Origin: Prochlorococcus marinus XMU1402
GTDB lineage: Bacteria; Cyanobacteriota; Cyanobacteriia; PCC-6307; Cyanobiaceae
Length of the DNA: 64,000 bases
NCBI RefSeq assembly: GCF_017696205.1
Contig: NZ_JAAORD010000002.1
Location: forward strand, 1-64,000
Direction: 5' to 3'
In this document: one piece after another, positions 1 through 64,000 of the stretch
Numbering within the stretch: the stretch's first letter is position 1
Layout: each line of letters begins with the position of its first letter
The notes under the pieces: generated by a model
The model's database searches: none
Seen by the model: the letters and a program-made list of their open reading frames with translations, nothing else
Told to the model about the DNA's origin: nothing
Position numbers and translations under genes: made by a program

Positions 1-302
1 TTTAAAGCGATTCCGAAATCATAACCTGTTGTAAGGTTGTCATCGCGATCGTTACCACCGTCGTCGTCATAGAACATACCAGCGTAGAAGTTAGCGCTGA
101 ATGTTGCAGTTGTAGTTTCAGAAAAACTACCTGCTTCGATATTGTTCATTCTTGCTTCTAATCCGTCTACACGGCTGTTAGTAATAGCAAGTTGTTCAGC
201 AGGCGTGAAGTCACTAATAGTAACTTCGTTAGCTGTAGCAGACATAGGAGCTAGAAGACCTAATGTCGCAGGAGCTACAAGTAAGCTTTTAAATAGCTTC
301 AT
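1..302 (-). CDS. Porin-like outer-membrane protein, N-terminal part
   Basis: The gene runs off the left edge; the first 100 codons are visible. The N-terminus MKLFKSLLVAPATLGLLAP followed by SATANE is a clear signal peptide. A segment reading FTPAEQLAITNSRVDGLEAR follows, typical of the short coiled or SLH-like region before the beta-barrel of cyanobacterial SOM-type porins. An acidic DDDGGNDRDD stretch, as in surface or calcium-binding loops, comes after it. It probably forms an outer-membrane channel. The family is inferred from the N-terminus only, since the barrel lies outside the window. Confidence 0.7.
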   Translation of the reverse strand, partial: MKLFKSLLVAPATLGLLAPMSATANEVTISDFTPAEQLAITNSRVDGLEARMNNIEAGSFSETTTATFSANFYAGMFYDDDGGNDRDDNLTTGYDFGIAL

Positions 303-477
303 AAATTTCCTCACACGAAATTTAGAGTACACCTTAAGATAGTGCATTTAAGCAAGAAAAATCAAGTATTAAGTAGTACAGTTTTAGATAAATGTGACAC
401 TTTTTTAACCTAAACATTACTTTTTATTGGTAATTTCAAATATCTTGACTCAATAAATTAATAATTAATTTGAAAAT

Positions 478-645
478 TTAATTAGATTTTTTAGATATCT
501 TAAATGCGACTTCCTTAGTTTTATAGTTTTTTTTCTTGTTAGATCCCACTGAATCAACGTACCAACCGGAGGCAAGTCTAGTATCTATTTCTTCGTATGA
601 ACCAGCAAGGTTCATTTTTTTAATAGACTTTTTTTTATAATCCAT
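478..645 (-). CDS. Small basic hypothetical protein (55 aa)
   Basis: A 56-codon ORF that starts MDYKKKSIKKMNLAGSYEEI and ends KKSN. It is lysine-rich with a central ASGWYVDS segment and no membrane helix. Host-like codon use, an ATG start and an otherwise empty intergenic region support it being real. No function is recognised. Confidence 0.5.
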   Translation of the reverse strand: MDYKKKSIKKMNLAGSYEEIDTRLASGWYVDSVGSNKKKNYKTKEVAFKISKKSN

Positions 646-860
646 AACCTAATACTAATTAACCCTAATAAATATAGCATTAAAAAAAATTTTAACTTTT
701 AAGATATTTGAGTTAGGAAGACTAAAAAAAGATTATGTCTTTAAGAATTACTTATGCCCAATTCTTTAGAAAAAAGAAAAAAAAGATGATTTTTACCTCA
801 ACAAAAAAAATATTTAGTTATATTTTTTAAAACTTAAATACCTGAGGAGCACAAGGTTAA

Positions 861-965
861 ATGACTCAAATTAACTTTCTTGTAAATTCACTGCCTAGAG
901 ACTTAACTGAATTTGCCTTTTTCTTAATAGTTGGTTTCACTGCCGGATCTATTGGTTTAATTTAA
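861..965 (+). CDS. Very small membrane protein (34 aa)
   Basis: An ATG at 861 lies about 10 bases after a GAGG ribosome-binding site (CTGAGGAGC at 842-850). The peptide begins MTQINFLVNSLPRDLTEF and continues into one hydrophobic helix ending in GSIGLI. It resembles in size the single-helix accessory photosynthetic peptides, but no named family matches. A similar 34-residue protein lies at 23704. Confidence 0.55.
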   Translation: MTQINFLVNSLPRDLTEFAFFLIVGFTAGSIGLI

Positions 966-1076
966 ACTAAACAATTTTTTTAATACGAAGTCAAAATTTA
1001 GTTTTTGATTAATTTTTGGAATCTAACTACATAAAATATTTAAAATCCTTCCAAACTATATCGTTATTATGAATTT

Positions 1077-1589
1077 TCACATTTTTAATAATGATTCAAT
1101 AGGAAAATTAAATTTCGATCTTCCTCCCAAATTTATCAATTCAATTACTGTTAAAAATCCTTTAATTTGTTTATCATTTTTTGATAGTAGACTTGCAACA
1201 CACCCAACCGTTCCTCCAGTAGCAAGAATATCATCAATAATTGCGAAATTATTGAATTTATCTAGAGAACTTTTTTGAATCGAAAGAGAATCCTCTCCAT
1301 ATTCTAAATTGTAGTTTTGTTTTACTATTTCTCCTGGAAGTTTTCCAGGTTTTCTAGCGACAATCATTGGTTTTGAAGATATTAGAGAAACTGCAGAACC
1401 AAAAATAAAACCTCTAGCATCAATAGAAATTATTGCTTCAGAATTTTGAATAATTTTACTTGCACTCATACTCATAATTATTTCATTGAAAACTTTAGGC
1501 TCATGAAGAATTCCAAGAACATCTTTAAAATCGATTCCTTTTTCAGGAAAATCTTTATAGGTATTAATTAAATCTTCGAATTTTTTCAT
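1077..1589 (-). CDS. apt: Adenine phosphoribosyltransferase
   Basis: This type I phosphoribosyltransferase converts adenine and PRPP to AMP in purine salvage, in the cytoplasm. The 170 residues are the normal Apt length. The N-terminal FPEKGIDFKD, the RKPGKLPG loop and the PRPP-binding motif IIDDILATGGT (around residue 115) are all in place. It stands alone, pointing away from tRNA-Pro. Nothing is unusual in it. Confidence 0.96.
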   Translation of the reverse strand: MKKFEDLINTYKDFPEKGIDFKDVLGILHEPKVFNEIIMSMSASKIIQNSEAIISIDARGFIFGSAVSLISSKPMIVARKPGKLPGEIVKQNYNLEYGEDSLSIQKSSLDKFNNFAIIDDILATGGTVGCVASLLSKNDKQIKGFLTVIELINLGGRSKFNFPIESLLKM

Positions 1590-2051
1590 TCTTTAAATCT
1601 AATGATGAAGGTTAAAAATTAATTGCTTAAAGTAATAATATTATGAAAAAACTACATAAATTTATTATTTTCAAAATAAAGATGTTTTATTTTATTTTCA
1701 AATGATCTTTTTTGTAAAAAGATAGATTTAATAAATGTGAGGAAATAAGATTTTTATAAAAATTTGAAGTGTTAAAGAATGGTTCAGTCTCTCCTCGAGA
1801 CAAATCAATGAATTCATTAAGAAGATGAAAGATAGGACAAAAGACAAAAATCAAAAAAATCGAGCTCTTTAAAAAAATATCAATCCTTAGATAATTAAAT
1901 CTTTAATATGTTTCTGGAATAATTTATAAAAAAAGTTTTTTAGCTGCAAAAGTTAGCGGCGGTTAGCAAAACTAAATAAGATAATTAATCATTCATAATA
2001 TTTTATAAAAGGTCTTTTATAAAAGCTGCTTATGAATTAATATCTTATGAG
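1590..2051. other. Intergenic region upstream of tRNA-Pro
   Basis: About 460 bases without a convincing ORF on either strand. The sequence is AT-rich, with one small inverted repeat (GTCTC-TCCTC-GAGAC near 1785). It should hold the tRNA-Pro promoter, but no box is clear enough to call. Confidence 0.4.
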
Positions 2052-2125
2052 CGGGGCGTGGCGCAGCTTGGTAGCGCGGGTGCTTTGGGAGCACTAGGTC
2101 GCAGGTTCGAATCCTGTCGCCCCGA
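2052..2125 (+). tRNA. tRNA-Pro (anticodon UGG), island attachment site
   Basis: A complete cloverleaf. The acceptor CGGGGCG pairs with CGCCCCG, the D stem GCGC pairs with GCGC, and the anticodon stem GGTGC/GCACT encloses TTTGGGA (anticodon TGG). The T arm is GCAGG-TTCGAAT-CCTGT and the discriminator base is A. CCA is not encoded. The 3' half from the anticodon stem onward recurs eight more times downstream, so this is the founding integration site of the island. Confidence 0.97.
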
Positions 2126-2144
2126 CTCTTAGAATCCAAGTTAT

Positions 2145-2172
2145 AGACAGGTTTCCCAGCCTGTCTTTTTTA
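2145..2172 (+). terminator. Rho-independent terminator of tRNA-Pro
   Basis: The stem AGACAGG/CCTGTCT with an 8-nt loop is followed by a run of T. Equivalent hairpins with different but still complementary stem sequences follow several downstream tRNA fragments. Confidence 0.85.
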
Positions 2173-2185
2173 TTGGCTAAATTAT

Positions 2186-2218
2186 GTCCGCAGAAAAAAC
2201 GGACAAATAGCGGACAAA
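2186..2218. repeat. Module 1 left-end repeats (CGGACAAA x2)
   Basis: CGGACAAA occurs at 2200 and 2211, 11 bp apart, preceded by the inverted half GTCCG at 2186. The same octamer pair, again 11 bp apart, lies at the right end of this module (3297 and 3308). The arrangement is that of integrase or excisionase arm-type binding sites; that role is inferred. Confidence 0.7.
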
Positions 2219-2313
2219 AACCCTTTAAAGCGCATAAAAGATTAGATATTAATATCTTTTTTATTAGAAATGAGTTTACTTTTTGAGTTATTTTTAAAAC
2301 CTTTATTAGGTTT

Positions 2314-3210
2314 TTAATCAATAAAAGTATGATTATTTCTATCATTAAAAGAATCATTATCATTAACTTCTTTCTGAAAATCATCTGAATCAGCTAAATC
2401 AAATATCTGTTCTTCAATTTCACCGGATTCAGATTTCAAGGACATTTGCTCTTCTACCTCTTGAGCAATTTCTCTAAGAGACTCCTCGTTAATATAATTA
2501 GCTCTATCTTCCGCAGCATCTACAGCATTTTGATAAGCGTCTTCATCAGAAATATCAAAATAATTATTTTCTTTATCGTCTACTTCATCAATAGGAGAAA
2601 AAGGATTTTCATAATATTTCTTACTTAAATCATATTTGTTGTTTTCATCTTCAAATTCGATTTGTTGTATATCTAATTCATTCTTAGACGCTTGATCAAA
2701 TTCAGGTATTTCAAGACTTCCCTCAGAAATATTCTCAGATTCTTCCAACCATTTTTTATGTTTAATGAGACTTTTATAATCTTCAAAAGATTCATCAGAT
2801 TCAATTGTCAAAGCTTTATTCATAGATTTAACAATTACTTTCAAGCAACATTTAATATCCAAGTCTTTCCAAAAAGATTTTGCATCTTTGTATTCATAAG
2901 TTTTTGATCCTGAAGTCCCAAAAATCTCATTAAGATTGCTAAAAGATGATTCATATTCTTCAAATGCTTTCTGATATTCTTCTTTATTTATTGAATCACT
3001 TAAATAGTTTCTTAATAGTAATTCGCTTTCAATTTTTCTATAAAAATCTAAGATATGATTTAAGTGAGGTTTTTTATTATCAAAATTAAGAAGAGGATCA
3101 ACTTCAAAGCTGATTTTCTTTAATACATATTGTGTCGCTGGAGAATTATCAGATTCATAAGAAAAATTTCTCAAGAAATTAGAAAAAGCAATTTCAGATT
3201 TCAATTTCAT
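2314..3210 (-). CDS. Acidic hypothetical protein (298 aa), module 1 cargo
   Basis: This is the only gene between tRNA-Pro and the first tRNA fragment. The first half is mixed alpha-helical (LLNFDNKKPHLNHILDFYRK, KSFWKDLDIKCCLKVIVKSM). The second half, from about residue 150, is very acidic and probably disordered (FDISDEDAYQNAVDAAEDRA, EEVEEQMSLKSESGEIEEQI). There is no signal peptide, membrane helix or known catalytic motif. A soluble, perhaps DNA-mimicking or regulatory acidic protein is conceivable, but no family is recognised. Confidence 0.7.
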   Translation of the reverse strand: MKLKSEIAFSNFLRNFSYESDNSPATQYVLKKISFEVDPLLNFDNKKPHLNHILDFYRKIESELLLRNYLSDSINKEEYQKAFEEYESSFSNLNEIFGTSGSKTYEYKDAKSFWKDLDIKCCLKVIVKSMNKALTIESDESFEDYKSLIKHKKWLEESENISEGSLEIPEFDQASKNELDIQQIEFEDENNKYDLSKKYYENPFSPIDEVDDKENNYFDISDEDAYQNAVDAAEDRANYINEESLREIAQEVEEQMSLKSESGEIEEQIFDLADSDDFQKEVNDNDSFNDRNNHTFID

Positions 3211-3296
3211 AACTGATCAACAATCTTTATTTACTATTAAAAAGATAAAAAAATCTTAATTTATCCTACCTCAATAAAAAAATTTGTTTTTAATTA

Positions 3297-3315
3297 CGGA
3301 CAAATTGCGGACAAA
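3297..3315. repeat. Module 1 right-end repeats (CGGACAAA x2)
   Basis: CGGACAAA occurs at 3297 and 3308, the same octamer and 11-bp spacing as at the left end (2200, 2211). A further pair of CGCAA words 10 bp apart follows at 3343 and 3353. That pair is also found at the equivalent place in module 3 (7750, 7760). Confidence 0.7.
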
Positions 3316-3403
3316 TATATCAAACTTTATCTGGAGAAACAACGCAACATCACGCAAGAAATAAGTTATAGCTTAAAAACCTAGTGATGCTAATGGGGTG
3401 TGC

Positions 3404-3450
3404 GGTGCTTTGGGAGCACTAGGTCGCAGGTTCGAATCCTGTCGCCCCGA
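3404..3450 (+). repeat. tRNA-Pro 3' fragment 1
   Basis: Forty-seven bases identical to the intact tRNA from the anticodon stem to the discriminator A. The 5' half is missing, so it cannot be a tRNA. It marks the right boundary of module 1. Confidence 0.95.
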
Positions 3451-3480
3451 TTGACTTCTCACGATTCTTAAATAGTCCTT

Positions 3481-3499
3481 GGGCGATCCCTGGGCGATC
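3481..3499. repeat. Module 2 left-end repeats (GGGCGATC x2)
   Basis: GGGCGATC occurs at 3481 and 3492, 11 bp apart. The identical pair lies at 6526 and 6537, the right end of the same module. A TTGCAT direct repeat follows (about 3512-3527). Confidence 0.7.
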
Positions 3500-3574
3500 A
3501 TTTGCTATACCTTGCATAGCTTTGCATACTGCAACGCCCGCTAAAACAACTAAATAAGCAATATTAAACAGACC

Positions 3575-3618
3575 ATTGCTCCAATACTAAAAATTAAGAT
3601 CTACCCTTGCGAGTTAAT
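3575..3618. repeat. Dispersed 44-bp repeat, copy A
   Basis: The block begins ATTGCTCC, has the core ATACTAAAAATTAAG and ends CCCTTGCGAGTTAAT. Near-identical copies lie at 9769-9812 and, partly, at 30856-30890. Two of the three sit just upstream of minus-strand start codons, which suggests a portable promoter or leader. Confidence 0.65.
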
Positions 3619-3658
3619 AGTCTTTCAAAATAATCATTTTTTCATTTTAAATAGGTTT

Positions 3659-3991
3659 TTATTTATTAAATTTAAAACCCGAACCACAAGAACTTTTTGT
3701 CGCGCCTTTTGGAGTACTAATCAAGAATCCTCCTCCGGATAAATCCTGATAATGATCAAGTGATAGTTCATCTAGTAAACTTTTTTGAGATTCTGGAGCG
3801 TAGACAGTTAAGCCATCAGTTCTTGCAATCGGAATTCCTGATTTTTCCCAGATATTAACTCTCAGAAACATCCATCCATCATCAAGAATATCAGGTTGCA
3901 AATATAGGAATATTTCTCCAGGTGTACCACGATAAATTGATTGCCTGAGCAATTCATTTGAAGCAGCCTTGGTAATAGTTAAAGAACTCAA
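3659..3991 (-). CDS. HesB/IscA-like protein
   Basis: The 110 residues have the fold pattern of A-type Fe-S carriers: SLTITKAASNELLRQSI at the N-terminus, then GLTVYAPESQKSLLDELSLD and a C-terminal SSCGSGFKF. Canonical IscA/SufA proteins have three cysteines (one internal, two in CGCG). Here only the single C-terminal cysteine remains, so cluster binding like that of IscA is doubtful. It is divergent from the COG0523 operon next door (4186), with a Zur-like palindrome between them nearer the latter. A metal-related role fits the context. Confidence 0.75.
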   Translation of the reverse strand: MSSLTITKAASNELLRQSIYRGTPGEIFLYLQPDILDDGWMFLRVNIWEKSGIPIARTDGLTVYAPESQKSLLDELSLDHYQDLSGGGFLISTPKGATKSSCGSGFKFNK

Positions 3992-4131
3992 TTTTTAAAT
4001 ACACTTAGTACATAGATTAATTATTTTTTAATTCAATAACAAGCATTCCATAATGTTCTCACTTTATTAGCTGCGTAATTTCTCTGAATTTTTTTATTTC
4101 CTCTCATAAGAAATATCTAAAAACACAAACA

Positions 4132-4148
4132 AAAATGATTTTCATTTT
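4132..4148. promoter_or_regulatory. Zur/Fur-type palindromic operator
   Basis: AAAATGA-TTT-TCATTTT is a perfect 7-3-7 inverted repeat about 40 bases before the ATG at 4186. It resembles the cyanobacterial Zur box pattern TGA-N-AAT...ATT-N-TCA. The downstream gene is a COG0523 protein, a family often under zinc control. Zur as the regulator is inferred. Confidence 0.55.
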
Positions 4149-4185
4149 CATTTTGGTGTAAATTTTATACATCAGGTAGTTTTTT

Positions 4186-4968
4186 ATGAGTCAAACTTGG
4201 ATAATATCAGGGCCTCCAGGATGCGGTAAGACAAGTTGGATACTAAATACTTTTAAGAATCACTCTGGAAATTGTGGTTATGTACGTCTTGGCGGATATT
4301 CAGAAATTAATTTAGAGCAAGCAATAAATTCAAAAATTGATTTTGCTTTTTTGAAAGATCAAATTCCTAATTTATTAGATTTGTCAAGTTCAAAATTGCC
4401 CTTAGAGGTAGAGAAAGAGAATATTTTGATTATTATTGAATTTCCTCAATTTTTCATACCTAAATTTCAGGGTATTAGTGGTATTGATTTGAGAGTTATA
4501 AAAGAGCTTGAAATAAATAATCTTCAACCAAATAAATATTTGCATTTTGGCAGAGATCTAGAATTACCAATAAAGGATACTTTAGATTTTAAAGCAATTG
4601 AATCATGTAGTATTGACCTCAAAAAAAATATTTGGGATCCTGCAAGTTTAAATACTTTTTGGTTCGAATTAGTGAACGGTGCTTATGGAGACGTATATAG
4701 AGCAAAAGCATTAATGAACTTACCAGATGGTCGTTATATCTTGTTTAACTGGATATTGACTCAGAAAGGTTCTCAATATCAAACCTTAAATCAAGTTGCT
4801 CCTCTTAATGGAAGACCAGAAAGACACTCTGAAATTGTCATACAGGGGAAAAACTTAAACTTCCAATTAATAAAATCAACTATCAATAATTGCCTTCTTA
4901 GTGATGCTGTTCTAGAGCATCATCAAGCCACACTTAGAAATTCACAATTACAAACTTCTCGAAATTAA
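4186..4968 (+). CDS. COG0523/CobW-like P-loop metallochaperone
   Basis: A P-loop protein with Walker A GPPGCGKT near residues 9-16. Its C-terminal half matches the CobW-C region (GDVYRAKALMNLPDGRYILF). COG0523 proteins are GTPases that deliver or guard metals, often zinc or cobalt. The CxCC metal-binding motif usually found between the Walker motifs is absent. It is the first gene of a three-gene operon with two metallophosphoesterase-like proteins (7-nt gap to the next). A zinc-limitation role is inferred from the family and the operator. Confidence 0.8.
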   Translation: MSQTWIISGPPGCGKTSWILNTFKNHSGNCGYVRLGGYSEINLEQAINSKIDFAFLKDQIPNLLDLSSSKLPLEVEKENILIIIEFPQFFIPKFQGISGIDLRVIKELEINNLQPNKYLHFGRDLELPIKDTLDFKAIESCSIDLKKNIWDPASLNTFWFELVNGAYGDVYRAKALMNLPDGRYILFNWILTQKGSQYQTLNQVAPLNGRPERHSEIVIQGKNLNFQLIKSTINNCLLSDAVLEHHQATLRNSQLQTSRN

Positions 4969-4974
4969 TTAAAA

Positions 4975-5790
4975 ATGAATCAAGCTGTTATTTCATGTTT
5001 ACATGCAAATCTACCTGCAGTAGAAGCCGTATTAAAAGATATTGAATTACAAGGGATTACGAATATTACCTGCCTTGGAGATTTAGTAGGTTATGGTCCT
5101 CAACCTAATGAGGTTATTGAGTTAATCAAAGAGAAAAAAATTGCCACTTGTCAGGGTTGTTGGGACGAAGATGTAGTTGATGGATTAGATGCCTGCGATT
5201 GTAGTTACCCTTCTCAGATCGCTGAAAGGAGAGGTCATTTCGCTCATCAATGGACTACGGAAAAATTAACAAAAGAAAATAAGGATTTTTTAGCTAATTT
5301 ACCCTACTCAATTCGTAAAGATAAATGTCTTTTTGTTCATGGTAGTCCTAATAGTCAACATGAATATCTGCTGCCCGATATGGATGCATTCGCAGCTCTT
5401 GAGAGAGTTGAAAATGCCAAAGCCGAGATTCTATTTTGTGGACATACTCATCAACCTTATATACGTGAACTAGCAAATGGTTCAATTGCCGTAAAGGTCA
5501 AAAACAGTGGTTCGAAAGATATTCAAAAGAAAGAAATGAATTTGCCGATGCGAAGAATAGTAAATGCAGGTTCAGTGGGAGAGCCACGGCATGGAGGAAC
5601 TAAAGCTACTTATGTGGTTTATAACGACATCACTAATGACGTAAAAATTAGAGAAGTTGAATATGATATCGAACTTACCTGCAAAGCAATAATAAATGCT
5701 GGTCTTCCTCCGATTTTTGCATGGCGTTTAAAAAACGGATTTGAATTTGCCGAACGAGCTGAAGATGCTTCTCATGTTTGTGAAAGATGA
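4975..5790 (+). CDS. Metallophosphoesterase with altered metal ligands
   Basis: A calcineurin-like phosphoesterase of the YfcE/MJ0936-like group (271 aa). Motif II (CLGDLVGYGP, residues 33-42), FVHGSPNS and the distal CGHTHQP are normal. Motif I reads ISCLHANL rather than ISDIHGNL, and motif III reads QGCWDE rather than GNHD. Two acid/amide ligands are thus cysteine (C8, C62) and the catalytic histidine is tryptophan (W63). A thiolate-rich site, perhaps for zinc, or a non-catalytic metal sensor is plausible. It overlaps the next gene by 4 bases (ATGA). Confidence 0.82.
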   Translation: MNQAVISCLHANLPAVEAVLKDIELQGITNITCLGDLVGYGPQPNEVIELIKEKKIATCQGCWDEDVVDGLDACDCSYPSQIAERRGHFAHQWTTEKLTKENKDFLANLPYSIRKDKCLFVHGSPNSQHEYLLPDMDAFAALERVENAKAEILFCGHTHQPYIRELANGSIAVKVKNSGSKDIQKKEMNLPMRRIVNAGSVGEPRHGGTKATYVVYNDITNDVKIREVEYDIELTCKAIINAGLPPIFAWRLKNGFEFAERAEDASHVCER

Positions 5791-6509
5791 TAGAACGCTG
5801 GGCACTTATAAGTGGGTTAAAAGGGGATCTAGATACTTATGAACTTATTCAAAAAGATTTAAAAAAAACTCCTGGGAACATAACCCTCTTTGTTTTGGGG
5901 GATATGATAGGCCCTGAAAAAAACTGTAATAAACTTCTACACAGATTAATTAATCCAAAAAGTAATGATTTACAACCATGGTGCATATATGGTTGGTGGG
6001 AAGAACAAATCCTCTTAGAAAGTGGTTACCGTGGCAATCAAAGAGCTGAAGCTTTGAGAATAAATAAAGGTGAAGAAGTGGTCAAATCTCTAATAAATGC
6101 TGTTGATAAATCATTTCTTGATTGGATAGCAGCACTTCAATTTGGATTTGTTGAACTTGATTGTGGTTTAATTCACGGGAGCTCAAAAGATGTTGGCGAC
6201 GATTTAACATTAGATACCCCGCCATTAACACTCCTGGATAGACTTACACGTCTTCAAGTAAACAGATTATTTACTGCGAGAAGTACACAACAATTTCATT
6301 TGGAATTAACAGAGGGGATTCTTAATTCGGAAGTACACGATTTAACCGGAAATCATAAGAAGGAGCAGAAGGTTCCTCAAAAAGCTGTCATTGGTGTTGG
6401 AGCAGGCAAAAATTATACTCTCTATGATGTAGGGACTGATAATACTCAATTCGTAAGGGCTGGATATCAATCAGTAAAGAAAAAAAATGGATTTGGATTA
6501 CATTTTTAA
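5787..6509 (+). CDS. Degenerate metallophosphoesterase-like partner
   Basis: Translationally coupled to the preceding gene. The phosphoesterase layout is still visible: ALISGLKGDL (motif I place), LFVLGDMIGP (motif II), CIYGWWEEQI (motif III), GLIHGSS and GVGAGKNYTLYD. Most metal ligands are gone: D-H of motif I, N-H-D of motif III and the final GHTH. It is probably a non-catalytic paralogue forming a heterodimer or a sensor. The paralogy to the upstream protein is read from motif order. Confidence 0.68.
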   Translation: MIERWALISGLKGDLDTYELIQKDLKKTPGNITLFVLGDMIGPEKNCNKLLHRLINPKSNDLQPWCIYGWWEEQILLESGYRGNQRAEALRINKGEEVVKSLINAVDKSFLDWIAALQFGFVELDCGLIHGSSKDVGDDLTLDTPPLTLLDRLTRLQVNRLFTARSTQQFHLELTEGILNSEVHDLTGNHKKEQKVPQKAVIGVGAGKNYTLYDVGTDNTQFVRAGYQSVKKKNGFGLHF

Positions 6510-6525
6510 ACACTAGGTCGCAAGC

Positions 6526-6544
6526 GGGCGATCCTCGGGCGATC
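6526..6544. repeat. Module 2 right-end repeats (GGGCGATC x2)
   Basis: GGGCGATC occurs at 6526 and 6537, matching the left pair at 3481/3492. Directly before it, CACTAGGTCGCAAG (6511-6524) copies 13 bases of the tRNA variable and T-arm region, so an extra piece of tRNA sequence is trapped inside the module end. Confidence 0.7.
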
Positions 6545-6674
6545 AAATGCTTAACTTTGCAACACTTTGCTGCATATAAGACAATTCTTGAGACTCATTT
6601 TGATAACAAATATTTCAAACTAAAGTCATAGCCTCACTTCGTTCTCATGGGTGCTGTCGCATTTTGCTGATCGA

Positions 6675-6720
6675 GTGCTTTGGGAGCACTAGGTCGCAGG
6701 TTCGAATCCTGTCGCCCCGA
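6675..6720 (+). repeat. tRNA-Pro 3' fragment 2
   Basis: Forty-six bases identical to the 3' half of tRNA-Pro from the anticodon stem. It closes module 2 (3451-6674) and opens module 3. Confidence 0.95.
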
Positions 6721-6742
6721 CTCTTAAAAACCAAGTCATCCT

Positions 6743-6769
6743 AGCGAGTTACCCAGACTCGCTTTTTTA
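6743..6769 (+). terminator. Terminator after tRNA fragment 2
   Basis: The stem AGCGAGT/ACTCGCT with a 7-nt loop is followed by TTTTTT. It occupies the same place as the tRNA-Pro terminator at 2145, but with a changed, still fully paired stem. Confidence 0.8.
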
Positions 6770-6780
6770 TTGGAAATTAT

Positions 6781-6813
6781 GTCGGTTACTTCAGCCGACA
6801 AAAAGCCGACAAA
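6781..6813. repeat. Module 3 left-end repeats (GCCGACAAA x2)
   Basis: GCCGACAAA occurs at 6794 and 6805, 11 bp apart, preceded by the inverted half GTCGG at 6781. The same pair recurs at 7703 and 7714. Confidence 0.7.
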
Positions 6814-6939
6814 TGCCTGATTTTTCTTAGTTATTCATAGATATTCTGAGTTATTCAATACGACAATTACGAAATTAGAAAAACATTTTGAAGTTTTGGT
6901 GCAGATTTATCCTCTTTTTTTATCTATTAATCTTTTGAT

Positions 6940-7329
6940 CTAGTGCCAATTATTAATTGCACAAATAGATTTGAGGTGCTTCTTAGTTCTCCAAAGACAG
7001 TGAACCAATCTGCCACTTGGATTTTGGTATGGTTTTAGTCCTTGGTGCAGTCCATTTTCAATTCGTTCTAAATAAAAAGATGATCTTTCTTTTTGGTAAG
7101 GATAAACAGTAAGACTTTTGACGAATCCTTTATTACGAGGATCTATTTCTACATCACATGCTCCTAAAATTTCCCACTTAATACCCTCTCCAAGTCCACC
7201 TACTGCATATTGATTTGATGTCATTTGAAGACATGTAGTTTCTATAGGTTTTGAGAAATCAAATGGGTGAGCAACAACTGGTACTAAAAATTGAGAAATG
7301 ATATGGCTAAGAAATAAGAAGCGTTTCAT
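6940..7329 (-). CDS. Secreted hypothetical protein (129 aa)
   Basis: A signal peptide (MKRFLFLSHIISQFLVPVVAHP) is followed by a cysteine-containing domain (TTCLQMTS, GACDVEID, HCLWRTKKHLKSICAI) with four cysteines that could form disulphides in the periplasm. It starts immediately after the stop of the lipoprotein gene at 7330, so the two form a tight pair filling module 3. No family is recognised. Confidence 0.7.
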   Translation of the reverse strand: MKRFLFLSHIISQFLVPVVAHPFDFSKPIETTCLQMTSNQYAVGGLGEGIKWEILGACDVEIDPRNKGFVKSLTVYPYQKERSSFYLERIENGLHQGLKPYQNPSGRLVHCLWRTKKHLKSICAINNWH

Positions 7330-7617
7330 TTAATACTTAAATCTTTTTTTAATTTTGGTTGCACTTGGATCTTTAATTTTGTAAAAATCTGAATATTTAT
7401 AAATAATAGGTTTTATATTTATGTATTCAAATCCAAGAACTTGACTTGTTTCTTCCTCTTTACGACAATATCTAAATTTAAAGCTACTATTGCCTATTGC
7501 ATAATTAGGAACTTTATTAGACCATTCATTGCAAGCCTCTTTTGCTTCGTAATAAGATCCATATTTACAGCCTGTTAGCATTATCAGGGAAAGAGGTAAT
7601 AAATAAAATCTTTTCAT
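7330..7617 (-). CDS. Small lipoprotein
   Basis: The start is placed at MKRFYLLPLSLIMLTGC, giving a signal peptide with lipobox LTGC; the longer upstream reading adds 16 unlikely residues. The mature part is short (YYEAKEACNEW, RYCRKEEETSQV) with two further cysteines. It is probably membrane-anchored. It is followed without a gap by the secreted protein at 6940-7329. A GAGGG-TTTTAT-CCCTC hairpin overlaps its leader at about 7625. Confidence 0.75.
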   Translation of the reverse strand: MKRFYLLPLSLIMLTGCKYGSYYEAKEACNEWSNKVPNYAIGNSSFKFRYCRKEEETSQVLGFEYINIKPIIYKYSDFYKIKDPSATKIKKRFKY

Positions 7618-7702
7618 AAAAAAAGAGGGTTTTATCCCTCTAAGTTTAGATCGACTGTCAATCAATTAAATATTACATGGAATCGTTCCGAATATATAAA
7701 TT

Positions 7703-7722
7703 GCCGACAAATTGCCGACAAA
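7703..7722. repeat. Module 3 right-end repeats (GCCGACAAA x2)
   Basis: GCCGACAAA occurs at 7703 and 7714, identical in word and spacing to the left pair (6794, 6805). CGCAA words follow at 7750 and 7760, as in module 1. Confidence 0.7.
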
Positions 7723-7811
7723 TAATGCCCAATTTTTCAGGAGAAAATACGCAATACCCCGCAACTATTTAGACATGGTCTGTAGACATAGTGCCCAACT
7801 GGGCTTGTTAA

Positions 7812-7857
7812 GTGCTTTGGGAGCACTAGGTCGCAGGTTCGAATCCTGTCGCCCCGA
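7812..7857 (+). repeat. tRNA-Pro 3' fragment 3
   Basis: Forty-six bases identical to the tRNA-Pro 3' half. The flanking ACTCT...AAGTCATA that follows the intact gene is also kept, but the terminator stem here is degraded. Confidence 0.95.
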
Positions 7858-7930
7858 CTCTCTAAAACCAAGTCATAGAAAGCATTCTTAAGCTGTCTTT
7901 TTTATTTTGTAAGTAGTCTCATATTTAGAT

Positions 7931-8004
7931 TTGCCCCTCTAGTAGCCCCTCCTGAGCTATAGCTTGCTATTACTTGCACCTATTGGTGCTCCTTTTGCCC
8001 CTCT
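7931..8004. repeat. Module 4 left-end repeats (TTGCCCCTCTAGT)
   Basis: TTGCCCCTCTAGT occurs at 7931 and again at 7995, with AGCCCCTCCTGA at 7944. The latter 12-mer recurs at 8937, near the right end of module 4. Spacing is 12 bp and less regular than in modules 1-3. A proposed small ORF (8003-8128) ends inside the repeat. Confidence 0.5.
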
Positions 8005-8128
8005 AGTCATATACTTTTTCCTGGTCTAATATCTCCCTCTTATAACCCTCAGCAAGCTCATCATTATATCTGCACTCTTCAATTATTTTTACTATCTCGG
8101 AGATAGCTATAGTTTTTCGATCTTGCAT
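8003..8128 (-). CDS. Possible small soluble protein (41 aa)
   Basis: An ATG ORF beginning MQDRKTIAISEIVKIIEECR and rich in charged helix-forming residues. It lies alone in about 370 bases of otherwise empty DNA. Its stop codon falls within a module-end repeat, so it may be chance. No relative is recognised. Confidence 0.35.
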   Translation of the reverse strand: MQDRKTIAISEIVKIIEECRYNDELAEGYKREILDQEKVYD

Positions 8129-8224
8129 GTTAAAAACTTCTCTATATATATAGAAACGAATTTCGAATAAAAATCAAATATCATTTATAGAATTAAAGAG
8201 AAGAAAAATAATCTTTGATATTTA

Positions 8225-8542
8225 ATGTTGCGACTTCTTCCTTTACCGATTTTTATTTGCATTTATCTATTCTCTTGGTGGAGATGTAAAAAAAATATTA
8301 TCGCTAGTGATAAGCAACTAAAACCTTGCATTGATTGGGCATATATAAAAAATTTACCTCTTCCTCCCAAACCTTCATTCGTAGAGTTTTATATTGTTTA
8401 TGTTTCTTCTTTTTTAAAATTTCCCTTTGGGATAATTATTCAAGCACTACCTTTCGCAAAGAAGGTAAGATACTACGAAAGAGAAATGAAATTAATATTT
8501 GATAAATGGAATTTAGAAAAAATTAAAAAAATAATCAACTGA
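8225..8542 (+). CDS. Small membrane-anchored hypothetical protein (105 aa)
   Basis: One N-terminal helix (LLPLPIFICIYLFSWW) and a second hydrophobic stretch (FYIVYVSSFLKFPFGIIIQA), with a basic C-terminal tail. The segment LPLPPKPS links them. It is convergent with the gene at 8572. No family is recognised. Confidence 0.6.
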   Translation: MLRLLPLPIFICIYLFSWWRCKKNIIASDKQLKPCIDWAYIKNLPLPPKPSFVEFYIVYVSSFLKFPFGIIIQALPFAKKVRYYEREMKLIFDKWNLEKIKKIIN

Positions 8543-8571
8543 ATATCTATCAGCCCTCTAATAATTACTCC

Positions 8572-8850
8572 TTATTTCCAGAGTCTATATTTTAAATAAA
8601 TGTAGATAGGAAAAACCACTAAGCTAACTGTAGTGACAAAAGCAAGAATATCCTGCAACATATAAATAGACCCCCAATAAGGAAAATCATCACGGAAAAG
8701 CCTAAAAGGTAGGTATTGAACCTGGAAGAAATAAAACCTCATCAATATAAAATTAAAAACTTCCTCAAACAGGTTCTGAACAATAGGAAAAATAAAAGCT
8801 CCACCCATTATTAATAAAAAGCTCTTAAATACTTTTTTATCTTTATTCAT
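8572..8850 (-). CDS. Small integral membrane protein (92 aa)
   Basis: The start is set at MNKDKKVFKSFLLIMGG; an earlier ATG would add a 13-residue extension that looks unlike a normal start. Three hydrophobic helices are visible (FLLIMGGAFIFPIV, FNFILMRFYFF, LAFVTTVSLVVFPIYIYL). Module 4 cargo; function unknown. Confidence 0.6.
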   Translation of the reverse strand: MNKDKKVFKSFLLIMGGAFIFPIVQNLFEEVFNFILMRFYFFQVQYLPFRLFRDDFPYWGSIYMLQDILAFVTTVSLVVFPIYIYLKYRLWK

Positions 8851-9069
8851 TTCGAAATTATTCCTTATATATAGTATTAATAGCTCCACTGGTTAGCTTC
8901 TGCCCTGGCTTTCATATAGCACTCGTGAAGTTGAAGAGCCCCTCCTGACTAATATCATTTAATGTCATGCAATAGCAGTTTGCAATACTCTGTCTCAAAT
9001 TGGTTACTATAACTACTATTTATTCAAGCCATAACAAAAGTCTCAAGAATATTAGAGAAATAGTCACGA

Positions 9070-9115
9070 GTGCTTTGGGAGCACTAGGTCGCAGGTTCGA
9101 ATCCTGTCGCTTATA
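9070..9115 (+). repeat. tRNA-Pro 3' fragment 4
   Basis: Identical to the tRNA up to TCCTGTCGC, then CTTAT-like bases replace CCCGA, so the last acceptor bases are changed. This is the first copy from the left with sequence decay. Confidence 0.93.
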
Positions 9116-9137
9116 CTCTTAAAAACAAAGTCATACT

Positions 9138-9163
9138 AGCGAGTCTCCCAACTCGCTTTTTTA
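9138..9163 (+). terminator. Terminator after tRNA fragment 4
   Basis: AGCGAGT/ACTCGCT stem, 6-nt loop and a run of T, at the equivalent position to 2145 and 6743. Confidence 0.78.
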
Positions 9164-9187
9164 TTTCTTACTGTCTCATCTTGCGAA

Positions 9188-9209
9188 AGGGGCACTCTAG
9201 GGGGCACTC
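9188..9209. repeat. Module 5 left-end repeats (GGGGCACTC x2)
   Basis: GGGGCACTC occurs at 9189 and 9201, 12 bp apart. The right end of module 5 (about 13229-13245) has two GAGGG words 12 bp apart but not the same nonamer, so the ends match only loosely. Confidence 0.5.
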
Positions 9210-9247
9210 GTTTGAAGTACTTTGATCTAAAATGTGCCTACTAATAA

Positions 9248-9496
9248 CTAGAAATAACTCCTGAAGATACTTGTTTTCTTCCATCCCTCATCCAGTAGTT
9301 GTTTATATTCCTTCCTAGCTGCTTCGATAGTTTCAACTCTGCTTCCCTTCATAACTGGTTTACTACTCCTTTTATATACGCATCCATAACTAATCATCAT
9401 TGCATCAATACTGGGACTAGGCTTCGATACATCCTCAAATGGTTCAAATACTTTTATCCTATTTCTTTCATTATTTATAAGAATAAATCTCTCCAT
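9248..9496 (-). CDS. DUF1651 family protein
   Basis: The 82 residues end in the family-typical helix EAARKEYKQLLDEGWKKTSI, with KVFEPFEDVSKP and KPVMKGSRVE before it. DUF1651 is a small family of unknown function common in Prochlorococcus and Synechococcus. A close but broken relative lies at 28487. Its start codon overlaps the last base of the preceding gene's stop. Confidence 0.72.
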   Translation of the reverse strand: MERFILINNERNRIKVFEPFEDVSKPSPSIDAMMISYGCVYKRSSKPVMKGSRVETIEAARKEYKQLLDEGWKKTSIFRSYF

Positions 9497-9747
9497 TACT
9501 TGCCTTTAGATAAAAGATAATTTAAAAAAATACCTCCCGAAACTAATAAACATCCCATAGCAACAAATCCAAGTAAATCTATTAATGATTTATCAGTATT
9601 TATTTTTAGAAAAGTTAAAGCAAAAGCTATTGGAGGGAATAATAATATTGTTTTTGGAATTAGCGCCTGATTCCATTTCTTTATATTTGTATCTTCTTCG
9701 TTTAACTCTTGATACATCTTTTCCAGTTTTTTTCTTTCTTCTTCCAT
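9496..9747 (-). CDS. Two-helix membrane protein (83 aa)
   Basis: The start is set at MEEERKKLEKMYQELNEEDT, a charged helix; an earlier ATG adds only MLIAYL. Two hydrophobic helices follow (ALIPKTILLFPPIAFALTF, LLGFVAMGCLLVSGGIFLNY). It is probably cotranscribed with the DUF1651 gene (1-nt overlap). A dispersed repeat (copy B) lies 22 bases upstream and may be its promoter. Confidence 0.65.
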   Translation of the reverse strand: MEEERKKLEKMYQELNEEDTNIKKWNQALIPKTILLFPPIAFALTFLKINTDKSLIDLLGFVAMGCLLVSGGIFLNYLLSKGK

Positions 9748-9768
9748 TAGATAAGCAATAAGCAAATA

Positions 9769-9812
9769 ATTGCTCCCATACTAAAAATTAAGCTCCACCC
9801 TTGCGAGTTAAT
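9769..9812. repeat. Dispersed 44-bp repeat, copy B
   Basis: Nearly identical to copy A at 3575-3618, with the same core ATACTAAAAATTAAG and CCCTTGCGAGTTAAT end. It lies immediately upstream of the minus-strand gene starting at 9747. Confidence 0.65.
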
Positions 9813-9814
9813 TT

Positions 9815-9943
9815 TCATTGATAAATATCGAGTAATTTTATATAAATTCCTAACAATACTAATGTTGCTAAACCTCCTCCAATAAATATATTTGGTTGAT
9901 TATTCCAAAGATTAGTTAAATATTCCATAAAAAAATTACTCAT
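9815..9943 (-). CDS. Single-helix small protein (42 aa)
   Basis: It begins MSNFFMEYLTNLWNNQPN, has one helix (IFIGGGLATLVLLGIYIKL) and ends LLDIYQ. A relative with the same plan (short helix with LW, one membrane span, ending in LL-N-K-YQ) is found at 18805. Two copies in the same window support it being a real gene family. Confidence 0.6.
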   Translation of the reverse strand: MSNFFMEYLTNLWNNQPNIFIGGGLATLVLLGIYIKLLDIYQ

Positions 9944-10086
9944 TGTAGATTTGTTTATTTTTTCCATTTTAATTACGTATCTATCATTAATAGATCAATA
10001 AAATCTTCCCAAAAAATTTTTTAAAAAAAAAGGGATTTATAAAAGAATACTAAACATCTTTTCTTTTTTTAACTTTTTAAAAAAAG

Positions 10087-13000
10087 TTATTTTTCCAATG
10101 AATCGTAGAAATCCTTAGTAGAAAGATTGCCAGGCCAATCAAATATTTTACGGTCAGCAGAATCTAAAAGTATGAAATATAGATCACAGCCTTTTAGTTT
10201 ATCGATTAGTTCTATAATCTCTTCTGCAGCCTCTTTCAATGAAGTTTTCAGAACTTTTCTCCTTATAGCTATTTCATTTAGATATTCTAGTTTAAAACCA
10301 TAGGCTTCTAACTCATTCCTTTTCTCATATAGAAATGATTTTTGGTTGGGTATGTTTCTAATATCAATTCTAAAAAGATTTGGAATAACTTTTCTTTTGT
10401 ATGGAAATTTAGCCCATTTTTCTGTTGGAATTATTTTTTCATCTTTAATAAATTCAGAAATAGAATTATCTTTTTCAGACAAAAAAATCAGTTTTTCCTT
10501 CGCTCGAGAACAGGCAACATAAAAAAGTTTCCTTTCATCTTCAATTAGAACTTCAGGATAATCACCAAATATTCTCATAAATTGAGAACTTGGATGAATT
10601 TTACCAAAATTGTGAGGATTGATAATTATTACAGTGTCAGCTTCACCGCCTTTAGCACTATGTGCAGTTGATGCCTTTACTGCATAAGAATAAAGATGTT
10701 TTTGATAAACCTTAGCTAGAAACTCTTCAAGAAGTTTTATACCATTATCTTTTTTCTCTTCTATAAATTTTAGATTATTATCATCTCTCCTTAACCTTAG
10801 CGATAGATTTTTAACACGTGATAAGACATAAGAGAATTTAATTTTTTCTTCTATACGTTTTTCAACTTGACTTCTAAATCTTGATTCAAAATTTGTAATT
10901 TTGATTAGGAAAGGTATAACTCTTAACAATGAGGAGATGATAATGTCGGAATTAAATAAGAAACTTTCAGATTCAACCATCTCTAATTCATTTAATTTAA
11001 AGTTAAAAATCTCACCCTTTAATTTATGGTTTGAATCACTATATTTTGAAATTACCCCATTATTTTCCATTATTGAATTACAAAAATCTACTATGGGCTT
11101 TGCGCTTCTGAAGTTTGTCGTTAAAAAAAGTTCTTTTGGGTTTTTAAAATAATTTGCGAAATTATTAAAATATTTCAAATCTGAACCCATAAACCTATAA
11201 ATCATTTGCCAATCATCACCTACAGCATTTATTAATAAGTTATTTGAAACTTTTAGGATAGTTTTTATCAATTCCTGATAAATGAAAGAAAAGTCTTGAA
11301 ATTCATCAATAAAAAGGAATTTTAATTTTTTGAAATTTACTTTAATATTCCCCTTTTCAGTTTCAAAATTTGTTTCCCCACTTTCTATCTTTGAAATACA
11401 ATTCCACATAATTTCAGGGAAATTAGTCATTTTTTGTTCTTTCAAATAGTGTTTATATTTTTTATAAATGCTTGGTAAAAGATCAATAAAGTCTTTTTCT
11501 TCATCAGTAATAGGTTCGTAGTTAAATATAAAGTCATCAATTTCATTTAGATCATTCGAAATTGTATTTAATCTATTTACAGATTGTTCAACAAGTTCTT
11601 CAAAAGCTAATTCTATTTTTCTCCTAATTTTTTCAATAATTTCTTCATCAGATAGTCTCTTAATTTTAAGATTTAAATTATTTTCTTCGCAAATATTCTT
11701 GAGCTTCTTCGTGAGCATAAAGTAATCCTCTTCTCGTCCTTCCATGAAATCAGCTCCAAAAGTTTGGAAGTCTTCTTTTGTAAGCTCAAGTATCAAATAT
11801 TTATTTCTTCCGTAAAATTCTTGTTTATATTCAACTTCCTCTTCATACTCTTTATTTCCTAATAGTCCATAATATTCAATTATTAATTTCTCTTTAGGCA
11901 GATAAAAATCAGGATAAATTTTCTTTCCTTTAAAACTAAAAGGTCTCTCATAGATAAAATCTATATCATGTTCAAATAAGAAATCGCCAATTCTTTTCTC
12001 TCCCCTTGATTTAATAACAACTCCATTAATCGTTTCATTTTTTAATTTATACCTGAGTTGATTTAACTCTTTTTGAGTATATTTTTCAGTGGCATTAATC
12101 CATTTCTCCCAATCTGATCTAAATGATTTTAATAATAAACTTTTTAACTTTGAAGAATTTACATTTTCTTTATTAAGAAATTCCTTAACGATCCTTTTTA
12201 TTATTTGATTTTGCTCAAGATCCCTAGCTATTTTTTTATCCCTTTTAGAAAATGAATTTGATAATCTGTCAAAATTCATAATTGGGAAATATTGTTTATT
12301 TTTTAATTCAGCCTTATTTATAAGTTTTAAAACTCTATTTTTTAAATCTTCCCTAGCTGAAACATTGAATGTTAATGCAAGTAATTCATCATGAGAATAC
12401 CCAAGATAGTAAATTAAGAAAATAATTTTTGTTGCTACCATTTCGGTTTTACCACTACCCGCTCTTGCGGTCATTCTTATAGAAGAATCAGTATCAATAA
12501 TGAATTTAATTTGTTCTTCAGTTGGCGCTCTTAATCCAATTTCTTTAATCCATTCAGTAGCTATTTCTTTTTTGATCTCAATCAAGTCGCTTAATTCCAA
12601 ATTCTGACCAATTTCTTCTGCAATTTTTTTGATATTCAAGTTCCAATTTATCCTTATCCCATTTCTAGTTGTATTTAAAATTTTCCTTATTTTTAATTTT
12701 GCTTCTTTCTCTTTTTCTATCTTTATCTGTCTTTCTCGTTTCTCTCTTAACTCTTTTTCTTCTTTTTCTTTAAGAAGTTTTTGATTAGCCTTTTCATAAA
12801 TAACACTCAATATTTGTGTTAATTGAAACCCAGTAATTTCTGAACCTTTAAGTTTTATTGATTTGAGAGCCTCTGGATTAAGTCTTCTTTGAGAGATGTC
12901 ATTTAATAATTGAATGAAATGTTTAAGAGCAGAATTTCCTACGAGATTAATTTGGCCATTTTTATATTGATTATGTAACTCATAAACCAATTCTTTGTAT

Positions 13001-13140
13001 GCTAATTGGGCCTCTTCAAATTTTTGATTAAATATACAAAGAATTGTCTTATTAAAAAGAACTATTGAATTTGATGAGAGACTATTTAAACCTATATTAT
13101 TTGCTTTTTTATATAAATATTTAGAAAGGTTATTTTTCAT
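10087..13140 (-). CDS. UvrD/Rep-family helicase with nuclease-like insert
   Basis: A superfamily-1 DNA helicase of 1017 residues. The N-terminal 200 residues are helical with a charged coiled coil (about 118-150). Walker A is ARAGSGKT near 225-232; then come LLALTFNVSA, Walker B FIDEFQDFS, GDDWQMIYRF, TTNFRSA, STAHSAKGGEADTV and VACSRAKEKL. Between the first motifs, about residues 376-455, sits a segment with PDFYLPKEKLIIEYYG that looks like a PD-(D/E)XK nuclease core. It is the main cargo of module 5. A role in repair or phage defence is plausible but not shown. Confidence 0.88.
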   Translation of the reverse strand: MKNNLSKYLYKKANNIGLNSLSSNSIVLFNKTILCIFNQKFEEAQLAYKELVYELHNQYKNGQINLVGNSALKHFIQLLNDISQRRLNPEALKSIKLKGSEITGFQLTQILSVIYEKANQKLLKEKEEKELREKRERQIKIEKEKEAKLKIRKILNTTRNGIRINWNLNIKKIAEEIGQNLELSDLIEIKKEIATEWIKEIGLRAPTEEQIKFIIDTDSSIRMTARAGSGKTEMVATKIIFLIYYLGYSHDELLALTFNVSAREDLKNRVLKLINKAELKNKQYFPIMNFDRLSNSFSKRDKKIARDLEQNQIIKRIVKEFLNKENVNSSKLKSLLLKSFRSDWEKWINATEKYTQKELNQLRYKLKNETINGVVIKSRGEKRIGDFLFEHDIDFIYERPFSFKGKKIYPDFYLPKEKLIIEYYGLLGNKEYEEEVEYKQEFYGRNKYLILELTKEDFQTFGADFMEGREEDYFMLTKKLKNICEENNLNLKIKRLSDEEIIEKIRRKIELAFEELVEQSVNRLNTISNDLNEIDDFIFNYEPITDEEKDFIDLLPSIYKKYKHYLKEQKMTNFPEIMWNCISKIESGETNFETEKGNIKVNFKKLKFLFIDEFQDFSFIYQELIKTILKVSNNLLINAVGDDWQMIYRFMGSDLKYFNNFANYFKNPKELFLTTNFRSAKPIVDFCNSIMENNGVISKYSDSNHKLKGEIFNFKLNELEMVESESFLFNSDIIISSLLRVIPFLIKITNFESRFRSQVEKRIEEKIKFSYVLSRVKNLSLRLRRDDNNLKFIEEKKDNGIKLLEEFLAKVYQKHLYSYAVKASTAHSAKGGEADTVIIINPHNFGKIHPSSQFMRIFGDYPEVLIEDERKLFYVACSRAKEKLIFLSEKDNSISEFIKDEKIIPTEKWAKFPYKRKVIPNLFRIDIRNIPNQKSFLYEKRNELEAYGFKLEYLNEIAIRRKVLKTSLKEAAEEIIELIDKLKGCDLYFILLDSADRKIFDWPGNLSTKDFYDSLEK

Positions 13141-13364
13141 ACATTTTTAGCTTCAGTACTAAAAGTATTTTCTTATCTAAGACTATTATGAACTTACAGC
13201 AGTTCTTTGGAAACTTAATTATGTTTTGGAGGGGGAGCTAGAGGGTAAATACATGTAATAACAAGTATGAATAATGAGACTGATTACATATCAAAATTAC
13301 CAAAATTATTGTTTTTATTAAAGCTATAAGTAAAGTCTCAGTACTTTCTTAAAAATAACGCCCA

Positions 13365-13410
13365 GTGCTTTGGGAGCACTAGGTCGCAAGTTCGAATCCT
13401 GTCGCTCCGA
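13365..13410 (+). repeat. tRNA-Pro 3' fragment 5
   Basis: Matches the tRNA 3' half with two changes (GCAAG for GCAGG, CGCTCCG for CGCCCCG). It marks the end of module 5. Confidence 0.93.
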
Positions 13411-13432
13411 CTCTTAAAAACCAAGTCATACT

Positions 13433-13459
13433 AGAGAGTTTCCCAGACTCTCTTTCTTA
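13433..13459 (+). terminator. Terminator-like hairpin after tRNA fragment 5
   Basis: AGAGAGT/ACTCTCT stem with a 7-nt loop, then TTTCTTAT. It is a third stem sequence at the same position, still perfectly paired. Confidence 0.65.
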
Positions 13460-13471
13460 TCGGAAAAATAC

Positions 13472-13504
13472 GACGGCAGCTAGAGCCGTCAAATTACCGT
13501 CAAA
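13472..13504. repeat. Module 6 left-end repeats (CCGTCAAA x2)
   Basis: CCGTCAAA occurs at 13486 and 13497, 11 bp apart, with the inverted half GACGG at 13472. It is matched by 14969/14980 at the module's right end. Confidence 0.7.
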
Positions 13505-13575
13505 ACAATTTTTTATTAGAACTATTTTTAAGAAAGGTGGAAAACATATGACAATCACATTATTATTTAGCAACG

Positions 13576-14955
13576 ATGCTTTTGTTAATGCGTTTAAAAA
13601 AATCAATAATCTCAATAATTTCTTTTGGGAGCTTCTTTGGTCTATCCACCTTCTCCTCTTTATCAGAAAGTTCAATTGCAGCGAAAATTAATTGTGAATC
13701 TCCAGTTCACAGAGGTAAACATAAGGATTGTGTTGATAAAGATGGCCGACCTAAGAGAAAAGAACTAATTGATCCTGATACTGGCCTTTCTGTTGTTGAA
13801 ATGGAAAGTGACATATTGTGGAACAGAATCCCAAGAAGAAATAAAGTTCCTTATGAGCAGATAGTTAAATCCACATCTAGTTTTGATGGGAGTACTGAGT
13901 ATGTTGTTTATGATCGGAATTATAAATTTAGTTATCCATATGAATCCACCGTTTTTACAAAGTGGTCATCAGATTATGTAAGAGGCATTTGGACTTTAAA
14001 AGCAGGTTGCGGTCTTATAGCTTGCACTGCAGGATATGAAACAGATGGTGGAGATTTACCTTCCCCTCTAGAAGTAAAATTCGCTGGGAGAACTTATTCT
14101 TTGTACGGAGATGATGGCAAATTTATGCTTCCTAATAGATTTGTAAACGATATCAAAAACGCAAAAACCTATGATGGATTATCAATAAGAGTACGACGTA
14201 CTGTAGTTCCTATAGGAGAAAAAACTGTTGAAAAACTATCTCTTCTTTATAAAAAATCAATTAAAAAATGGGATTTACCAAAGATTGCTATAAACATAAA
14301 AAACATAAAAAAGAATCCCTCAATTAAAGAAATTGCAGGAAGCTCACTTCCCAGTGTAGTTACTGTAAGAGCTGGAAGTGGGCAAGGGACTGGTTTTTTT
14401 ATTACTGACGGAGGTACTATACTTACCAATAGGCATGTTGTTAGTGGAGCATCCAATAAAGAAATCCTTATTGATACTGTTTCCGGAAGACAATATAAAG
14501 GTAAAGTTACTTTTATAAGTAGAGAAGATGATTTTGCAATCATTGATGTAAAGGGCACTGATCTTCCAAAAGCATTGCCTATCTGCTATTCAAATTATCC
14601 AATGGCAGGAGAAGATGTGGTTGCATTAGGCTCTCCTCTTGGTTTGTCAAACACAGTTACTAGGGGGATTGTAAGCGCTTTGAGAAGATCAGGAAGTGAC
14701 TTTGATTCAATTGTTATGAGTGGCTCTTCATTAATTCAAACTGATGCTGCAATAAATCCCGGTAATAGTGGAGGGCCTCTTTTAAACGAGAATGGAGAAG
14801 TTATTGGAGTAAATACATTTGGTAAAACCTCCAGCGAAGGTTTGAATTTTGCTGTTTCAATAGTTGATATAATGCAACAACTTAAAGTGAGAAGACCTGG
14901 TGGGCTAGAAGCCTTAGAAATGAAGTTAAACTCTTGTGGCAACAAGTTCAATTAA
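13576..14955 (+). CDS. Secreted trypsin-like serine protease (DegP-related, no PDZ)
   Basis: A signal peptide (core IISIISFGSFFGLSTFSS) is followed by about 200 residues of unrecognised cysteine-containing region, then a chymotrypsin-fold protease domain (about 255-440). Its catalytic residues are His in TNRHVV (about 287), Asp in DDFAIIDV and Ser in NPGNSGGPL (about 398). There is no PDZ domain, unlike HtrA. It would act in the periplasm or outside the cell. The second ATG at 13588 (MRLKKS) is an equally likely start. It is the sole cargo of module 6. Confidence 0.87.
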   Translation: MLLLMRLKKSIISIISFGSFFGLSTFSSLSESSIAAKINCESPVHRGKHKDCVDKDGRPKRKELIDPDTGLSVVEMESDILWNRIPRRNKVPYEQIVKSTSSFDGSTEYVVYDRNYKFSYPYESTVFTKWSSDYVRGIWTLKAGCGLIACTAGYETDGGDLPSPLEVKFAGRTYSLYGDDGKFMLPNRFVNDIKNAKTYDGLSIRVRRTVVPIGEKTVEKLSLLYKKSIKKWDLPKIAINIKNIKKNPSIKEIAGSSLPSVVTVRAGSGQGTGFFITDGGTILTNRHVVSGASNKEILIDTVSGRQYKGKVTFISREDDFAIIDVKGTDLPKALPICYSNYPMAGEDVVALGSPLGLSNTVTRGIVSALRRSGSDFDSIVMSGSSLIQTDAAINPGNSGGPLLNENGEVIGVNTFGKTSSEGLNFAVSIVDIMQQLKVRRPGGLEALEMKLNSCGNKFN

Positions 14956-14968
14956 CAAATTCAAATGG

Positions 14969-14987
14969 CCGTCAATATGCCGTCAAA
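14969..14987. repeat. Module 6 right-end repeats (CCGTCAA x2)
   Basis: CCGTCAAT at 14969 and CCGTCAAA at 14980, 11 bp apart, matching 13486/13497. A CCCCGCATCTATTT stretch follows, as CCCCGCAACTATTT does in module 3. Confidence 0.7.
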
Positions 14988-15075
14988 TATATGCAAGTTT
15001 GTCATGTCAAATTAAGCAAACCCCGCATCTATTTAGTCATTGCGTGTAGACAAAGTGTCCTAATAGATTTGTTAA

Positions 15076-15121
15076 ATGCTTTAGGAGCACTAGGTTGCAG
15101 GATCTAATCCTATTGCTCCGA
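15076..15121 (+). repeat. tRNA-Pro 3' fragment 6 (decayed)
   Basis: Aligns over its full length to the tRNA 3' half with several substitutions (ATGCTTTAGG, GGTTGCAGGATCT, TATTGCTCCG). Confidence 0.88.
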
Positions 15122-15198
15122 CTCTATCAAATCAAGTTCATACTAGCGAGTTACCCAGACCTGCTTTTTTATTGCTTTTACTTGTTGGCTCATCGCTA

Positions 15199-15217
15199 CC
15201 AACAAATAGCCAACAAA
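15199..15217. repeat. Module 7 left-end repeats (CCAACAAA x2)
   Basis: CCAACAAA occurs at 15199 and 15210, 11 bp apart, with the inverted half TTGG at 15185. The pair recurs at 15728/15739. Confidence 0.7.
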
Positions 15218-15236
15218 TTTAATAATTTCAAGAATT

Positions 15237-15635
15237 TCAAGGATATTCTTTTCTTGCTTTCGCAACAGCTAATTTCCCGCCACTTTTTTTAGATTGCGCA
15301 GTAACTGTCCACTCATAGGTATGTGTTCCGCTTGGTGGGCAAGGAGATTTGTATATAAATGCACCTGGCTCTATTACATTTTCTCCAAAGTATTCAATTT
15401 TTCCTCCGCCATGATTAAAACTTGGAGCATTCTTGTCTTTCATTTTAAATTTGATAAATTTTGTGCCTTTAGGTACATTATTGAGAGTAAAAATTGGATT
15501 TGATACTTTGTTTGGATAACCAGTTGTACATTTTTTTATATCTCCCCATTCAAAAGAAATGGAAAATTCTTCTGCCAAGCATGATACTGGAGTAGCCAAA
15601 ATGGTACCAAAAATCAAAAATGATTTTATGTTCAT
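15237..15635 (-). CDS. PEBP-like (YbhB/YbcL) secreted protein
   Basis: The signal peptide MNIKSFLIFGTILATPVSCLA is followed by a phosphatidylethanolamine-binding-protein-like domain. KFKMKDKNAPSFNHGGG corresponds to the DPDAP...H region and CPPSGTHTYEWTVTA to the PxGxHxY motif. At 132 residues it is slightly short for the family. It is the only cargo of module 7. Ligand and role are unknown. Confidence 0.72.
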   Translation of the reverse strand: MNIKSFLIFGTILATPVSCLAEEFSISFEWGDIKKCTTGYPNKVSNPIFTLNNVPKGTKFIKFKMKDKNAPSFNHGGGKIEYFGENVIEPGAFIYKSPCPPSGTHTYEWTVTAQSKKSGGKLAVAKARKEYP

Positions 15636-15727
15636 TAAATTTCAAGTAAGTATTTATTTTAAATTTAGCATTTTCAAAGTTTTTTTTTCCTTTAAAACTT
15701 TTTTCGAAATAAGTAATCAAATATTCG

Positions 15728-15746
15728 CCAACAAATAACCAACAAA
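15728..15746. repeat. Module 7 right-end repeats (CCAACAAA x2)
   Basis: CCAACAAA occurs at 15728 and 15739, identical in word and spacing to 15199/15210. Confidence 0.7.
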
Positions 15747-15834
15747 TTGTGTTTATTAACTTAATTAATAACTTTAGTTAATTCTTCAAAGAATAGGAAT
15801 GATCTGTAGAATAAGTGCTCTATTTTCCTATTAA

Positions 15835-15881
15835 GTGCTTTGGGAGCACTAGGTCGAAGGTTAAAATCCTGCAGCCCCCGA
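15835..15881 (+). repeat. tRNA-Pro 3' fragment 7 (decayed)
   Basis: The anticodon stem-loop is intact, but the T arm has lost its consensus (GAAGGTTAAAATCCTGC) and one C is inserted in the acceptor strand. A single GCGGACAAA (15955) with the inverted half GTCC (15942) follows at the start of module 8. Confidence 0.9.
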
Positions 15882-15969
15882 CTATAATAATCCAATTCTT
15901 AGAGAGTTTTTCCAGTCTGTCTTTTTAATTTCTTATATTCTGTCCTCAATGATTGCGGACAAAATATGC

Positions 15970-16383
15970 TTAATTGAAAGGGAAAGTATTCTTAGTAGGA
16001 GATATAAAAAGTACTTCAAAAACAATTCCAGTCAAACCAATAGGCAATACCCAAATACCAATAAATCTATGATCAAAAAATCTTAAATGATCTTCACCCC
16101 TGAAAACACTTCGTAAAGAAGTAAATAGAGTTTCAGGTTGTTTATAAGATGGCCCATTTACAGAAGGAGAATATGGCTTGACAAAGGCTGAAGAAGCAGA
16201 AAACTTTGCGATTTTTCTTAAAAAATAAATAGGTAAAACCCATATAGCAACGAATCTTCCACCAAGCCACTGTCTCGCATTAGGGAGAGCATACTCTTTA
16301 ATAGATTTATTCTCTGGCATTCCAGATTCCAAATTCTTATAAATTTTTTCTAATGTAGACTCATTACTTGATTTATTGATCAT
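15970..16383 (-). CDS. Membrane protein with duplicated IWVLPI segment (137 aa)
   Basis: Two hydrophobic segments share the motif RF-(V/I)-(A/G)-IWVLPI: GGRFVAIWVLPIYFLRKIAK (around residue 42) and DHRFIGIWVLPIGLTGIVFE (around residue 105). The protein looks like an internal duplication with a 45-residue linker. It lies beside photosystem-like small proteins, which suggests a thylakoid location, but no family is recognised. Confidence 0.65.
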   Translation of the reverse strand: MINKSSNESTLEKIYKNLESGMPENKSIKEYALPNARQWLGGRFVAIWVLPIYFLRKIAKFSASSAFVKPYSPSVNGPSYKQPETLFTSLRSVFRGEDHLRFFDHRFIGIWVLPIGLTGIVFEVLFISPTKNTFPFN

Positions 16384-16426
16384 TTGATTTTCAGAAAAAA
16401 TTACTTTAAAAGGTGTAATAAATAAA

Positions 16427-16532
16427 AATATTCCTAACTACTAAAATAACTAAAACGTAGTTAGGAATATTTTCGTTGGCTAGGTTCATAGAGACGGAAT
16501 CTATACCGTTGCAGATTCGCCAAATATCTACA
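16427..16532. ncRNA. Structured RNA element, copy A
   Basis: It begins with a perfect 15-bp inverted repeat (arms 16427-16441 and 16457-16471, 15-nt loop). Then come an AGGTTC box, an ACGG/CCGT hairpin and a 3' hairpin with AGAT...ATCTAC. Copy B at 16661-16766 repeats this plan. It could be a stand-alone sRNA or, on the minus strand, the leader of the gene starting at 16383 (44 bases away). The strand is unknown. Confidence 0.5.
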
Positions 16533-16660
16533 TATTCTTTATAAAGAAAAAACTCTTTTTTAAAAAGTAAATAATATACATAAGAAGGAATAATATTTAA
16601 TAATTTAGAGTTTTAATTAAGAATTTAATTTAATATTCATGACTATTAAAAAATATTTAA

Positions 16661-16766
16661 ACCTCATTTTCTAAGATTGCGAAAAAGAAAATGAGGTCAA
16701 AGGGAGGTTCTCATTACGAACCGCTTTATCAAAGCTAGCGGTTAGTAGATTGCCCTAATATCTACT
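16661..16766. ncRNA. Structured RNA element, copy B
   Basis: It begins with a perfect 11-bp inverted repeat (16661-16671 with 16687-16697), then AGGTTC. Two hairpins compete for the same GAACC: GGTTC/GAACC (16706-16722) and AACCGCT/AGCGGTT (16719-16743). A 7-bp hairpin AGTAGAT/ATCTACT (16744-16766) closes it. The order of parts and several loop bases agree with copy A. Confidence 0.5.
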
Positions 16767-16848
16767 TATATATTTATATAATGAGTTTTAAAATACAGGA
16801 AGATTAATTTTATACAAGTAAGTGTTTAATATTTTATGTGATTATTGC

Positions 16849-16947
16849 TTAGGAAAAACTAATTAATGTACTTACTATAGTTATTGAAAGATAAAAAAAT
16901 GCATAAAGAGAAACTGCAAAAAACAAATACTGTTCTATTGGAATCAT
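16849..16947 (-). CDS. Single-helix small membrane protein (32 aa)
   Basis: Begins MIPIEQYLFFAVSLYAFFYL and ends STLISFS, almost wholly one helix. It lies 35 bases after the gene at 16983 on the same strand, so it is likely the third member of that operon. It has the size and composition of photosystem low-mass subunits, with no specific match. Confidence 0.55.
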   Translation of the reverse strand: MIPIEQYLFFAVSLYAFFYLSITIVSTLISFS

Positions 16948-16982
16948 GAGAATGTATTAATTAAAAGGGTAAGTAAATTTGA

Positions 16983-17168
16983 TTAATTTTTTGTTAAAAA
17001 GATATTCTCAAAAATATAACTTTCTTCTATTGATTCATTTTTAATAGAAATATTTTTTGGCAAATTATTATTCGCAGAATTAAAAGCACCCCATTTTTTT
17101 AGCCAAAACAAGGTATAAAAAAATGCGATTAAAAATGGTGCTCCAACAATTAAAAATCTAATGTCCAT
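16983..17168 (-). CDS. Small membrane protein with PsbY-like N-terminus (61 aa)
   Basis: The start is set at MDIRFLIVGAPFLIAFFYTL, 10 bases after the stop of the PsbF-like gene; a longer reading would overlap that gene. The first helix resembles the start of its upstream neighbour ([18 protein letters not shown]), so the two share an N-terminal module. A hydrophilic tail follows (SIKNESIEESYIFEN). Photosystem association is inferred from the operon. Confidence 0.6.
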   Translation of the reverse strand: MDIRFLIVGAPFLIAFFYTLFWLKKWGAFNSANNNLPKNISIKNESIEESYIFENIFLTKN

Positions 17169-17178
17169 CAAATTTTTA

Positions 17179-17475
17179 TTAATAAGTTTTAAACTGCATT
17201 GCCAATATTGCTCCAAGGAAGAAAACAGTTGGAATCCCTAGTGCATTGACTGCTGCGGTTCTTACAGTAAATACTGGATAACCTTCTGCTGGTCTACCAG
17301 TGTCAGGAATTAATGCTGAATCTTTCCATACTTGATAATTTTTAAAAGGAGCTACTCCCTTCTTTGGTAATCCTAGTGGTGTTAATCTAAATACATCCCA
17401 CCTACCTAACCAAAAGACTGTGAATATCCATGAGAATATTATTGGAGTAATAACAAGTAAAATCCTAAAATCCAT
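17179..17475 (-). CDS. PsbF-like (cytochrome b559 beta-like) protein with extra N-terminal helix
   Basis: The C-terminal 33 residues ([20 protein letters not shown] then [10 protein letters not shown]) match the core of PsbF, the beta subunit of cytochrome b559 in photosystem II. PsbF has RW and a haem-ligating His (AVHxL); here these are RT and AVNAL, so normal haem ligation is lost. An additional N-terminal helix ([18 protein letters not shown]) resembles PsbY-type starts, giving two spans and 98 residues against about 45 for PsbF. It leads a small operon of single-helix proteins. Confidence 0.72.
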
Positions 17476-17696
17476 TTCTAAAAAGTAATAATAAATGTGA
17501 TTATTATTTTGTCTTTTTTAGTAAAATAAATTATTCGATCATTAACTTATATTTAAAGAAAAACTTTTAATAACATAGTCTCTAATCATTAGTAACATCA
17601 TGAAATGATTAATTGATTTATTTAAAGTATATTTTTTTTGATTGCGATATTTAGATATTTTTTTTGATGTAGATTTTAGTTAATTAAAGAACAAAT

Positions 17697-18065
17697 ATGG
17701 AAACCTTTAGATTCTTACTTTTTGGTTTAGCAGGAGTTAGTGTAGTTTTTTGGGTGGCAATAATAGCTTTATGGCATGCATATATGTTTCCAAGATTTTT
17801 CAATGAAGATAAAGGTTTAAATGCTGTTGTCAATCAAGAAATAAAAGTTTCAACAGATCCAATATTAGGCAGTTTGGTTAACAGCAATAATTTCAAAAAT
17901 AGAGACAAATATTCAATGAAAAATTTTGTTATTGCAGACTTTTCATCAGCAAGTAATAATTTCAAACTAAACAAACTCTACACAACAGTAATGATTGGAG
18001 TTACTTTTGCAAGTTTTATTTTTCTCACTTATGGATTCAGCAGTTCAATAACAAAGATAAGTTAA
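17697..18065 (+). CDS. Two-helix membrane protein (122 aa)
   Basis: The N-terminal helix FLLFGLAGVSVVFWVAIIAL is followed by WHAYMFPRFF. A polar middle (residues 45-90) follows, then a C-terminal helix (TVMIGVTFASFIFLTYGF). It is transcribed divergently from the PsbF-like operon and abuts a 27-residue peptide gene at 18066. Thylakoid location is suggested by its neighbours only. Confidence 0.6.
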   Translation: METFRFLLFGLAGVSVVFWVAIIALWHAYMFPRFFNEDKGLNAVVNQEIKVSTDPILGSLVNSNNFKNRDKYSMKNFVIADFSSASNNFKLNKLYTTVMIGVTFASFIFLTYGFSSSITKIS

Positions 18066-18149
18066 ATGGAATCTATATATGTAATTGTTTTTATTACTTG
18101 CTTTGTTTATATAATTTTTGACTCCTTAAAAAATATAAATATAAAATAG
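18066..18149 (+). CDS. Tiny membrane peptide (27 aa)
   Basis: Its ATG directly follows the TAA of the preceding gene. The peptide MESIYVIVFITCFVYIIFDS with a basic tail is one membrane helix. The tight coupling argues that it is translated. Confidence 0.45.
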   Translation: MESIYVIVFITCFVYIIFDSLKNINIK

Positions 18150-18153
18150 ATTG

Positions 18154-18279
18154 CTAATGTTTTTTGCCAGCTAATAAAATCTTTCTTCTTATATAGAAAA
18201 ATACCAATGAAGTTATTAGCATAACAGGTGGATGAAATGAAATTGAATTTAGATATTCGAAGTAATCAAATGATTCCAA
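18154..18279 (-). CDS. Small single-helix protein (41 aa, TTG start)
   Basis: The reading frame begins TTG (LESFDYFEYLNSISFHPP), has one helix (VMLITSLVFFYI) and a basic end RRKILLAGKKH. No ATG is available. It is convergent with the peptide gene at 18066, with stops 4 bases apart. Confidence 0.45.
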   Translation of the reverse strand: MESFDYFEYLNSISFHPPVMLITSLVFFYIRRKILLAGKKH

Positions 18280-18490
18280 AATTTTTGTTCTTAATTTCCT
18301 AAAACTATATTTCATCTCTAAAATTTTTATTGATTTAAATAATTCAATATCTTGTATAAAAAGCTAGCTAAATTTTTCTTAACTAATATTTTCATGAAAA
18401 ATATTACTTTATTTGTCACAAAAATCCTCACAGAACTCAACAAAAGATCAGATATAGTTTGAAAACCTAGTGCTGAACTATGGCTGTTGA

Positions 18491-18536
18491 GTGCTTTGGG
18501 AGCACTAGGTCGCATGTTCTAATCCTGTCGCCCCGA
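18491..18536 (+). repeat. tRNA-Pro 3' fragment 8
   Basis: The last recognisable copy, with two substitutions in the T arm (GCATGTTCTAATCC). The downstream terminator hairpin is lost. It is taken as the right edge of the repeat-bounded island. Confidence 0.93.
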
Positions 18537-18804
18537 CTCTTTAAAATCAATTCATAACAGTTGGTCCTTATTATTTGTATTTTCAAAAAACCTTTTTACC
18601 CTTGATCTATTTGAGTTAACCAACCATAAAGACTTAGCCATCTTAATCTTTAAAAGTAATTTTTAATATTTTTGCTATAAATTAATTGAGGCCAAACCTC
18701 GTCAGCACACTTTACGTTTGCTGCAAGACATAAATTGACTTTATATAGTTGCGAGTCGATTTAATAACCCTTTCAGTAGTTGGAATTTCTGGGAGGGTTT
18801 CTTG

Positions 18805-18927
18805 TTACTGATATTTATTAAGTAATCGATTATAGATTACCAACAATACTATTACCCCAACTATTCCATAAATAGCATGGGAAGGGTCGTGATGATTCTG
18901 CCAAAGCTCTTTTAAAAAATCCTTCAA
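18805..18927 (-). CDS. Single-helix small protein (40 aa, TTG start)
   Basis: The frame begins TTG (LKDFLKELWQNHHDPSHAIY), has one helix (GIVGVIVLLVIYNRL) and ends LLNKYQ. It has the same plan as the 42-residue protein at 9815. An in-frame stop just upstream forces the TTG start. Confidence 0.5.
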   Translation of the reverse strand: MKDFLKELWQNHHDPSHAIYGIVGVIVLLVIYNRLLNKYQ

Positions 18928-19006
18928 TACTTAATAGCCATTGCCCAATGAGGATAACATCCATAAGATTTTTCTCTAATTTATTGTAATTTTCTGCTAT
19001 TTATTT

Positions 19007-19321
19007 TTAATCTTTAGGCCATTGCATTTGCATAATTTCTTTCCTCTGTTAATTTTAGTGGAATTGAATAAGTTCAAATGCAAGATCAAAGAATTGAGAA
19101 CATATCGGCTGTTGCGATAAATATAACTAAGGTGCTTGTAATAATTTATCTAGGCTTCGAAGAAGTATTTAAAATAGGCAAATCACTTAGAGAGAAATTA
19201 GATTTTGAACTTGATATTTCTCGAAAATGGGCTACACAAACTTATTCGATTCTAAAAAAACGACTAGCGGAAGAAAAAGTAGCGGGTGGTTAGAAAATTA
19301 GTTATTAATCTTTAGGCCATT
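19007..19321. repeat. 17-bp direct repeat flanking the gene at 19078
   Basis: TTAATCTTTAGGCCATT occurs at 19007-19023 and 19305-19321. On the minus strand each copy reads as the codons of a C-terminal WPKD-stop. The second extends to ...AGLEVLVSHKWPKD without a start codon, so these look like tail ends of a small gene left on both sides of the ORF. Confidence 0.55.
19078..19293 (+). CDS. Hypothetical protein (71 aa)
   Basis: ATG start; amphipathic with one hydrophobic stretch (ISAVAINITKVLVIIYLGF) and a charged C-terminal half (SLREKLDFELDISRKWATQT, KKRLAEEKVAGG). It is bracketed by a 17-bp direct repeat. No family is recognised. Confidence 0.5.
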   Translation: MQDQRIENISAVAINITKVLVIIYLGFEEVFKIGKSLREKLDFELDISRKWATQTYSILKKRLAEEKVAGG

Positions 19322-19577
19322 TATGAGAAACTAGCACTTCTAATCCAGCTTTGCCCCTCTTTTTTTTTGTTCAGTGAATAGTCTTTATCTATGTAAAAGT
19401 TCTTGATCTGTATGGGTAATATTGTAATTAATTTCGAAATATTGGCCGCCAAGTTTTTTTATATCTTCTGAATCTTTCTTAGAGGGAATGAATTGAAGCT
19501 TTAATTGCTTAAGCTACTTTTGCTCATATTATTTTTTGGTGGAAACTTTTATAAACAAATTCTGAGATTAATGCAAA

Positions 19578-20057
19578 TTAAATTTCAATCCATTCATTAT
19601 TATCCAGTTTATAGCTCTTCGTTTTTTGTTCTAAGTCACTTATCCATAGGGATCCTAGTTCTAAAGTTAGAGGGTTTATTTTGAATACAAAATCTTTCTG
19701 CCAAGCAATTTGAAGATCAACAATTTTCATATTCATATTTTTTTCTTTGCGACATACTTGATTTATGTAATCGAATAAATTTTTATATTCAATAAAATCT
19801 CCAAATTCGGGAGTGAAGCTGAAAGTTTCACTGAGATTTTTAATATCTTTACCTATTTGGACTTCCCAATTGATTAGAACAAAAGCACCTTTATTCTTGT
19901 GAAATATCAATTCTTTCCGTTTCTTATACAATGTTGAGCAAGCATAATATCTAACTCCATCTCCATCTTGATTTGTATGATATTTAATATTGCGAAAATC
20001 TTTTGTCAAGGATTTAAAATTTAAATCTATATTAATTCGAGATTGAATAGATTTCAT
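19578..20057 (-). CDS. Hypothetical soluble protein (159 aa)
   Basis: No signal peptide or helix is visible. The sequence alternates beta-like segments (DGVRYYACSTLYKKRKELIF, GAFVLINWEVQIG) with a C-terminal SLWISDLEQKTKSYKLDNN. Codon use is host-like. No family is recognised. Confidence 0.6.
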   Translation of the reverse strand: MKSIQSRINIDLNFKSLTKDFRNIKYHTNQDGDGVRYYACSTLYKKRKELIFHKNKGAFVLINWEVQIGKDIKNLSETFSFTPEFGDFIEYKNLFDYINQVCRKEKNMNMKIVDLQIAWQKDFVFKINPLTLELGSLWISDLEQKTKSYKLDNNEWIEI

Positions 20058-20279
20058 TCATTAAATTTGAGGAGATTTTACTTCCTAAATTCCATTTGAC
20101 ACTAGGTCGATGAGGAGACCCTATGAGAATACCTCTTGACTAAGATCATGCTATTACAATTAATATCAAGAGTCTGTATTAAAAGAAAAGTTATTTATCG
20201 TTTGCACTTTTGATTACTCTTTTGAACCTATTTAGCCTTTTTTGTTTTTAAAATGTAGAAAGTTCCAATTTCTAAAAAA

Positions 20280-20561
20280 ATGATTGAAAAAAAAGAAGAT
20301 AATATTAGAAGCGAAAGTTACTACCCCGATTCTAATTTCTACATTGATAATAAAGAAAATGATATTTCTGATAAGGCCAATACTTCTCAAAAGAATTCTC
20401 TATTAAGAGATCAAATACTTAATATGGGGGAAAATTTTGAATGGCCAAATACTTATTGGTTCATTGCGGAAAGAACAAATGGAAGGCTTGCAATGATAGG
20501 CTTCATGGCTGTAATTATTAACTACACATTATTTGGATGGATAGCATATCCAATCCTTTAA
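20280..20561 (+). CDS. High-light-inducible protein (HLIP), long N-terminus
   Basis: The C-terminal helix carries the chlorophyll-binding signature ERTNGRLAMIGFMAVIINYT, preceded by NTYWFIA and ending GWIAYPIL. HLIPs are single-helix relatives of plant LHC proteins that bind chlorophyll and carotenoid and protect photosystems under stress. The 50-residue polar N-terminus is longer than in most HLIPs. After its stop, an ATG-less frame ending AAFVVTVLSIYFS (to 20665) may be a decayed companion gene. Confidence 0.88.
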   Translation: MIEKKEDNIRSESYYPDSNFYIDNKENDISDKANTSQKNSLLRDQILNMGENFEWPNTYWFIAERTNGRLAMIGFMAVIINYTLFGWIAYPIL

Positions 20562-20855
20562 ATGAGTATTCTAATTTTGATAAAAATGGTACATATAACT
20601 CAAGAACGCATTGGTTTCAATATGCTGCCTTTGTTGTAACAGTACTTTCTATTTATTTTAGTTGAGCATTTTTCATTGATGCGAATTTTATCTTTTAGCT
20701 GTAAAAATTTTCAAATTATGGAATTGCAATGGATATAACCCTCTAAGTTATTGCTTAATGCGTTAGAAAGTAGACTTTTATCCTTAAAAAGTAATGGCTA
20801 GATCTTACAGATTCGTTAACTCAAATAGATTAAAGATAAAAAGTTTTAAACAGGC

Positions 20856-22550
20856 TTATTTTGAGGTCCTAAAACGCCAAACCAGACTTGCATCCAAGGT
20901 ATTGGCATCCAAATTCCCATCATTAGAAATCACTTTTCCTATGCCAGTTTGAAAGCTGAAGTCATTATTTAGAATGTACTCTAACCCGACACTCGGTTTA
21001 TATAATAAGGCGTTACCACTATCAACGCCCCCTCCCCCTCCGGCACCTATAAGCATTTCGCCATAGATTTTCCAGTTCATCCATTTTGGGCTAAAAACAC
21101 CTACACCCCAGTGCCCCTCCGAATAGCCACCAGCCCCTCCTGCATACGCGCTTAATCCTTGTCCTGTAAGATACCACCAATCTCCTTTCATCCAGTCAAT
21201 TTTACCTCCCAACAGTTGCATATCGCGTGAAAGGGTATCCCTACGTTGCGCATTAAAATACCATTGATGTGCTGGACGAAAACGCCATTTGGTAGTTTCT
21301 ATACGGTCTTTTCTTGTCAGAGGTGCTCCTTTTTGATCCTGAGCAAAAGTTTTCATTACGTGCGTCAAATTTAAACCAAAATAAGGGGTATCAAAATTGC
21401 CATCTGGGGCGGTGAGATAGCCGCCGTCAGTAATTAGGCTGAGATCAGGAGAAAGTCGGTATTCCAATCCTATATTTGCTCGAGCAACAAATCCTCCTCC
21501 GGTCTCGACGGCACCGCCACCCGCGCCACCAATGGTTAAGGCAGGGAGTAAAGCCAGACGATCACTCTTTGTTAGTGGTATCCGATAGCCTAACCCCGCC
21601 AAAAGTTCAGCGTACCCACCAACACCTCCTGATACGGCACCTGCAGTTTCAAAAGTTGCAAACCAGTTTTCATCAAGAAAATAAGAGTACTCAACGCCGA
21701 CCAGCCCCAATGATTCATCAAGGGGGCCACCAGAGGTGGTTCTGCTGCCGCTGGAGGGAGAATAGGCGCGAGTGCGTACAGCTAGGTGAGATCGGTGGCT
21801 GCTAACATTTCTGTATTCTGACCCGAAATGATTGGCCACGGTCAGCTCATCATCTTCCAAATTGAATATCGGTGAACTGAAGGGAAATTCCAGTGAAAGA
21901 GCAATTGCATCGCTGGAAATATCTCCGTTAGGAAAATCTACGTAAGTATAATTCAGGCCTACTGTGCTCCAGCTAAAGTCGTACTTGAGACCGATATGAG
22001 GGCGAATCATCAACCCTCCTCCTTGCGCGGCGGAACCTCCGCCACCGGCACCAACATAACCTCCAGTATCTAGGCTCCAGTTTTCGGTTAATTTACGTTC
22101 TATACCTAAGGTATAGCCTCCAGTAAAGAACCCACCTCGGCGTCCTCTCGCGGCACCAAAAAGTGTTATACCGCCGTACATCCAAGGATTAAACAGATTG
22201 TAAGCCCCTATACTATACAAACCCATATTTTCACCCTCATCTGGCATATCAATTTCCTCAAAAGAAAACCGCAGGGAGCGATTGCGCCAAATTAGAGGCT
22301 CCCTTAATGCGTTTTTTCCACCCTCAAGCTGGTTTATTGAAGAACCTTCTTCATTTGCATTTTTAAAATAATTTTCTTCGCCTTTGTAAAATTTCCAAAT
22401 AATCTTTTTCAATGGTTTAGATTTATTTTCTTCAACCTTTTCCCAAATAATATTATTTATTTCAGATGAATCTTCTTTTACTTTTTCTGCAAAGACTCCT
22501 AGAAAATTTAATGACTGACTAATCAAAAATATATAAACTATCAACCTCAT
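20856..22550 (-). CDS. Chimeric outer-membrane beta-barrel-like protein of foreign composition
   Basis: The first about 85 codons are AT-rich and host-like: a signal peptide (MRLIVYIFLISQSLNFLGVF) and two repeats of the pattern IIW-K (NNIIWEKVEENK, KKIIWKFYKGEE). From about 22290 leftward the DNA becomes markedly G+C-rich and encodes glycine-rich repeated units (GGYVGAGGGGSAAQGG, LTIGGAGGGAVETGG, LIGAGGGGGVDSG) alternating with aromatic strands (NIGLEYRLSPDLSLITDGGY), as in outer-membrane barrels. It ends ASLVWRFRTSK with no terminal Phe. A host export leader fused to an acquired barrel is inferred. Confidence 0.78.
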   Translation of the reverse strand: MRLIVYIFLISQSLNFLGVFAEKVKEDSSEINNIIWEKVEENKSKPLKKIIWKFYKGEENYFKNANEEGSSINQLEGGKNALREPLIWRNRSLRFSFEEIDMPDEGENMGLYSIGAYNLFNPWMYGGITLFGAARGRRGGFFTGGYTLGIERKLTENWSLDTGGYVGAGGGGSAAQGGGLMIRPHIGLKYDFSWSTVGLNYTYVDFPNGDISSDAIALSLEFPFSSPIFNLEDDELTVANHFGSEYRNVSSHRSHLAVRTRAYSPSSGSRTTSGGPLDESLGLVGVEYSYFLDENWFATFETAGAVSGGVGGYAELLAGLGYRIPLTKSDRLALLPALTIGGAGGGAVETGGGFVARANIGLEYRLSPDLSLITDGGYLTAPDGNFDTPYFGLNLTHVMKTFAQDQKGAPLTRKDRIETTKWRFRPAHQWYFNAQRRDTLSRDMQLLGGKIDWMKGDWWYLTGQGLSAYAGGAGGYSEGHWGVGVFSPKWMNWKIYGEMLIGAGGGGGVDSGNALLYKPSVGLEYILNNDFSFQTGIGKVISNDGNLDANTLDASLVWRFRTSK

Positions 22551-22828
22551 TTTAAAAATTTATTTTAATTTCTAAATAATCATCTTAAGTATATCCAATA
22601 AATCAATACTAATTAATATGAAATTCCCCAAAGCAATAATTATCTTTGTCTCCTAAAAAAAAGAATAATGTAATTTGTTCTAACACTTATAGTTATTCTA
22701 AAAAAAACTTAATCTTAAATTCAAAAAATAAAGTGAAATTATTGCCAAAAAATTTCCAAAATAGGTCAATAAATTTTCTCAAATTAAATAGTCAAATGTA
22801 ATTACTAAAGAAAAAAAGAGATTTTTGA
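22551..22828. other. Intergenic region between barrel gene and rluF
   Basis: About 280 bases of AT-rich DNA without an ORF or hairpin that stands out. It should hold the promoter of the minus-strand barrel gene. Confidence 0.4.
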
Positions 22829-23548
22829 CTAGTCAATTGTTTTTGAAGAGTTTTCAAGTAGTTTATTTAGTTGTATGAGTTCTTTTTTGGTAAATTCACG
22901 ATATTTACCTAGAGGCACGTCTAATTTAATATTCATAATCCTTACACGCTTTAATGATTGAACTTTGTAACCTAAGGACTCACACATTCTCCTAATCTGA
23001 CGGTTAAGTCCTTGAGTAAGTATGATTTTAAATTTTTTTGGTCCCAATTGTTTTACGAAACAATTCTTAGTTTTGGTTTCTAATATTTCAACTCCATTAC
23101 TCATGGTTTGAATAAATTCTCTATTAATCGGAAGATTTACACTTACGATGTATTCTTTTTCATGATTATTTCTTGCTCTAAGTATTTTATTTACGATATC
23201 TCCATCATTGGTTAAAAAAATCAATCCCTCACTTGGTTTGTCCAATCTTCCAATAGGAAATATTCTTTTAGGATATTTAATGAAATCTATAATATTGTCA
23301 GTTTCTACTCCTCTATCAGTTGTGCAAACAATTCCAACAGGTTTATTAAAGGCTAAATATATCTTTTTTTGTCTCTTTGATTTTTCTATTATTTGACCTT
23401 GAACTTCTACTTGATCCCCTTCCTCTATCTTGGTTCCTATTTCGGGAATTTTGCCATTAATGGTTATTTTTCCTTCTTCAATTAGTTTATCTGCTCTTCT
23501 TCTAGAACAGTAACCTAATTCACTTAAGTATTTATTTATTCTGGTAGC
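22829..23548 (-). CDS. rluF: 23S rRNA pseudouridine synthase, RluF type
   Basis: An S4 RNA-binding domain (TRINKYLSELGYCSRRRADK, residues 3-50) is followed by an RsuA/RluB-family catalytic domain with GRLDKPSEGLIFLTND (catalytic Asp). The runs KILRARNNHEKEYIV, GLNRQIRRMCESLGY and RIMNIKLDVPLGKYRE match RluF rather than RluB. The start is set at MATRINKY; a longer frame would add 26 unlikely residues. RluF is not a general feature of Prochlorococcus cores, and a module-type repeat lies just upstream, so acquisition is likely. Confidence 0.88.
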   Translation of the reverse strand, partial: ATRINKYLSELGYCSRRRADKLIEEGKITINGKIPEIGTKIEEGDQVEVQGQIIEKSKRQKKIYLAFNKPVGIVCTTDRGVETDNIIDFIKYPKRIFPIGRLDKPSEGLIFLTNDGDIVNKILRARNNHEKEYIVSVNLPINREFIQTMSNGVEILETKTKNCFVKQLGPKKFKIILTQGLNRQIRRMCESLGYKVQSLKRVRIMNIKLDVPLGKYREFTKKELIQLNKLLENSSKTID

Positions 23549-23588
23549 CATTTTTGTCGAAGTTACCTTATTATTTATTTTAAATATC

Positions 23589-23617
23589 CGGACAAATTTC
23601 GGACAGATAATGGACAA
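23589..23617. repeat. Module-type direct repeat (CGGACAAA, three steps)
   Basis: CGGACAAA at 23589, CGGACAGA at 23600 and TGGACAAT at 23611, each 11 bp apart. This is the same word and pitch as module 1 and the left end of module 8 (15955). It may be the far right end of a large module, but no tRNA fragment is seen beside it. Confidence 0.55.
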
Positions 23618-23703
23618 TTTTTTCAAATATTTAAACTACAAATCTTAAACAATTCCATAAGTCAAGAAATAACTAATTTAATTAATATCCATAATATTTC
23701 TTT

Positions 23704-23808
23704 ATGCCACAGTTTATTGAATTATCTATAAACTCAAAATTACCTATTACACAAGTCGTGGCTATTATTTGTTTAACTTTAGTATTTGGAAATATTATTA
23801 GTTTTTAG
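23704..23808 (+). CDS. Very small membrane protein (34 aa)
   Basis: Begins MPQFIELSINSKLPITQVVA with one helix ending FGNIISF. Same length and layout as the ORF at 861. No family name. Confidence 0.5.
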   Translation: MPQFIELSINSKLPITQVVAIICLTLVFGNIISF

Positions 23809-23938
23809 GAAAATTTTAAAAAAACGTATAATCATCTAAACCCTTAAAAAGAGGTTTTTGAACCTATTTTTCACTTAGGTGAATATTCTTATTTATTTAT
23901 AATGGTATATTTAAAATCAATACAAAAGACCTTGAAAA

Positions 23939-24652
23939 GTGCTTGAATTGTCCGCTATAAAATTTAAATTTAGCAAGTTTGGTTTTACTAGTATCTCCCC
24001 AAAGATTAAAAACAAGAGAGTTTTTTTTGAGAAGATATCCTTTAAGAAAAATAAAGATTTGCTTATTAAAGATAAAAAAGATGCTGGAGCATTAAAAGTA
24101 AAAAAAGAAGATCTTCAGAAGAACTATAATTTTTATGCTGATTTACTTTTGAGGTCCGGATACATAAAAATTGCAGAGGAACTTGTTAAAGATAAAATCT
24201 ATCCCTATGTTGTAATGCATATGTTAAATGATAAAAATACTAAGGAACTTATATGGCATAGAGACCAATATTTTCATGGTAAAGATTTTATAGGGCCAAA
24301 ATTTAAACTATATAAGTTAGCAATTTATTTGCAGGATACGGATAAAAATAATGGAGTAACTGGCTTTATCCCAAAATTCATATCTCCCAGATTTAAAAAT
24401 AGATATATCGACACTATTTTTGCATACTTATCTTCTTTCTTATCTATTCATCCAAGATTATCTATTGGAGACGCGGTAATCTTTAGTGGTAAAGTTATGC
24501 ATCATCGCCCAAGACAAAGAAATAATAATTTAAGAGAGGCAATAATTTTTTCATGTACAAATAATCCTAATAATCTTCCAAATCTTAAAGATGATGAAAA
24601 AGAATTTTTAAATGTTTTCCTAAAGAGTAAAATTAATCTTGGAATTAAATAA
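23939..24652 (+). CDS. Phytanoyl-CoA dioxygenase-like 2OG-Fe(II) oxygenase
   Basis: The double-stranded beta-helix iron site is visible: H-x-D in LIWHRDQYFHG (about residue 101), distal His in GKVMHHRPRQRN and the 2OG-binding arginine nearby. KLAIYLQDTDKNNGVTGFIP is typical of PhyH-family oxygenases. Substrate unknown; marine cyanobacterial members lie in islands with surface or small-molecule modification genes. The start codon is GTG, or possibly the TTG three codons later, as no in-frame ATG is available. Confidence 0.82.
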   Translation: MLELSAIKFKFSKFGFTSISPKIKNKRVFFEKISFKKNKDLLIKDKKDAGALKVKKEDLQKNYNFYADLLLRSGYIKIAEELVKDKIYPYVVMHMLNDKNTKELIWHRDQYFHGKDFIGPKFKLYKLAIYLQDTDKNNGVTGFIPKFISPRFKNRYIDTIFAYLSSFLSIHPRLSIGDAVIFSGKVMHHRPRQRNNNLREAIIFSCTNNPNNLPNLKDDEKEFLNVFLKSKINLGIK

Positions 24653-24655
24653 TAA

Positions 24656-24745
24656 ATGAATCTAAATACCTTCCTTCTAATTCTGCTTGTTATTGCAGCT
24701 TATACAAATTTGTATTTAACTCTGAAAAAAAGTAGAAAGAAATAA
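24656..24745 (+). CDS. Tiny membrane peptide (29 aa)
   Basis: ATG 3 bases after the oxygenase stop. MNLNTFLLILLVIAAYTNLY with basic tail KKSRKK: one helix. It is likely cotranslated with the oxygenase. Confidence 0.45.
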   Translation: MNLNTFLLILLVIAAYTNLYLTLKKSRKK

Positions 24746-25061
24746 TTTTTATAAATTAACTGGTATTTATTGGTTGAGTTTATATCTAAAGCTAATGATA
24801 AAAACCTATATCGTAGTTCTGAGATCCCCTAATTTCTTAGATATCTAAAATAATAGGCTTTAAACATTTGTTTTAACTTCTTTCTCAAATTCGAGGGTAA
24901 CTTTGGAACTTGCTAGATTGCATCTTCAGATACTTTCGGGCCATCTAGTAATAGCAGTAAATCCTAGATAATAATATTTTTTACAGGAAAAATTTCCCTC
25001 AAAAGTTCCTCAAATAATTTTTCTTTAGGCTTATTTTGTAATTTAAAATATAAATAAAATT
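24746..25061. other. Intergenic region, no gene seen
   Basis: About 315 bases. TTTCTTAGATATCTAAAATAAT near 24840 is a short palindromic stretch around AGATATCT. Short frames exist but none has a credible start and length. Confidence 0.4.
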
Positions 25062-25679
25062 TTAGTATTCTTTATAGCTAAATTTTTGTCCTCCTATGCT
25101 TGCTTCATACATAAGTCCTCCTTTTGAAAATGTAAGAACTGCAACTCCGTCACTATAATCCGCAGATGCATTAGCTCCCTCTGAGATTAACGCTGCACTA
25201 GCCGATGCTCCAAATTCAAAATTACCTTGAGTAAACCTATCGAGGGATTTCTTGTCTTTAAAAAAGATAATCTGGCTAAATGCTTGTCCTCCTAACTGGA
25301 GACCGATAGAAACCTGAGTTAAAGTGGTTGATCCAATAACATTCCCTTTTTCAAACACCTCACCCTTACCTCTAGCGCCTCCAATACCAATTCCTCCTTT
25401 TCCAACATTTGGGAAAACAGCATAGCCTCTTGCTTTTTTAAAGTAAGTTTTTAAAGAAGAGGTATTTTTAAATTTATTTAATGCCTTCATCGTTTTATCG
25501 CTAGCTTTTATATCTTTATTTTTTTTATCTGATGATGGTCTCCAACCAGATATTAAATATTCATCTGAAAGTTTTTTGAATTGAGATTCATTAAGATGAG
25601 ATGACCTAACAATAGCTAAAGATTGCGGAAAAACTAGCAATGAAACCAAAAAAGGCTTCCAAAGTGATCTCAAATACAT
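25062..25679 (-). CDS. SYLF-domain (Ysc84-type) lipid-binding protein
   Basis: A signal peptide (LWKPFLVSLLVFPQSLAIV) precedes a SYLF domain. The signs are ARGYAVFPNVGKGGIGIGGA, GEVFEKGNVIGSTTLTQVSI, GLQLGGQAFSQIIFF and the C-terminal ADYSDGVAVLTFSKGGLMYE. SYLF proteins bind phosphoinositides or other lipids, and bacterial members are exported. Length is normal at 205. The physiological role in cyanobacteria is unknown. Confidence 0.88.
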   Translation of the reverse strand: MYLRSLWKPFLVSLLVFPQSLAIVRSSHLNESQFKKLSDEYLISGWRPSSDKKNKDIKASDKTMKALNKFKNTSSLKTYFKKARGYAVFPNVGKGGIGIGGARGKGEVFEKGNVIGSTTLTQVSIGLQLGGQAFSQIIFFKDKKSLDRFTQGNFEFGASASAALISEGANASADYSDGVAVLTFSKGGLMYEASIGGQKFSYKEY

Positions 25680-26015
25680 AATTATCTTCTATGACTAATA
25701 TCTAAAAATATACTCTATTAATAATTGAATTAAAAATTTATTTCACAATTACTATTTCTTTTAAATCAAAAGGGTGCAGTTTGGAATACTGATTTCAAAA
25801 TCCTTGCAATTAGCAGAGGAATTTCGAGATTGTTTTTATGGGAAATCATTTCCTTTTGTGAAAATAGATTTTCGAGGATCCTCATAAATCATAAAGATTT
25901 TAAAACGGTCTTAGCTTAAAGTCCTTTAAAGCAGAAAAAATCTAGCTGATTAGTGAATGAAATGTTTTGAAAAATTCCTGACAACGTTAATTTATGAAAA
26001 TGCTAAATATTTTAT
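25680..26015. other. Intergenic region, no gene seen
   Basis: About 335 bases between the SYLF and SRAP genes. It contains AGGGTGCAGTTTGG and other mixed sequence that may be gene remains, but no frame is open enough to call. Confidence 0.4.
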
Positions 26016-26654
26016 TTAAAACAAACTCATTTGATTAGTTTTTTTTACGTTAACATTTTCTACTATCCAACCATCAGAAGGCCAACCCATCATTATTGGA
26101 AGTAATCCTTTTAATTTACTAGAGTCTTTAACTTGCTCTGTCCATTCCACCTCGTATCCATCGGGGATAATTACAGGCATGCGGTTATGTAAAGGCTTAA
26201 CTAATTCATTCGGTTTAGTTGTCAAAATGCAGCAACTCTCAAGTTCGGCTCCATCTAGTGAGGTCCACTTACTCCAAATTCCTCCCAACCAAAAAGTTTC
26301 ATAATTCGCTTTTCGAACACGATACTTTTTTTCAAAAAAACCACTCGCAGGTATTAGGCACCTTTTATGTTTCCAACTTCCACTAAATAATTTTTTTTCT
26401 TCTACGGTTTCTGATCTTGCATTAAATGGTCTTGGCCTCTTTTTATCAAATGGGGTTGTAGCCCAAGGGGAAATAAAGCCCCATGTCATAAAAGTAGTTT
26501 TAATTCTTCCTTCGTTTTTAATTACAATCACAGGATCATTAGGTTTTATTAGATTTTGAGTCTCGTATTTAGATTCAAGTCCACTTGGATAATCTTGTTT
26601 CAAAATCTTTGGCAACTTCTCAAATTTAGTTTTCAGCTCAAATCTTCCGCACAT
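26016..26654 (-). CDS. SRAP (YedK/HMCES) abasic-site protein
   Basis: Begins MCGRFELKT, where Cys2 forms the thiazolidine cross-link with abasic sites in single-stranded DNA. Other family marks are PFNARSETVEEK, CLIPASGFFEKK (active Glu region) and HNRMPVIIP (active His). The 212 residues are the normal length. It shields abasic sites during replication. Stand-alone gene. Confidence 0.94.
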   Translation of the reverse strand: MCGRFELKTKFEKLPKILKQDYPSGLESKYETQNLIKPNDPVIVIKNEGRIKTTFMTWGFISPWATTPFDKKRPRPFNARSETVEEKKLFSGSWKHKRCLIPASGFFEKKYRVRKANYETFWLGGIWSKWTSLDGAELESCCILTTKPNELVKPLHNRMPVIIPDGYEVEWTEQVKDSSKLKGLLPIMMGWPSDGWIVENVNVKKTNQMSLF

Positions 26655-26845
26655 TGATTTCTAAAATATTTTTTAAACTCACTTAAACAAAGCAGCTAAT
26701 TTTCCTTATTTTAAATCTAATTTCAGTTTTCTCAAATAAAAAAACAATTTTTTGATCGCAGAAAGTTTTCATCTTAATAATTAAAAGAAAATATAGATAT
26801 TGAAAAGTTTCCTCAAATTTAATTTACATATTTCAAACTGAGTAT

Positions 26846-26992
26846 ATGACAGATCCAATTCTCTATTTATCTATGATACTAGGACTAGGAGGAGTTTATG
26901 TATTAATCTCTTCCTTTCATGATGACGACGATGGTGACGATGATGGGGAAAAATATATTTTTAATTTTGAATACACTAATATAAGGGGATAA
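26846..26992 (+). CDS. Small membrane protein with acidic tail (48 aa)
   Basis: One helix (PILYLSMILGLGGVYVLI) then SSFHDDDDGDDDGEKYIF. The Asp-rich run could bind divalent cations. No family recognised. Confidence 0.5.
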   Translation: MTDPILYLSMILGLGGVYVLISSFHDDDDGDDDGEKYIFNFEYTNIRG

Positions 26993-27232
26993 TTGATGTG
27001 TTCATTAAGCAATATTTTTAAAAGAAAGCTTCCTGCTGAACAATAATGTAATTAAATTTTTTTAAAGTGAAATATTATCTAACTTCAAATAATTCCATTT
27101 TCTATTATATTGATTTTTAAATTTAGTTGTTGGTCCTCTTTCCGTATATGTTTGTACCTTAAACCGTACATTTTAATTAGTCGATTGATTAGCATGCATA
27201 GTTAGAACATAGTGGTAACAGAAATAAATTAA

Positions 27233-27418
27233 ATGCCTTCAACACCGATCAAATCTTGTAATAAATATGTATTGAGTTACAAAGATTCATCAAATAACAC
27301 ACACGAAGTTGGTTTCTACGCACGTGATGCATACGATTGCCTAATGCTTGCGAGAGAATTCAACTCTTATGTACATGACAATCCAGGATCTGTAGTCAGA
27401 ATTCAACAAAAATTTTGA
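27233..27418 (+). CDS. Small conserved-type hypothetical (61 aa)
   Basis: ATG start. The compact alpha/beta sequence NKYVLSYKDSSNNTHEVGFY then ARDAYDCLMLAREFNSYVHD resembles the small single-domain proteins common in Prochlorococcus. It is followed 11 bases later by the gene at 27430. Function unknown. Confidence 0.6.
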   Translation: MPSTPIKSCNKYVLSYKDSSNNTHEVGFYARDAYDCLMLAREFNSYVHDNPGSVVRIQQKF

Positions 27419-27429
27419 GGAAATTAATT

Positions 27430-27594
27430 ATGAATTTTAAAAAATCACCATTCGCAATTCAAGATAAAAATGCAAGAGATCTTGATAATGCAAAAGATTA
27501 CCCAACAATTGCAGATTTAATGAGAGAACAGAATCTTCCACAAGATGAGGGAAATACAGTTCACCATCGTAGAGATTTAGACTCTCTAGGTTAG
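27430..27594 (+). CDS. Small hydrophilic protein (54 aa)
   Basis: MNFKKSPFAIQDKNARDLDN followed by YPTIADLMREQNLPQDEGN and a final RRDLDSLG. Likely in one operon with 27233. Function unknown. Confidence 0.55.
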   Translation: MNFKKSPFAIQDKNARDLDNAKDYPTIADLMREQNLPQDEGNTVHHRRDLDSLG

Positions 27595-27657
27595 TTTACG
27601 AGAATGGCTATTTACTAATTTTATTAATTAATGATAATGATGAATGCCATTTTCGTT

Positions 27658-27774
27658 TCATTCATAAGATAAAATTTTCTTCCTCAAGTTTTTTAGCTCC
27701 ACAGGCATATATGCAATATCTTTCTTTATTGCATTAATCTCATCTCTATACTTTCCAAGTTCCGCCAAAAGCAT
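27658..27774 (-). CDS. Small coiled-coil protein (38 aa)
   Basis: MLLAELGKYRDEINAIKKDI and ELKNLRKKILSYE form one amphipathic helix. An in-frame stop lies upstream of the ATG. Weakly supported. Confidence 0.4.
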   Translation of the reverse strand: MLLAELGKYRDEINAIKKDIAYMPVELKNLRKKILSYE

Positions 27775-27883
27775 TTTTTTGAATTGTATTGACTTTCAAT
27801 TTCTTCAGAAGAGAATCTTCCCATAAAAATATGTACTAACCTTTTATTTTAGATCAAAATTCAAGCACTCCAAAGATTAACTA

Positions 27884-28195
27884 TTAGTTAGAGGTTGCTG
27901 CAAGTTCTTTATGGACGGAAAGAAATTCTTTATCTGTTAGAACTGGTGTAACTTCAATTTCTACTCCAAAATTATCGACCCAAATACTACTCCATTTCCA
28001 AATGTTCTGATGATTTGAAGATTCAACTATTGCCCAACCATTAGCCCCCTCAGGATTTACTACTCGATTAAGAACTTTAAACCCATCAAATTCATCACCT
28101 TCGCAACCTCCTTCCACAAAACCAGCAAAAGCTTCAGCCCCCTGCATGTGACTTTCTTGATCTGGAAATTGCCAATGTACGATGTAAGTTTGCAT
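27884..28195 (-). CDS. DUF3303-like small protein (103 aa)
   Basis: Begins MQTYIVHWQFPDQES and contains GWAIVESSNHQNIWKWSSIW followed by VDNFGVEIEVTPVL. This is the layout of the small ferredoxin-fold proteins assigned to DUF3303 in marine cyanobacteria (N-terminal strand, then the GxAIVE strand and xxWxxxW). Function unknown. Confidence 0.65.
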   Translation of the reverse strand: MQTYIVHWQFPDQESHMQGAEAFAGFVEGGCEGDEFDGFKVLNRVVNPEGANGWAIVESSNHQNIWKWSSIWVDNFGVEIEVTPVLTDKEFLSVHKELAATSN

Positions 28196-28462
28196 GATTT
28201 AATTTTTTTTTATTATTAATTATCTAATTTAAAAATAAAATAAAAAGTCTTTAAACACTAATTAAAAAGATATAAGCCTAAAAGGCAAAAGAACAAAAAA
28301 AAAGACTCTTACGAGCCTAGGTGATGGGGACTCCTATAATGACAAATTAAATAAAAACAAACAACCCCATCAATAGGTAATTTTTATTACTTACAAACAC
28401 CATATGTAGTGCTAGGATTTACAAAAGGCTGGGTGATGGGGATTGTCCCGCTTTTTTAATTG

Positions 28463-28486
28463 GGGCGAAGCTAACGCCCTTTTTTT
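28463..28486 (+). terminator. Rho-independent terminator
   Basis: GGGCG-AAGCTAA-CGCCC followed by TTTTTTT, ending just before the pseudogene at 28487. The preceding 28290-28450 has two GTGATGGGGA words, no ORF and possibly a short transcript. Confidence 0.65.
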
Positions 28487-28708
28487 ATGGAAAAATTTAC
28501 TTTAATCAATAAAACGAGATCGTGGATTAAAGTATTTGAACCTTTTGAAGATAGTTCAAAGAACTCTTCTATAGTTAATGAAATTTTAATCTCTTATTAT
28601 TGTGTTTTTAAGCGATCAGGTAAGCCAGTCATGAAAGGCTCTAGGGTTTAATATATAGAAGAAGCGAGAAACGAATATAAAAAAATGGTTAGTAGGTACT
28701 TTACCTAA
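28487..28708 (+). pseudogene. Broken DUF1651 paralogue
   Basis: The frame reads MEKFTLINKTRSWIKVFEPF to SGKPVMKGSRV, then TAA (28649), then YIEEARNEYKKMVSRYF. Against the intact gene at 9248, the stop stands where that gene has GAA. A single nonsense change therefore explains it, and the terminal GW helix is also altered. Confidence 0.8.
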
Positions 28709-28764
28709 AATTTGACATTATTAAAAATTAATTACTAGAAAAGCCTCAAAATGGAAGATTGAAC

Positions 28765-28932
28765 ATGAAAAAAGACATTTTTTCAAATATTAAAGATACA
28801 GATGCTTTGGAAAGTTTTTTCGAATGTTTAACTTCTTATAGCATCAATAGTGAGGGATTAGATTGCACAACAGCTTGTTATGTAAAACATTTAGAACCAA
28901 ACAATATCGATTACCCTTTAAAATTTTCATAA
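28765..28932 (+). CDS. Small cysteine-containing protein (55 aa)
   Basis: MKKDIFSNIKDTDALESFFE then CLTSYSINSEGLDCTTACYV and KHLEPNNIDYPLKFS. Three cysteines in the middle and no membrane helix. Function unknown. Confidence 0.55.
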   Translation: MKKDIFSNIKDTDALESFFECLTSYSINSEGLDCTTACYVKHLEPNNIDYPLKFS

Positions 28933-28965
28933 GCAAAGCTTATTGATAATTGTTGTACTTCGCTG

Positions 28966-29073
28966 ATGTTATTCCCACCTCCTCAAGTTATTTTTGGGCT
29001 ATTGCTCTTATCTATATCAGTAATTCTCATCTGGGATATTAGATACAATCCTTTTGGAGAAGACGAAGACTGA
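28966..29073 (+). CDS. Single-helix small protein with acidic tail (35 aa)
   Basis: MLFPPPQVIFGLLLLSISVI is one helix, ending in DIRYNPFGEDED. Its layout resembles the peptide at 26846. Confidence 0.5.
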   Translation: MLFPPPQVIFGLLLLSISVILIWDIRYNPFGEDED

Positions 29074-29082
29074 ATTTTATAT

Positions 29083-29199
29083 TCAACTAGGAAGCTGATT
29101 TGTAGGTGGTGCGTGAAATTGCCGTTTCTTTCTTTTGAGTCTTTTGTAAGCGACTAAAGTGCCTATAAATAACAATGTAATAACTATTGAGTTAATCAT
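29083..29199 (-). CDS. Single-helix small basic protein (38 aa)
   Basis: MINSIVITLLFIGTLVAYKR followed by LKRKKRQFHAPPTNQ. Convergent with 28966. Function unknown. Confidence 0.5.
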   Translation of the reverse strand: MINSIVITLLFIGTLVAYKRLKRKKRQFHAPPTNQLPS

Positions 29200-29380
29200 A
29201 TAAAGTAGTTTTATATATATAAAAACAAATATGTTCTAAATATCAATGAATAAAGTTTTTTTTTCAAAAAGTGACTAATTATGTACTGACTTTTAATTTT
29301 TTGCTTTGACATTAGATACCCAAACAAAAAAGAGAAAATGCATATTTGACCAAAAGTAATTTCTACTTAATTAGAATAAG

Positions 29381-29485
29381 TCACTTTTTCTTATTTCTCA
29401 TTTGATATTGCAGAACAGCTTTTAGATGTTGTACTTCTTTTTCTAAAGTTTCAATTCTTTTTTCTAGTTCTTCATTAGTTGCCAT
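29381..29485 (-). CDS. Small coiled-coil protein (34 aa)
   Basis: MATNEELEKRIETLEKEVQH then LKAVLQYQMRNKKK is a regular heptad coiled coil with leucines at a and d. Function unknown. Confidence 0.5.
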   Translation of the reverse strand: MATNEELEKRIETLEKEVQHLKAVLQYQMRNKKK

Positions 29486-29630
29486 TTTTTTAAAAGATAA
29501 ATTCTTAGATATTTATACTATTCAAAAAGTGACTTGTTACCCATGGCAACCGTCAAATAAGTATTAGAGCCTATTGATGGGCATAATTTCTCTAGATAAA
29601 TTATGCAGAGTATAAATTTTGGGGGAATTT

Positions 29631-29777
29631 ATGAGTGGAGATTATGAGACACTAGAAATCAATCAACCTAAAATTAAATATTTTCAGAAAAGATCCGAAA
29701 ATAATACAAAATGGTTAGATGAATTAATCAACCAAATTGAAGATATGAAAAACAATATATCCAAATCTGCTGAATGA
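29631..29777 (+). CDS. Small hydrophilic protein (48 aa)
   Basis: ATG 8 bases after GGGGG (29620s). MSGDYETLEINQPKIKYFQK and a C-terminal helix WLDELINQIEDMKNNI. First gene of a five-gene run; overlaps the next by ATGA. Confidence 0.55.
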   Translation: MSGDYETLEINQPKIKYFQKRSENNTKWLDELINQIEDMKNNISKSAE

Positions 29778-29890
29778 CAGAAAAAGATTTGCAGGAATTA
29801 GAGAAATTTGCAAAAGAAAATGGATACAAAGACGAGCTAAAAGATATATATTTAAGGGAAGTTATTGACCGAAATAAAGAATACGAATGA
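29774..29890 (+). CDS. Small charged helical protein (38 aa)
   Basis: MTEKDLQELEKFAKENGYKD followed by DIYLREVIDRNKEYE. It overlaps both neighbours by ATGA, strong evidence of translation. Function unknown. Confidence 0.6.
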   Translation: MTEKDLQELEKFAKENGYKDELKDIYLREVIDRNKEYE

Positions 29891-30117
29891 GATCTAATTT
29901 TCGACCAAACATTCGACTAGCTACAAACATTCTTCTAGTTATTGGTACTTTTGCAATTGCTTTAAAGATTACTCCAATAGCAGCGATATATAAGGAAAAA
30001 AATTTATGTATTAAATACTTAAAACATCAAATAGATCGAGATAAACTTATCAAAAAACTAAAAATAGTTAAACAAGCAAATCCATCTAGTATTTGTAGCT
30101 CTATCCTAAAAAGTTAA
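29887..30117 (+). CDS. Small membrane protein (76 aa)
   Basis: One helix (RLATNILLVIGTFAIALKI) then IAAIYKEKNLCIKYLKHQID and a basic region with SSICSSILKS. Coupled to 29774 by ATGA overlap. Confidence 0.6.
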   Translation: MRSNFRPNIRLATNILLVIGTFAIALKITPIAAIYKEKNLCIKYLKHQIDRDKLIKKLKIVKQANPSSICSSILKS

Positions 30118-30119
30118 AA

Positions 30120-30341
30120 ATGCGAATTATTCTTAGAAATTTTAAATTTTTTATTTTTTTATTTTTCTTATCTCTAAATTTCAATAATTATTCTCTTTCA
30201 CATATGAGGGGTACATTTCTTTCTGAAGAGGAAGCTGAAAAAAGGTCTTTAGAACTTGGTTGTGAAGGAATTCATAAAAACCAGGATAAATGGATGCCAT
30301 GCAAAAACGAAAAAGAATTACATATTTATTTGAGGAAATAG
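30120..30341 (+). CDS. DUF3721 family secreted protein
   Basis: A signal-like N-terminus (FKFFIFLFFLSLNFNNYSLS) is followed by HMRGTFLSEEEAEKRSLELG and CEGIHKNQDKWMPCKNE. The GC.G.H....KWMPC pattern is that of DUF3721, a small cyanobacterial domain with two cysteines. Function unknown; its neighbour at 30342 is PepSY-associated-like. Confidence 0.75.
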   Translation: MRIILRNFKFFIFLFFLSLNFNNYSLSHMRGTFLSEEEAEKRSLELGCEGIHKNQDKWMPCKNEKELHIYLRK

Positions 30342-30602
30342 ATGGAAAGATTAAAAACCAATAAAAGAAAAATTCACAGAAAAATAACCGCAATTTCAGC
30401 AATACCATTATTAATTACTATTGTATCAGGGACTATTTATAGTATTCTTCAACCATTAGGAGTAGATGCTTTTTGGTTAATAAAATGGCATACGGGTAAT
30501 TTTGGCATTATTAATTTGAAACCTTTTTACTCGATATTTCTTGGTGTAGCTTCAATAATCTCAATAATATCTGGCATTAAAATATTACAAGAAAAACCTT
30601 AG
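30342..30602 (+). CDS. PepSY-associated-type membrane protein (86 aa)
   Basis: Directly abuts the stop of the DUF3721 gene. RKIHRKITAISAIPLLITIV, SGTIYSILQPLGVDAFWLIK and WHTGNFGI resemble the first and following helices of PepSY-associated membrane proteins (conserved RKxHR and WHTG). A second helix ends the protein. A metal or haem-related membrane role is possible by family only. Confidence 0.65.
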   Translation: MERLKTNKRKIHRKITAISAIPLLITIVSGTIYSILQPLGVDAFWLIKWHTGNFGIINLKPFYSIFLGVASIISIISGIKILQEKP

Positions 30603-30630
30603 ATAAATTCAAAGCTAGGCCAAAATCTAA

Positions 30631-30831
30631 CTAATTAATACTATTTGCTCCTCCACTTACTAAGAAAATTATCGTTCCTAGAACCATTGTTGCTACACCC
30701 ATATAAGGATATTTCTTAATTCTTGATTTGGTAATTGGAAGCCATGAAAGGTATCTATCAGATTTATTCAATTCAACTTTTTTTTGTCTAGGTGGCAATC
30801 CTAATTCTTCTCTTCTTTTTGCTTCACCCAT
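30631..30831 (-). CDS. DUF2839 family membrane protein, copy 1
   Basis: The start is set at MGEAKRREELGLPPRQKKVE, the family signature; the open frame extends 8 codons further upstream. One C-terminal helix (YMGVATMVLGTIIFLVSGG). DUF2839 is a cyanobacterial family of unknown function; a second copy is at 33058. Repeat copy C lies 25 bases upstream. Confidence 0.78.
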   Translation of the reverse strand: MGEAKRREELGLPPRQKKVELNKSDRYLSWLPITKSRIKKYPYMGVATMVLGTIIFLVSGGANSIN

Positions 30832-30855
30832 AATAATAAATTTATCTATATACAA

Positions 30856-30890
30856 ATACTAAAAATTATGTTCTAAACCTGCGAGTCAAT
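30856..30890. repeat. Dispersed repeat, copy C (partial)
   Basis: ATACTAAAAATTATGTTCT...CCTGCGAGTCAAT aligns with copies A (3575) and B (9769). Upstream of the minus-strand DUF2839 gene. Read on that strand it contains TTGACT, a possible -35 box. Confidence 0.55.
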
Positions 30891-30935
30891 TTTATAAAAA
30901 ATTAGTTCTTTAAATATGGGTAAATTATTTAAAAT

Positions 30936-31082
30936 TTATTTGGCCTTTTTTAAATATAGATTCTTTGTATTTGCCTGATCTGATGTAAATAACAAAATTA
31001 ATATAGTCCCAACTAAAAATGAAAAAATCATGGTTAAACCAACAACTTCAACCATTTCACTAGGCAGATAATTTAGAAACAT
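30936..31082 (-). CDS. Single-helix small membrane protein (48 aa)
   Basis: MFLNYLPSEMVEVVGLTMIF leads into one helix (SFLVGTILILLFT) and a polar basic tail (DQANTKNLYLKKAK). Function unknown. Confidence 0.5.
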   Translation of the reverse strand: MFLNYLPSEMVEVVGLTMIFSFLVGTILILLFTSDQANTKNLYLKKAK

Positions 31083-31235
31083 AATCAATAGATCTCTTAT
31101 TTTAAATTTAGCAATTTTACTTTTTATGTAAAGTAAGTATCCTCCTTAAATTTCGAAAAGAAATTTCTGAGACTCTATAATCTTTATATATTTTTATTTG
31201 AGGGATAAATCTAGTTCTAGCCGATCACAATTTTC

Positions 31236-31526
31236 CTACTTAGCTATTCCTATTTTCTTAAGCAATTTTAGGTAAGGCAAGGCCCACTTACCAAAGGTAA
31301 AAGAGATTGTCGTATTTTTTGTAGTTGGTAGTAATGTTTTAGAACGCATAGAGGCTAATTTAGAAAAATTCTTAATAGCCTCTGCTTCTAGATTATCCAT
31401 ATACAAATTTTTTTGAACACCTCGATTTTTCTTCTGTGGTAAAAAATTTTCTATAAACCATAAAACTTGATCTAAATTTGATTTATTGGTTGAAGTTTTA
31501 ATTTGTTTATATTTCTTTGAAAACAT
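31236..31526 (-). CDS. Small basic hypothetical protein (96 aa)
   Basis: Lysine-rich N-terminus (MFSKKYKQIKTSTNKSNLDQ), then VLWFIENFLPQKKNRG, a helix LEAEAIKNFSKLASMRSK and a C-terminal GKWALPYLKLLKKIGI. No signal or family. Confidence 0.55.
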   Translation of the reverse strand: MFSKKYKQIKTSTNKSNLDQVLWFIENFLPQKKNRGVQKNLYMDNLEAEAIKNFSKLASMRSKTLLPTTKNTTISFTFGKWALPYLKLLKKIGIAK

Positions 31527-31671
31527 ATTTATTTACTTCTTAATTACTGAATTAAATTTGCCATTTATATAATTTAAATCAATAGTAAAAGCATCAAAAT
31601 CATGTTCTTTTTAATAATCGATAATTGAAAAAACAAATTAATAATTACCTTTTTTTTATAAAAACAAAAAA

Positions 31672-31695
31672 AGAGGGTTCAATCCCTCTCTTTTT
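31672..31695 (-). terminator. Terminator (bidirectional hairpin)
   Basis: GAGGG-TTCAAT-CCCTC with T runs on both strands. It lies 30 bases past the stop of the minus-strand gene at 31725. A near-identical hairpin is at about 7625. Confidence 0.65.
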
Positions 31696-31724
31696 GATAA
31701 GTTCCAAAAAAGAAATTTAAGATT

Positions 31725-31886
31725 TTAGTCTTTCAATTTCATACCTTTTTGTGTTTGCCTGATTCTTTCTTCAAAAACGGATCTTCTGTATGGAATTACT
31801 TCTCCATTTTTAGTTGCCAAAAGTTGGGCTTGGTGCAGCCTATTGGCCTTTTTGATTTTTTCTCTTATTTGTAAGAGGTTATACAT
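31725..31886 (-). CDS. Small basic hypothetical protein (53 aa)
   Basis: MYNLLQIREKIKKANRLHQA, then TKNGEVIPYRRSVFEERIRQ and TQKGMKLKD. Arg/Lys-rich with no membrane helix. Its own terminator follows. Function unknown. Confidence 0.55.
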   Translation of the reverse strand: MYNLLQIREKIKKANRLHQAQLLATKNGEVIPYRRSVFEERIRQTQKGMKLKD

Positions 31887-32073
31887 GGTTTTGTGCAGTT
31901 AATGAGAATCCCGTTCCCTATTCCCATGTCATGCGTCCAGAATTATAAACTTGGATGAACGTAAATGAACAATAACACCTCCTAAAAAATAACGCGAGAG
32001 TAATTTTTACTAATTATTTTTCCCAAAAATAAAGATTATATAAATTGAAAAAAAAACTTTAATATTGAGTACA

Positions 32074-32349
32074 TTAGGATAAGAAAATAGTCTGAGAACC
32101 ATCATTTTTATTTTGAATAACTATTTTTTTATTTGGGAATATATCTGATAATATTTTCTTCAAATTTGAATTATCTGAGGCAATTTTATTATCCATAATT
32201 TTTGAATTAATTTTCCAATTTTCATCTACAAATAGTTCTTCATCATCTCTTTTTTTTGTATCTACTGAAATCTTATTTAGGATCTTAAGTAACAATTCGG
32301 AATCATAATCTCTAAATTCTTTAGCACTCTCTTTGAAATTTTTAGTCAT
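32074..32349 (-). CDS. Hypothetical protein (91 aa)
   Basis: Soluble and charged: KESAKEFRDYDSELLLKILN, DEELFVDENWKINSKIMDN and a C-terminal NKKIVIQNKNDGSQTIFLS. Bordered by about 190 and 225 bases of empty AT-rich DNA. Function unknown. Confidence 0.55.
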   Translation of the reverse strand: MTKNFKESAKEFRDYDSELLLKILNKISVDTKKRDDEELFVDENWKINSKIMDNKIASDNSNLKKILSDIFPNKKIVIQNKNDGSQTIFLS

Positions 32350-32573
32350 TATTTAGAAATCTTATATTTCTAAATCTTGCTTGAAAAATGTGAAGAATAC
32401 AAGGTATTAATTACCTAAAATTTCTTCCAAAATAAAAATTTCGGATGAAATTAAAATATTTTTCTTTAGAAAATTTAATTTCAAAATACCAAAAGAATAA
32501 TATTTAAAAAGATTAATTAATTATTTACACAATTTATTTACTTGTTAAGTTGCAAAGAAGAGATTCAGGAAAA

Positions 32574-32705
32574 ATGCCAAGAGTAATTAACAAAAAAATT
32601 AGACTTTTAAGGTGGTTAAATTCAGGCATGATATTACCATTTATATTTATGGCTGCATCCTCATCTATCGTTCTTTATGGTATTTTATTTATTCTTATAA
32701 AATAG
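32574..32705 (+). CDS. Single-helix small membrane protein (43 aa)
   Basis: MPRVINKKIRLLRWLNSGMI then ILPFIFMAASSSIVLYGILF. Basic N-terminus suggests N-in topology. Convergent with 32715. Function unknown. Confidence 0.5.
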   Translation: MPRVINKKIRLLRWLNSGMILPFIFMAASSSIVLYGILFILIK

Positions 32706-32714
32706 TTACCTAAT

Positions 32715-32849
32715 TTAAGCAGCTAAGTTTTCATCAGATTCAGAAATAATCATTGCAGCTTTTTTTAATAAACTAACTACTTCTTTTCTTCCAACTGCAT
32801 TATCAGCTTGACGCATAATTTCAGCATATTTTTTATTTATTTTTTTCAT
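32715..32849 (-). CDS. Small helical protein (44 aa), GRKE family
   Basis: KKYAEIMRQADNAVGRKEVV followed by SLLKKAAMIISESDENLAA. A clear paralogue lies at 42056 (KKYADLIVQANNSTGRKEAL). The shared A-x-GRKE core supports a genuine family of unknown function. Confidence 0.6.
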   Translation of the reverse strand: MKKINKKYAEIMRQADNAVGRKEVVSLLKKAAMIISESDENLAA

Positions 32850-33057
32850 AAAAAGTTTTAATTTAATCCAAAATTACAACACTATAAGATGATGTCAATC
32901 GTAAATAATTCCCTTATATTATTTGTTTGATAATTTATTGAAAAACTAAAATTGTTCATTTATTGTCCTTAAAGTGTTTTTAATTGGATGCTTTAAAAGA
33001 ATTTGAAATAAAAAAAAACCATAGAGAAATTATTATAAAAATTATTAATCCTCGTAA

Positions 33058-33273
33058 TTAGGCAATATTAAAGAATTTAAAAACAAAAAATAATCCTCCA
33101 ACTAGGATCAATATTGCAGCTCCATAAAAAAGAAAAGGTATTATTGGATATCTATATAATGTGGACCTAACTTTTTGTTGTATAGCTTTTTTGTCGAGTT
33201 GAGGCAAATTTATATCTTTATTTTTATCTCTAGGTGGAATACCTAAATTTTTTCTTCTCTTTGCTTCTCCCAT
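33058..33273 (-). CDS. DUF2839 family membrane protein, copy 2
   Basis: Start set at MGEAKRRKNLGIPPRDKNKD. One C-terminal helix (IPFLFYGAAILILVGGLFFV). It begins 2 bases after the stop of the gene at 33276, so the two are coupled. Confidence 0.78.
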   Translation of the reverse strand: MGEAKRRKNLGIPPRDKNKDINLPQLDKKAIQQKVRSTLYRYPIIPFLFYGAAILILVGGLFFVFKFFNIA

Positions 33274-33275
33274 AA

Positions 33276-33506
33276 TTAATACTGATTTTTTCCCATGCAT
33301 TTAAAATAATTTTTATCGGCTAAATCTAAGATTTGATCCCATTCTTCTCTAGATGTATCCAAAGGATTTTTAAAATCTTTTTCAAACTTTAACATACATC
33401 TTTTTTCTATATTTTCTGGGGAATTATAATTTTTTAAAAAAGTAACACCCAAATATGATAATGATGAAATAAATACAACTAGCTTAGCAATTCTAAAACT
33501 CTCCAT
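33276..33506 (-). CDS. Small secreted or anchored protein (76 aa)
   Basis: One hydrophobic N-terminal segment (IAKLVVFISSLSYLGVTFL) followed by a soluble part with two cysteines (EKRCMLKFEKDF, NYFKCMGKNQY) and TSREEWDQILDLADKN. First gene of a pair with DUF2839. Confidence 0.58.
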   Translation of the reverse strand: MESFRIAKLVVFISSLSYLGVTFLKNYNSPENIEKRCMLKFEKDFKNPLDTSREEWDQILDLADKNYFKCMGKNQY

Positions 33507-33588
33507 ATTTTAGATGATATTCCCTGATAACAAAATAATTTACTTTTTAGTTTTATAATTTATTTAAATTATTATAAACAATTTTAAA

Positions 33589-33786
33589 ATGATAAATTCC
33601 GTAAATTTTAATCATTTGCCTATTAAGGATTTGTTTTTTTCAGGATTAATAATCTTAATTATGTCAACAATTATTGCCAATATTTATGACCCATTATTAG
33701 GAATAATTTATGCATTTGGTAATGTACTCGCTCTCACTTTTTTGAGTTGGTTATACAAAGAAACTTGGAGTGATCCAAGTAAATAA
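33589..33786 (+). CDS. Two-helix small membrane protein (65 aa)
   Basis: Helices LFFSGLIILIMSTIIANIY and LLGIIYAFGNVLALTFLSW, ending YKETWSDPSK. Divergent from 33276. Function unknown. Confidence 0.55.
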   Translation: MINSVNFNHLPIKDLFFSGLIILIMSTIIANIYDPLLGIIYAFGNVLALTFLSWLYKETWSDPSK

Positions 33787-33817
33787 AATCAATTAAAAAA
33801 AGATAAATATAAAAAAT

Positions 33818-33931
33818 CTACTTTTGTATTTTTAACTTTGAAGAATATTTTAAATTCACAATGTAAGTTGCAACAAGAGAAAGTATTAAAAAAAATAATA
33901 AGCTCTCCAAAGTAGATTGAGGCATAACCAT
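33818..33931 (-). CDS. Single-helix small protein (37 aa)
   Basis: MVMPQSTLESLLFFLILSLV then ATYIVNLKYSSKLKIQK. The second ATG (33925) is an alternative start. Confidence 0.45.
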   Translation of the reverse strand: MVMPQSTLESLLFFLILSLVATYIVNLKYSSKLKIQK

Positions 33932-34069
33932 AATTAGTACCAAAAATAATACATTTCTAGAGAAACGAATTCTGAAGAAAAATCAACCCTTTTATTATTT
34001 TTTATTTTCAAATTAATAAATTTAAGAGAGTAAAATCATAATATATAAAAATTTTTTAATAATTAAAAA

Positions 34070-35368
34070 TTAACCAATCCCAAAAAATGAATTTGCAATA
34101 AACAATAAACTAAATAAAGTTAAGAAAATTAATCCTATCCAACTTATTGTTTTTAGAAAAAATCCATATCTATACTTAATTGGTACTAATTTGCTATTTA
34201 TAGTATCCATTGCCATCCATGCAAATAAAGGTGCAGTTAAAAAACTTCCAGTCATTGCAGCAAATACAAAATCTTTTACTCCTATACCTCCAGACCTTGC
34301 AATCAGCAAAGCTATTAATGATGCAAAGATATGTACAATCATCCAAAGTTGAAATCTATTTCGCTCTCCTTTGGAATCCATATGTCCTAAATCAGTACCA
34401 CTCAATAAACCTTGAATAGCAGAGATACTTCTTGGATATGCATCTATACAAGTAATTGTAGTACTAAACATTGCGGCAAACGCTGCAGGTATTATGATCC
34501 ATTGAGCCCAATTGCCAATAGATTTTGTATAAAGGAGTATTAATTTTTGAGCGAAGGAAACTCCACTTCCGGAAAGCATTCCATCGCCAGTACCATACAT
34601 TGTTATTGCGCCAAGAGTAAGGAAGAAAATTGCCGTAACAACAGTTATTACGTAACCGAGATTAAAATCAAATTCTGCTTCACTGATATTTGGTTTATAG
34701 TTTGAATCATTTGCTCGAGAAAACATCCATAAAGAAGGCCAAACGCATAACTCTACTGGGCAAGGCATCCATCCCATTAAAGGGATCAAAAAAGCTAAAT
34801 TTGTTAACTTCCATGGGCTGATTTCTGGTTCAAAAAAACTTATATTTAGAGACTGACTTATTGAAACTTTGAATAACAGTGATAAAACTGCGAACAATGT
34901 TAAAAAAGTTAGAAGAGATACTAAAAATTTTGAAATTCTATCAAGGGCTTTATATTTACCAAGAATTAATATCATTCCAGAAAAAATCAGAATTCCTATA
35001 GACAAATCCATAGCTGGAAAAACTGAAAAAAAGGGGATATTAGTTAAAAGAACACCAGAAACAAAACTTACAGCCGCTATTGTAAAAGTACCTGTAATTA
35101 GACTAACTATTAGAAATACAGGAAGATATAAAGAATTCCTTTCTTTGAAACCTTCTAATAATGATTTACCAGTTGATGCTGTAAATCTAGTCCCAACCAA
35201 TAAGAATGGATATTTTAAAAGATTAGTAAGAAGGATTAGGCCAACTAATGAAAATCCAAACCTCGCACCCGCGGTAGTTGATGACAATAAATGAGAACCT
35301 CCAATTGCAGCTCCAGCTAGCAAAATTCCTGGACCCAAACTTTTTTGTATTCCTTTTGATAAATTCAT
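34070..35368 (-). CDS. NRAMP-related metal transporter
   Basis: The 432 residues have about eleven helices. The N-terminus SLGPGILLAGAAIGGSHLLS is the NRAMP helix 1 region, but the canonical DPGN metal-binding motif is replaced by GGSH. Helix 6, normally MPH, reads GWMPCPVELCVW. Substrate selectivity is therefore probably not that of classic Mn/Fe NRAMPs; it resembles divergent Mg- or organic-type relatives. Inner-membrane cation import is the family role. Stand-alone gene. Confidence 0.8.
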   Translation of the reverse strand: MNLSKGIQKSLGPGILLAGAAIGGSHLLSSTTAGARFGFSLVGLILLTNLLKYPFLLVGTRFTASTGKSLLEGFKERNSLYLPVFLIVSLITGTFTIAAVSFVSGVLLTNIPFFSVFPAMDLSIGILIFSGMILILGKYKALDRISKFLVSLLTFLTLFAVLSLLFKVSISQSLNISFFEPEISPWKLTNLAFLIPLMGWMPCPVELCVWPSLWMFSRANDSNYKPNISEAEFDFNLGYVITVVTAIFFLTLGAITMYGTGDGMLSGSGVSFAQKLILLYTKSIGNWAQWIIIPAAFAAMFSTTITCIDAYPRSISAIQGLLSGTDLGHMDSKGERNRFQLWMIVHIFASLIALLIARSGGIGVKDFVFAAMTGSFLTAPLFAWMAMDTINSKLVPIKYRYGFFLKTISWIGLIFLTLFSLLFIANSFFGIG

Positions 35369-35385
35369 GTTTTTAATCAGATGAT

Positions 35386-35502
35386 TTAATTTATTTTTTG
35401 AGCCCTCATAAACTTATTTTTTAATACTCCTTTTTTCAATACATTATTAGATAATGAGTGAAAAATAATAAGTATAATTAGGAATCCTATTCGAACTTTC
35501 AT
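35386..35502 (-). CDS. Small protein with hydrophobic N-terminus (38 aa)
   Basis: MKVRIGFLIILIIFHSLSNN then a basic tail (VLKKGVLKNKFMRAQKIN). It lies upstream of the NRAMP-like gene on the same strand, 17 bases from its start. Confidence 0.42.
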   Translation of the reverse strand: MKVRIGFLIILIIFHSLSNNVLKKGVLKNKFMRAQKIN

Positions 35503-35736
35503 GAGATAATTCTTTCAAATATGCTTTATCAGAGATTTATTTTGTATTCAACCTCTTTTCTCCATAAAATCCTCAAAAACCTATCTAAAATATCTACTTC
35601 CTTTTTATCTACCTTTTTTAGTTTCTTATTATTTTTTTTTTGCATAAATTATCACTTAAGTATTTCAACTTTAAAATGAATTAAAAAAAACACAATGAGC
35701 AAAACTTCTTAAAATTTATTGAAGTTTAGATTGTTT

Positions 35737-36093
35737 TTAAATTGATATGTATTTTTCTGCTCTTCTTAAGGCTTTTATTGCTCCTCTATAATCAAGATTT
35801 TTTAATTTTTCCTTACTTTTACGTTCCAACATTTTTACTATTTCATTTATCTTAATTTCATCGATTTTCAACTTATGATCGAATATAAGATCGAATTTCG
35901 AGGAATACAAAATAGATAATTCTTCTCTATATTTTTCAATAATTTTTTTATCACAAGATTTAGATTTCAATATTTCATTAGCCTTCATTTTGTCTTCTAA
36001 AGCGTCTTTATAATTTCCTAGTTTAAATTTCTTTTCGCTTGATCTGGTTAGCTTAATAATATTCCCCAATATCAATTCACCAGACTCATCCAT
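35737..36093 (-). CDS. TPR-like helical protein (118 aa)
   Basis: Two helix-turn-helix units with TPR-like spacing: KKFKLGNYKDALEDKMKANE near the N-terminus and KLKNLDYRGAIKALRRAEKY at the C-terminus, joined by charged helices. Soluble, a likely protein-interaction module. Partner unknown. A 230-base AT-rich gap lies to its left. Confidence 0.6.
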   Translation of the reverse strand: MDESGELILGNIIKLTRSSEKKFKLGNYKDALEDKMKANEILKSKSCDKKIIEKYREELSILYSSKFDLIFDHKLKIDEIKINEIVKMLERKSKEKLKNLDYRGAIKALRRAEKYISI

Positions 36094-36173
36094 TTTTTTT
36101 TTTGCTATGGAATAATCCTACCAGAATAAAGAAAAAACAACTTATTTTTTTTAATAATCAAATAGTTAAATAA

Positions 36174-36473
36174 TTAACCAATAACTAGTCCTTTTTCAAG
36201 AAGCAAATCAAAAACTTCTGCGCTTTTTGTTTTCCCTAATTTAGTTGGCTTATGTAAATCTAATATTTCAGCAAGACACATAATCCAATAAGTACCTTTT
36301 TTTAAATTAAGCCTTTCACAAATATGAGAGGGAGCCGATTTAAAACAACCAAATTCTGTTGAAATATTAATATTCATTATTTGAGTTTGTAGTTCTAGAA
36401 TCAATAGTTGTATTTCTTGCTCAGAGAGGGATGTCCCAAAAGAATATGATTCAATTAAAAGTTGGTAATTCAT
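36174..36473 (-). CDS. Small helical protein (99 aa), island paralogue family
   Basis: The C-terminal part (SAPSHICERLNLKKGTYWIM, CLAEILDLHKPTKLGKTKSA) matches a second gene at 42307 (KAPKNICKKLGLDEKSCWQL, CCAAVLDSSRPLKNGQKR). Its ATG sits in the same frame as, and directly at the end of, a broken DUF3764 gene, so the start codon may have been captured from that gene. Confidence 0.6.
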   Translation of the reverse strand: MNYQLLIESYSFGTSLSEQEIQLLILELQTQIMNINISTEFGCFKSAPSHICERLNLKKGTYWIMCLAEILDLHKPTKLGKTKSAEVFDLLLEKGLVIG

Positions 36474-36674
36474 AAAAACATCATATAAAACATTTTCCGG
36501 TCCTTGAAAAATTACAGTTGCTCTATGGGGATTATCTAATTAATTACCAATATAAAAAGTTGTGACTCCCATTTCTTTAAACATCCTCTACTATTCCTTT
36601 GCGTTAATATGTGATTCATATTGTTCAAAAGTATTACTTAGTTGAAAATCTAGAATAGTTATTTCAGTCGCCAT
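36474..36674 (-). pseudogene. Broken, truncated DUF3764 gene
   Basis: The frame reads MATEITILDFQLSNTFEQYE...HINAKE, then two TAG stops, MFKEMGVTTFYIGN, a TAA stop, then PHRATVIFQGPENVLYDVFM. This is the order of DUF3764 proteins, which continue to about 90 residues after VFMN. Here the frame runs into the next gene at that point. Three stops and a lost 3' end. Confidence 0.78.
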
Positions 36675-36814
36675 AACAATTTAAGAGATGTTATTTGATT
36701 CTAAATCTTTTTTTTCAAAATAATTATTGAACAAAGATTAGTTTTTATTAAGCAAAGTATTAACTAATTTTTATTTATAGGTTATAAATCAACTATAAAA
36801 AACAGATTTTAATT

Positions 36815-38158
36815 TTGGACTCAAAAATTTCTCAAAGAGAACAGTGGACTAGTAAGTTAGGATTCATTCTTGCTGCTGCTGGTAGCGCAGTAGGTCTTGG
36901 CAACCTTTGGGGTTTTGCCTACAGAGCATCTCAAGGGGGAGGTGCTGCTTTTGTACTTTTATATATACTAATCGTTTTGATTGTATGTCTTCCCGTATTT
37001 GTTGCTGAAATGGCTTTAGGAAGAAACACTACTGCCAGTACATTGCTTGCACCAGTAAAGTTAGCAGGAAAGAATTGGTATCCATTAGGAATTCTTTTCT
37101 TCATAGCTCCCTTGGGAATTGCATCATATTATTCGGTAATAATGGGATGGACAGCAGACACCTTATTCCATTCATTATTTTTTGGATTACCAAAAAATTT
37201 GACTGAAGCAGAAACTTTCTTTGGATCAATTAGTAGTGGTAGCAGTGTTTTGTTGGGGCACCTATTAAGTCTTGTTCTTACAGCAATAATTGTTTCATCA
37301 GGAATAAAAAAAGGAATCGAAAAGGTAACACGATTCTTTATGCCTATACTTTTTATAATTCTTCTATTTCTAGCAATATGGGCAACTTCACTTTCTGGTG
37401 CATGGGAAGGATATAAAACATTTTTGTTCAAGTTTGACTTTGATGAATTAAGGAATCCTCAAACAATTAGAAATGCTTTTACACAAGCATTCTTTTCATT
37501 AAGTTTAGGAATTGGAGTTATGGTGACGTATGCTTCATATCTAAATAAAAAGAGTAATCTTCCAAAACTTAGTGTAGGGGTCGCATCATTAGATACTCTG
37601 GTGGGTCTTATGGCAGGACTTATTACTTTCCCAATTGTTCTAACGTTTGGTTTAAGTGATGCTATTTCTGAGTCAACAGTTGGTGCATTATTTATATCAA
37701 TACCTACGGGATTGGGTTCATATGGAGCGGTCGGAAGAATTGTAGCTGTTGCATTTTTCGCGCTAGCTTATATTGCAGCAATAACTTCCTCTGTTTCATT
37801 ATTGGAAGTTCCAGTTTCCTCTTTAATGGACAAATTTGGTTTTAAAAGAGAAAAATCTGTTTGGCTGATAACTCTTTTCTTATTCTTAGCAGGCATTCCT
37901 TCTGCATTAAACTTAAACATTCTTGGAACTATTGATTCGATTTTTGGAGGTGTATTACTTATCTTTGGTGGATTCTTGGTTACTTTCTTTATGGGATGGG
38001 TAGTACCTGGAAAGTTTAATGAAGAACTTAGTGATTCAAAAGTTGGAATCAAAACGACACGTTATTTGAAATTCATGACAAGATGGGTTGCGCCCCCAAT
38101 TATTGGTTTTGGACTATTTATTAGTGTGTTTGATTTGCTTAAAGGCTGGGTAAGTTAG
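36815..38158 (+). CDS. NSS-family sodium-dependent transporter
   Basis: Neurotransmitter:sodium symporter family (447 aa, about 12 helices). Signature LGFILAAAGSAVGLGNLWGF in helix 1, VFVAEMALGR after helix 2, and the sodium/substrate helix 6 to 8 regions (QAFFSLSLGIGVMVTYASYL). Imports amino acids or similar solutes with Na+. The start is TTG (DSKISQREQWTSKLG). Confidence 0.92.
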   Translation: MDSKISQREQWTSKLGFILAAAGSAVGLGNLWGFAYRASQGGGAAFVLLYILIVLIVCLPVFVAEMALGRNTTASTLLAPVKLAGKNWYPLGILFFIAPLGIASYYSVIMGWTADTLFHSLFFGLPKNLTEAETFFGSISSGSSVLLGHLLSLVLTAIIVSSGIKKGIEKVTRFFMPILFIILLFLAIWATSLSGAWEGYKTFLFKFDFDELRNPQTIRNAFTQAFFSLSLGIGVMVTYASYLNKKSNLPKLSVGVASLDTLVGLMAGLITFPIVLTFGLSDAISESTVGALFISIPTGLGSYGAVGRIVAVAFFALAYIAAITSSVSLLEVPVSSLMDKFGFKREKSVWLITLFLFLAGIPSALNLNILGTIDSIFGGVLLIFGGFLVTFFMGWVVPGKFNEELSDSKVGIKTTRYLKFMTRWVAPPIIGFGLFISVFDLLKGWVS

Positions 38159-38536
38159 AAAATTTTTACAAGTAATATAGTGCGGAAATAAGGGGGGGTG
38201 GTATAAGTCGATTAACAAATTAAATCGTGAACCTTTTTTCGCATTATTTGAAAGCAAGCTTAAAAAAAACTTGTCAAAATATTAGTATTTGCAGTCGTTC
38301 TTGTTTAAAAAGTTGATGTGTTGGAGAAGTTCTTTTTTATTTTTTAAAAGCCAAAAAATTTTTTCCAAAAAAATGTTTTACCGCGGATCCTTTTTTTTAA
38401 TTAAGTATTAACTTTTAACTTATATTTAATCTCAAATGTATCGCCAAAAACCATCCCTAATAGAATCTATATAAGATACATTTAGGTGTTTAATTTAAAG
38501 AAATTAGAGCGCCTAAAAGAATAGATAACAAATTTG
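38159..38536. other. Intergenic region, no gene seen
   Basis: About 375 bases between the NSS transporter and selO. There is a G-run (AAGGGGGGGTGG near 38190) and later T-rich blocks that could end transcription. No ORF is supported. Confidence 0.4.
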
Positions 38537-40240
38537 ATGTCAACCAAATCTGATTCATTAAAAGGAAAGCTTACAGAAAATTTTTCTGAATTTTCTCAAC
38601 TATCTGACTATTCTTTTATGAATTCTCTTAAAGCAGATCCTCAATCAACAAAAGATGGAAATGATCACAAGCCGCGTTCAATATATTCAGGTCATTATGT
38701 ACCAGTTGTGCCAACTGCTATTCCAGAACCAGAATATATTTCCCATAGCAACAAACTTTTTAAAGAACTAAGGCTAAGCTCAGATCTTACTAAAGACGAG
38801 AATTTTTGTCGTTTTTTCTCAGGTGATATTTCTGTTGCTAATTATCCAATGAGTCCTGTTGGTTGGGCAACAGGTTATGCATTATCAATTTACGGAACTG
38901 AATATACCCAACAATGTCCCTTTGGCACCGGCAATGGTTATGGCGATGGCAGAGCAATTTCTGTTTTTGAAGGTTTATTCAATGGGAAAAGAATGGAAAT
39001 GCAACTTAAAGGAGGAGGTCCAACTCCCTACTGTCGTGGAGCAGATGGCAGAACTGTCTTAAGGTCTAGCGTACGAGAATTTCTCGCACAGGAATTAATG
39101 GATGCATTGGGAATCCCTACCTCAAGATCTTTAACACTTTATGTCTCACGTTCAGAAATAGTTAGAAGACCGTGGTATTCCAAAGGGTCCAGATATTTTG
39201 AACCTGATATCATGATTGATAATCAAGCGGCAATTACTACGAGAGTCGCTCCATCTTTTTTACGTGTAGGCCAGATTGAACTTTTTGCAAGACGAGTTCG
39301 TAATAATGCGCATGATGAGGCCCTCAATGAACTAAAAATGATAGTTCAACATCTAATTGATAGAAATTATAAAGATGAAATTGAATATGAGATTTCAATT
39401 GAAAGTAAAGTAATAAAACTGGCTTCTTTATACAGATCAAGACTTATATCACTTATAGCCAACTGGATGAGAGTTGGTTATTGCCAGGGTAATTTCAATA
39501 GTGATAATTGTGCTGCTGGTGGTTATACCTTGGATTATGGCCCCTTTGGATTCTGTGAATTATTTGATCCAAGATTTCAACCATGGACAGGTGGAGGTGA
39601 ACATTTCTCATTTTTTAACCAGCCTTCTGCAGCCGCAATCAACTTTAAAACATTCTGTTCATCTCTTAGCCCGTTACTTTCACGAAGCAAACAAGATCAA
39701 GAAAAGTTAGATCAAATCGAAAAGGATTTTTCTGAATTAATGAATAAGGAATTGATGAAAATGTGGGCAAACAAGCTTGGTTTAGAACATTACAACGAAG
39801 CTCTAATAAATGATTTTTTTAATCTCATGGTCATTTCAAAAGCAGACTATACAATTTTGTTCCGCAAACTATCTGAAATCCCTGATAACTTAGATTCTTT
39901 AAAAGACTGTTTCTATCTACCAATTAATGACGAGCTCAATAATAGGTGGGAAGTATGGCTTCAAAACTGGCAATCAATCTTGAAGAAAGAGGGAAATATT
40001 AAAGCGAAATCAGCATCAATGAAATCCCTTAATCCAGTCTATACTTGGCGCGAATGGATGGTTGTTCCTGCATATGAAGAAGCTGAAAAGGGAAATTACA
40101 AGAAAATAAAAGAGTTACAGGATATCTTTAGCAATCCATATGTAGAACAACCCCCAGAAATAGATCAAAAATATAATCGACTAAAGCCAAGCCAGTATTT
40201 TAACTATGGAGGAGTATCTCATTACAGTTGTTCTTCGTAA
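38537..40240 (+). CDS. selO: SelO/YdiU protein AMPylase
   Basis: The 567 residues (ATG at 38537, one codon inside a TTG) match SelO/UPF0061, a pseudokinase-fold enzyme that transfers AMP to Ser/Thr/Tyr and protects from oxidative stress. Marks are GTGNGYGDGRAISVFEG, MQLKGGGPTPYCRGADGRTV, LRSSVREFLAQELMDALGIP and NSDNCAAGGYTLDYGPFGF (metal-binding Asn/Asp). The extreme C-terminus is SHYSCSS: the cysteine aligns with the selenocysteine of eukaryotic SelO. Confidence 0.94.
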   Translation: MSTKSDSLKGKLTENFSEFSQLSDYSFMNSLKADPQSTKDGNDHKPRSIYSGHYVPVVPTAIPEPEYISHSNKLFKELRLSSDLTKDENFCRFFSGDISVANYPMSPVGWATGYALSIYGTEYTQQCPFGTGNGYGDGRAISVFEGLFNGKRMEMQLKGGGPTPYCRGADGRTVLRSSVREFLAQELMDALGIPTSRSLTLYVSRSEIVRRPWYSKGSRYFEPDIMIDNQAAITTRVAPSFLRVGQIELFARRVRNNAHDEALNELKMIVQHLIDRNYKDEIEYEISIESKVIKLASLYRSRLISLIANWMRVGYCQGNFNSDNCAAGGYTLDYGPFGFCELFDPRFQPWTGGGEHFSFFNQPSAAAINFKTFCSSLSPLLSRSKQDQEKLDQIEKDFSELMNKELMKMWANKLGLEHYNEALINDFFNLMVISKADYTILFRKLSEIPDNLDSLKDCFYLPINDELNNRWEVWLQNWQSILKKEGNIKAKSASMKSLNPVYTWREWMVVPAYEEAEKGNYKKIKELQDIFSNPYVEQPPEIDQKYNRLKPSQYFNYGGVSHYSCSS

Positions 40241-40284
40241 AAGGTAAATCCTAAAAATGCAGATTGAATAACTTAGAGAAAATT

Positions 40285-40707
40285 TTATTCATTTATGGCC
40301 GTAGGCATTCCAACTACTGATACAACTCCCACATGAAGTATGGCCGGCTTCTTTCCAACATTTTTCACATAGTGAGGGGCCCCATTATTACTCTCTATAA
40401 ATGCATCACCCGCTTTAAAGAAATTAATTTCTTCACCCCTAACATGTTTTAATCTTCCTCTGGTGACATGAATCAACATTGGGGAAGGATGAGTATGAAT
40501 TGGAGTTTTCAAGCCAACTGGAATCTTGACTTTTAAGAGTCTTAATTCAGGCTTACCCTCGAGATAATTAAAATTTTTACCACTAAGTCCTTTTGAACTT
40601 TGAATAATAGGTATAACTTCAATCTTTTCTTCAGCAAGAGAAGGTTGTGGTGAAGCTAAAGTCCCAATAAAAAGTAAACAAAATGGAATAAATGTTTTTA
40701 TTTTCAT
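40285..40707 (-). CDS. Secreted cupin-domain protein
   Basis: Start set at MKIKTFIPFCLLFIGTLASP, a signal peptide; an upstream ATG would add six residues. A single cupin follows: HTHPSPMLIHVTRGRLKHVR (first His motif) and FFKAGDAFIESNNGAPHYVK (second). Two histidines plus the second-motif His can bind metal. Periplasmic; ligand unknown. Confidence 0.85.
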   Translation of the reverse strand: MKIKTFIPFCLLFIGTLASPQPSLAEEKIEVIPIIQSSKGLSGKNFNYLEGKPELRLLKVKIPVGLKTPIHTHPSPMLIHVTRGRLKHVRGEEINFFKAGDAFIESNNGAPHYVKNVGKKPAILHVGVVSVVGMPTAINE

Positions 40708-40761
40708 TAGATATTTAAGTTTCACTAATAATAGGTAGTTTGCAAAAAATAATAAACTAAT

Positions 40762-40923
40762 TTATTTCTTATATAACTTTTCTAATTGCTTAATTTCCTC
40801 TCTTAAATCTTTACCTCTCTTATTTAATTTATTATTTTTAATAACTATTGGGATAATCCACCAGGCTTGAAGACCTAAAAAGATAAATACTAGGATCAAT
40901 AATTCAAAAGTACCAGGCTGCAT
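40762..40923 (-). CDS. Single-helix protein with charged tail (53 aa)
   Basis: MQPGTFELLILVFIFLGLQA then WWIIPIVIKNNKLNKRGKDL and EEIKQLEKLYKK. One membrane helix and a cytoplasmic coiled coil. Function unknown. Confidence 0.55.
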   Translation of the reverse strand: MQPGTFELLILVFIFLGLQAWWIIPIVIKNNKLNKRGKDLREEIKQLEKLYKK

Positions 40924-40996
40924 TTGATAAATAACCCTTCTTTGTTAATAACATTATTCTAAAAGTTATTAAACATTCATGAGATTTGGAATTTTT

Positions 40997-41179
40997 CTAG
41001 GCTGCCTCTAATTCAATATTAAGTTCAATTCCCTTTGAAATGATTGCTTCTTTAAATTCAATAAGTTTGGAAATTATTCTTTGCTTCTCAGGATCAGTTT
41101 TATGGATATCATCTAAAACTTCCTGCATTGCAAGTGTTACTTTTTGTAGTTTGATTTCTAGATCTTCCCTGTAATTCAT
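40997..41179 (-). CDS. Small helical protein (60 aa)
   Basis: Start set at MNYREDLEIKLQKVTLAMQE; the longer frame would add a 28-residue hydrophobic leader unlike the rest. Entirely helical (DDIHKTDPEKQRIISKLIEF). Function unknown. Confidence 0.55.
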   Translation of the reverse strand: MNYREDLEIKLQKVTLAMQEVLDDIHKTDPEKQRIISKLIEFKEAIISKGIELNIELEAA

Positions 41180-41328
41180 AAACTTAAAGAAATTATCATA
41201 TTTATTAAAAAACAAAATAATTATTAGTAAATAAGTACTTAACCTTAAAAGGATTGACAGCAAAACAAGGAGGATATAATTTATAGTACAAACGTATCAA
41301 TAATTCACCGGCCGATTAAAGGTAAAGT

Positions 41329-41598
41329 ATGGATCCTAAGTACTCATTTGGTTGTAGCACTAGCAAACCCAACGGATGCCTACTAAATCCCGAAGGCAGC
41401 AGAATGATCTTTTTCGAAGAATGCAAAAATTCTCCTAAACCTAATTTTAAAATTCATACTCATCTTTTCTACACAAATCACCTTGGAGAACCTGGAGGGT
41501 ACAAATCCTCTGAGAAACTCAACATAGATTCAGCTTGGGAAAAGTGGCACGAACTTCACCAAAAAGGATGGACAGAAGTATCTCATAATTACGGATAA
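41329..41598 (+). CDS. DUF1651 family protein
   Basis: GCLLNPEGSRMIFFEECKNS, THLFYTNHLGEPGGYKSSEK and IDSAWEKWHELHQKGWTEVS match the full DUF1651 layout including the final WxxLxxxGW helix. Better conserved than the member at 9248. Function unknown. Confidence 0.82.
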   Translation: MDPKYSFGCSTSKPNGCLLNPEGSRMIFFEECKNSPKPNFKIHTHLFYTNHLGEPGGYKSSEKLNIDSAWEKWHELHQKGWTEVSHNYG

Positions 41599-41664
41599 AT
41601 GGTCCGGCCAAGAAAAAGCCTTTATGTTTTATGAGCTTAAGAGTTTCCTAAAGTATGGAATTCG

Positions 41665-41856
41665 GTGTTAAAAATAAATAATCAATATTTATTGACATTT
41701 GTATATGAGGAAACATTAAATTGTCTAAAATCTCATAAGAATAAAAGAATAAAAATTAATATGCAATATTATTTAAATGATAAAAAATTAAATAAGATTG
41801 AAAAGCAAAAGGCGGAGAAAGATGGTCTGAAAATTTTCAATCCAATTCATGGATAA
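41665..41856 (+). CDS. Possible small basic protein (63 aa, GTG start)
   Basis: GTG start; FVYEETLNCLKSHKNKRIKI and a lysine-rich C-terminal half ending KIFNPIHG. No relative or clear ribosome-binding site. Weak. The 200 bases that follow hold three GT(T)GACTC words (41955-42015) and no gene. Confidence 0.33.
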   Translation: MLKINNQYLLTFVYEETLNCLKSHKNKRIKINMQYYLNDKKLNKIEKQKAEKDGLKIFNPIHG

Positions 41857-42055
41857 CTATAAATTAAATCAGGGTTTGAAAACAATGTAATCGTAGATAC
41901 CAACAGCTTTTTTATTAATTGATTATAAATTAAAAACACGAGTTAACCCGTTCCAATTTGTTGACTCTGAGGTTTTAACCGTTGACTCCTTATCTACTTC
42001 TAGTTGTGACTCGCTAGTTTCAAGATTCAAAAACGGTATTTATATATCTTAAATT

Positions 42056-42193
42056 ATGGAAAAAAAAATCGCAAAGAAATACGCCGATCTTATAGTCCAG
42101 GCTAATAATTCAACAGGCAGAAAAGAAGCTTTGTCATTGATTAAACAAGCAACAAAATTAAAAACCAAACTTGATCAATACGAAATGATGTAG
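42056..42193 (+). CDS. Small helical protein (45 aa), GRKE family
   Basis: KKIAKKYADLIVQANNSTGR then KEALSLIKQATKLKTKLDQY. Paralogue of 32715. Function unknown. Confidence 0.6.
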   Translation: MEKKIAKKYADLIVQANNSTGRKEALSLIKQATKLKTKLDQYEMM

Positions 42194-42306
42194 TCTCTTA
42201 AAATCTACAGGATATTCAAGATGAGGTAGAAACTAGTTCCTTTTTTTTTTATCCTGCTATAAAAATACTAAGAGATTATTTAACTTATCTGCTTTAATAA
42301 AATATC

Positions 42307-42597
42307 GTGGAATTAACTGAGCTAATTAAGGATTACGTTGCTACAGAATTATTATCAAGTATTGAAATTGATTTTCTTGAAGGAGAATTATGGGAAACCA
42401 CTCAACATATTGCAGAAATAAATACAGTTATTAAAGCTCCAAAAAATATATGCAAGAAATTGGGACTAGATGAAAAATCTTGCTGGCAATTATGTTGTGC
42501 AGCCGTTCTTGACTCCTCAAGACCATTAAAAAATGGACAAAAGAGAGTAGATGATTTTAAAAAATTAATTAATCGATATGAAATCAGCTACATATAA
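42307..42597 (+). CDS. Small helical protein (96 aa), island paralogue family
   Basis: GTG start. Shares the AP-x-x-IC-x-x-L-x-L...W-x-x-C-x-A-x-x-LD pattern with the gene at 36174. Cysteines at the shared positions (NICKKLGL, CWQLCCAAVL). First gene of a run with 42610 and 42903. Confidence 0.6.
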   Translation: MELTELIKDYVATELLSSIEIDFLEGELWETTQHIAEINTVIKAPKNICKKLGLDEKSCWQLCCAAVLDSSRPLKNGQKRVDDFKKLINRYEISYI

Positions 42598-42609
42598 ACT
42601 AAAGACTCA

Positions 42610-42906
42610 ATGATACGTTTACTTATTGCATCAATTCTTTTTTTTACTCCAATAGGAGGTTTTGCTGATGAAAAGCAAAGAGAAATTGAGAATGAAGCTA
42701 TAAATCTTGTTATTAAAAAATATGGAAAAGGCTTAGAAAATAGATTAAAAGGAACAGGAGTAACTCCCAGTTATCGAAGTTGGTATGAAAATGATTGTTT
42801 TGTAAGTATTGCAGCAGGTACATATCAAGAAGATACTTGGTCGGCAATGAAGTGGTTTAGCGTTAATGTCTGTTCTGAATCAGCTGAAATGATGGAAAGT
42901 GAATGA
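42610..42906 (+). CDS. Secreted small protein (98 aa)
   Basis: Signal peptide MIRLLIASILFFTPIGGFA, then EKQREIENEAINLVIKKYGK and a two-cysteine tail (NDCFVSIAAGTYQ, SVNVCSESAEMM). It overlaps the amidotransferase gene by 4 bases. Confidence 0.62.
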   Translation: MIRLLIASILFFTPIGGFADEKQREIENEAINLVIKKYGKGLENRLKGTGVTPSYRSWYENDCFVSIAAGTYQEDTWSAMKWFSVNVCSESAEMMESE

Positions 42907-43640
42907 AGGAAATAAAACGCCTATTAGTTTTGCAGCATTTAGAAATAGAGGGGCCAGGTCTTTTTGAACAATTTGCTAAAGAAAGAGATTTGAAAATCGA
43001 AATTATTCGTTTAGATAATAAAAATGCTCTGCCGCAAACAAAAAAAGGTGACTTAATTCTAATTATGGGTGGGCCAATGGGAGTTAAAGATATTGGAAGC
43101 GAAAGATATCCCTGGCTTAAGTTAGAAAGAGATTTTATAAAAAAAGAATTAGAAAATAAAAGACCTATAATCGGTGTTTGCTTGGGTGCTCAGTTGCTTG
43201 CGAGTGCTGCTGGAGGAGATGTAGAAATTCTTAAATATGGATCACCTCCAAAAGCATTACCGGAAATTGGATGGTCTCAAATTTTTATTAATAAATCAAA
43301 TAAAGACTTTAAAGCACTGTTTGAAGACCCTTTTCATGTACTGCATTGGCATGGAGATAGGATTTTATTACCTAATAAAGCAGTACTTATTGCTAGTAGT
43401 TCACGTTGTAAGGAACAGTTTTTTAGGATTGGTAATTTTGCTTACGGATTACAATTCCATATAGAGACGACGGGGGGAATGATAAATAACTGGATTAAAG
43501 AAGATAAAGAGTTTGTCCTTAAAGGATTAGGCTTAAATGGTCAGGAAACTTTAAAAGAAGAGAATAAAAAATATATTGATAAAACTTTTTTAAAAAGAAA
43601 GCTTCTAATAAATAAATTATTTGAATTATTAGATAATTAA
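42903..43640 (+). CDS. Class I glutamine amidotransferase-like protein
   Basis: GMP-synthase-like GATase fold (245 aa). Nucleophile in IIGVCLGAQLLASAAGG, oxyanion region LILIMGGPMGVKD, catalytic His in GLQFHIETTGGM followed by Glu. Stand-alone members of this group hydrolyse glutamine or gamma-glutamyl compounds; the true substrate is unknown. Translationally coupled to the secreted protein at 42610. Confidence 0.85.
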   Translation: MKEIKRLLVLQHLEIEGPGLFEQFAKERDLKIEIIRLDNKNALPQTKKGDLILIMGGPMGVKDIGSERYPWLKLERDFIKKELENKRPIIGVCLGAQLLASAAGGDVEILKYGSPPKALPEIGWSQIFINKSNKDFKALFEDPFHVLHWHGDRILLPNKAVLIASSSRCKEQFFRIGNFAYGLQFHIETTGGMINNWIKEDKEFVLKGLGLNGQETLKEENKKYIDKTFLKRKLLINKLFELLDN

Positions 43641-43708
43641 AAAGAGCATAATAATCCAGTAAAAAAGGGCTTGATAAAGCCCCTGAAAAAATTTAAAAAG
43701 GATTTTTA

Positions 43709-43837
43709 CTAGAAAATACCTGGAAGAATTTGACCAGTAAAATAGTAGGCTCCTACAAGAGCAAACATTCCAAGCATTGCTGCTTTACCATTAAGCTTTT
43801 CAGCTTTTTCGGTCATGATTTTTTTTGCGAATTCCAT
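43709..43837 (-). CDS. High-light-inducible protein (42 aa)
   Basis: EKLNGKAAMLGMFALVGAYY with ending TGQILPGIF. The LHC-type chlorophyll-binding helix (E-x-x-NG-x-x-AM-x-G) is intact. Divergent from the HLIP cluster at 44136, sharing about 300 bases of upstream DNA. Confidence 0.9.
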   Translation of the reverse strand: MEFAKKIMTEKAEKLNGKAAMLGMFALVGAYYFTGQILPGIF

Positions 43838-44135
43838 AATAAAGTGAAATATATTATATCTAAAAAATAACTATTCAAATTTCAGAGTGATGTAGTTTTT
43901 TCTACCAAATTGATATCTTTCTAAGGATTAAAAACACTTAAACAACGAATTGAACTCTTAATAGAGTGCCAGCCAATCTGTAAAGCGTGGCAAGTCTAAA
44001 AACAACTATTTAACAAAATATGTAACGTTTATGCTACATTTATGTAGTAAATATCTTGAATATAACTTAATTTCGGCTTAATACTTTACATTTGTTAATA
44101 GTAGTGTTACATTAGTTAACAATTACACAACTTCA
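43838..44135. promoter_or_regulatory. Shared upstream region of divergent HLIP genes
   Basis: It contains the palindrome ACTCTTAATAGAGT (43954-43967), TGCCA...TGGCA around it, and several TGTTA/GTTAC words close to the plus-strand start (TTGTTAATAGTAGTGTTAC near 44093). Light-stress control is expected from the genes; no specific regulator site is identified. Confidence 0.4.
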
Positions 44136-44342
44136 ATGGCTAATTCAAACGTTACTACTGAATCAGGCGGCAGACAGAATATGTTTCCTACTGAGACACG
44201 TCCTTACATAGATGAGTCTGTTTCTTACGACAGCTACCCACAAAATGCGGAAAAAGTTAATGGTCGTTGGGCAATGATTGGTCTTGTTGCACTAGTAGGT
44301 GCTTACGTTTCAACTGGACAAATTATTCCTGGCATTTTTTAA
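44136..44342 (+). CDS. High-light-inducible protein (68 aa)
   Basis: Polar N-terminus, then AEKVNGRWAMIGLVALVGAY and TGQIIPGIF. Complete chlorophyll-binding helix. First of four genes in a row; its stop TAA overlaps the next ATG. Confidence 0.92.
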   Translation: MANSNVTTESGGRQNMFPTETRPYIDESVSYDSYPQNAEKVNGRWAMIGLVALVGAYVSTGQIIPGIF

Positions 44343-44602
44343 TGAGTCCACTTTCAGGTTTTTTAGCCGTAATTGTATTCTTTACAGCCACCCTCGTTGC
44401 TTATCTAACCAAGCAATTTCAAAATGAAAATTTAAACTATTCATCTTCTAATCAAATGAAAAACACAAACACAAAAGTCAAAACAATCGAAAAAGAAAAA
44501 GTTGTTGCTGAAACTCTTAACGGCAGATTCGCAATGCTTGGACTAATTGCTGCTGTTGGAGCATACCTAACAACAGGTCAAATAATTCCTGGTTTCGTTT
44601 AA
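44342..44602 (+). CDS. High-light-inducible protein with extra helix (86 aa)
   Basis: Starts MSPLSGFLAVIVFFTATLVA, an added N-terminal helix, then linker, then AETLNGRFAMLGLIAAVGAY and TGQIIPGFV. The start at 44342 (TAATG overlap) is preferred to an upstream frame inside the preceding gene. Two predicted helices, so unlike the single-helix norm. Confidence 0.9.
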   Translation: MSPLSGFLAVIVFFTATLVAYLTKQFQNENLNYSSSNQMKNTNTKVKTIEKEKVVAETLNGRFAMLGLIAAVGAYLTTGQIIPGFV

Positions 44603-44637
44603 AAACCTACTATTTAACATTTCTACAAATCAGAAAA

Positions 44638-44766
44638 ATGGAAAATTCAAAAACAACTTATTGGCAAAACGCCGAGAGAACTAATGGAAGAATGGCAATG
44701 ATGGGCTTATTTGCATTAGTTGTAAATTATGGCTTATTCGGATGGATAATTCCAGGAATTTTTTAA
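44638..44766 (+). CDS. High-light-inducible protein (42 aa)
   Basis: KTTYWQNAERTNGRMAMMGL then FALVVNYGLFGWIIPGIF. Same plan as the C-terminus of the HLIP at 20280 (ERTNGR, NY-x-LFGWI). Confidence 0.92.
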   Translation: MENSKTTYWQNAERTNGRMAMMGLFALVVNYGLFGWIIPGIF

Positions 44767-44767
44767 A

Positions 44768-44947
44768 ATGAATTTAGGCTTACTTTTTCTTAAAGTAAAT
44801 ACTTTGGGAGTTATAACTCTTTCTGAACTTGATTGGATAACTAACCATCAATCTGAATTTTCAAGGCTAGATATGGCTTTAGTTATTAAAATCGGCCGTC
44901 TTATGGATTCTGGAGTAGTCGAAATTGATAATAGATTGCCTGTTTAA
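44768..44947 (+). CDS. Small protein of the HLIP operon (59 aa)
   Basis: ATG two bases after the HLIP stop. LITLSELDWITNHQSEF-like helix then MALVIKIGRLMDSGVVEIDN. Soluble. Coupled to the HLIP genes and closed by a terminator, so it likely acts with them; no function known. Confidence 0.72.
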   Translation: MNLGLLFLKVNTLGVITLSELDWITNHQSEFSRLDMALVIKIGRLMDSGVVEIDNRLPV

Positions 44948-44970
44948 TTTTTAAAAATTGATCGTCATGA

Positions 44971-45006
44971 GTGTTTGTCAATAGGGATACTGACAAGCAC
45001 TTTTTT
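44971..45006 (+). terminator. Terminator of the HLIP operon
   Basis: GTGTTTGTCA/TGACAAGCAC (one G-T pair) with a 10-nt loop and TTTTTT. Confidence 0.88.
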
Positions 45007-45023
45007 ATGAGAAAAAATATTTG

Positions 45024-45061
45024 TAAAAAAAAGAGATTGTTTCTTAGCTAAAAACAATCTC
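45024..45061 (-). terminator. Terminator for leftward genes
   Basis: GAGATTGTTT/AAACAATCTC with a 9-nt loop; on the minus strand it is followed by a run of eight T. Confidence 0.8.
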
Positions 45062-45155
45062 TCAATTACCTAATTCTTACATGAAAATTTCAAGTAAGCT
45101 TTCAGATCTTAACTCATTTGTTTTCATAGTAAATCCGTAAAAATGCTTTTGTAAT

Positions 45156-45371
45156 TTATCTTTTTAAGCCACCTCTTTTGATCCAAAGGAACCATGTAAC
45201 CCAAATAGGAGGAAGGAATCTGATTAAAAAAGAAATTTTATATATATAAAATGGGGCATTTTCACTTTGAAATAAATGCATCAAAAAGGAAGATATAGTT
45301 ACCCAAAGTAAAATTATTAATATATTTGCTCCCAACAAAGCGAACTTATTTTGTTTGAATATTTTTGGCAT
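45156..45371 (-). CDS. Two-helix membrane protein (71 aa)
   Basis: LLGANILIILLWVTISSFL and KISFLIRFLPPIWVTWFLWI, ending KRGGLKR. Last of three leftward small membrane-protein genes. Function unknown. Confidence 0.55.
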   Translation of the reverse strand: MPKIFKQNKFALLGANILIILLWVTISSFLMHLFQSENAPFYIYKISFLIRFLPPIWVTWFLWIKRGGLKR

Positions 45372-45429
45372 AAGGTAATTTTTTATATTCTTAATTTTAA
45401 ATAATCTCGGGAAATAAATTATACATTTT

Positions 45430-45681
45430 TCAAAAAAACTTCAAATTTAAAATCCATATCCAAATAAAAAAAGTACTAAATTTCAATCCCTCGCCAAATA
45501 ACAATCCAAAAGCGATAGGAGGAGAAAATATTAAAAAAAGAATAGAGAATAAACTAAATAATGCAAATGATCCTCTTAGAAAGAAATTCTTTCTTTTTGT
45601 TCTTCTTAGATTTTTTAAAGTATTCCACTCCCATTTGATAAACCTATAGAACTTTTCTGATAATAAAAAAAAATACTTCAT
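45430..45681 (-). CDS. Membrane protein (83 aa)
   Basis: A basic segment (NTLKNLRRTKRKNFFLRG) precedes two helices (SFALFSLFSILFLIFSPPIA, FSTFFIWIWIL). Function unknown. Confidence 0.55.
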   Translation of the reverse strand: MKYFFLLSEKFYRFIKWEWNTLKNLRRTKRKNFFLRGSFALFSLFSILFLIFSPPIAFGLLFGEGLKFSTFFIWIWILNLKFF

Positions 45682-45734
45682 TAATATTATTAATTTCTAT
45701 CGGCTTTTCTTATTTATAAAATTAATTTCACCAG

Positions 45735-46019
45735 TTAGCAATAAACCTTATCCCCTTCTTCCGAAAGATAGTAAATTTTATTTTCTGAACTTACGAAGAA
45801 AGTTAATCCCTTATATTGTGATCTTTTAAATTTATCTAATCTAAGTTTGTGTAAATCCCAATTATCAGTAGTTATGTCAGGATTAAATTCTTGTTCTTTT
45901 AAGAAAGGTACATAAGTTGGACTAATTGTTGTTTTTTGGGCTAATCCTCTATTTCGTTTTGAATAAAAAAGTAATAAAAATAAAAGTACAAAAAAAAGAA
46001 TTAATAATATATTTGTCAT
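45735..46019 (-). CDS. Membrane-anchored protein (94 aa)
   Basis: Start set at MTNILLILFFVLLFLLLFYS. A soluble part follows (PDITTDNWDLHKLRLDKFKR, LTFFVSSENKIYYLSEEGDK). One N-terminal anchor. Function unknown. Confidence 0.58.
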   Translation of the reverse strand: MTNILLILFFVLLFLLLFYSKRNRGLAQKTTISPTYVPFLKEQEFNPDITTDNWDLHKLRLDKFKRSQYKGLTFFVSSENKIYYLSEEGDKVYC

Positions 46020-46180
46020 TGTCAATTTTTCTAATTTGAAAACACTTTATTTGGAGAATCAAGAACTTTTCACAATAAATTTCTTAGTAAGTAAAAAATC
46101 CTATTTTTATATTCTTGTATTTTTGAATACTTATCAAGGGGTTACCTAAATCAGATTATAAAATTAGTCGCATTTTCAAC

Positions 46181-46324
46181 ATGACTCAAAATTCCATGAA
46201 TACTCCTTATGCAAAAAGAGTAGCTGAAAAATTTAGAGAGGCTCAAAACTATTTAAAAACTAATGGTTTTAGTAGATCAACTAAACATTTACTGGAAGAT
46301 ATTGAAAATTCTGTTGAAAAATAA
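46181..46324 (+). CDS. Small helical protein (47 aa)
   Basis: PYAKRVAEKFREAQNYLKTN then GFSRSTKHLLEDIENSVEK. Overlaps the next ATG by one base (TAATG). Confidence 0.58.
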   Translation: MTQNSMNTPYAKRVAEKFREAQNYLKTNGFSRSTKHLLEDIENSVEK

Positions 46325-46482
46325 TGCCAATACCTCCTCACTTACCACAACTACAATATGGCTACGATGATGGCTTTACAACCATTGTTTTTGGTTTAAT
46401 AGGAAGTTGCTTAGGATGTATCTTAATTTTATTAATTTCATTTTTTGAATTTAAATTCAAAAAGCAAAATAGTAAGCCTTAA
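46324..46482 (+). CDS. Single-helix small protein (52 aa)
   Basis: MPIPPHLPQLQYGYDDGFTT, then a helix TIVFGLIGSCLGCILILLIS and a basic tail. Coupled to 46181. Convergent with ychF. Confidence 0.58.
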   Translation: MPIPPHLPQLQYGYDDGFTTIVFGLIGSCLGCILILLISFFEFKFKKQNSKP

Positions 46483-46490
46483 GAGACTTA

Positions 46491-47582
46491 CTAAACGTTA
46501 AATAAGAACTCCATTACATCACCTTCGTTAACAATATATTCCTTACCTTCACTTCTTAAAAGACCTTTAGTTTTTGCATTGGCAATTGAACCTGAATCAA
46601 TTAAATTTTGATACGAAATAGTCTGAGCTCTTATAAATCCTTTTTCAAAATCAGTATGAATTACTCCTGCTGCCTGTGGAGCAGTCATCCCATCTTTTAT
46701 TGTCCAAGCTTTTGTCTCCTTTTCTCCGGTAGTGAAATAAGTTTTTAACCCCAATAATTTATATGTTGATCTAATTAATGAACTTAATCCCCCTTCTTCT
46801 ACTCCTAAGCCAATAAGGTAGTCTTTTTTATCTTCTGGTTCTAACTCTATTAATTCAGATTCGACTTGCGCTGATATTTTTATACATTCTGTATTTTCAT
46901 TGCTTGCAAAACTCTGAACTGTTGATGAAAAATCATTACCTTCAGCTAAATCATTTTCATTCAAATTAGTTGCGTAAATAATTGGTTTAGCAGTAAGGAA
47001 GCCTAATTGCTTAATTATTAAATTTTCTTCTTCATTCAAAGATATTGATCTAACTGAAAGGCCTTTCTCTAGCTCTTGTTCAATTTTTTCTAGTAAGGTA
47101 TCTTCTTTAGCTGCCTCTTTACTAGTTCTAACCTGTTTTTTAATTCTTTCTCTTCTTTTTTGGAGTTGAGATAAATCAGCTAAATTCAATTCCAGATTAA
47201 TTATCTCAATGTCATCCAGGGGATCTACCTTTCCAGAAACATGAATTACATCACTATCTTCAAAGCACCTTACAACATGAACTATTGCATCAACCTCCCT
47301 AATATTTGATAAAAATTTATTTCCCAAACCTTCGCCTTTACTAGCTCCTTTTACTAGTCCTGCGATATCTACAAATTCAATTTTTGTTGGGATAATATTT
47401 TGGCTAGAACTTAAATCACCTAACTCTTGCAACCTTTGATCAGGGACTGAAACTATGCCTTTATTAGGTTCTATAGTACAAAAGGGAAAATTAGCCGCTT
47501 GGGCCTTAGCATTTTCTACAAGTGCATTAAATAGAGTTGATTTTCCAACATTTGGTAATCCAATAATACCTGCTTTTAACAT
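46491..47582 (-). CDS. ychF: YchF/OLA1 translation-associated P-loop ATPase
   Basis: 363 residues, full length. G1 GLPNVGKSTLFNALVE, G3 DIAGLVKGASKGEGLGNKFL and a C-terminal TGS domain ending YIVNEGDVMEFLFNV. YchF binds ATP better than GTP, associates with ribosomes and affects stress responses. Universal core gene; marks the return to the stable chromosome. Confidence 0.97.
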   Translation of the reverse strand: MLKAGIIGLPNVGKSTLFNALVENAKAQAANFPFCTIEPNKGIVSVPDQRLQELGDLSSSQNIIPTKIEFVDIAGLVKGASKGEGLGNKFLSNIREVDAIVHVVRCFEDSDVIHVSGKVDPLDDIEIINLELNLADLSQLQKRRERIKKQVRTSKEAAKEDTLLEKIEQELEKGLSVRSISLNEEENLIIKQLGFLTAKPIIYATNLNENDLAEGNDFSSTVQSFASNENTECIKISAQVESELIELEPEDKKDYLIGLGVEEGGLSSLIRSTYKLLGLKTYFTTGEKETKAWTIKDGMTAPQAAGVIHTDFEKGFIRAQTISYQNLIDSGSIANAKTKGLLRSEGKEYIVNEGDVMEFLFNV

Positions 47583-47726
47583 TTGAAAAAACTTATGGAA
47601 AAATTATCAAGAAAACATCTTCTAGTAATATAGTATTTACTTAACCAATCTTGGATAAGTTAATTATAATCGTCTTGATTATTTATTTAGTTCCTAAATA
47701 TTCTCTACTTCTGCTTTTAAAAAGAA

Positions 47727-48788
47727 ATGTTTGATTTAATAAAAAAAAATATAAATCTAAGAAGTGGAATTATATTGCTTTCTCTAGCTATATTTTTCGT
47801 TTTTATAACCAATTCCTTCAAGAAAAATAAGTCAAAAGATATTTCTGATTTTGTAGTTCAAGTTGAAAAAGGAATCCTCTCAGATTCAATTAATACTAGT
47901 GGTGAAGTAAAAGCAATAAGGGCAAGCAATATTGGGCCTCGGAAGCAAGGCGTAATAAAAGAAATCAAAGTAGATGAGGGCGATCTTGTAAAAAAAGATC
48001 AGGTTTTAGCTTCTCTTGATGATGAAGACTTTATCTATAAAATTAAAGAACTTGAATTAAATGTAGAAAAACAAAAATCTGAATTTTTAAGAAGGGAATA
48101 TTTATATCAAGAAGGCGCAGTAAGTAAAGAAGACTATGAAAGTTATAAAAATAACTACAACATTAGTAGCGCAAAACTTAATGATGCAAAAGCTGAAAAA
48201 AGTTTCTATCTAATTAAAGCTCCTTATGGAGGAAAGATAACTGCAAAATATGCTGAGATAGGATCTTATGTCACACCAAGTACAAACTTAAGTTCAGACC
48301 CTAAAACCAAAAACTTTATTTTTGAACTATCAGAGGGCCTAGAAATTGTGGCTAAAGTTCCTGAGAGTGACATTGGCAGAATAAAAATAGGTCAAGAAGC
48401 CTCAGTAAGAATTGAGGCTTATCCCTCAAAAAAATATAGTGCCATAGTTAAAAAAATAGCTACAAGAGCTGTAAAAGATAATAATGTAACCTCATTCGAA
48501 GTAACTTTAAATTTTAAAGATATTTCTGAAGAAATTAAAATTGGAATGACTGCAGATCTTGAATTTAGAGTCGAAGGTAATGAAGAGAAAATCTTAGTGC
48601 CAACAGTTTCTATTGTCACTGAAAAAGGTGAAAAGGGAATTTTGAAAGTTGATAAAAACAATTCTCCCAAATTTGAAAAAATTGAAATTGGTATTAGTAG
48701 TGGAAATCAAACTTCAGTAATTGATGGATTAGAACCGGGAGAGCAAATCTTTATTGATATTCCACCTTGGGCTAAGAAGAGAAAATGA
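47727..48788 (+). CDS. HlyD/RND-type efflux adaptor
   Basis: An N-terminal anchor (LRSGIILLSLAIFFVFITNS) is followed by a barrel-sandwich hybrid (GVIKEIKVDEGDLVKKDQVL, IKAPYGGKITAKYAEIGSYV), an alpha-hairpin (about 95-150) and a beta-barrel. A periplasmic adaptor for an ABC or RND exporter whose other parts are not in the window. Stop overlaps the polA start (ATGA). Confidence 0.88.
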   Translation: MFDLIKKNINLRSGIILLSLAIFFVFITNSFKKNKSKDISDFVVQVEKGILSDSINTSGEVKAIRASNIGPRKQGVIKEIKVDEGDLVKKDQVLASLDDEDFIYKIKELELNVEKQKSEFLRREYLYQEGAVSKEDYESYKNNYNISSAKLNDAKAEKSFYLIKAPYGGKITAKYAEIGSYVTPSTNLSSDPKTKNFIFELSEGLEIVAKVPESDIGRIKIGQEASVRIEAYPSKKYSAIVKKIATRAVKDNNVTSFEVTLNFKDISEEIKIGMTADLEFRVEGNEEKILVPTVSIVTEKGEKGILKVDKNNSPKFEKIEIGISSGNQTSVIDGLEPGEQIFIDIPPWAKKRK

Positions 48789-51700
48789 GTTTCCAATCAG
48801 AAAACTCTAAAAAACCAATTTTACTTTTAGTCGATGGTCACTCTCTAGCTTTTAGAAGTTATTACGCTTACAGTAGAAGTTTTGAAATTCTTGTAACAGC
48901 GAATTTAAAATTAAAAAGTGAAATCAAGGAAGGCCTTGCCGGAGAATTAATAATTGAGAATCCGGATGAAAAGAAATTTAACGTTCAAATAAATAAAATA
49001 TACTCAAGAGTTTTAAACTATGAAGATATAAGTTATTTCTATCCAGAAAATTCAAGCGAAAAAGATAAATTCTTTCAATTTACCCTTAAGTTTTCACCTT
49101 CCTTATCAAAAGATGATGAAAAAGAATTAAGAAAAGCAATAACTATAAGTTTAGATTTACAAAATAATAATTTTGAATTTTTTGCTGAACTTGTTCCTGC
49201 CAATAGATTAACCACCAATTCTGGAATCCCTACAAATATTACCTACGGATTCCTGAAAAGCCTTTTAGAAAATTGCAAAAAACATTCTCCTCAAGGAGTT
49301 TGTATAGCATTTGATACTAAAGAACTTACATTCAGACAGGAGCTTGACCCATCATATAAAGCAAATAGGGGAGCACCTCCAAGTATTTTTTTAGAGGATA
49401 TAAAGAGGTTAGAAAATATTCTTAAAAATCAATTAAACCTGCCTATATTTAAAGTTCCAGGTTTTGAGGCTGATGACATTCTTGGAACAATATCTCAAAA
49501 AGCATCAAAAGATAACTGGTACATCAAAATTCTTTCAGGAGATAAGGATCTATTTCAATTGGTTGATTCAAAAAAAGATATTTATGTCTTATATATGGGA
49601 AGTGGCGGTCCCTTTGCAAAAAGTTCTGAGCCAATTCTTATGAATGAAGACGGTGTTTTAGATAAATTAGGAGTTTTACCTGAGAAAGTTGTTGATCTAA
49701 AAGCATTAATGGGAGATAGTTCTGATAATATTCCAGGAGTTAAGGGTATTGGTCCAAAAACAGCCATTAATTTACTAAGTGAAAATAATGATTTGGAGTG
49801 TATATTTGAAACCCTTGATGAAATAAATTCAGGTATAAAAACCAATTATGATGGTTTCATAAAAGGTTCAGTCTTAAAGAAATTGGAGAATGGTAGAGAT
49901 TCTGCTTATAAATCTCAGTTTCTAGCGACTATCAAAACTAACCTGAAAATAGAAAATGATAATTATTCTTTATCTGAAGTAGATTCGGATAATTTGTATG
50001 AAAAACTTAAGAAATTAGAGCTTAATTCTCTTTTAAAACAAATAGATATATTCAATTCAACCTTTAGTGAAGGTGGTTTTCAAAAAAATGATCATAATAA
50101 AGAAGAGGGAAAAGAATCCAAAATCTCAAAAAAAGTTGAATTAGAAAATAGTGAAAATAAAATTCCTAAAATCAAAGTAAATGTTATTAATGATCATAAA
50201 TTACTTGATAAATTAGTTCAAAGACTAGACAAGACGAATTCGATAGTTTCTCTAGATACAGAGACTAATAGTTTAAATCCAATCGATGCGGAACTTGTTG
50301 GGATAGGATTATGTCTTGGAGAAGAAATTGATGATTTATTTTATATACCTCTTGGTCATCAAACAAAAAAAGAGACTCCCAATCAATTATCAATTGAAGA
50401 TGTTTTCTCAAAACTAAGAACTTGGATAGAAGATCCAAAAAAAGAAAAGGCTCTCCAGAATTCTAAATTTGATAGGCAAATATTTTTTAATCATGGACTC
50501 GATCTTAAAGGGGTAACCTTTGACACCCTACTAGCAGACTACCTTCTCAATAATCAGGAGAAGCATGGGTTAAGTGAAATTAGTTATAGATTATTTGGAT
50601 TTAAACCTCCTTCATTTAAGGAAACTGTTGGAAAGGATAAAGACTTTTCATTTGTTGATATTAATGAAGCAAGTATTTACTGCGGTTATGATGTATTTCT
50701 AACTTTTAAGATTGTCAAAATTTTCAAAGAAAGATTTTCAACAGAAAAAGATAAATTAATCAAATTGTTCGAAGAAATCGAGCTTCCTTTAGAGCCAGTG
50801 TTGTCCCAAATGGAGATGAATGGAATCATAATTGATGTCTCTTATTTAGAGGAACTTTCAAAAGAGTTGAAAAGTACATTAGAAAATATTGAAGCTAAAG
50901 TTTATGAAATGGCAGAAGAAATTTTTAATTTGTCCTCACCCAAACAACTTGGTGAAATTTTATTTGAGAAGTTATCTTTAGACAAAAGGAAATCAAGAAA
51001 AACAAAGACCGGATGGAGTACAGATGCAGTGGTTCTTGAAAAATTAGTCGACGAACACGAAATAATCCAACATTTAATAAAACATAGAACTCTCAGCAAA
51101 TTACTTAGTACTTATATTGATGCACTTCCAAATCTTATTAACGAAAAGACTGGAAGAGTTCATACAAACTTTAATCAGGCAGCCACTGCTACTGGAAGAC
51201 TAAGCAGTAGCAATCCTAATCTTCAAAATATTCCAGTCAGAACTGAGTTTAGTAGGAGGATAAGGAAAGCCTTCTTGCCGGAAAAAGGCTGGAAACTATT
51301 ATCAGCTGATTATTCACAAATAGAGTTAAGAATACTTGCTCACTTAGCAAAAGAAGAAATACTAATTAATGCATTCCAACAAAATGATGATATTCATTCT
51401 TTAACTGCAAGACTAATTTTTGAGAAAGAAGAAATATCTCCTGAGGAGAGGAGGGTTGGTAAAACCATAAATTTCGGAATTATTTATGGAATGGGACCTA
51501 GAAAACTAGCTCGTTCAACAGGAGTAAGTACGGAAGAAGCAAAAGATTTCCTAATAAAATATAAAAAAAGATACGCAAAAGTTTTTACATTTTTAGAACT
51601 TCAACAACGTCTTTCTCTTTCCAAAGGTTATGTAGAAACAATTTTTGGAAGGAAAAGAGAATTCAAATTTGATAAAAATGGATTAGGTAGATTATTAGGG

Positions 51701-52030
51701 AAAGATCCAAATGAAATAGATTTACAAAGTGCTAGGAAAGCTGGAATGGAAGCCCTATCGTTATTAGCCGCCGCAAATGCCCCAATTCAGGGTTCAAGTG
51801 CAGACATTATTAAGGTAGCCATGGTTCAACTCAATAGAAAATTTATAGAAATGAGCGTCCCAGCAAAAATGCTTTTACAAGTACATGATGAATTATTATT
51901 TGAGGTTGAACCAAATTCTTTAGAAAAAACAACCAAATTAATTAAGGAAACAATGGAAGGTTGTGTAAAATTGAGTGTACCTCTTTTAGTTGATATTGGA
52001 ATTGGAGACAATTGGATGGAGACAAAATAA
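48785..52030 (+). CDS. polA: DNA polymerase I with an insertion in the 5' nuclease domain
   Basis: The three Pol I domains are present: 5' nuclease (LLLVDGHSLAFRSYYAYSRS, FEADDILGT), 3'-5' exonuclease (VSLDTETNSLNPIDAELVGI) and polymerase (ATATGRLSSSNPNLQNIPVR, DYSQIELRILAHLA, KTINFGIIYGMG, LQVHDELLFEV). Residues about 33-140 are additional: normally a few residues join YYA to GxPTxxxYGFL, here RLTTNSGIPTNITYGFLKSL resumes after about 108. Length 1081 is therefore unusual. The insert has no intein splice junction residues. Confidence 0.95.
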   Translation: MSFQSENSKKPILLLVDGHSLAFRSYYAYSRSFEILVTANLKLKSEIKEGLAGELIIENPDEKKFNVQINKIYSRVLNYEDISYFYPENSSEKDKFFQFTLKFSPSLSKDDEKELRKAITISLDLQNNNFEFFAELVPANRLTTNSGIPTNITYGFLKSLLENCKKHSPQGVCIAFDTKELTFRQELDPSYKANRGAPPSIFLEDIKRLENILKNQLNLPIFKVPGFEADDILGTISQKASKDNWYIKILSGDKDLFQLVDSKKDIYVLYMGSGGPFAKSSEPILMNEDGVLDKLGVLPEKVVDLKALMGDSSDNIPGVKGIGPKTAINLLSENNDLECIFETLDEINSGIKTNYDGFIKGSVLKKLENGRDSAYKSQFLATIKTNLKIENDNYSLSEVDSDNLYEKLKKLELNSLLKQIDIFNSTFSEGGFQKNDHNKEEGKESKISKKVELENSENKIPKIKVNVINDHKLLDKLVQRLDKTNSIVSLDTETNSLNPIDAELVGIGLCLGEEIDDLFYIPLGHQTKKETPNQLSIEDVFSKLRTWIEDPKKEKALQNSKFDRQIFFNHGLDLKGVTFDTLLADYLLNNQEKHGLSEISYRLFGFKPPSFKETVGKDKDFSFVDINEASIYCGYDVFLTFKIVKIFKERFSTEKDKLIKLFEEIELPLEPVLSQMEMNGIIIDVSYLEELSKELKSTLENIEAKVYEMAEEIFNLSSPKQLGEILFEKLSLDKRKSRKTKTGWSTDAVVLEKLVDEHEIIQHLIKHRTLSKLLSTYIDALPNLINEKTGRVHTNFNQAATATGRLSSSNPNLQNIPVRTEFSRRIRKAFLPEKGWKLLSADYSQIELRILAHLAKEEILINAFQQNDDIHSLTARLIFEKEEISPEERRVGKTINFGIIYGMGPRKLARSTGVSTEEAKDFLIKYKKRYAKVFTFLELQQRLSLSKGYVETIFGRKREFKFDKNGLGRLLGKDPNEIDLQSARKAGMEALSLLAAANAPIQGSSADIIKVAMVQLNRKFIEMSVPAKMLLQVHDELLFEVEPNSLEKTTKLIKETMEGCVKLSVPLLVDIGIGDNWMETK

Positions 52031-52054
52031 ACCTTATGAAATACTTAATTTAAG

Positions 52055-53524
52055 ATGATCAAACTTTTTAATACTTTAAGCAAAAGAGTTGAGGTTTTTA
52101 AGCCTATTGATGATGTGGTAAAAATTTATTGTTGTGGAGTAACTGTATATGATTTATGTCATCTTGGTCATGCCAGAAGTTATATAGCTTGGGATGTATT
52201 GAGAAGATTTTTTATTTACAGTGATTTCAAAGTTAAGTATGTTCAAAATTTTACAGATATTGATGACAAGATCTTAAAAAGAGCTAAAGAAGAAAGCAGT
52301 TCAATGAAGGAAGTATCTGAAAAAAATATTATTGAATTTCATAAAGATATGGATTCGTTAGGAATAATGCGTCCAGATAGTATGCCAAGAGCAACGAATC
52401 ATATATGCAATATCTGCTCCTTCATAAAAATCCTTGAGGACAAAGGTTATGCATACTCTAGGGATGGAGATGTTTATTATTCTGTTTTTAAAAATAGAAA
52501 TTATGGAAAGCTTAGTAACCAAAACATACAAGAACAAAATATCAATCAGCAAGGAAGAATGGCTAATGATGAAAATAGTAAAAAACTTAATCCGCAAGAC
52601 TTTGCACTATGGAAAAAAGCCAAAGATGATGAACCATTTTTTGATTCACCATGGGGTAAAGGTAGGCCAGGATGGCATATTGAATGTTCGGCGATGGTTA
52701 AAGATGAATTAGGAGATACTATTGATATCCATTTAGGTGGTTCTGATTTGATTTTTCCACATCATGAGAATGAAATCGCCCAGTCAGAAGCAGCCAATGG
52801 CAAAAAGCTAGCGAACTATTGGTTACACAATGGGATGGTCAATGTAAATGGACAAAAGATGAGTAAATCTCTTAAAAATTTTAAAACTATCAGAGAGCTA
52901 ATTAAGTCAGGTATAAGCCCTATGACTTTGCGATATTTTGTTATGACTGTGAATTATAGAAAACCACTTGATTTTACTGAAGAAGCTTTAAGGAGTGCTT
53001 CAGAAGCTTGGAAAAACATTAATGTAGCCCTTTCTTTTATGGACCTTACAAAAGGTGCTTTTAGATCTATTGAAAAAAATGAATCTCTCGAAGAAGAATA
53101 TAAAGAGAAAATAAGTTTTGAATTATCTCAAAAAAAGCTTAAATTTTCTGAGGCTCTTGGAAATGACCTTAATACAGCAGGTGCTATTGCAATTATTTAC
53201 GATTTAGCGAAACCATTAAAAAACTTTTTAAACCAATTTCAAAGGGTTGAAGGTTTTAAAATAGACCTAAATGAAAAATTCTTTCTACTTGAGAATTTTA
53301 AAACTCTAGAAAAGTTGACTGAGGTACTTGGTCTTAAAAAAGAGGTTTTAGTAAAAGAAAGTAAAATAAAAGAAGACGAAATATCATCGCTTATTGATGA
53401 AAGGTTGAAAGCAAAAATGGAAAAGAATTATGCGAAGGCAGATGAAATCAGGAATTTGTTAAAAGAAAAAGGTATTGAACTTATTGATCAATCAAAGGAA
53501 ATAACCACATGGATAAGGGTATAA
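52055..53524 (+). CDS. cysS: Cysteinyl-tRNA synthetase
   Basis: Class I synthetase of 489 residues. HIGH-like GHARSYIAWD, zinc site Cys in YCCGVTVYD, GWHIECSAM and HHENE, and KMSKS in GQKMSKSLKNF. Normal length; charges tRNA-Cys. Follows polA by 24 bases. Confidence 0.97.
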   Translation: MIKLFNTLSKRVEVFKPIDDVVKIYCCGVTVYDLCHLGHARSYIAWDVLRRFFIYSDFKVKYVQNFTDIDDKILKRAKEESSSMKEVSEKNIIEFHKDMDSLGIMRPDSMPRATNHICNICSFIKILEDKGYAYSRDGDVYYSVFKNRNYGKLSNQNIQEQNINQQGRMANDENSKKLNPQDFALWKKAKDDEPFFDSPWGKGRPGWHIECSAMVKDELGDTIDIHLGGSDLIFPHHENEIAQSEAANGKKLANYWLHNGMVNVNGQKMSKSLKNFKTIRELIKSGISPMTLRYFVMTVNYRKPLDFTEEALRSASEAWKNINVALSFMDLTKGAFRSIEKNESLEEEYKEKISFELSQKKLKFSEALGNDLNTAGAIAIIYDLAKPLKNFLNQFQRVEGFKIDLNEKFFLLENFKTLEKLTEVLGLKKEVLVKESKIKEDEISSLIDERLKAKMEKNYAKADEIRNLLKEKGIELIDQSKEITTWIRV

Positions 53525-53606
53525 ATTTTAAGAAAAAAACCAATTTGAAATTTTTGTTTTTTAAATACACCTTTAGATGGGAAGATAATAGAAATATCAG
53601 AGAAAA

Positions 53607-54836
53607 TTGAAATACATTACTGTGCTCGGTTCTACTGGTTCAATAGGGACTCAAACTCTCGAAATAGCTAGTGAGCAGCCTGATAAGTTTAAAGCCGTAG
53701 CTCTTTCCGCAGGAAGAAATATTAGTTTATTAACTGAACAAGTTAAAACACATAAACCAGAGGTGGTTGCAATTGAGGATGAAAGTCTTATAGAAGATTT
53801 AAAAGATAATATTAATAACTTAGATTTAGATGTTGCTCCCTTGGTTCTAGGTGGAAAGCAGGGGATTAACGCAGTTGCGGCATGGGACAAGGCAGATACT
53901 GTGGTAACAGGGATAGTAGGCTGTGCAGGCTTAATTCCAACAATGTCAGCAATTAATGCGGGGAAAAATATTGCACTTGCTAACAAAGAAACTTTAATTG
54001 CTGCAGGACCAATTGTTATTCCTGCATTAAAGAAAAATAATAGTAGGCTTTTACCTGCTGATTCAGAACACTCTGCTATCTTTCAATGTTTACAGGGATT
54101 ACCTAATTATGAAAATGCAGATTTTTCAACAGGAGAGATGCCTAAGGGTTTAAAAGCCATACATTTAACAGCTTCAGGTGGTGCTTTCAGAGATTGGGCC
54201 GTTGAGGATTTAAAGCATGTCACAGTGGAAGATGCGACTTCACATCCTAATTGGGATATGGGAAAAAAAATAACTGTAGATTCTGCAACTCTTATGAATA
54301 AAGGATTAGAAGTTATAGAAGCTCATTATTTATTTGGGACCTCTTACGAAAATATCGAAATAGTTATCCACCCTCAAAGTATTATTCATTCAATGATTGA
54401 GATGGAAGATTCTTCAGTATTAGCTCAATTAGGTTGGCCAGATATGAAACTACCGATTTTATATGCGATGAGTTGGCCTGAAAGATTTAAAACAAATTGG
54501 AAAAGATTAAACTTAAGTGAAATTGGAAAATTAACTTTTAGAGAGCCAGATGAGTTTAAATATCCATGCATGGGACTTGCCTATGCTGCAGGAAAATCAT
54601 CTGGGACTATGCCTGCAGTCTTAAATGCTGCTAATGAAATGGCTGTTGAACAATTCCTCAAAGAAAAAATTTCTTTTCAAGAAATTCCAACATTTATAAG
54701 TAAAGCTTGTGAATCACATATGGAGAATTTGAATTTGAGTCCCGAATTGGAGGATATTCTTGACGTAGACAATTGGGCCAGACTTTTTGTTAAGCAAGAA
54801 ATTAAAAAAGGGAAAAAATACGTAAGTATTGGATAA
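53607..54836 (+). CDS. dxr: 1-deoxy-D-xylulose-5-phosphate reductoisomerase
   Basis: 409 residues starting at TTG ([25 protein letters not shown]-binding). [34 protein letters not shown] and [20 protein letters not shown] are the catalytic signatures. Second step of the MEP isoprenoid pathway, needed for chlorophyll phytol and carotenoids. Confidence 0.96.
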
Positions 54837-54838
54837 AA

Positions 54839-55183
54839 GTGAATATAAAAAAACATCTTCTACTATGCGCAACACCCACAAAACAGAAATGCTTTAAAGG
54901 CAACGAAGGGCAAAAAACATGGGAATGTCTGAAAAAGACTTTAAAAAAATTTGAGAATGATCCCTCTACAAAAAACGTTCATATATTAAGATCAAAAGCT
55001 GACTGTTTAAGGGTATGTAAGAACGGCCCAATTCTTCTTATTTGGCCTGATGGTATTTGGTATGAGAAAGTTTCTCCAGAAAAAATTTCAGAAATTTTTA
55101 CCTCACATATTATTAACGGTAAGCCAATAGAAAAATGGATTTTCAAAAAAACACCATTTTTAAATAGTCCTAGATACTCATAA
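54839..55183 (+). CDS. Thioredoxin-like [2Fe-2S] ferredoxin
   Basis: GTG start 2 bases after dxr. Cysteines in LLCATPTKQKCFKG and then DCLRVCKNGPILLIWPDGIW give the C-x(n)-C...C-x3-C pattern of thioredoxin-like ferredoxins. Redox carrier of unknown partner. Its end overlaps the convergent hydrolase gene by 14 bases. Confidence 0.85.
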   Translation: MNIKKHLLLCATPTKQKCFKGNEGQKTWECLKKTLKKFENDPSTKNVHILRSKADCLRVCKNGPILLIWPDGIWYEKVSPEKISEIFTSHIINGKPIEKWIFKKTPFLNSPRYS

Positions 55184-56258
55184 ACCAGTTCTTTACGACT
55201 TCGTCTGACCAGCAGCCATTAATCGAATGAAAACCATTATGACCTCCTTTTTCAGTTATTAAAATAGTAAATTTATCAATAGATTCTTTTCCTAAATTCA
55301 AAGTATCCTTATATGGAACCCAGGGATCATCCTTGGCATGAATAAAAAGCATTGGAGGTAATTTTTTTATTGAGTTTTGAATTCTAAATATTGGAGAAGC
55401 TTTAATATAATAATCCTCTAAAGAATTAAATCCCCAACAAGGAGCTGTAAATTTCTGATCAAATTCTCTTATACTTTTTAAATTTTTAATTTTAATTCTT
55501 AATTTCTCGTTATCAAGGAGTTTGCCCTCATCATTAAATCCCTCCCATAACTGATTTTTTAAGCGGTGAAGTAGCCATTTTTGGTAGATAGAATTTCTAG
55601 GTTTTTCAATACACAGACTGCATGAAGACAAATCTAAAGGGGTACTCACGCAGGCAAGGCCATCTAAAAGTTTTTCTCCTTTGTTTTTGTCGTAATCTAG
55701 GCAGGCATTTAAAAGAATTGTTCCACCTAAAGATAATCCAACTCCGTAAATTGGAAGATTATTATTCCTTTTGATAAGATCTTTGAACTCTAAATTAATC
55801 AATTTTTTAAAATAATTAATTGCTGAAATTACATCACTGGAGCATCTAGCACAATAATTTCCTTTAGCTAAATATCTCGCTGATCCAGATCCTCTTAGAT
55901 TTAATTTAAGAACTCCAAAACCATTATTTGCTAATTTCCTAGATATTCTTCTTAAACCAAACCGTTTAGTTGAGCCCCCTAAACCATGTGTAACGATTAC
56001 AAAACCCCTAAGTGAGTTTAAGTTTTCAGGTAATTCTAAAAAACCTAAAAGATAATCACATTCAAATTTTTTAGAAAGAATTTTATTAATCGGAAAGAAT
56101 ATTTTTTTATTTTTTTTTGATTTACCAAAATCAATAACAAAAGTATCTCTCAAAGTTTGTAAGTCGCCACCTATCCAAGGTAAGACTTCTCGAAATGGCT
56201 TATTTTTTATGTAATCTAAGAAACTAAAAGATATACTATTATTTCTCCCCAACTCCAA
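55170..56258 (-). CDS. YheT-type alpha/beta hydrolase
   Basis: 362 residues (COG0429). Oxyanion region VIVTHGLGGSTKR, nucleophile elbow YGVGLSLGGTILL, catalytic Asp in HAKDDPWVPY and His in GGHNGFHSI. Substrate unknown, probably a lipid or ester. Its start overlaps the end of pntB by 20 bases. Confidence 0.88.
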   Translation of the reverse strand: MELGRNNSISFSFLDYIKNKPFREVLPWIGGDLQTLRDTFVIDFGKSKKNKKIFFPINKILSKKFECDYLLGFLELPENLNSLRGFVIVTHGLGGSTKRFGLRRISRKLANNGFGVLKLNLRGSGSARYLAKGNYCARCSSDVISAINYFKKLINLEFKDLIKRNNNLPIYGVGLSLGGTILLNACLDYDKNKGEKLLDGLACVSTPLDLSSCSLCIEKPRNSIYQKWLLHRLKNQLWEGFNDEGKLLDNEKLRIKIKNLKSIREFDQKFTAPCWGFNSLEDYYIKASPIFRIQNSIKKLPPMLFIHAKDDPWVPYKDTLNLGKESIDKFTILITEKGGHNGFHSINGCWSDEVVKNWFMSI

Positions 56259-57678
56259 GATCCTTTAATTCTCCAATCAAATCATTCAGTACCTTTTTTG
56301 CATCACCAAAGACCATTGAGGTATTTGGCAGATCAAATAAATCATTTTTAATTCCGGAGTAACCTGCACTCATACCACGTTTAATTACAAATACAGTTCT
56401 TGCTTCCTGCACATCAAGAACTGGCATGCCATATAAAGGAGAAGAGCTATCATTTTTAGCTTGAGGATTAACCACATCATTTGCTCCTAAAACTAAAACA
56501 ACATCCGTTGCTGGAAAATCAGGATTTACAACGTCCATCTCTTTAAGTTGTTCGTAAGGAACATCTGCTTCTGCTAAAAGTACATTCATATGTCCAGGCA
56601 TCCTCCCTGCTACAGGATGAATTGCGTAAACAACTTCAATACCATTTTGCTCTAGTTTTTTTGTCACTTCCCTTAAAGTATGTTGTGCTTGAGCTACCGC
56701 TAGACCATAACCAGGAACAATAATTACCTTGTTAGCTGCCTCTAAAGTCAATGCACATTCTTCAACACTGCAAGAAGTTATATTTGTGTATTCTCCTGAA
56801 CCAGAAGAGGTCGTACTTTGCGCAGACAAAGACCCTCCAAAAAGAACTGAGACCAATGATCTATTCATACCCTTGCACATTACCTGAGTAAGTATTAGAC
56901 CTGCTGCTCCAACCATTGCGCCTGCTACTATCAAAAGCTGACTATCTACAACGAAACCTGCTGCTGCTGCTGCAATACCTGAATAGCTATTTAATAAAGA
57001 TATAACGACTGGCATATCAGCTCCACCAATTGGCAAAGTAACTCCAATACCTAATAAAGAAGAAACTATAACTAAAAGCCAAATAGAACTTGTATTGCCG
57101 TTTATCAAATCAAAAAAGGCTATCAAGGAAGCAACTGCAAAAACAATATTTACAAAATGTCTAACTTTGCTCTGAGTCCATCCTGGAGTTGACAACCAAC
57201 CCTGTAACTTTGCCATCGCGACAATTGAACCTGTGAAAGTTATGGCACCAACAAATATAGAAACAGATATTGAAACTTCGTTAATCAGTGACTTAAAAAA
57301 ATCAAAATTTTCTTGTCCACCAGATATAGGAAAAATTGCCACTCCTAAAGCAACTAAAAGTGATGACATTCCTCCACAACCATTGAACAATGCCACTGTT
57401 TCAGGCATGGAGGTCATAGGTACTTTTTTTGCAAGAATTGCTCCAAATAAACTACCTATGATTGATCCAATTATTATCCAAATCCAAGACTGAATAGCAA
57501 TTCCAGAAGTACCTAAATAATAAGAAAGTAATCCTAATACTGATAGCGACATTGCAAATGCAGCTAATCTATTGGCATCCCTTGCTGATTTTACTTTTGA
57601 CAATCCTTTTATTCCCAAAGCCAGTAAAAGTACTGCTAGAAGGTCAATAACGAATTTAATGATTACAGGTAGATTCAT
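56239..57678 (-). CDS. pntB: NAD(P) transhydrogenase subunit beta
   Basis: 479 residues: nine or so helices, then the NADP-binding domain III (KVIIVPGYGLAVAQAQHTLR, HPVAGRMPGHMNVLLAEADV, VLVLGANDVVNPQAKNDSSS, KRGMSAGYSGIKNDLF). Proton-translocating transhydrogenase making NADPH from NADH. Third gene of the leftward pntAA-pntAB-pntB operon. Confidence 0.97.
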   Translation of the reverse strand: MNLPVIIKFVIDLLAVLLLALGIKGLSKVKSARDANRLAAFAMSLSVLGLLSYYLGTSGIAIQSWIWIIIGSIIGSLFGAILAKKVPMTSMPETVALFNGCGGMSSLLVALGVAIFPISGGQENFDFFKSLINEVSISVSIFVGAITFTGSIVAMAKLQGWLSTPGWTQSKVRHFVNIVFAVASLIAFFDLINGNTSSIWLLVIVSSLLGIGVTLPIGGADMPVVISLLNSYSGIAAAAAGFVVDSQLLIVAGAMVGAAGLILTQVMCKGMNRSLVSVLFGGSLSAQSTTSSGSGEYTNITSCSVEECALTLEAANKVIIVPGYGLAVAQAQHTLREVTKKLEQNGIEVVYAIHPVAGRMPGHMNVLLAEADVPYEQLKEMDVVNPDFPATDVVLVLGANDVVNPQAKNDSSSPLYGMPVLDVQEARTVFVIKRGMSAGYSGIKNDLFDLPNTSMVFGDAKKVLNDLIGELKDLGVGEK

Positions 57679-57686
57679 GTTAAAAC

Positions 57687-57980
57687 TTACTTCTTATTTG
57701 ATGGTTTACGACTAAACATCGCGAGCATTCGATCAGTCACAAAGAAACCTCCCACAACGTTGAAAAGAGCAAATCCAAGAGAAACTGAACCAATGATTAA
57801 AAGTGGTACGTTACCTTCTGCTTTTACAATTAAAGTCAAGGCTGCAAGCATTGTTATTCCTGAAATTGCATTTGCTCCACTCATTAGAGGTGTATGAAGA
57901 GTAGGAGGAACTTTTCCAATTAACTCGAGGCCTAATAAACTACCAAGTAAAAGAACCCAAAGAAGACTGATAAAAGACAT
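57687..57980 (-). CDS. pntA2: NAD(P) transhydrogenase alpha, membrane part
   Basis: 97 residues with three helices and the conserved LHTPLMSGANAISGI loop. In cyanobacteria the alpha chain is split; this is domain IIa. Eight bases from pntB. Confidence 0.94.
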   Translation of the reverse strand: MSFISLLWVLLLGSLLGLELIGKVPPTLHTPLMSGANAISGITMLAALTLIVKAEGNVPLLIIGSVSLGFALFNVVGGFFVTDRMLAMFSRKPSNKK

Positions 57981-57992
57981 AATTTTAAAACC

Positions 57993-59123
57993 TCAATTTT
58001 CAAAAACTTTATTTTGAAGAACAACTCCTTCATCGCTTAATAAACATCCAGAAATGAGTTCATCCTCTTTATCTAATTTAATTACACCATCTTTTACAAA
58101 TGGTGTAATCAAAGATGTTAAGTTCTTAGCATAAAGTGAACTTGCATCATAAGGAACTGAAGAGGGTAATTCGCCCGCTCCTATAAGTTTTACCCCATCT
58201 TTGATAATAGTTTCATTAGATTTTGTTCCTTCGCAGTTCCCTCCCTGAGAAACAGCTAAATCAATAACTACTGCTCCAGGCCTCATTTTTTCAATCATGG
58301 GTGAGTCTATTAAAACAGGGGCCTTTTTACCTAGAACTTGCGCAGTACATATAGCAACATCAGCTTCAGATAAATATTTAGTTAAAGTTGCCTTCTGTTT
58401 TGAGAGAAATTCGGGTGTTACAGCTTTTGCATAACCTCCTGCCTCACCAGGCTTTTCCTCAACTTCAGGAAGTTCTATAAATCTTGCTCCAAGGGACTCT
58501 ACTTGTTCTTTAACAGCAGGTCTAATATCAGATACAAATACTATTGCTCCAAGTCTTTTCGCCGTCGCAACTGCCTGTAATCCTGCAACTCCTCCACCAA
58601 GAACCACTACTTTTGCAGGTTGGACTGTCCCTGCTGCAGTCATAAGCATTGGAAAATATCTATCTAACTCACTTGCAGCCAAAAGAACTGCTTTATATCC
58701 AGCAATATTGGCCTGTGAAGAAAGAACATCAGAAGACTGAGCTCTACTAATCCTCGGAAGCAACTCTAGTGATAAAGCTGAAATCTTATTACTATTTATA
58801 ATTCTAAGAAGCTCTTTATTACCATATGGGTTAAGAAGACCAAGAAGAACAGCGCCTTTCTTTAACTTAGTTAAATTATTCTCTGATGGAGTTTGAACAC
58901 AAAATATTAAGTCAGCTTCACCCCAAATTTTTTGATCTAGGTTTTTTATTATTGTTCCGCCCGATTCTTCATATGATAAGTCACTAAATCCTGATAATTC
59001 TCCTGCTGAACTTTCAATATAAATATCACATCCAAGGCTTTTTAATTTCTTTACCGCTTCTGGTGTTGCTGAAACTCTCCTTTCACCAGAGCTCGTTTCG
59101 GAAGGAATAAGTATCTTTGTCAA
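57993..59123 (-). CDS. pntA1: NAD(P) transhydrogenase alpha, NAD-binding part
   Basis: 376 residues. Alanine-dehydrogenase-like fold with RVSATPEAVKKLKSLGCDIY, VVLGGGVAGLQAVATAKRLG (Rossmann) and the mobile loop region GYAKAVTPEFLSKQKATLTK. First gene of the operon. Confidence 0.96.
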   Translation of the reverse strand: MTKILIPSETSSGERRVSATPEAVKKLKSLGCDIYIESSAGELSGFSDLSYEESGGTIIKNLDQKIWGEADLIFCVQTPSENNLTKLKKGAVLLGLLNPYGNKELLRIINSNKISALSLELLPRISRAQSSDVLSSQANIAGYKAVLLAASELDRYFPMLMTAAGTVQPAKVVVLGGGVAGLQAVATAKRLGAIVFVSDIRPAVKEQVESLGARFIELPEVEEKPGEAGGYAKAVTPEFLSKQKATLTKYLSEADVAICTAQVLGKKAPVLIDSPMIEKMRPGAVVIDLAVSQGGNCEGTKSNETIIKDGVKLIGAGELPSSVPYDASSLYAKNLTSLITPFVKDGVIKLDKEDELISGCLLSDEGVVLQNKVFEN

Positions 59124-59250
59124 TTTATTTATTTTTTTAACATACTAAATATAAATTGAAGAAAGTCAAAAGTCTTGGATTTTTGTTAAAAATATATTTT
59201 CTTTTCTATAAAAAATAGCTATCTAGAATATATAAGTACTAAATAATCCA

Positions 59251-59829
59251 ATGAGTATAAAAGCAATCGAATGTCCTGATGGAGTTTGCCACAGTCATCA
59301 TGGTGGTCATGCTGTTCCAAGGCAAGCTATGCAGAAAAATCTAGAAAAGCATGGCAAAGACTGGTGCGAGAAATTAGCAGAGAGAATTTATGAAATGTCA
59401 GTTGATACTTATTCACAGACAGTCATGCCCAGTCTCCACTCGGCAGGTTGGCAAAGAAGGCATTTAGACTGGGAATTTAAGCTGGCAGAAAATGATTCTG
59501 AACCTGACGAAGCTCTTGTTGAAGGAATTATTAATGCCACAGAAAGCTTTCTAAGGAGTAGTGAGGTGCATCGATTATTTATTCAGGAATTAGTTCAGGG
59601 CACATTCGAGGAAGCAAATGATAAAAAAATAATTTCTAAAGCAATAAAATCTATCATCGAAGAAGAAATTGTTAGTTCACTTAGAGAAAAGAAAGAAACT
59701 CTTTTAAAGAAAATATCCGCAAAATTAATATCAGAAGAAAAAGTTAGCGAGGAACTTGCAATAAATTCAGCTAAAGAGGGTTTTGAGGAAGTTGAAAGGC
59801 TACTTGCAAATCACAGCGAGGCAGTCTAA
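59251..59829 (+). CDS. Conserved cyanobacterial hypothetical (192 aa)
   Basis: A His/Cys-rich start (CPDGVCHSHHGGHAVPRQAM) that could bind metal, then SAGWQRRHLDWEFKLAENDS and a long helical C-terminal half (SIIEEEIVSSLREKKETLLK). No signal peptide. Divergent from the pnt operon. Looks conserved in cyanobacteria, function unknown. Confidence 0.78.
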   Translation: MSIKAIECPDGVCHSHHGGHAVPRQAMQKNLEKHGKDWCEKLAERIYEMSVDTYSQTVMPSLHSAGWQRRHLDWEFKLAENDSEPDEALVEGIINATESFLRSSEVHRLFIQELVQGTFEEANDKKIISKAIKSIIEEEIVSSLREKKETLLKKISAKLISEEKVSEELAINSAKEGFEEVERLLANHSEAV

Positions 59830-59983
59830 CTCTATTTCTTTATATTTTCTTTATAATTAACCCAAAAATTGGCTCAAATATAAACTAAAGATTAAATTAT
59901 TGTTTGGAAGTACAAAGTTGTAACTTATTAGACAATATATAGGTTGTCCGATGTGTTTATCTATATACAACTTTTATGTTTCA

Positions 59984-60208
59984 ATGGACAATTTCATTAG
60001 AAAAAGGATCGATATAGCGACCTGTTGGGCTACTAACAGAATTTCTGCAATGGACACTTTAGAAAGGTATGAAGACAGTTACGCAATCGCAGAAGAATTT
60101 AGAGAGTGGATACTACATATTGGAGAAAAGAACGAAAATTTAAAAGATTCTGTTTTAAACTTCCCAAAGGAATTAAAAAAATTATTAGACCAAAAAGTCA
60201 ACGATTGA
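59984..60208 (+). CDS. Small soluble protein (74 aa)
   Basis: Start set at MDNFIRKRIDIATCWATNRI; an earlier ATG would add eleven unlikely residues. RYEDSYAIAEEFREWILHIG and LNFPKELKKLLDQKVND follow. Helical. Function unknown. Confidence 0.62.
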   Translation: MDNFIRKRIDIATCWATNRISAMDTLERYEDSYAIAEEFREWILHIGEKNENLKDSVLNFPKELKKLLDQKVND

Positions 60209-60287
60209 GTCATAAATCTATCGAGTGAAATCCGCCCTACATTATTTGGGTTTGTTTATTATCATTAGAAGTGAAATTAGCAAATAA

Positions 60288-61664
60288 ATGGAAAATAGAG
60301 AGCAGATTTCAAACGTAGAAAATGTTGTAATTATAGGCTCGGGACCTGCGGGTTATACAGCTGCTATATATGCAGCAAGAGCAAATCTTCAGCCTTTGCT
60401 CGTAACAGGATTTAATTCTGGAGGAATTCCTGGTGGTCAATTAATGACTACAACATTTGTTGAAAATTATCCAGGTTTCCCAGATGGAGTACTAGGTCCT
60501 GAATTGATGGATTTAATGAAAGCTCAAGCAGAAAGATGGGGTACTAATCTATACGAAAGTGATGTTGTCTCAATAAATACTGATTCACATCCCTTTGAAT
60601 TAAAAACTTTAGAAGGGACTATAAAAGCAAACGCAATTATTATTGCAACTGGTGCAAGTGCAAACAGATTGGGCGTTATAAATGAAGATAAATTTTGGAG
60701 TAAAGGAATAAGTGCTTGTGCAATATGTGATGGAGCTACCCCACAATTTAGAGATGAAGAATTAGCTGTTATTGGAGGAGGAGACTCTGCATGTGAAGAA
60801 GCAGCATACCTCACAAAGTATGGCAGCAAAGTGCATCTGATTGTTAGATCAGGAAAATTAAGGGCCAGTGCAGCAATGGTTGATAGAGTAAAAGCTAATC
60901 CAAAGATAGAAATCCATTGGAACACAAAAGTTGATAAAGCTGATGGTTCTGAATGGCTTGAGAGAATAGAAACTATTCACTCTCAAGAAGGTCAAGGGGA
61001 AATTAATATAAAGGGTCTTTTTTACGCTATAGGACACACGCCAAATACGAAGTTCTTAGAAAACAAAATTGATTTAGATAATAAAGGATATATTGCTTGC
61101 AAATCAGGAAGACCAGAAACATCTATTGAAGGCATTTTCGCTGCAGGTGACGTTGTTGATTCAGAATGGAGGCAAGGAGTTACTGCCGCAGGAACAGGCT
61201 GCATGGCAGCATTAGCCACTGAAAGGTGGCTGGCCGAAAAGAACTTAGCAAAAACTATAGTCAGAGAAACACCCGAACCAGAAAAAAAACTTAATTCATC
61301 AGATTTCAATGAAGAAGAGGTTAATGAAGACACCTTCGATTCAAACTCTGAATGGCAAAAAGGCAGTTATGCATTAAGAAAGCTCTATCACGAGAGTAAA
61401 AAACCTCTCTTAGTTATTTTTAGCTCCCCAAGCTGCGGCCCATGTCATGTCCTGAAACCTCAATTAAAAAGGGTAATTAAAGAACTTGATGGTGCAGTGC
61501 TCGGGGTTGAAATAGATATTGATAAAGATCAAGATATTGCAAAACAAGCTGGTATAAATGGCACCCCAACAGTTCAACTCTTTAAAGAAAAGCTATTAAA
61601 AAAACAATGGCAAGGCGTCAAACAAAGAAGTGAGTTTAAAGAAGCTATAAAAAATATTCTCTAA
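60288..61664 (+). CDS. NADPH-thioredoxin reductase with fused thioredoxin (NTRC)
   Basis: 458 residues. FAD motif VVIIGSGPAGYTAAIYAARA, redox CAICDG (around 143), NADPH-binding IGGGDSACEEAAYL and FAD GIFAAGDVVD; then from about 350 a thioredoxin domain with SPSCGPCHVLKP. This is the chloroplast/cyanobacterial NTRC architecture, which reduces 2-Cys peroxiredoxin and others with NADPH. Confidence 0.95.
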   Translation: MENREQISNVENVVIIGSGPAGYTAAIYAARANLQPLLVTGFNSGGIPGGQLMTTTFVENYPGFPDGVLGPELMDLMKAQAERWGTNLYESDVVSINTDSHPFELKTLEGTIKANAIIIATGASANRLGVINEDKFWSKGISACAICDGATPQFRDEELAVIGGGDSACEEAAYLTKYGSKVHLIVRSGKLRASAAMVDRVKANPKIEIHWNTKVDKADGSEWLERIETIHSQEGQGEINIKGLFYAIGHTPNTKFLENKIDLDNKGYIACKSGRPETSIEGIFAAGDVVDSEWRQGVTAAGTGCMAALATERWLAEKNLAKTIVRETPEPEKKLNSSDFNEEEVNEDTFDSNSEWQKGSYALRKLYHESKKPLLVIFSSPSCGPCHVLKPQLKRVIKELDGAVLGVEIDIDKDQDIAKQAGINGTPTVQLFKEKLLKKQWQGVKQRSEFKEAIKNIL

Positions 61665-61673
61665 AGAAACTTT

Positions 61674-61940
61674 TTACTTATTATTCCTTTTAGGATTATT
61701 TTTATTAGTTGTAGGTCTAGCATTCCCTGCGTTTCTTTCTCTATAAGTTATCCTCCCCCTAGAAAGATCATAAGGGCTTATCTCAACTAAAACTTTATCT
61801 CCAGCTAATAATTTAATTCTAAATTTAGTCAATTTGCCTGCGGCTCTGCATAAACATTGATGTCCTTCAGGTTGTTCCAAGGTAACCAAATAAAATCCAT
61901 TTCCCTGTTCTTTTTCTATTACACCTGAAGTTTCAATCAT
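61674..61940 (-). CDS. infA: Translation initiation factor IF-1
   Basis: 88 residues. The S1/OB domain reads SGVIEKEQGNGFYLVTLEQP, CRAAGKLTKFRIKLLAGDKV and VEISPYDLSRGRITYRERN. The basic tail NARPTTNKNNPKRNNK is slightly longer than usual. Convergent with the NTRC gene. Confidence 0.95.
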   Translation of the reverse strand: MIETSGVIEKEQGNGFYLVTLEQPEGHQCLCRAAGKLTKFRIKLLAGDKVLVEISPYDLSRGRITYRERNAGNARPTTNKNNPKRNNK

Positions 61941-62032
61941 TAATTAATCTTTTACTAATTTCATATTATCAGAAAAAGATTGGCCAAAATTGATTTAAGA
62001 AAAATTACATACGTAAAAATATGAAATTCAAT

Positions 62033-62245
62033 TCAAATAGAAAATTTAATTTCATTAATTATTTGAAGTTGACCATAGTAAAAATTTGCTTTCGCAATTT
62101 TTTCAGAATCTTCTAATTGATCAAAAAAAACAAACCCAAGACTTTCCCATAATGAAGATCCGCAAACATTATTCAATTCATTTTTTGCTTCTTTTGCAAA
62201 ATTATCTAGTTTTCGCTCAAGATTTTTAGACTTAGAAACAGACAT
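62033..62245 (-). CDS. Small soluble protein (70 aa)
   Basis: Start set at MSVSKSKNLERKLDNFAKEA. The middle CGSSLWESLGFVFFDQLEDS and a C-terminal helix KANFYYGQLQIINEIKFSI. Function unknown. Confidence 0.62.
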   Translation of the reverse strand: MSVSKSKNLERKLDNFAKEAKNELNNVCGSSLWESLGFVFFDQLEDSEKIAKANFYYGQLQIINEIKFSI

Positions 62246-62299
62246 AGTCAATACTATTTATATAGTACAAATATACTATACAAATCTAAGATTGCAATA

Positions 62300-63262
62300 T
62301 TAAAAAGGTAATCTCTTTTTTTCCTCAATATTTAGATCTGCTTCCATTTCCCTTAACCTTTTAAGTATTTGTTGGTAGTACTCCTTTATATAACTCTCTA
62401 GTGATGTCATATCTTCTTTTTTAAGTTCCAAAATTTCATAAGTTTTGCTCATGTCGGCATCTAATGATTCACCACTACTAGTTACTTCAGCGAAAGCCAA
62501 TCTTTCAGCAACATTTAAAGAATCTTGGAAAAAGGAAACTACTTTTTGAGTAACAGTAATTAGGAAGGGGGAAACTCTAAAAATTTTCGCCTTTTTTTCA
62601 CTAAATTTTTCACATAAAGATATAACTTCGTTTGAATCCCATGCTTTGGGACCTACTAACGGTAATGATGTTCTGTGAGTTTGAGGATTATCTAGTGCTG
62701 CCACAACAACTTTCGCCATATCTTGAGTATTCATATACGCAATTTTAGTTGGGGTTCCACTCATCCAAACTGCTTGACTATCCAAGATTGGGATGGCGAA
62801 TTGGCCAATAACTCCTTGCATAAATGCCGCACATTTGAAGATTGTATAGTTTAAATTAGACTTCTCAAGAAGTTTTTCAGTGCAAAATTTAATGTCCATC
62901 AAAGGAACATTTCTAAACTTTTCAGTTAGAAGGATGGAAAGAAATATTACCCTTTTTACATTTAAAGATTCGCAAGCATTAAATAAATTAAGTTTTCCAT
63001 CCCAGTCTATCTCATAAATACTTTTTGGATCATCAGGCCTGCTAGTCGCCGCATCAATAACTACTTCAATATCTTGCAATGCATATTCAATATCAGATGA
63101 ATTTAATAAATTACCTTTTGTTAGTTCACAACCCCACTCTTGCAGAAAGGAAGCTTTTCTTGGGTTTCTTACAAAGCATCTGACTTCATGTCCATCTTCT
63201 ATAGCTTGCTTCGCTATTTGTCTACCAAGTGTACCTGTTGCTCCTACTAAAAGAATCTTCAT
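62300..63262 (-). CDS. ycf39: Ycf39-type atypical SDR (NmrA-like)
   Basis: Start set at MKILLVGATGTLGRQIAKQA (NAD(P)-binding GxxGxxG); an upstream ATG is less fitting. EVRCFVRNPRKASFLQEWGC, VKRVIFLSILLTEKFRNVPL and KIAYMNTQDMAKVVVAALDN match cyanobacterial and algal Ycf39. It acts in photosystem II assembly, in Synechocystis with HLIPs to deliver chlorophyll to D1. It neighbours petM. Confidence 0.9.
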   Translation of the reverse strand: MKILLVGATGTLGRQIAKQAIEDGHEVRCFVRNPRKASFLQEWGCELTKGNLLNSSDIEYALQDIEVVIDAATSRPDDPKSIYEIDWDGKLNLFNACESLNVKRVIFLSILLTEKFRNVPLMDIKFCTEKLLEKSNLNYTIFKCAAFMQGVIGQFAIPILDSQAVWMSGTPTKIAYMNTQDMAKVVVAALDNPQTHRTSLPLVGPKAWDSNEVISLCEKFSEKKAKIFRVSPFLITVTQKVVSFFQDSLNVAERLAFAEVTSSGESLDADMSKTYEILELKKEDMTSLESYIKEYYQQILKRLREMEADLNIEEKKRLPF

Positions 63263-63319
63263 ATTTAAGATTTGCTTAACTTGTAGACCATAACTCAAAT
63301 TGTGATGTATTCGTGAGAA

Positions 63320-63418
63320 TCAATCTCCCTGAAACTTTAATAACAAAGCGCCACCAACCAATCCAATTGGTATCAGTATCCAAAAAACTGCTGCAATACT
63401 AAAAATTTCTTTTGCCAT
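63320..63418 (-). CDS. petM: Cytochrome b6f subunit PetM
   Basis: A 32-residue single-helix peptide, [20 protein letters not shown] ending in ALLLKFQGD, matching PetM of cyanobacteria along its length. A subunit of the cytochrome b6f complex. Lies 57 bases upstream of ycf39 on the same strand. Confidence 0.94.
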
Positions 63419-63511
63419 AGTAAAATTTTATGATTAATATAATTTACATTCAATATACATTTATTTGTTAAAAAAGTAGATAATGCAAATATCTTGAAAA
63501 TTTTTAAGTAA

Positions 63512-64000
63512 ATGAATAATAATTTTGCAAAAAATATAAACTTCCCTAATTACTGGAATTGGAATGGTTTTAAAATTTGCTGGAGTGTTGCAGGCGAAGA
63601 TAATGAAATTCCAATTATTTTTCTCCACGGATTTGGCGCCAATCGAAAACATTGGAGAAACAATTTAGAATATTTTGCGAAAAGGAATTGCGCCACATAT
63701 TCGCTAGATTTAATAGGATTTGGAGATTCAGATCAACCTGGGATTAGACAAATTGGAAAACTAGATAATGAGATTTGGTCTAATCAAGTGAAAGACTTTA
63801 TTGCACAGGTGATAAGACCAAAGAATTCTGGGAAAGTAATTCTTATTGGCAATTCTCTGGGATCACTAGTTGCTTTAACATGTGCTGTTTCATTGGAGGA
63901 TCAGATTGCAAAAGTTATTGCATCCCCGTTGCCAGATCAAATTCAAGAAAATAAAAAGTCGATAACAAAAAAATCATCACTTATAAAATTTCAAAATAAA
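63512..64000 (+). CDS. Alpha/beta hydrolase, N-terminal part
   Basis: Runs off the right edge with 163 codons visible. IPIIFLHGFGANRKHWRNNL (oxyanion), YSLDLIGFGDSDQP and nucleophile elbow VILIGNSLGSLVALTCAVSL. Typical of the cyanobacterial MhpC/haloalkane-dehalogenase-like hydrolases. Substrate unknown. Confidence 0.87.
   Translation, partial: MNNNFAKNINFPNYWNWNGFKICWSVAGEDNEIPIIFLHGFGANRKHWRNNLEYFAKRNCATYSLDLIGFGDSDQPGIRQIGKLDNEIWSNQVKDFIAQVIRPKNSGKVILIGNSLGSLVALTCAVSLEDQIAKVIASPLPDQIQENKKSITKKSSLIKFQNK

Follow-up and report, generated by a model that had tools for sequence, protein, structure and literature searches.

A Prochlorococcus outer-membrane-like gene joins a resident Trp-repeat leader to a probably foreign body of three predicted barrels

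Outer-membrane proteins that carry more than one barrel in a chain have been described from models. GfcD/YjbH was modelled as two barrels of 12–13 strands with a middle domain, and the passages of that article cited here state that no solved dual-barrel structure was known to its authors in 2021 (PMC8592465). Fusions of resident and acquired sequence are also on record; the cited part of one report describes arthropod genes in which horizontally acquired fragments are fused to native ones (PMC13389597). Here we describe a gene of Prochlorococcus marinus XMU1402 in which both features appear to be combined. The gene lies in the window, the whole 64,000-nt stretch of DNA that was analysed, and its features are collected in Table 1. 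The chimera itself is well supported by sequence comparison, and we consider it very probable that the gene is a captured-body chimera, namely a resident leader followed by a foreign three-barrel body.

The frame differs from its surroundings in base composition. Over its whole length, the G+C content of 0.442 and the GC3 of 0.365 are the highest among 43 mechanically listed, non-overlapping ORFs of at least 100 aa in the window, the other 42 of which average 0.328 and 0.224, respectively. The richest 500-nt stretch of the gene reaches 0.512 G+C versus at most 0.418 elsewhere in the window. The best single change point is codon 73 (window position 22332), with 0.239 G+C before and 0.472 after, and the likelihood of this step was reached by none of 500 codon shuffles. 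Residues 1 to ~70 have a G+C content of about 24–28%, and residues ~87–564 of 47%. Fourfold-degenerate sites also show the effect (G+C at 100/242 or 41% in the body, 2/23 or 9% in the leader and 774/4408 or 18% in the other ORFs), and the excess in the body is therefore not explained by its glycine richness. The same step was observed in the first six genes compared, the window's included (leader 0.23–0.30, body 0.46–0.50). An earlier note, made from the letters alone, had claimed that the barrel part is richer in G+C than anything else in the window, with which the windowed G+C, GC3 and fourfold sites all agree. The sharp change that it placed near 22290 is also present, but lies ~40 nt nearer the gene start, and its junction at about residue 87 is indeed in frame but belongs at residue ~70–73.

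Table 1. Features of the chimeric gene and of a related interval in the window.
Feature	Positions	Strand	Basis
Chimeric gene, 564 aa	20856..22550	minus	Single intact open frame
Signal-peptide-like helix, residues 1-21	22488..22550	minus	Helix 2-16 in model, leader alignment; cleavage VFA/EKV by eye
Resident Trp-repeat segment, residues 22-70	22341..22487	minus	Common to resident AT-body family; no structure predicted, pLDDT <50 for 1-88
Junction and linker, residues 71-86	22293..22340	minus	Change point 22332; linkers of L044, L072, L078 versus L034
G+C-rich body, residues 87-564	20859..22292	minus	Composition, homologues in other genomes
Barrel module 1, residues ~87-240	21831..22292	minus	VIA Z 15.9 to OmpA over 88-225; module homology
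Barrel module 2, residues ~249-408	21327..21806	minus	VIA Z 13.9 to OmpA over 250-402, few rows; module homology
Barrel module 3, residues ~415-564	20859..21308	minus	VIA Z 17.6 to OprF, 17.1 to NspA; pLDDT 89.6 alone
Interval from phosphoribosyltransferase-like gene (1077-1589; Pfam below cut-off) to tRNA-Pro (2052-2126)	1590..2051	.	Chimera in corresponding place elsewhere

As judged from its homologues, the leader (residues 1 to ~70) belongs to an outer-membrane-like family resident in picocyanobacteria. In 60 genomes searched, one of them that of the window, full-length orthologues with 73–77% identity turned up in five others and a shortened gene in one (G004); leader-only matches were found in eight further genomes. 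In these eight, the leader runs into a different, AT-rich body, with a total length of 602–622 aa or a short form of 322 aa. The earlier claim that the export leader and its "IIW-K repeats" (IIWEKV and IIWKFY) are native agrees with these leader homologues on another body in the same genus. At least two Trp residues are kept in 31 of the 32 chimera leaders listed. Among the resident N-termini of other genera, 19 of 24 contain at least two Trp-repeat motifs, and the 46 motifs in total compare with a mean of 5.1 and a maximum of 12 after shuffling, for a motif drawn up after the sequences had been viewed. In the Cyanobiaceae family draw, the resident family profile matches 48/201 genomes and 20/59 genera, although in a small number of these genomes, including G000, the match covers only the leader or a fragment; profile A2 of this family matches G000 over the leader alone (profile positions 1–77), and the body is not shared. 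The resident member L023 has no Pfam or NCBIfam match at E ≤0.1, and the family is unnamed. The resident short form (322 aa; L028 7896-8864, L029 8138-9106 and L030 7147-8115) is without the first part of the resident body. Sequence comparison indicates that both body types can lose N-terminal parts behind a retained leader. A 722-aa protein (L021 3255-5423), relatives of which lie beside four other chimeras, weakly resembles the leader close to its C-terminus (34% over 61 residues, E 0.09).

The match to the resident leader extends to about residue 70. In some relatives, the linker stretch that follows is still like a leader of the non-Trp type (QFAG..A.WMEPPTWRNR). In L034, which is from a second genus and is the same protein as L077, the body stands behind another leader (0.48 G+C) ending ...FQFAGDKAAWMEPPTWRNR, and versions of this ending are retained in several Trp-leader chimeras, such as L044 (FQFAGTKSKAAFIEPATWRNR) and L078 (SQFAGGEATWMEPPTWRNR). 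The resident match up to ~70 and the L034-like endings after it place the join at about residue 70, near the codon-73 step. The DNA at the junction would allow a 4-base microhomology (TTCA), which is too short to be informative.

The body comprises three tandem modules of ~150 residues that are mutually homologous (pairwise BLASTP E 1e-9 to 3e-18 with the low-complexity filter and the composition correction off). The full-length model is weak (pLDDT 62.1), with 24 predicted strands, and residues 1–88 are unstructured except for the signal helix (pLDDT <50). VIA-align places residues 88–225, 250–402 and 419–560 each on a separate 8-stranded barrel. Module 3 folded alone has 8 strands at a pLDDT of 89.6 and matches OmpA, OmpW and OprF at TM 0.56–0.71 (query-normalised). 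TonB-dependent receptors and large porins are also among the Foldseek matches, with low TM values (0.16–0.26). Each module is predicted to form an OmpA/OmpW-like closed, 8-stranded meander barrel. Of the glycine-rich barrel repeats described earlier, the repeats are borne out as three homologous modules, and the single barrel gives way to three predicted ones. In the shortened gene of G004 (L022 8520-9191), the leader is joined in frame straight to module 3, giving a 223-aa protein with a single predicted barrel, which fits modules that are able to stand alone. The body is under purifying selection (dN 0.02–0.06 versus dS 0.11–0.41 in seven pairs). The window protein has no match in Pfam, NCBIfam or PHROGs at E ≤1, and profile A5 has none among PDB sequences at E ≤1. 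Pfam contains a model for YjbH/GfcD (DUF940), and with no Pfam family at this threshold the window protein is not placed in that family by sequence.

A pattern scan of one genome per species (84,980 species), which relied on two short motifs and so covers close relatives only, returned 34 loci, of which 32 are titled Prochlorococcus, one Crocinitomicaceae (L100) and one Verrucomicrobiota (L102). One of the Prochlorococcus loci, L084, is on the contig of strain MIT 9302. The Trp leader is present in 30 of the 34 and missing in L074, L077, L098 and L102. Three neighbours in L100 (PBXW01000144.1) are 70–91% like Prochlorococcus genes of the window, and by sequence this is probably a mis-binned Prochlorococcus contig. 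L102 encodes a 743-aa protein with an N-terminal part of its own and a body 67% identical to that of the window. Its contig has 51% G+C over 20 kb and carries Poly_export/SLBB, Wzz, Glycos_transf_4, DUF1501 and PSCyt genes; the genome is a MAG whose bin may err, and the genes on the contig look Verrucomicrobial or planctomycete-like. The L102 body (0.53 G+C) is like its own contig (0.51) and unlike Prochlorococcus, and the L102 protein comes close to Pfam OMP_b-brl (E 2.3e-6, 28.3 bits versus a cut-off of 28.7). The N-terminal part of L102 (4206-4997) shows weak likeness to LptD_N (E 0.048) and LptC (E 0.0037), both below the cut-offs. Two further full-length relatives from the same Verrucomicrobial order share 35–36% identity with L102 and 32% with the window protein; these two lie on contigs of 62–64% G+C and have starts that look signal-peptide-like by eye.

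The body is rare in each draw of genomes. In the Verrucomicrobiota phylum draw, 1/288 genomes matched (that of L102 itself), and in the draw of its order 5/245, two of which (L137 and L138) matched only at E 0.004–0.007 and were set aside. With the broader profile A7, the cyanobacterial phylum draw gave 5/339 genomes in 1/128 genera, and all five, one of which is the window genome, belong to the genus of the window; in the Cyanobiaceae family draw, the body was found in 9/300 genomes and 2/59 genera. In viral contigs, 136 pattern matches to the body were obtained and none passed tblastn. No relative of the body was confirmed in phage and plasmid records, and the same holds for the L102 body against plasmids. 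A match in G059, from another family, spans 42 residues only (E 5.6e-4) and was judged to be chance. The body tree does not place L102 with support, and Prochlorococcus as one clade is neither shown by it nor rejected (p 0.44). Because of this, the direction of transfer is read from G+C, depth of divergence and the few Verrucomicrobial genomes, from which the body probably came from a Verrucomicrobiota-like donor. The central claim of the earlier note, that a foreign barrel was captured by a resident leader, is supported: the leader occurs on another body, the G+C-rich body occurs elsewhere without that leader, and the non-cyanobacterial relatives found are all Verrucomicrobial. Its expectation of non-cyanobacterial body matches came true thinly, through L102, since 32 of the 34 loci are Prochlorococcus and L100 is probably mis-binned. 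Full-length orthologues of the same composition, which it had named as evidence against itself, do literally exist in 5 of 59 other genomes, but they are chimeras of the same kind, so that they indicate a shared fusion and leave the reading standing. On these comparisons the capture is common to many Prochlorococcus and not private to the window genome.

Foreign and resident bodies seldom occur together. Among 121 genomes of the genus, the foreign body is present in 19 and the resident body in 33 (a count that takes in full, partial and degraded copies), and both are present in none. The leader was found in 43 of the 121, once in each, on the foreign body in 18, the window genome among them, and on the resident body in 25; the three draws of 121 were taken as the same genomes from their shared handles. 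The hypergeometric P for mutual exclusion, with kinship and incompleteness ignored, is 0.0013 for all genomes; when restricted to the 41 most complete, it is 0.04. G247, from the second genus, shows that the exclusion does not hold generally: it has a foreign body that follows a different leader and also a short gene of the resident type (319-aa frame).

The resident gene is flanked on one side by ferredoxin-like, CobQ-like and psbC/psbD genes and on the opposite side by tRNA-Ser and the gene for a FutA-like binding protein (domain families of the neighbours are from Pfam; the names FutA and CobQ were assigned by us). In the window genome, this site lies at ~71–72 kb on the same contig, just beyond the window, and tblastn found no resident gene there. 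In all 12 chimera genomes checked, the site gave no tblastn match to the resident gene (11 of the regions reach FutA and that of G010 stops short), and the same was true of three genomes with neither gene. The ferredoxin–FutA interval by tRNA-Ser is highly variable between genomes and contains different genes (L167, L169, L170, L174 and L175). Chimeras were located at 42 loci, some representing the same genome twice. They stand at the resident site in 10 loci (L079, L080, L081, L085, L087–L091 and L095), and, as a second type of place, beside the phosphoribosyltransferase-like gene W1077 in 11 or beside its neighbour W1 alone in L073, L078, L093 and L099. In 10 others they lie elsewhere in the zone matching ~16–40 kb of the window, as the window gene does, with a 93-aa gene (at 20280 in the window), a pseudouridine synthase or other zone genes as neighbours. 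L076 and the loci with other leaders fit none of these three location types. A tRNA-Pro is present in 11 of the 13 W1077/W1 loci scanned (not in L084 and L141; the scan omitted L073 and L093), and the corresponding tRNA-Pro interval of the window holds no chimera. Between chimeras in situ and residents, no clear shared promoter or flank was observed (38–67% upstream and 40–82% downstream, the higher values over ~30 aligned bases).

The pairing of leaders and bodies varies among the chimeras. The set compared, defined by a sequence pattern, comprises 36 distinct proteins, of which 32 have the Trp leader and the other four are L033, L034, L098 and L102, the last being Verrucomicrobial; the pattern missed at least L037/L143, L089, L090 and L096, which are missing from the trees. 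L101, the body of which is split by a frame change, was excluded from A5 and included in the trees, and 13/25 resident leaders are in the leader tree, with L059, L062 and L067 lost through pattern failure. One clade of the body tree (100/99), made up of L100, L098, L038 and L088, has three kinds of leader. The L038 leader is 93% like that of L045 and 72% like that of L088, whereas its first three body segments are 89, 86 and 92% like L088 versus 80, 73 and 77% like L045, and the rest is also nearer L088; between L038 and L088, dS is 0.39 for the bodies and 1.09 for the leaders. An AU test rejects the Trp-leader bodies as a clade apart from the other-leader and Verrucomicrobial bodies (p 3e-7), with the group chosen on inspection of the tree. 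Repeated capture was addressed by AU tests on the leader tree (72 columns): one clade of all chimera leaders is not rejected (p 0.187), nor is a grouping of types A and B that leaves out L088 (p 0.164). As judged from these trees, leaders and bodies have been exchanged, and we claim exchange and not a number of captures, because one origin of the leaders is not rejected. In L098 (4716-6437), the foreign body follows a different leader that also has two IIWEK repeats. A search for the L074 leader in 14 genomes of its genus recovered, besides L074, a single 29% match (E 8e-4), which lies in a different kind of protein.

A single native gene, with a body made G+C-rich by its amino acids or by codon selection, would account for full-length orthologues with the same step in many Prochlorococcus and for purifying selection on the body. 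This reading is very unlikely to be right: fourfold-degenerate G+C in the body far exceeds that in the other ORFs and in the leader (41% versus 18% and 9%), the leader is found on another body and the body without the Trp leader, and the body matched in 1/128 genera in the phylum draw and 2/59 in the family draw. That the body moved the other way, from Prochlorococcus or from an unsampled third group into the Verrucomicrobiota of L102, gains from the single genome found with a 67% relative, from a tree with no supported placement of L102 below the Prochlorococcus set and from the coverage of other phyla by two short motifs only. We nevertheless judge it unlikely, since the G+C content of the L102 body fits its own contig and not Prochlorococcus, the more distant relatives belong to the order of L102, and the family is shallow and patchy within Prochlorococcus. 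Capture from a Verrucomicrobiota-like donor is the reading that we prefer.

The architecture of the body and the number of fusions each admit an alternative. The 24 predicted strands and the low-TM Foldseek matches to large porins and TonB-dependent receptors could reflect one 24-stranded pore built from the three modules. This is quite improbable, because every module aligns to closed 8-stranded barrels (Z 13.9–17.6), module 3 folds confidently alone, and G004 retains an in-frame gene of leader and module 3 only. A closer contender, to which we give somewhat less than an even chance, is that fusion occurred once and that the leaders were later varied by gene conversion or by swapping between chimera and resident. 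The AU result compatible with one clade of chimera leaders (p 0.19) and the linker remnants that several chimeras share with L034 are in its favour, whereas L088, at the resident site, has a resident-like leader and a different linker, and L098, L074 and L077 have other leaders, with L098 nested among the chimeras in the body tree.

For the captured three-barrel chimera, we propose the following course of events. A Verrucomicrobiota-like donor, whose close relative of the gene lies beside polysaccharide-export genes, would have supplied the body, which would have been joined on after the resident leader, with the resident locus as the place of the splice in some lineages at least, and would have taken over the slot of the resident gene. 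The leader would direct Sec export, and the BAM machinery would fold the three modules into the outer membrane as a row of three small barrels whose glycine-rich loops face outward. The Trp repeats would stay periplasmic as a native tether or docking segment, which may be why they persist whichever body comes after them. Barrels of 8 strands are seldom open pores, and surface display, adhesion or envelope stabilisation is therefore favoured over transport as the function, although this is a guess that we expect to fail rather more often than to hold. We also suggest, tentatively and with some doubt, that the Trp-repeat leader is an interchangeable docking module for unrelated multi-barrel bodies, such that swaps at core and tRNA-linked sites vary the surface while native export and tether are kept. 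If this account is true, a streamlined, AT-rich cyanobacterium has adopted a large foreign outer-membrane protein by retaining the native leader and changing the remainder, which would be a natural experiment on the requirements for exporting and placing a foreign barrel and would mark a short Trp-repeat segment as the portion kept native. Because phages and grazers meet the Prochlorococcus surface, the ability to exchange a body there would be relevant to both. The gene would also supply a predicted three-barrel outer-membrane protein where, in the cited passages of PMC8592465, no dual-barrel structure had been solved by 2021.

Our literature search, mostly of titles and the starts of abstracts, recognised no paper on the gene or the fusion, which may still be published. 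The kinds to which the gene belongs, multi-barrel outer-membrane proteins and resident–acquired fusions, are already known, and it is not a new category. Compared with the resident picocyanobacterial Trp-repeat outer-membrane-like family, the leader is common and the body unrelated. The fold predicted for each module is that of the OmpA, OmpW, NspA and OprF barrels, of which the window protein would have three in tandem, without a match in the sequence libraries. It shares with other multi-barrel outer-membrane proteins more than one barrel per chain, by prediction only; the YjbH/GfcD proteins (DUF940), as described in the cited part of PMC8592465, are modelled with two barrels of 12–13 strands, whereas the window protein has three homologous modules of 8 predicted strands. 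As in an "HGT-chimera", our own label for fusions of native and acquired gene fragments, the resident part here, the leader, has homologues within the lineage that are attached to a different body; for the foreign part, the comparison gave Verrucomicrobial relatives but no supported nesting among them. The arthropod fusions, as far as the cited part of PMC13389597 describes them, likewise join resident and foreign sequence in frame; the window gene differs in that it is bacterial, its resident part is an export leader and its foreign part replaces the resident body.
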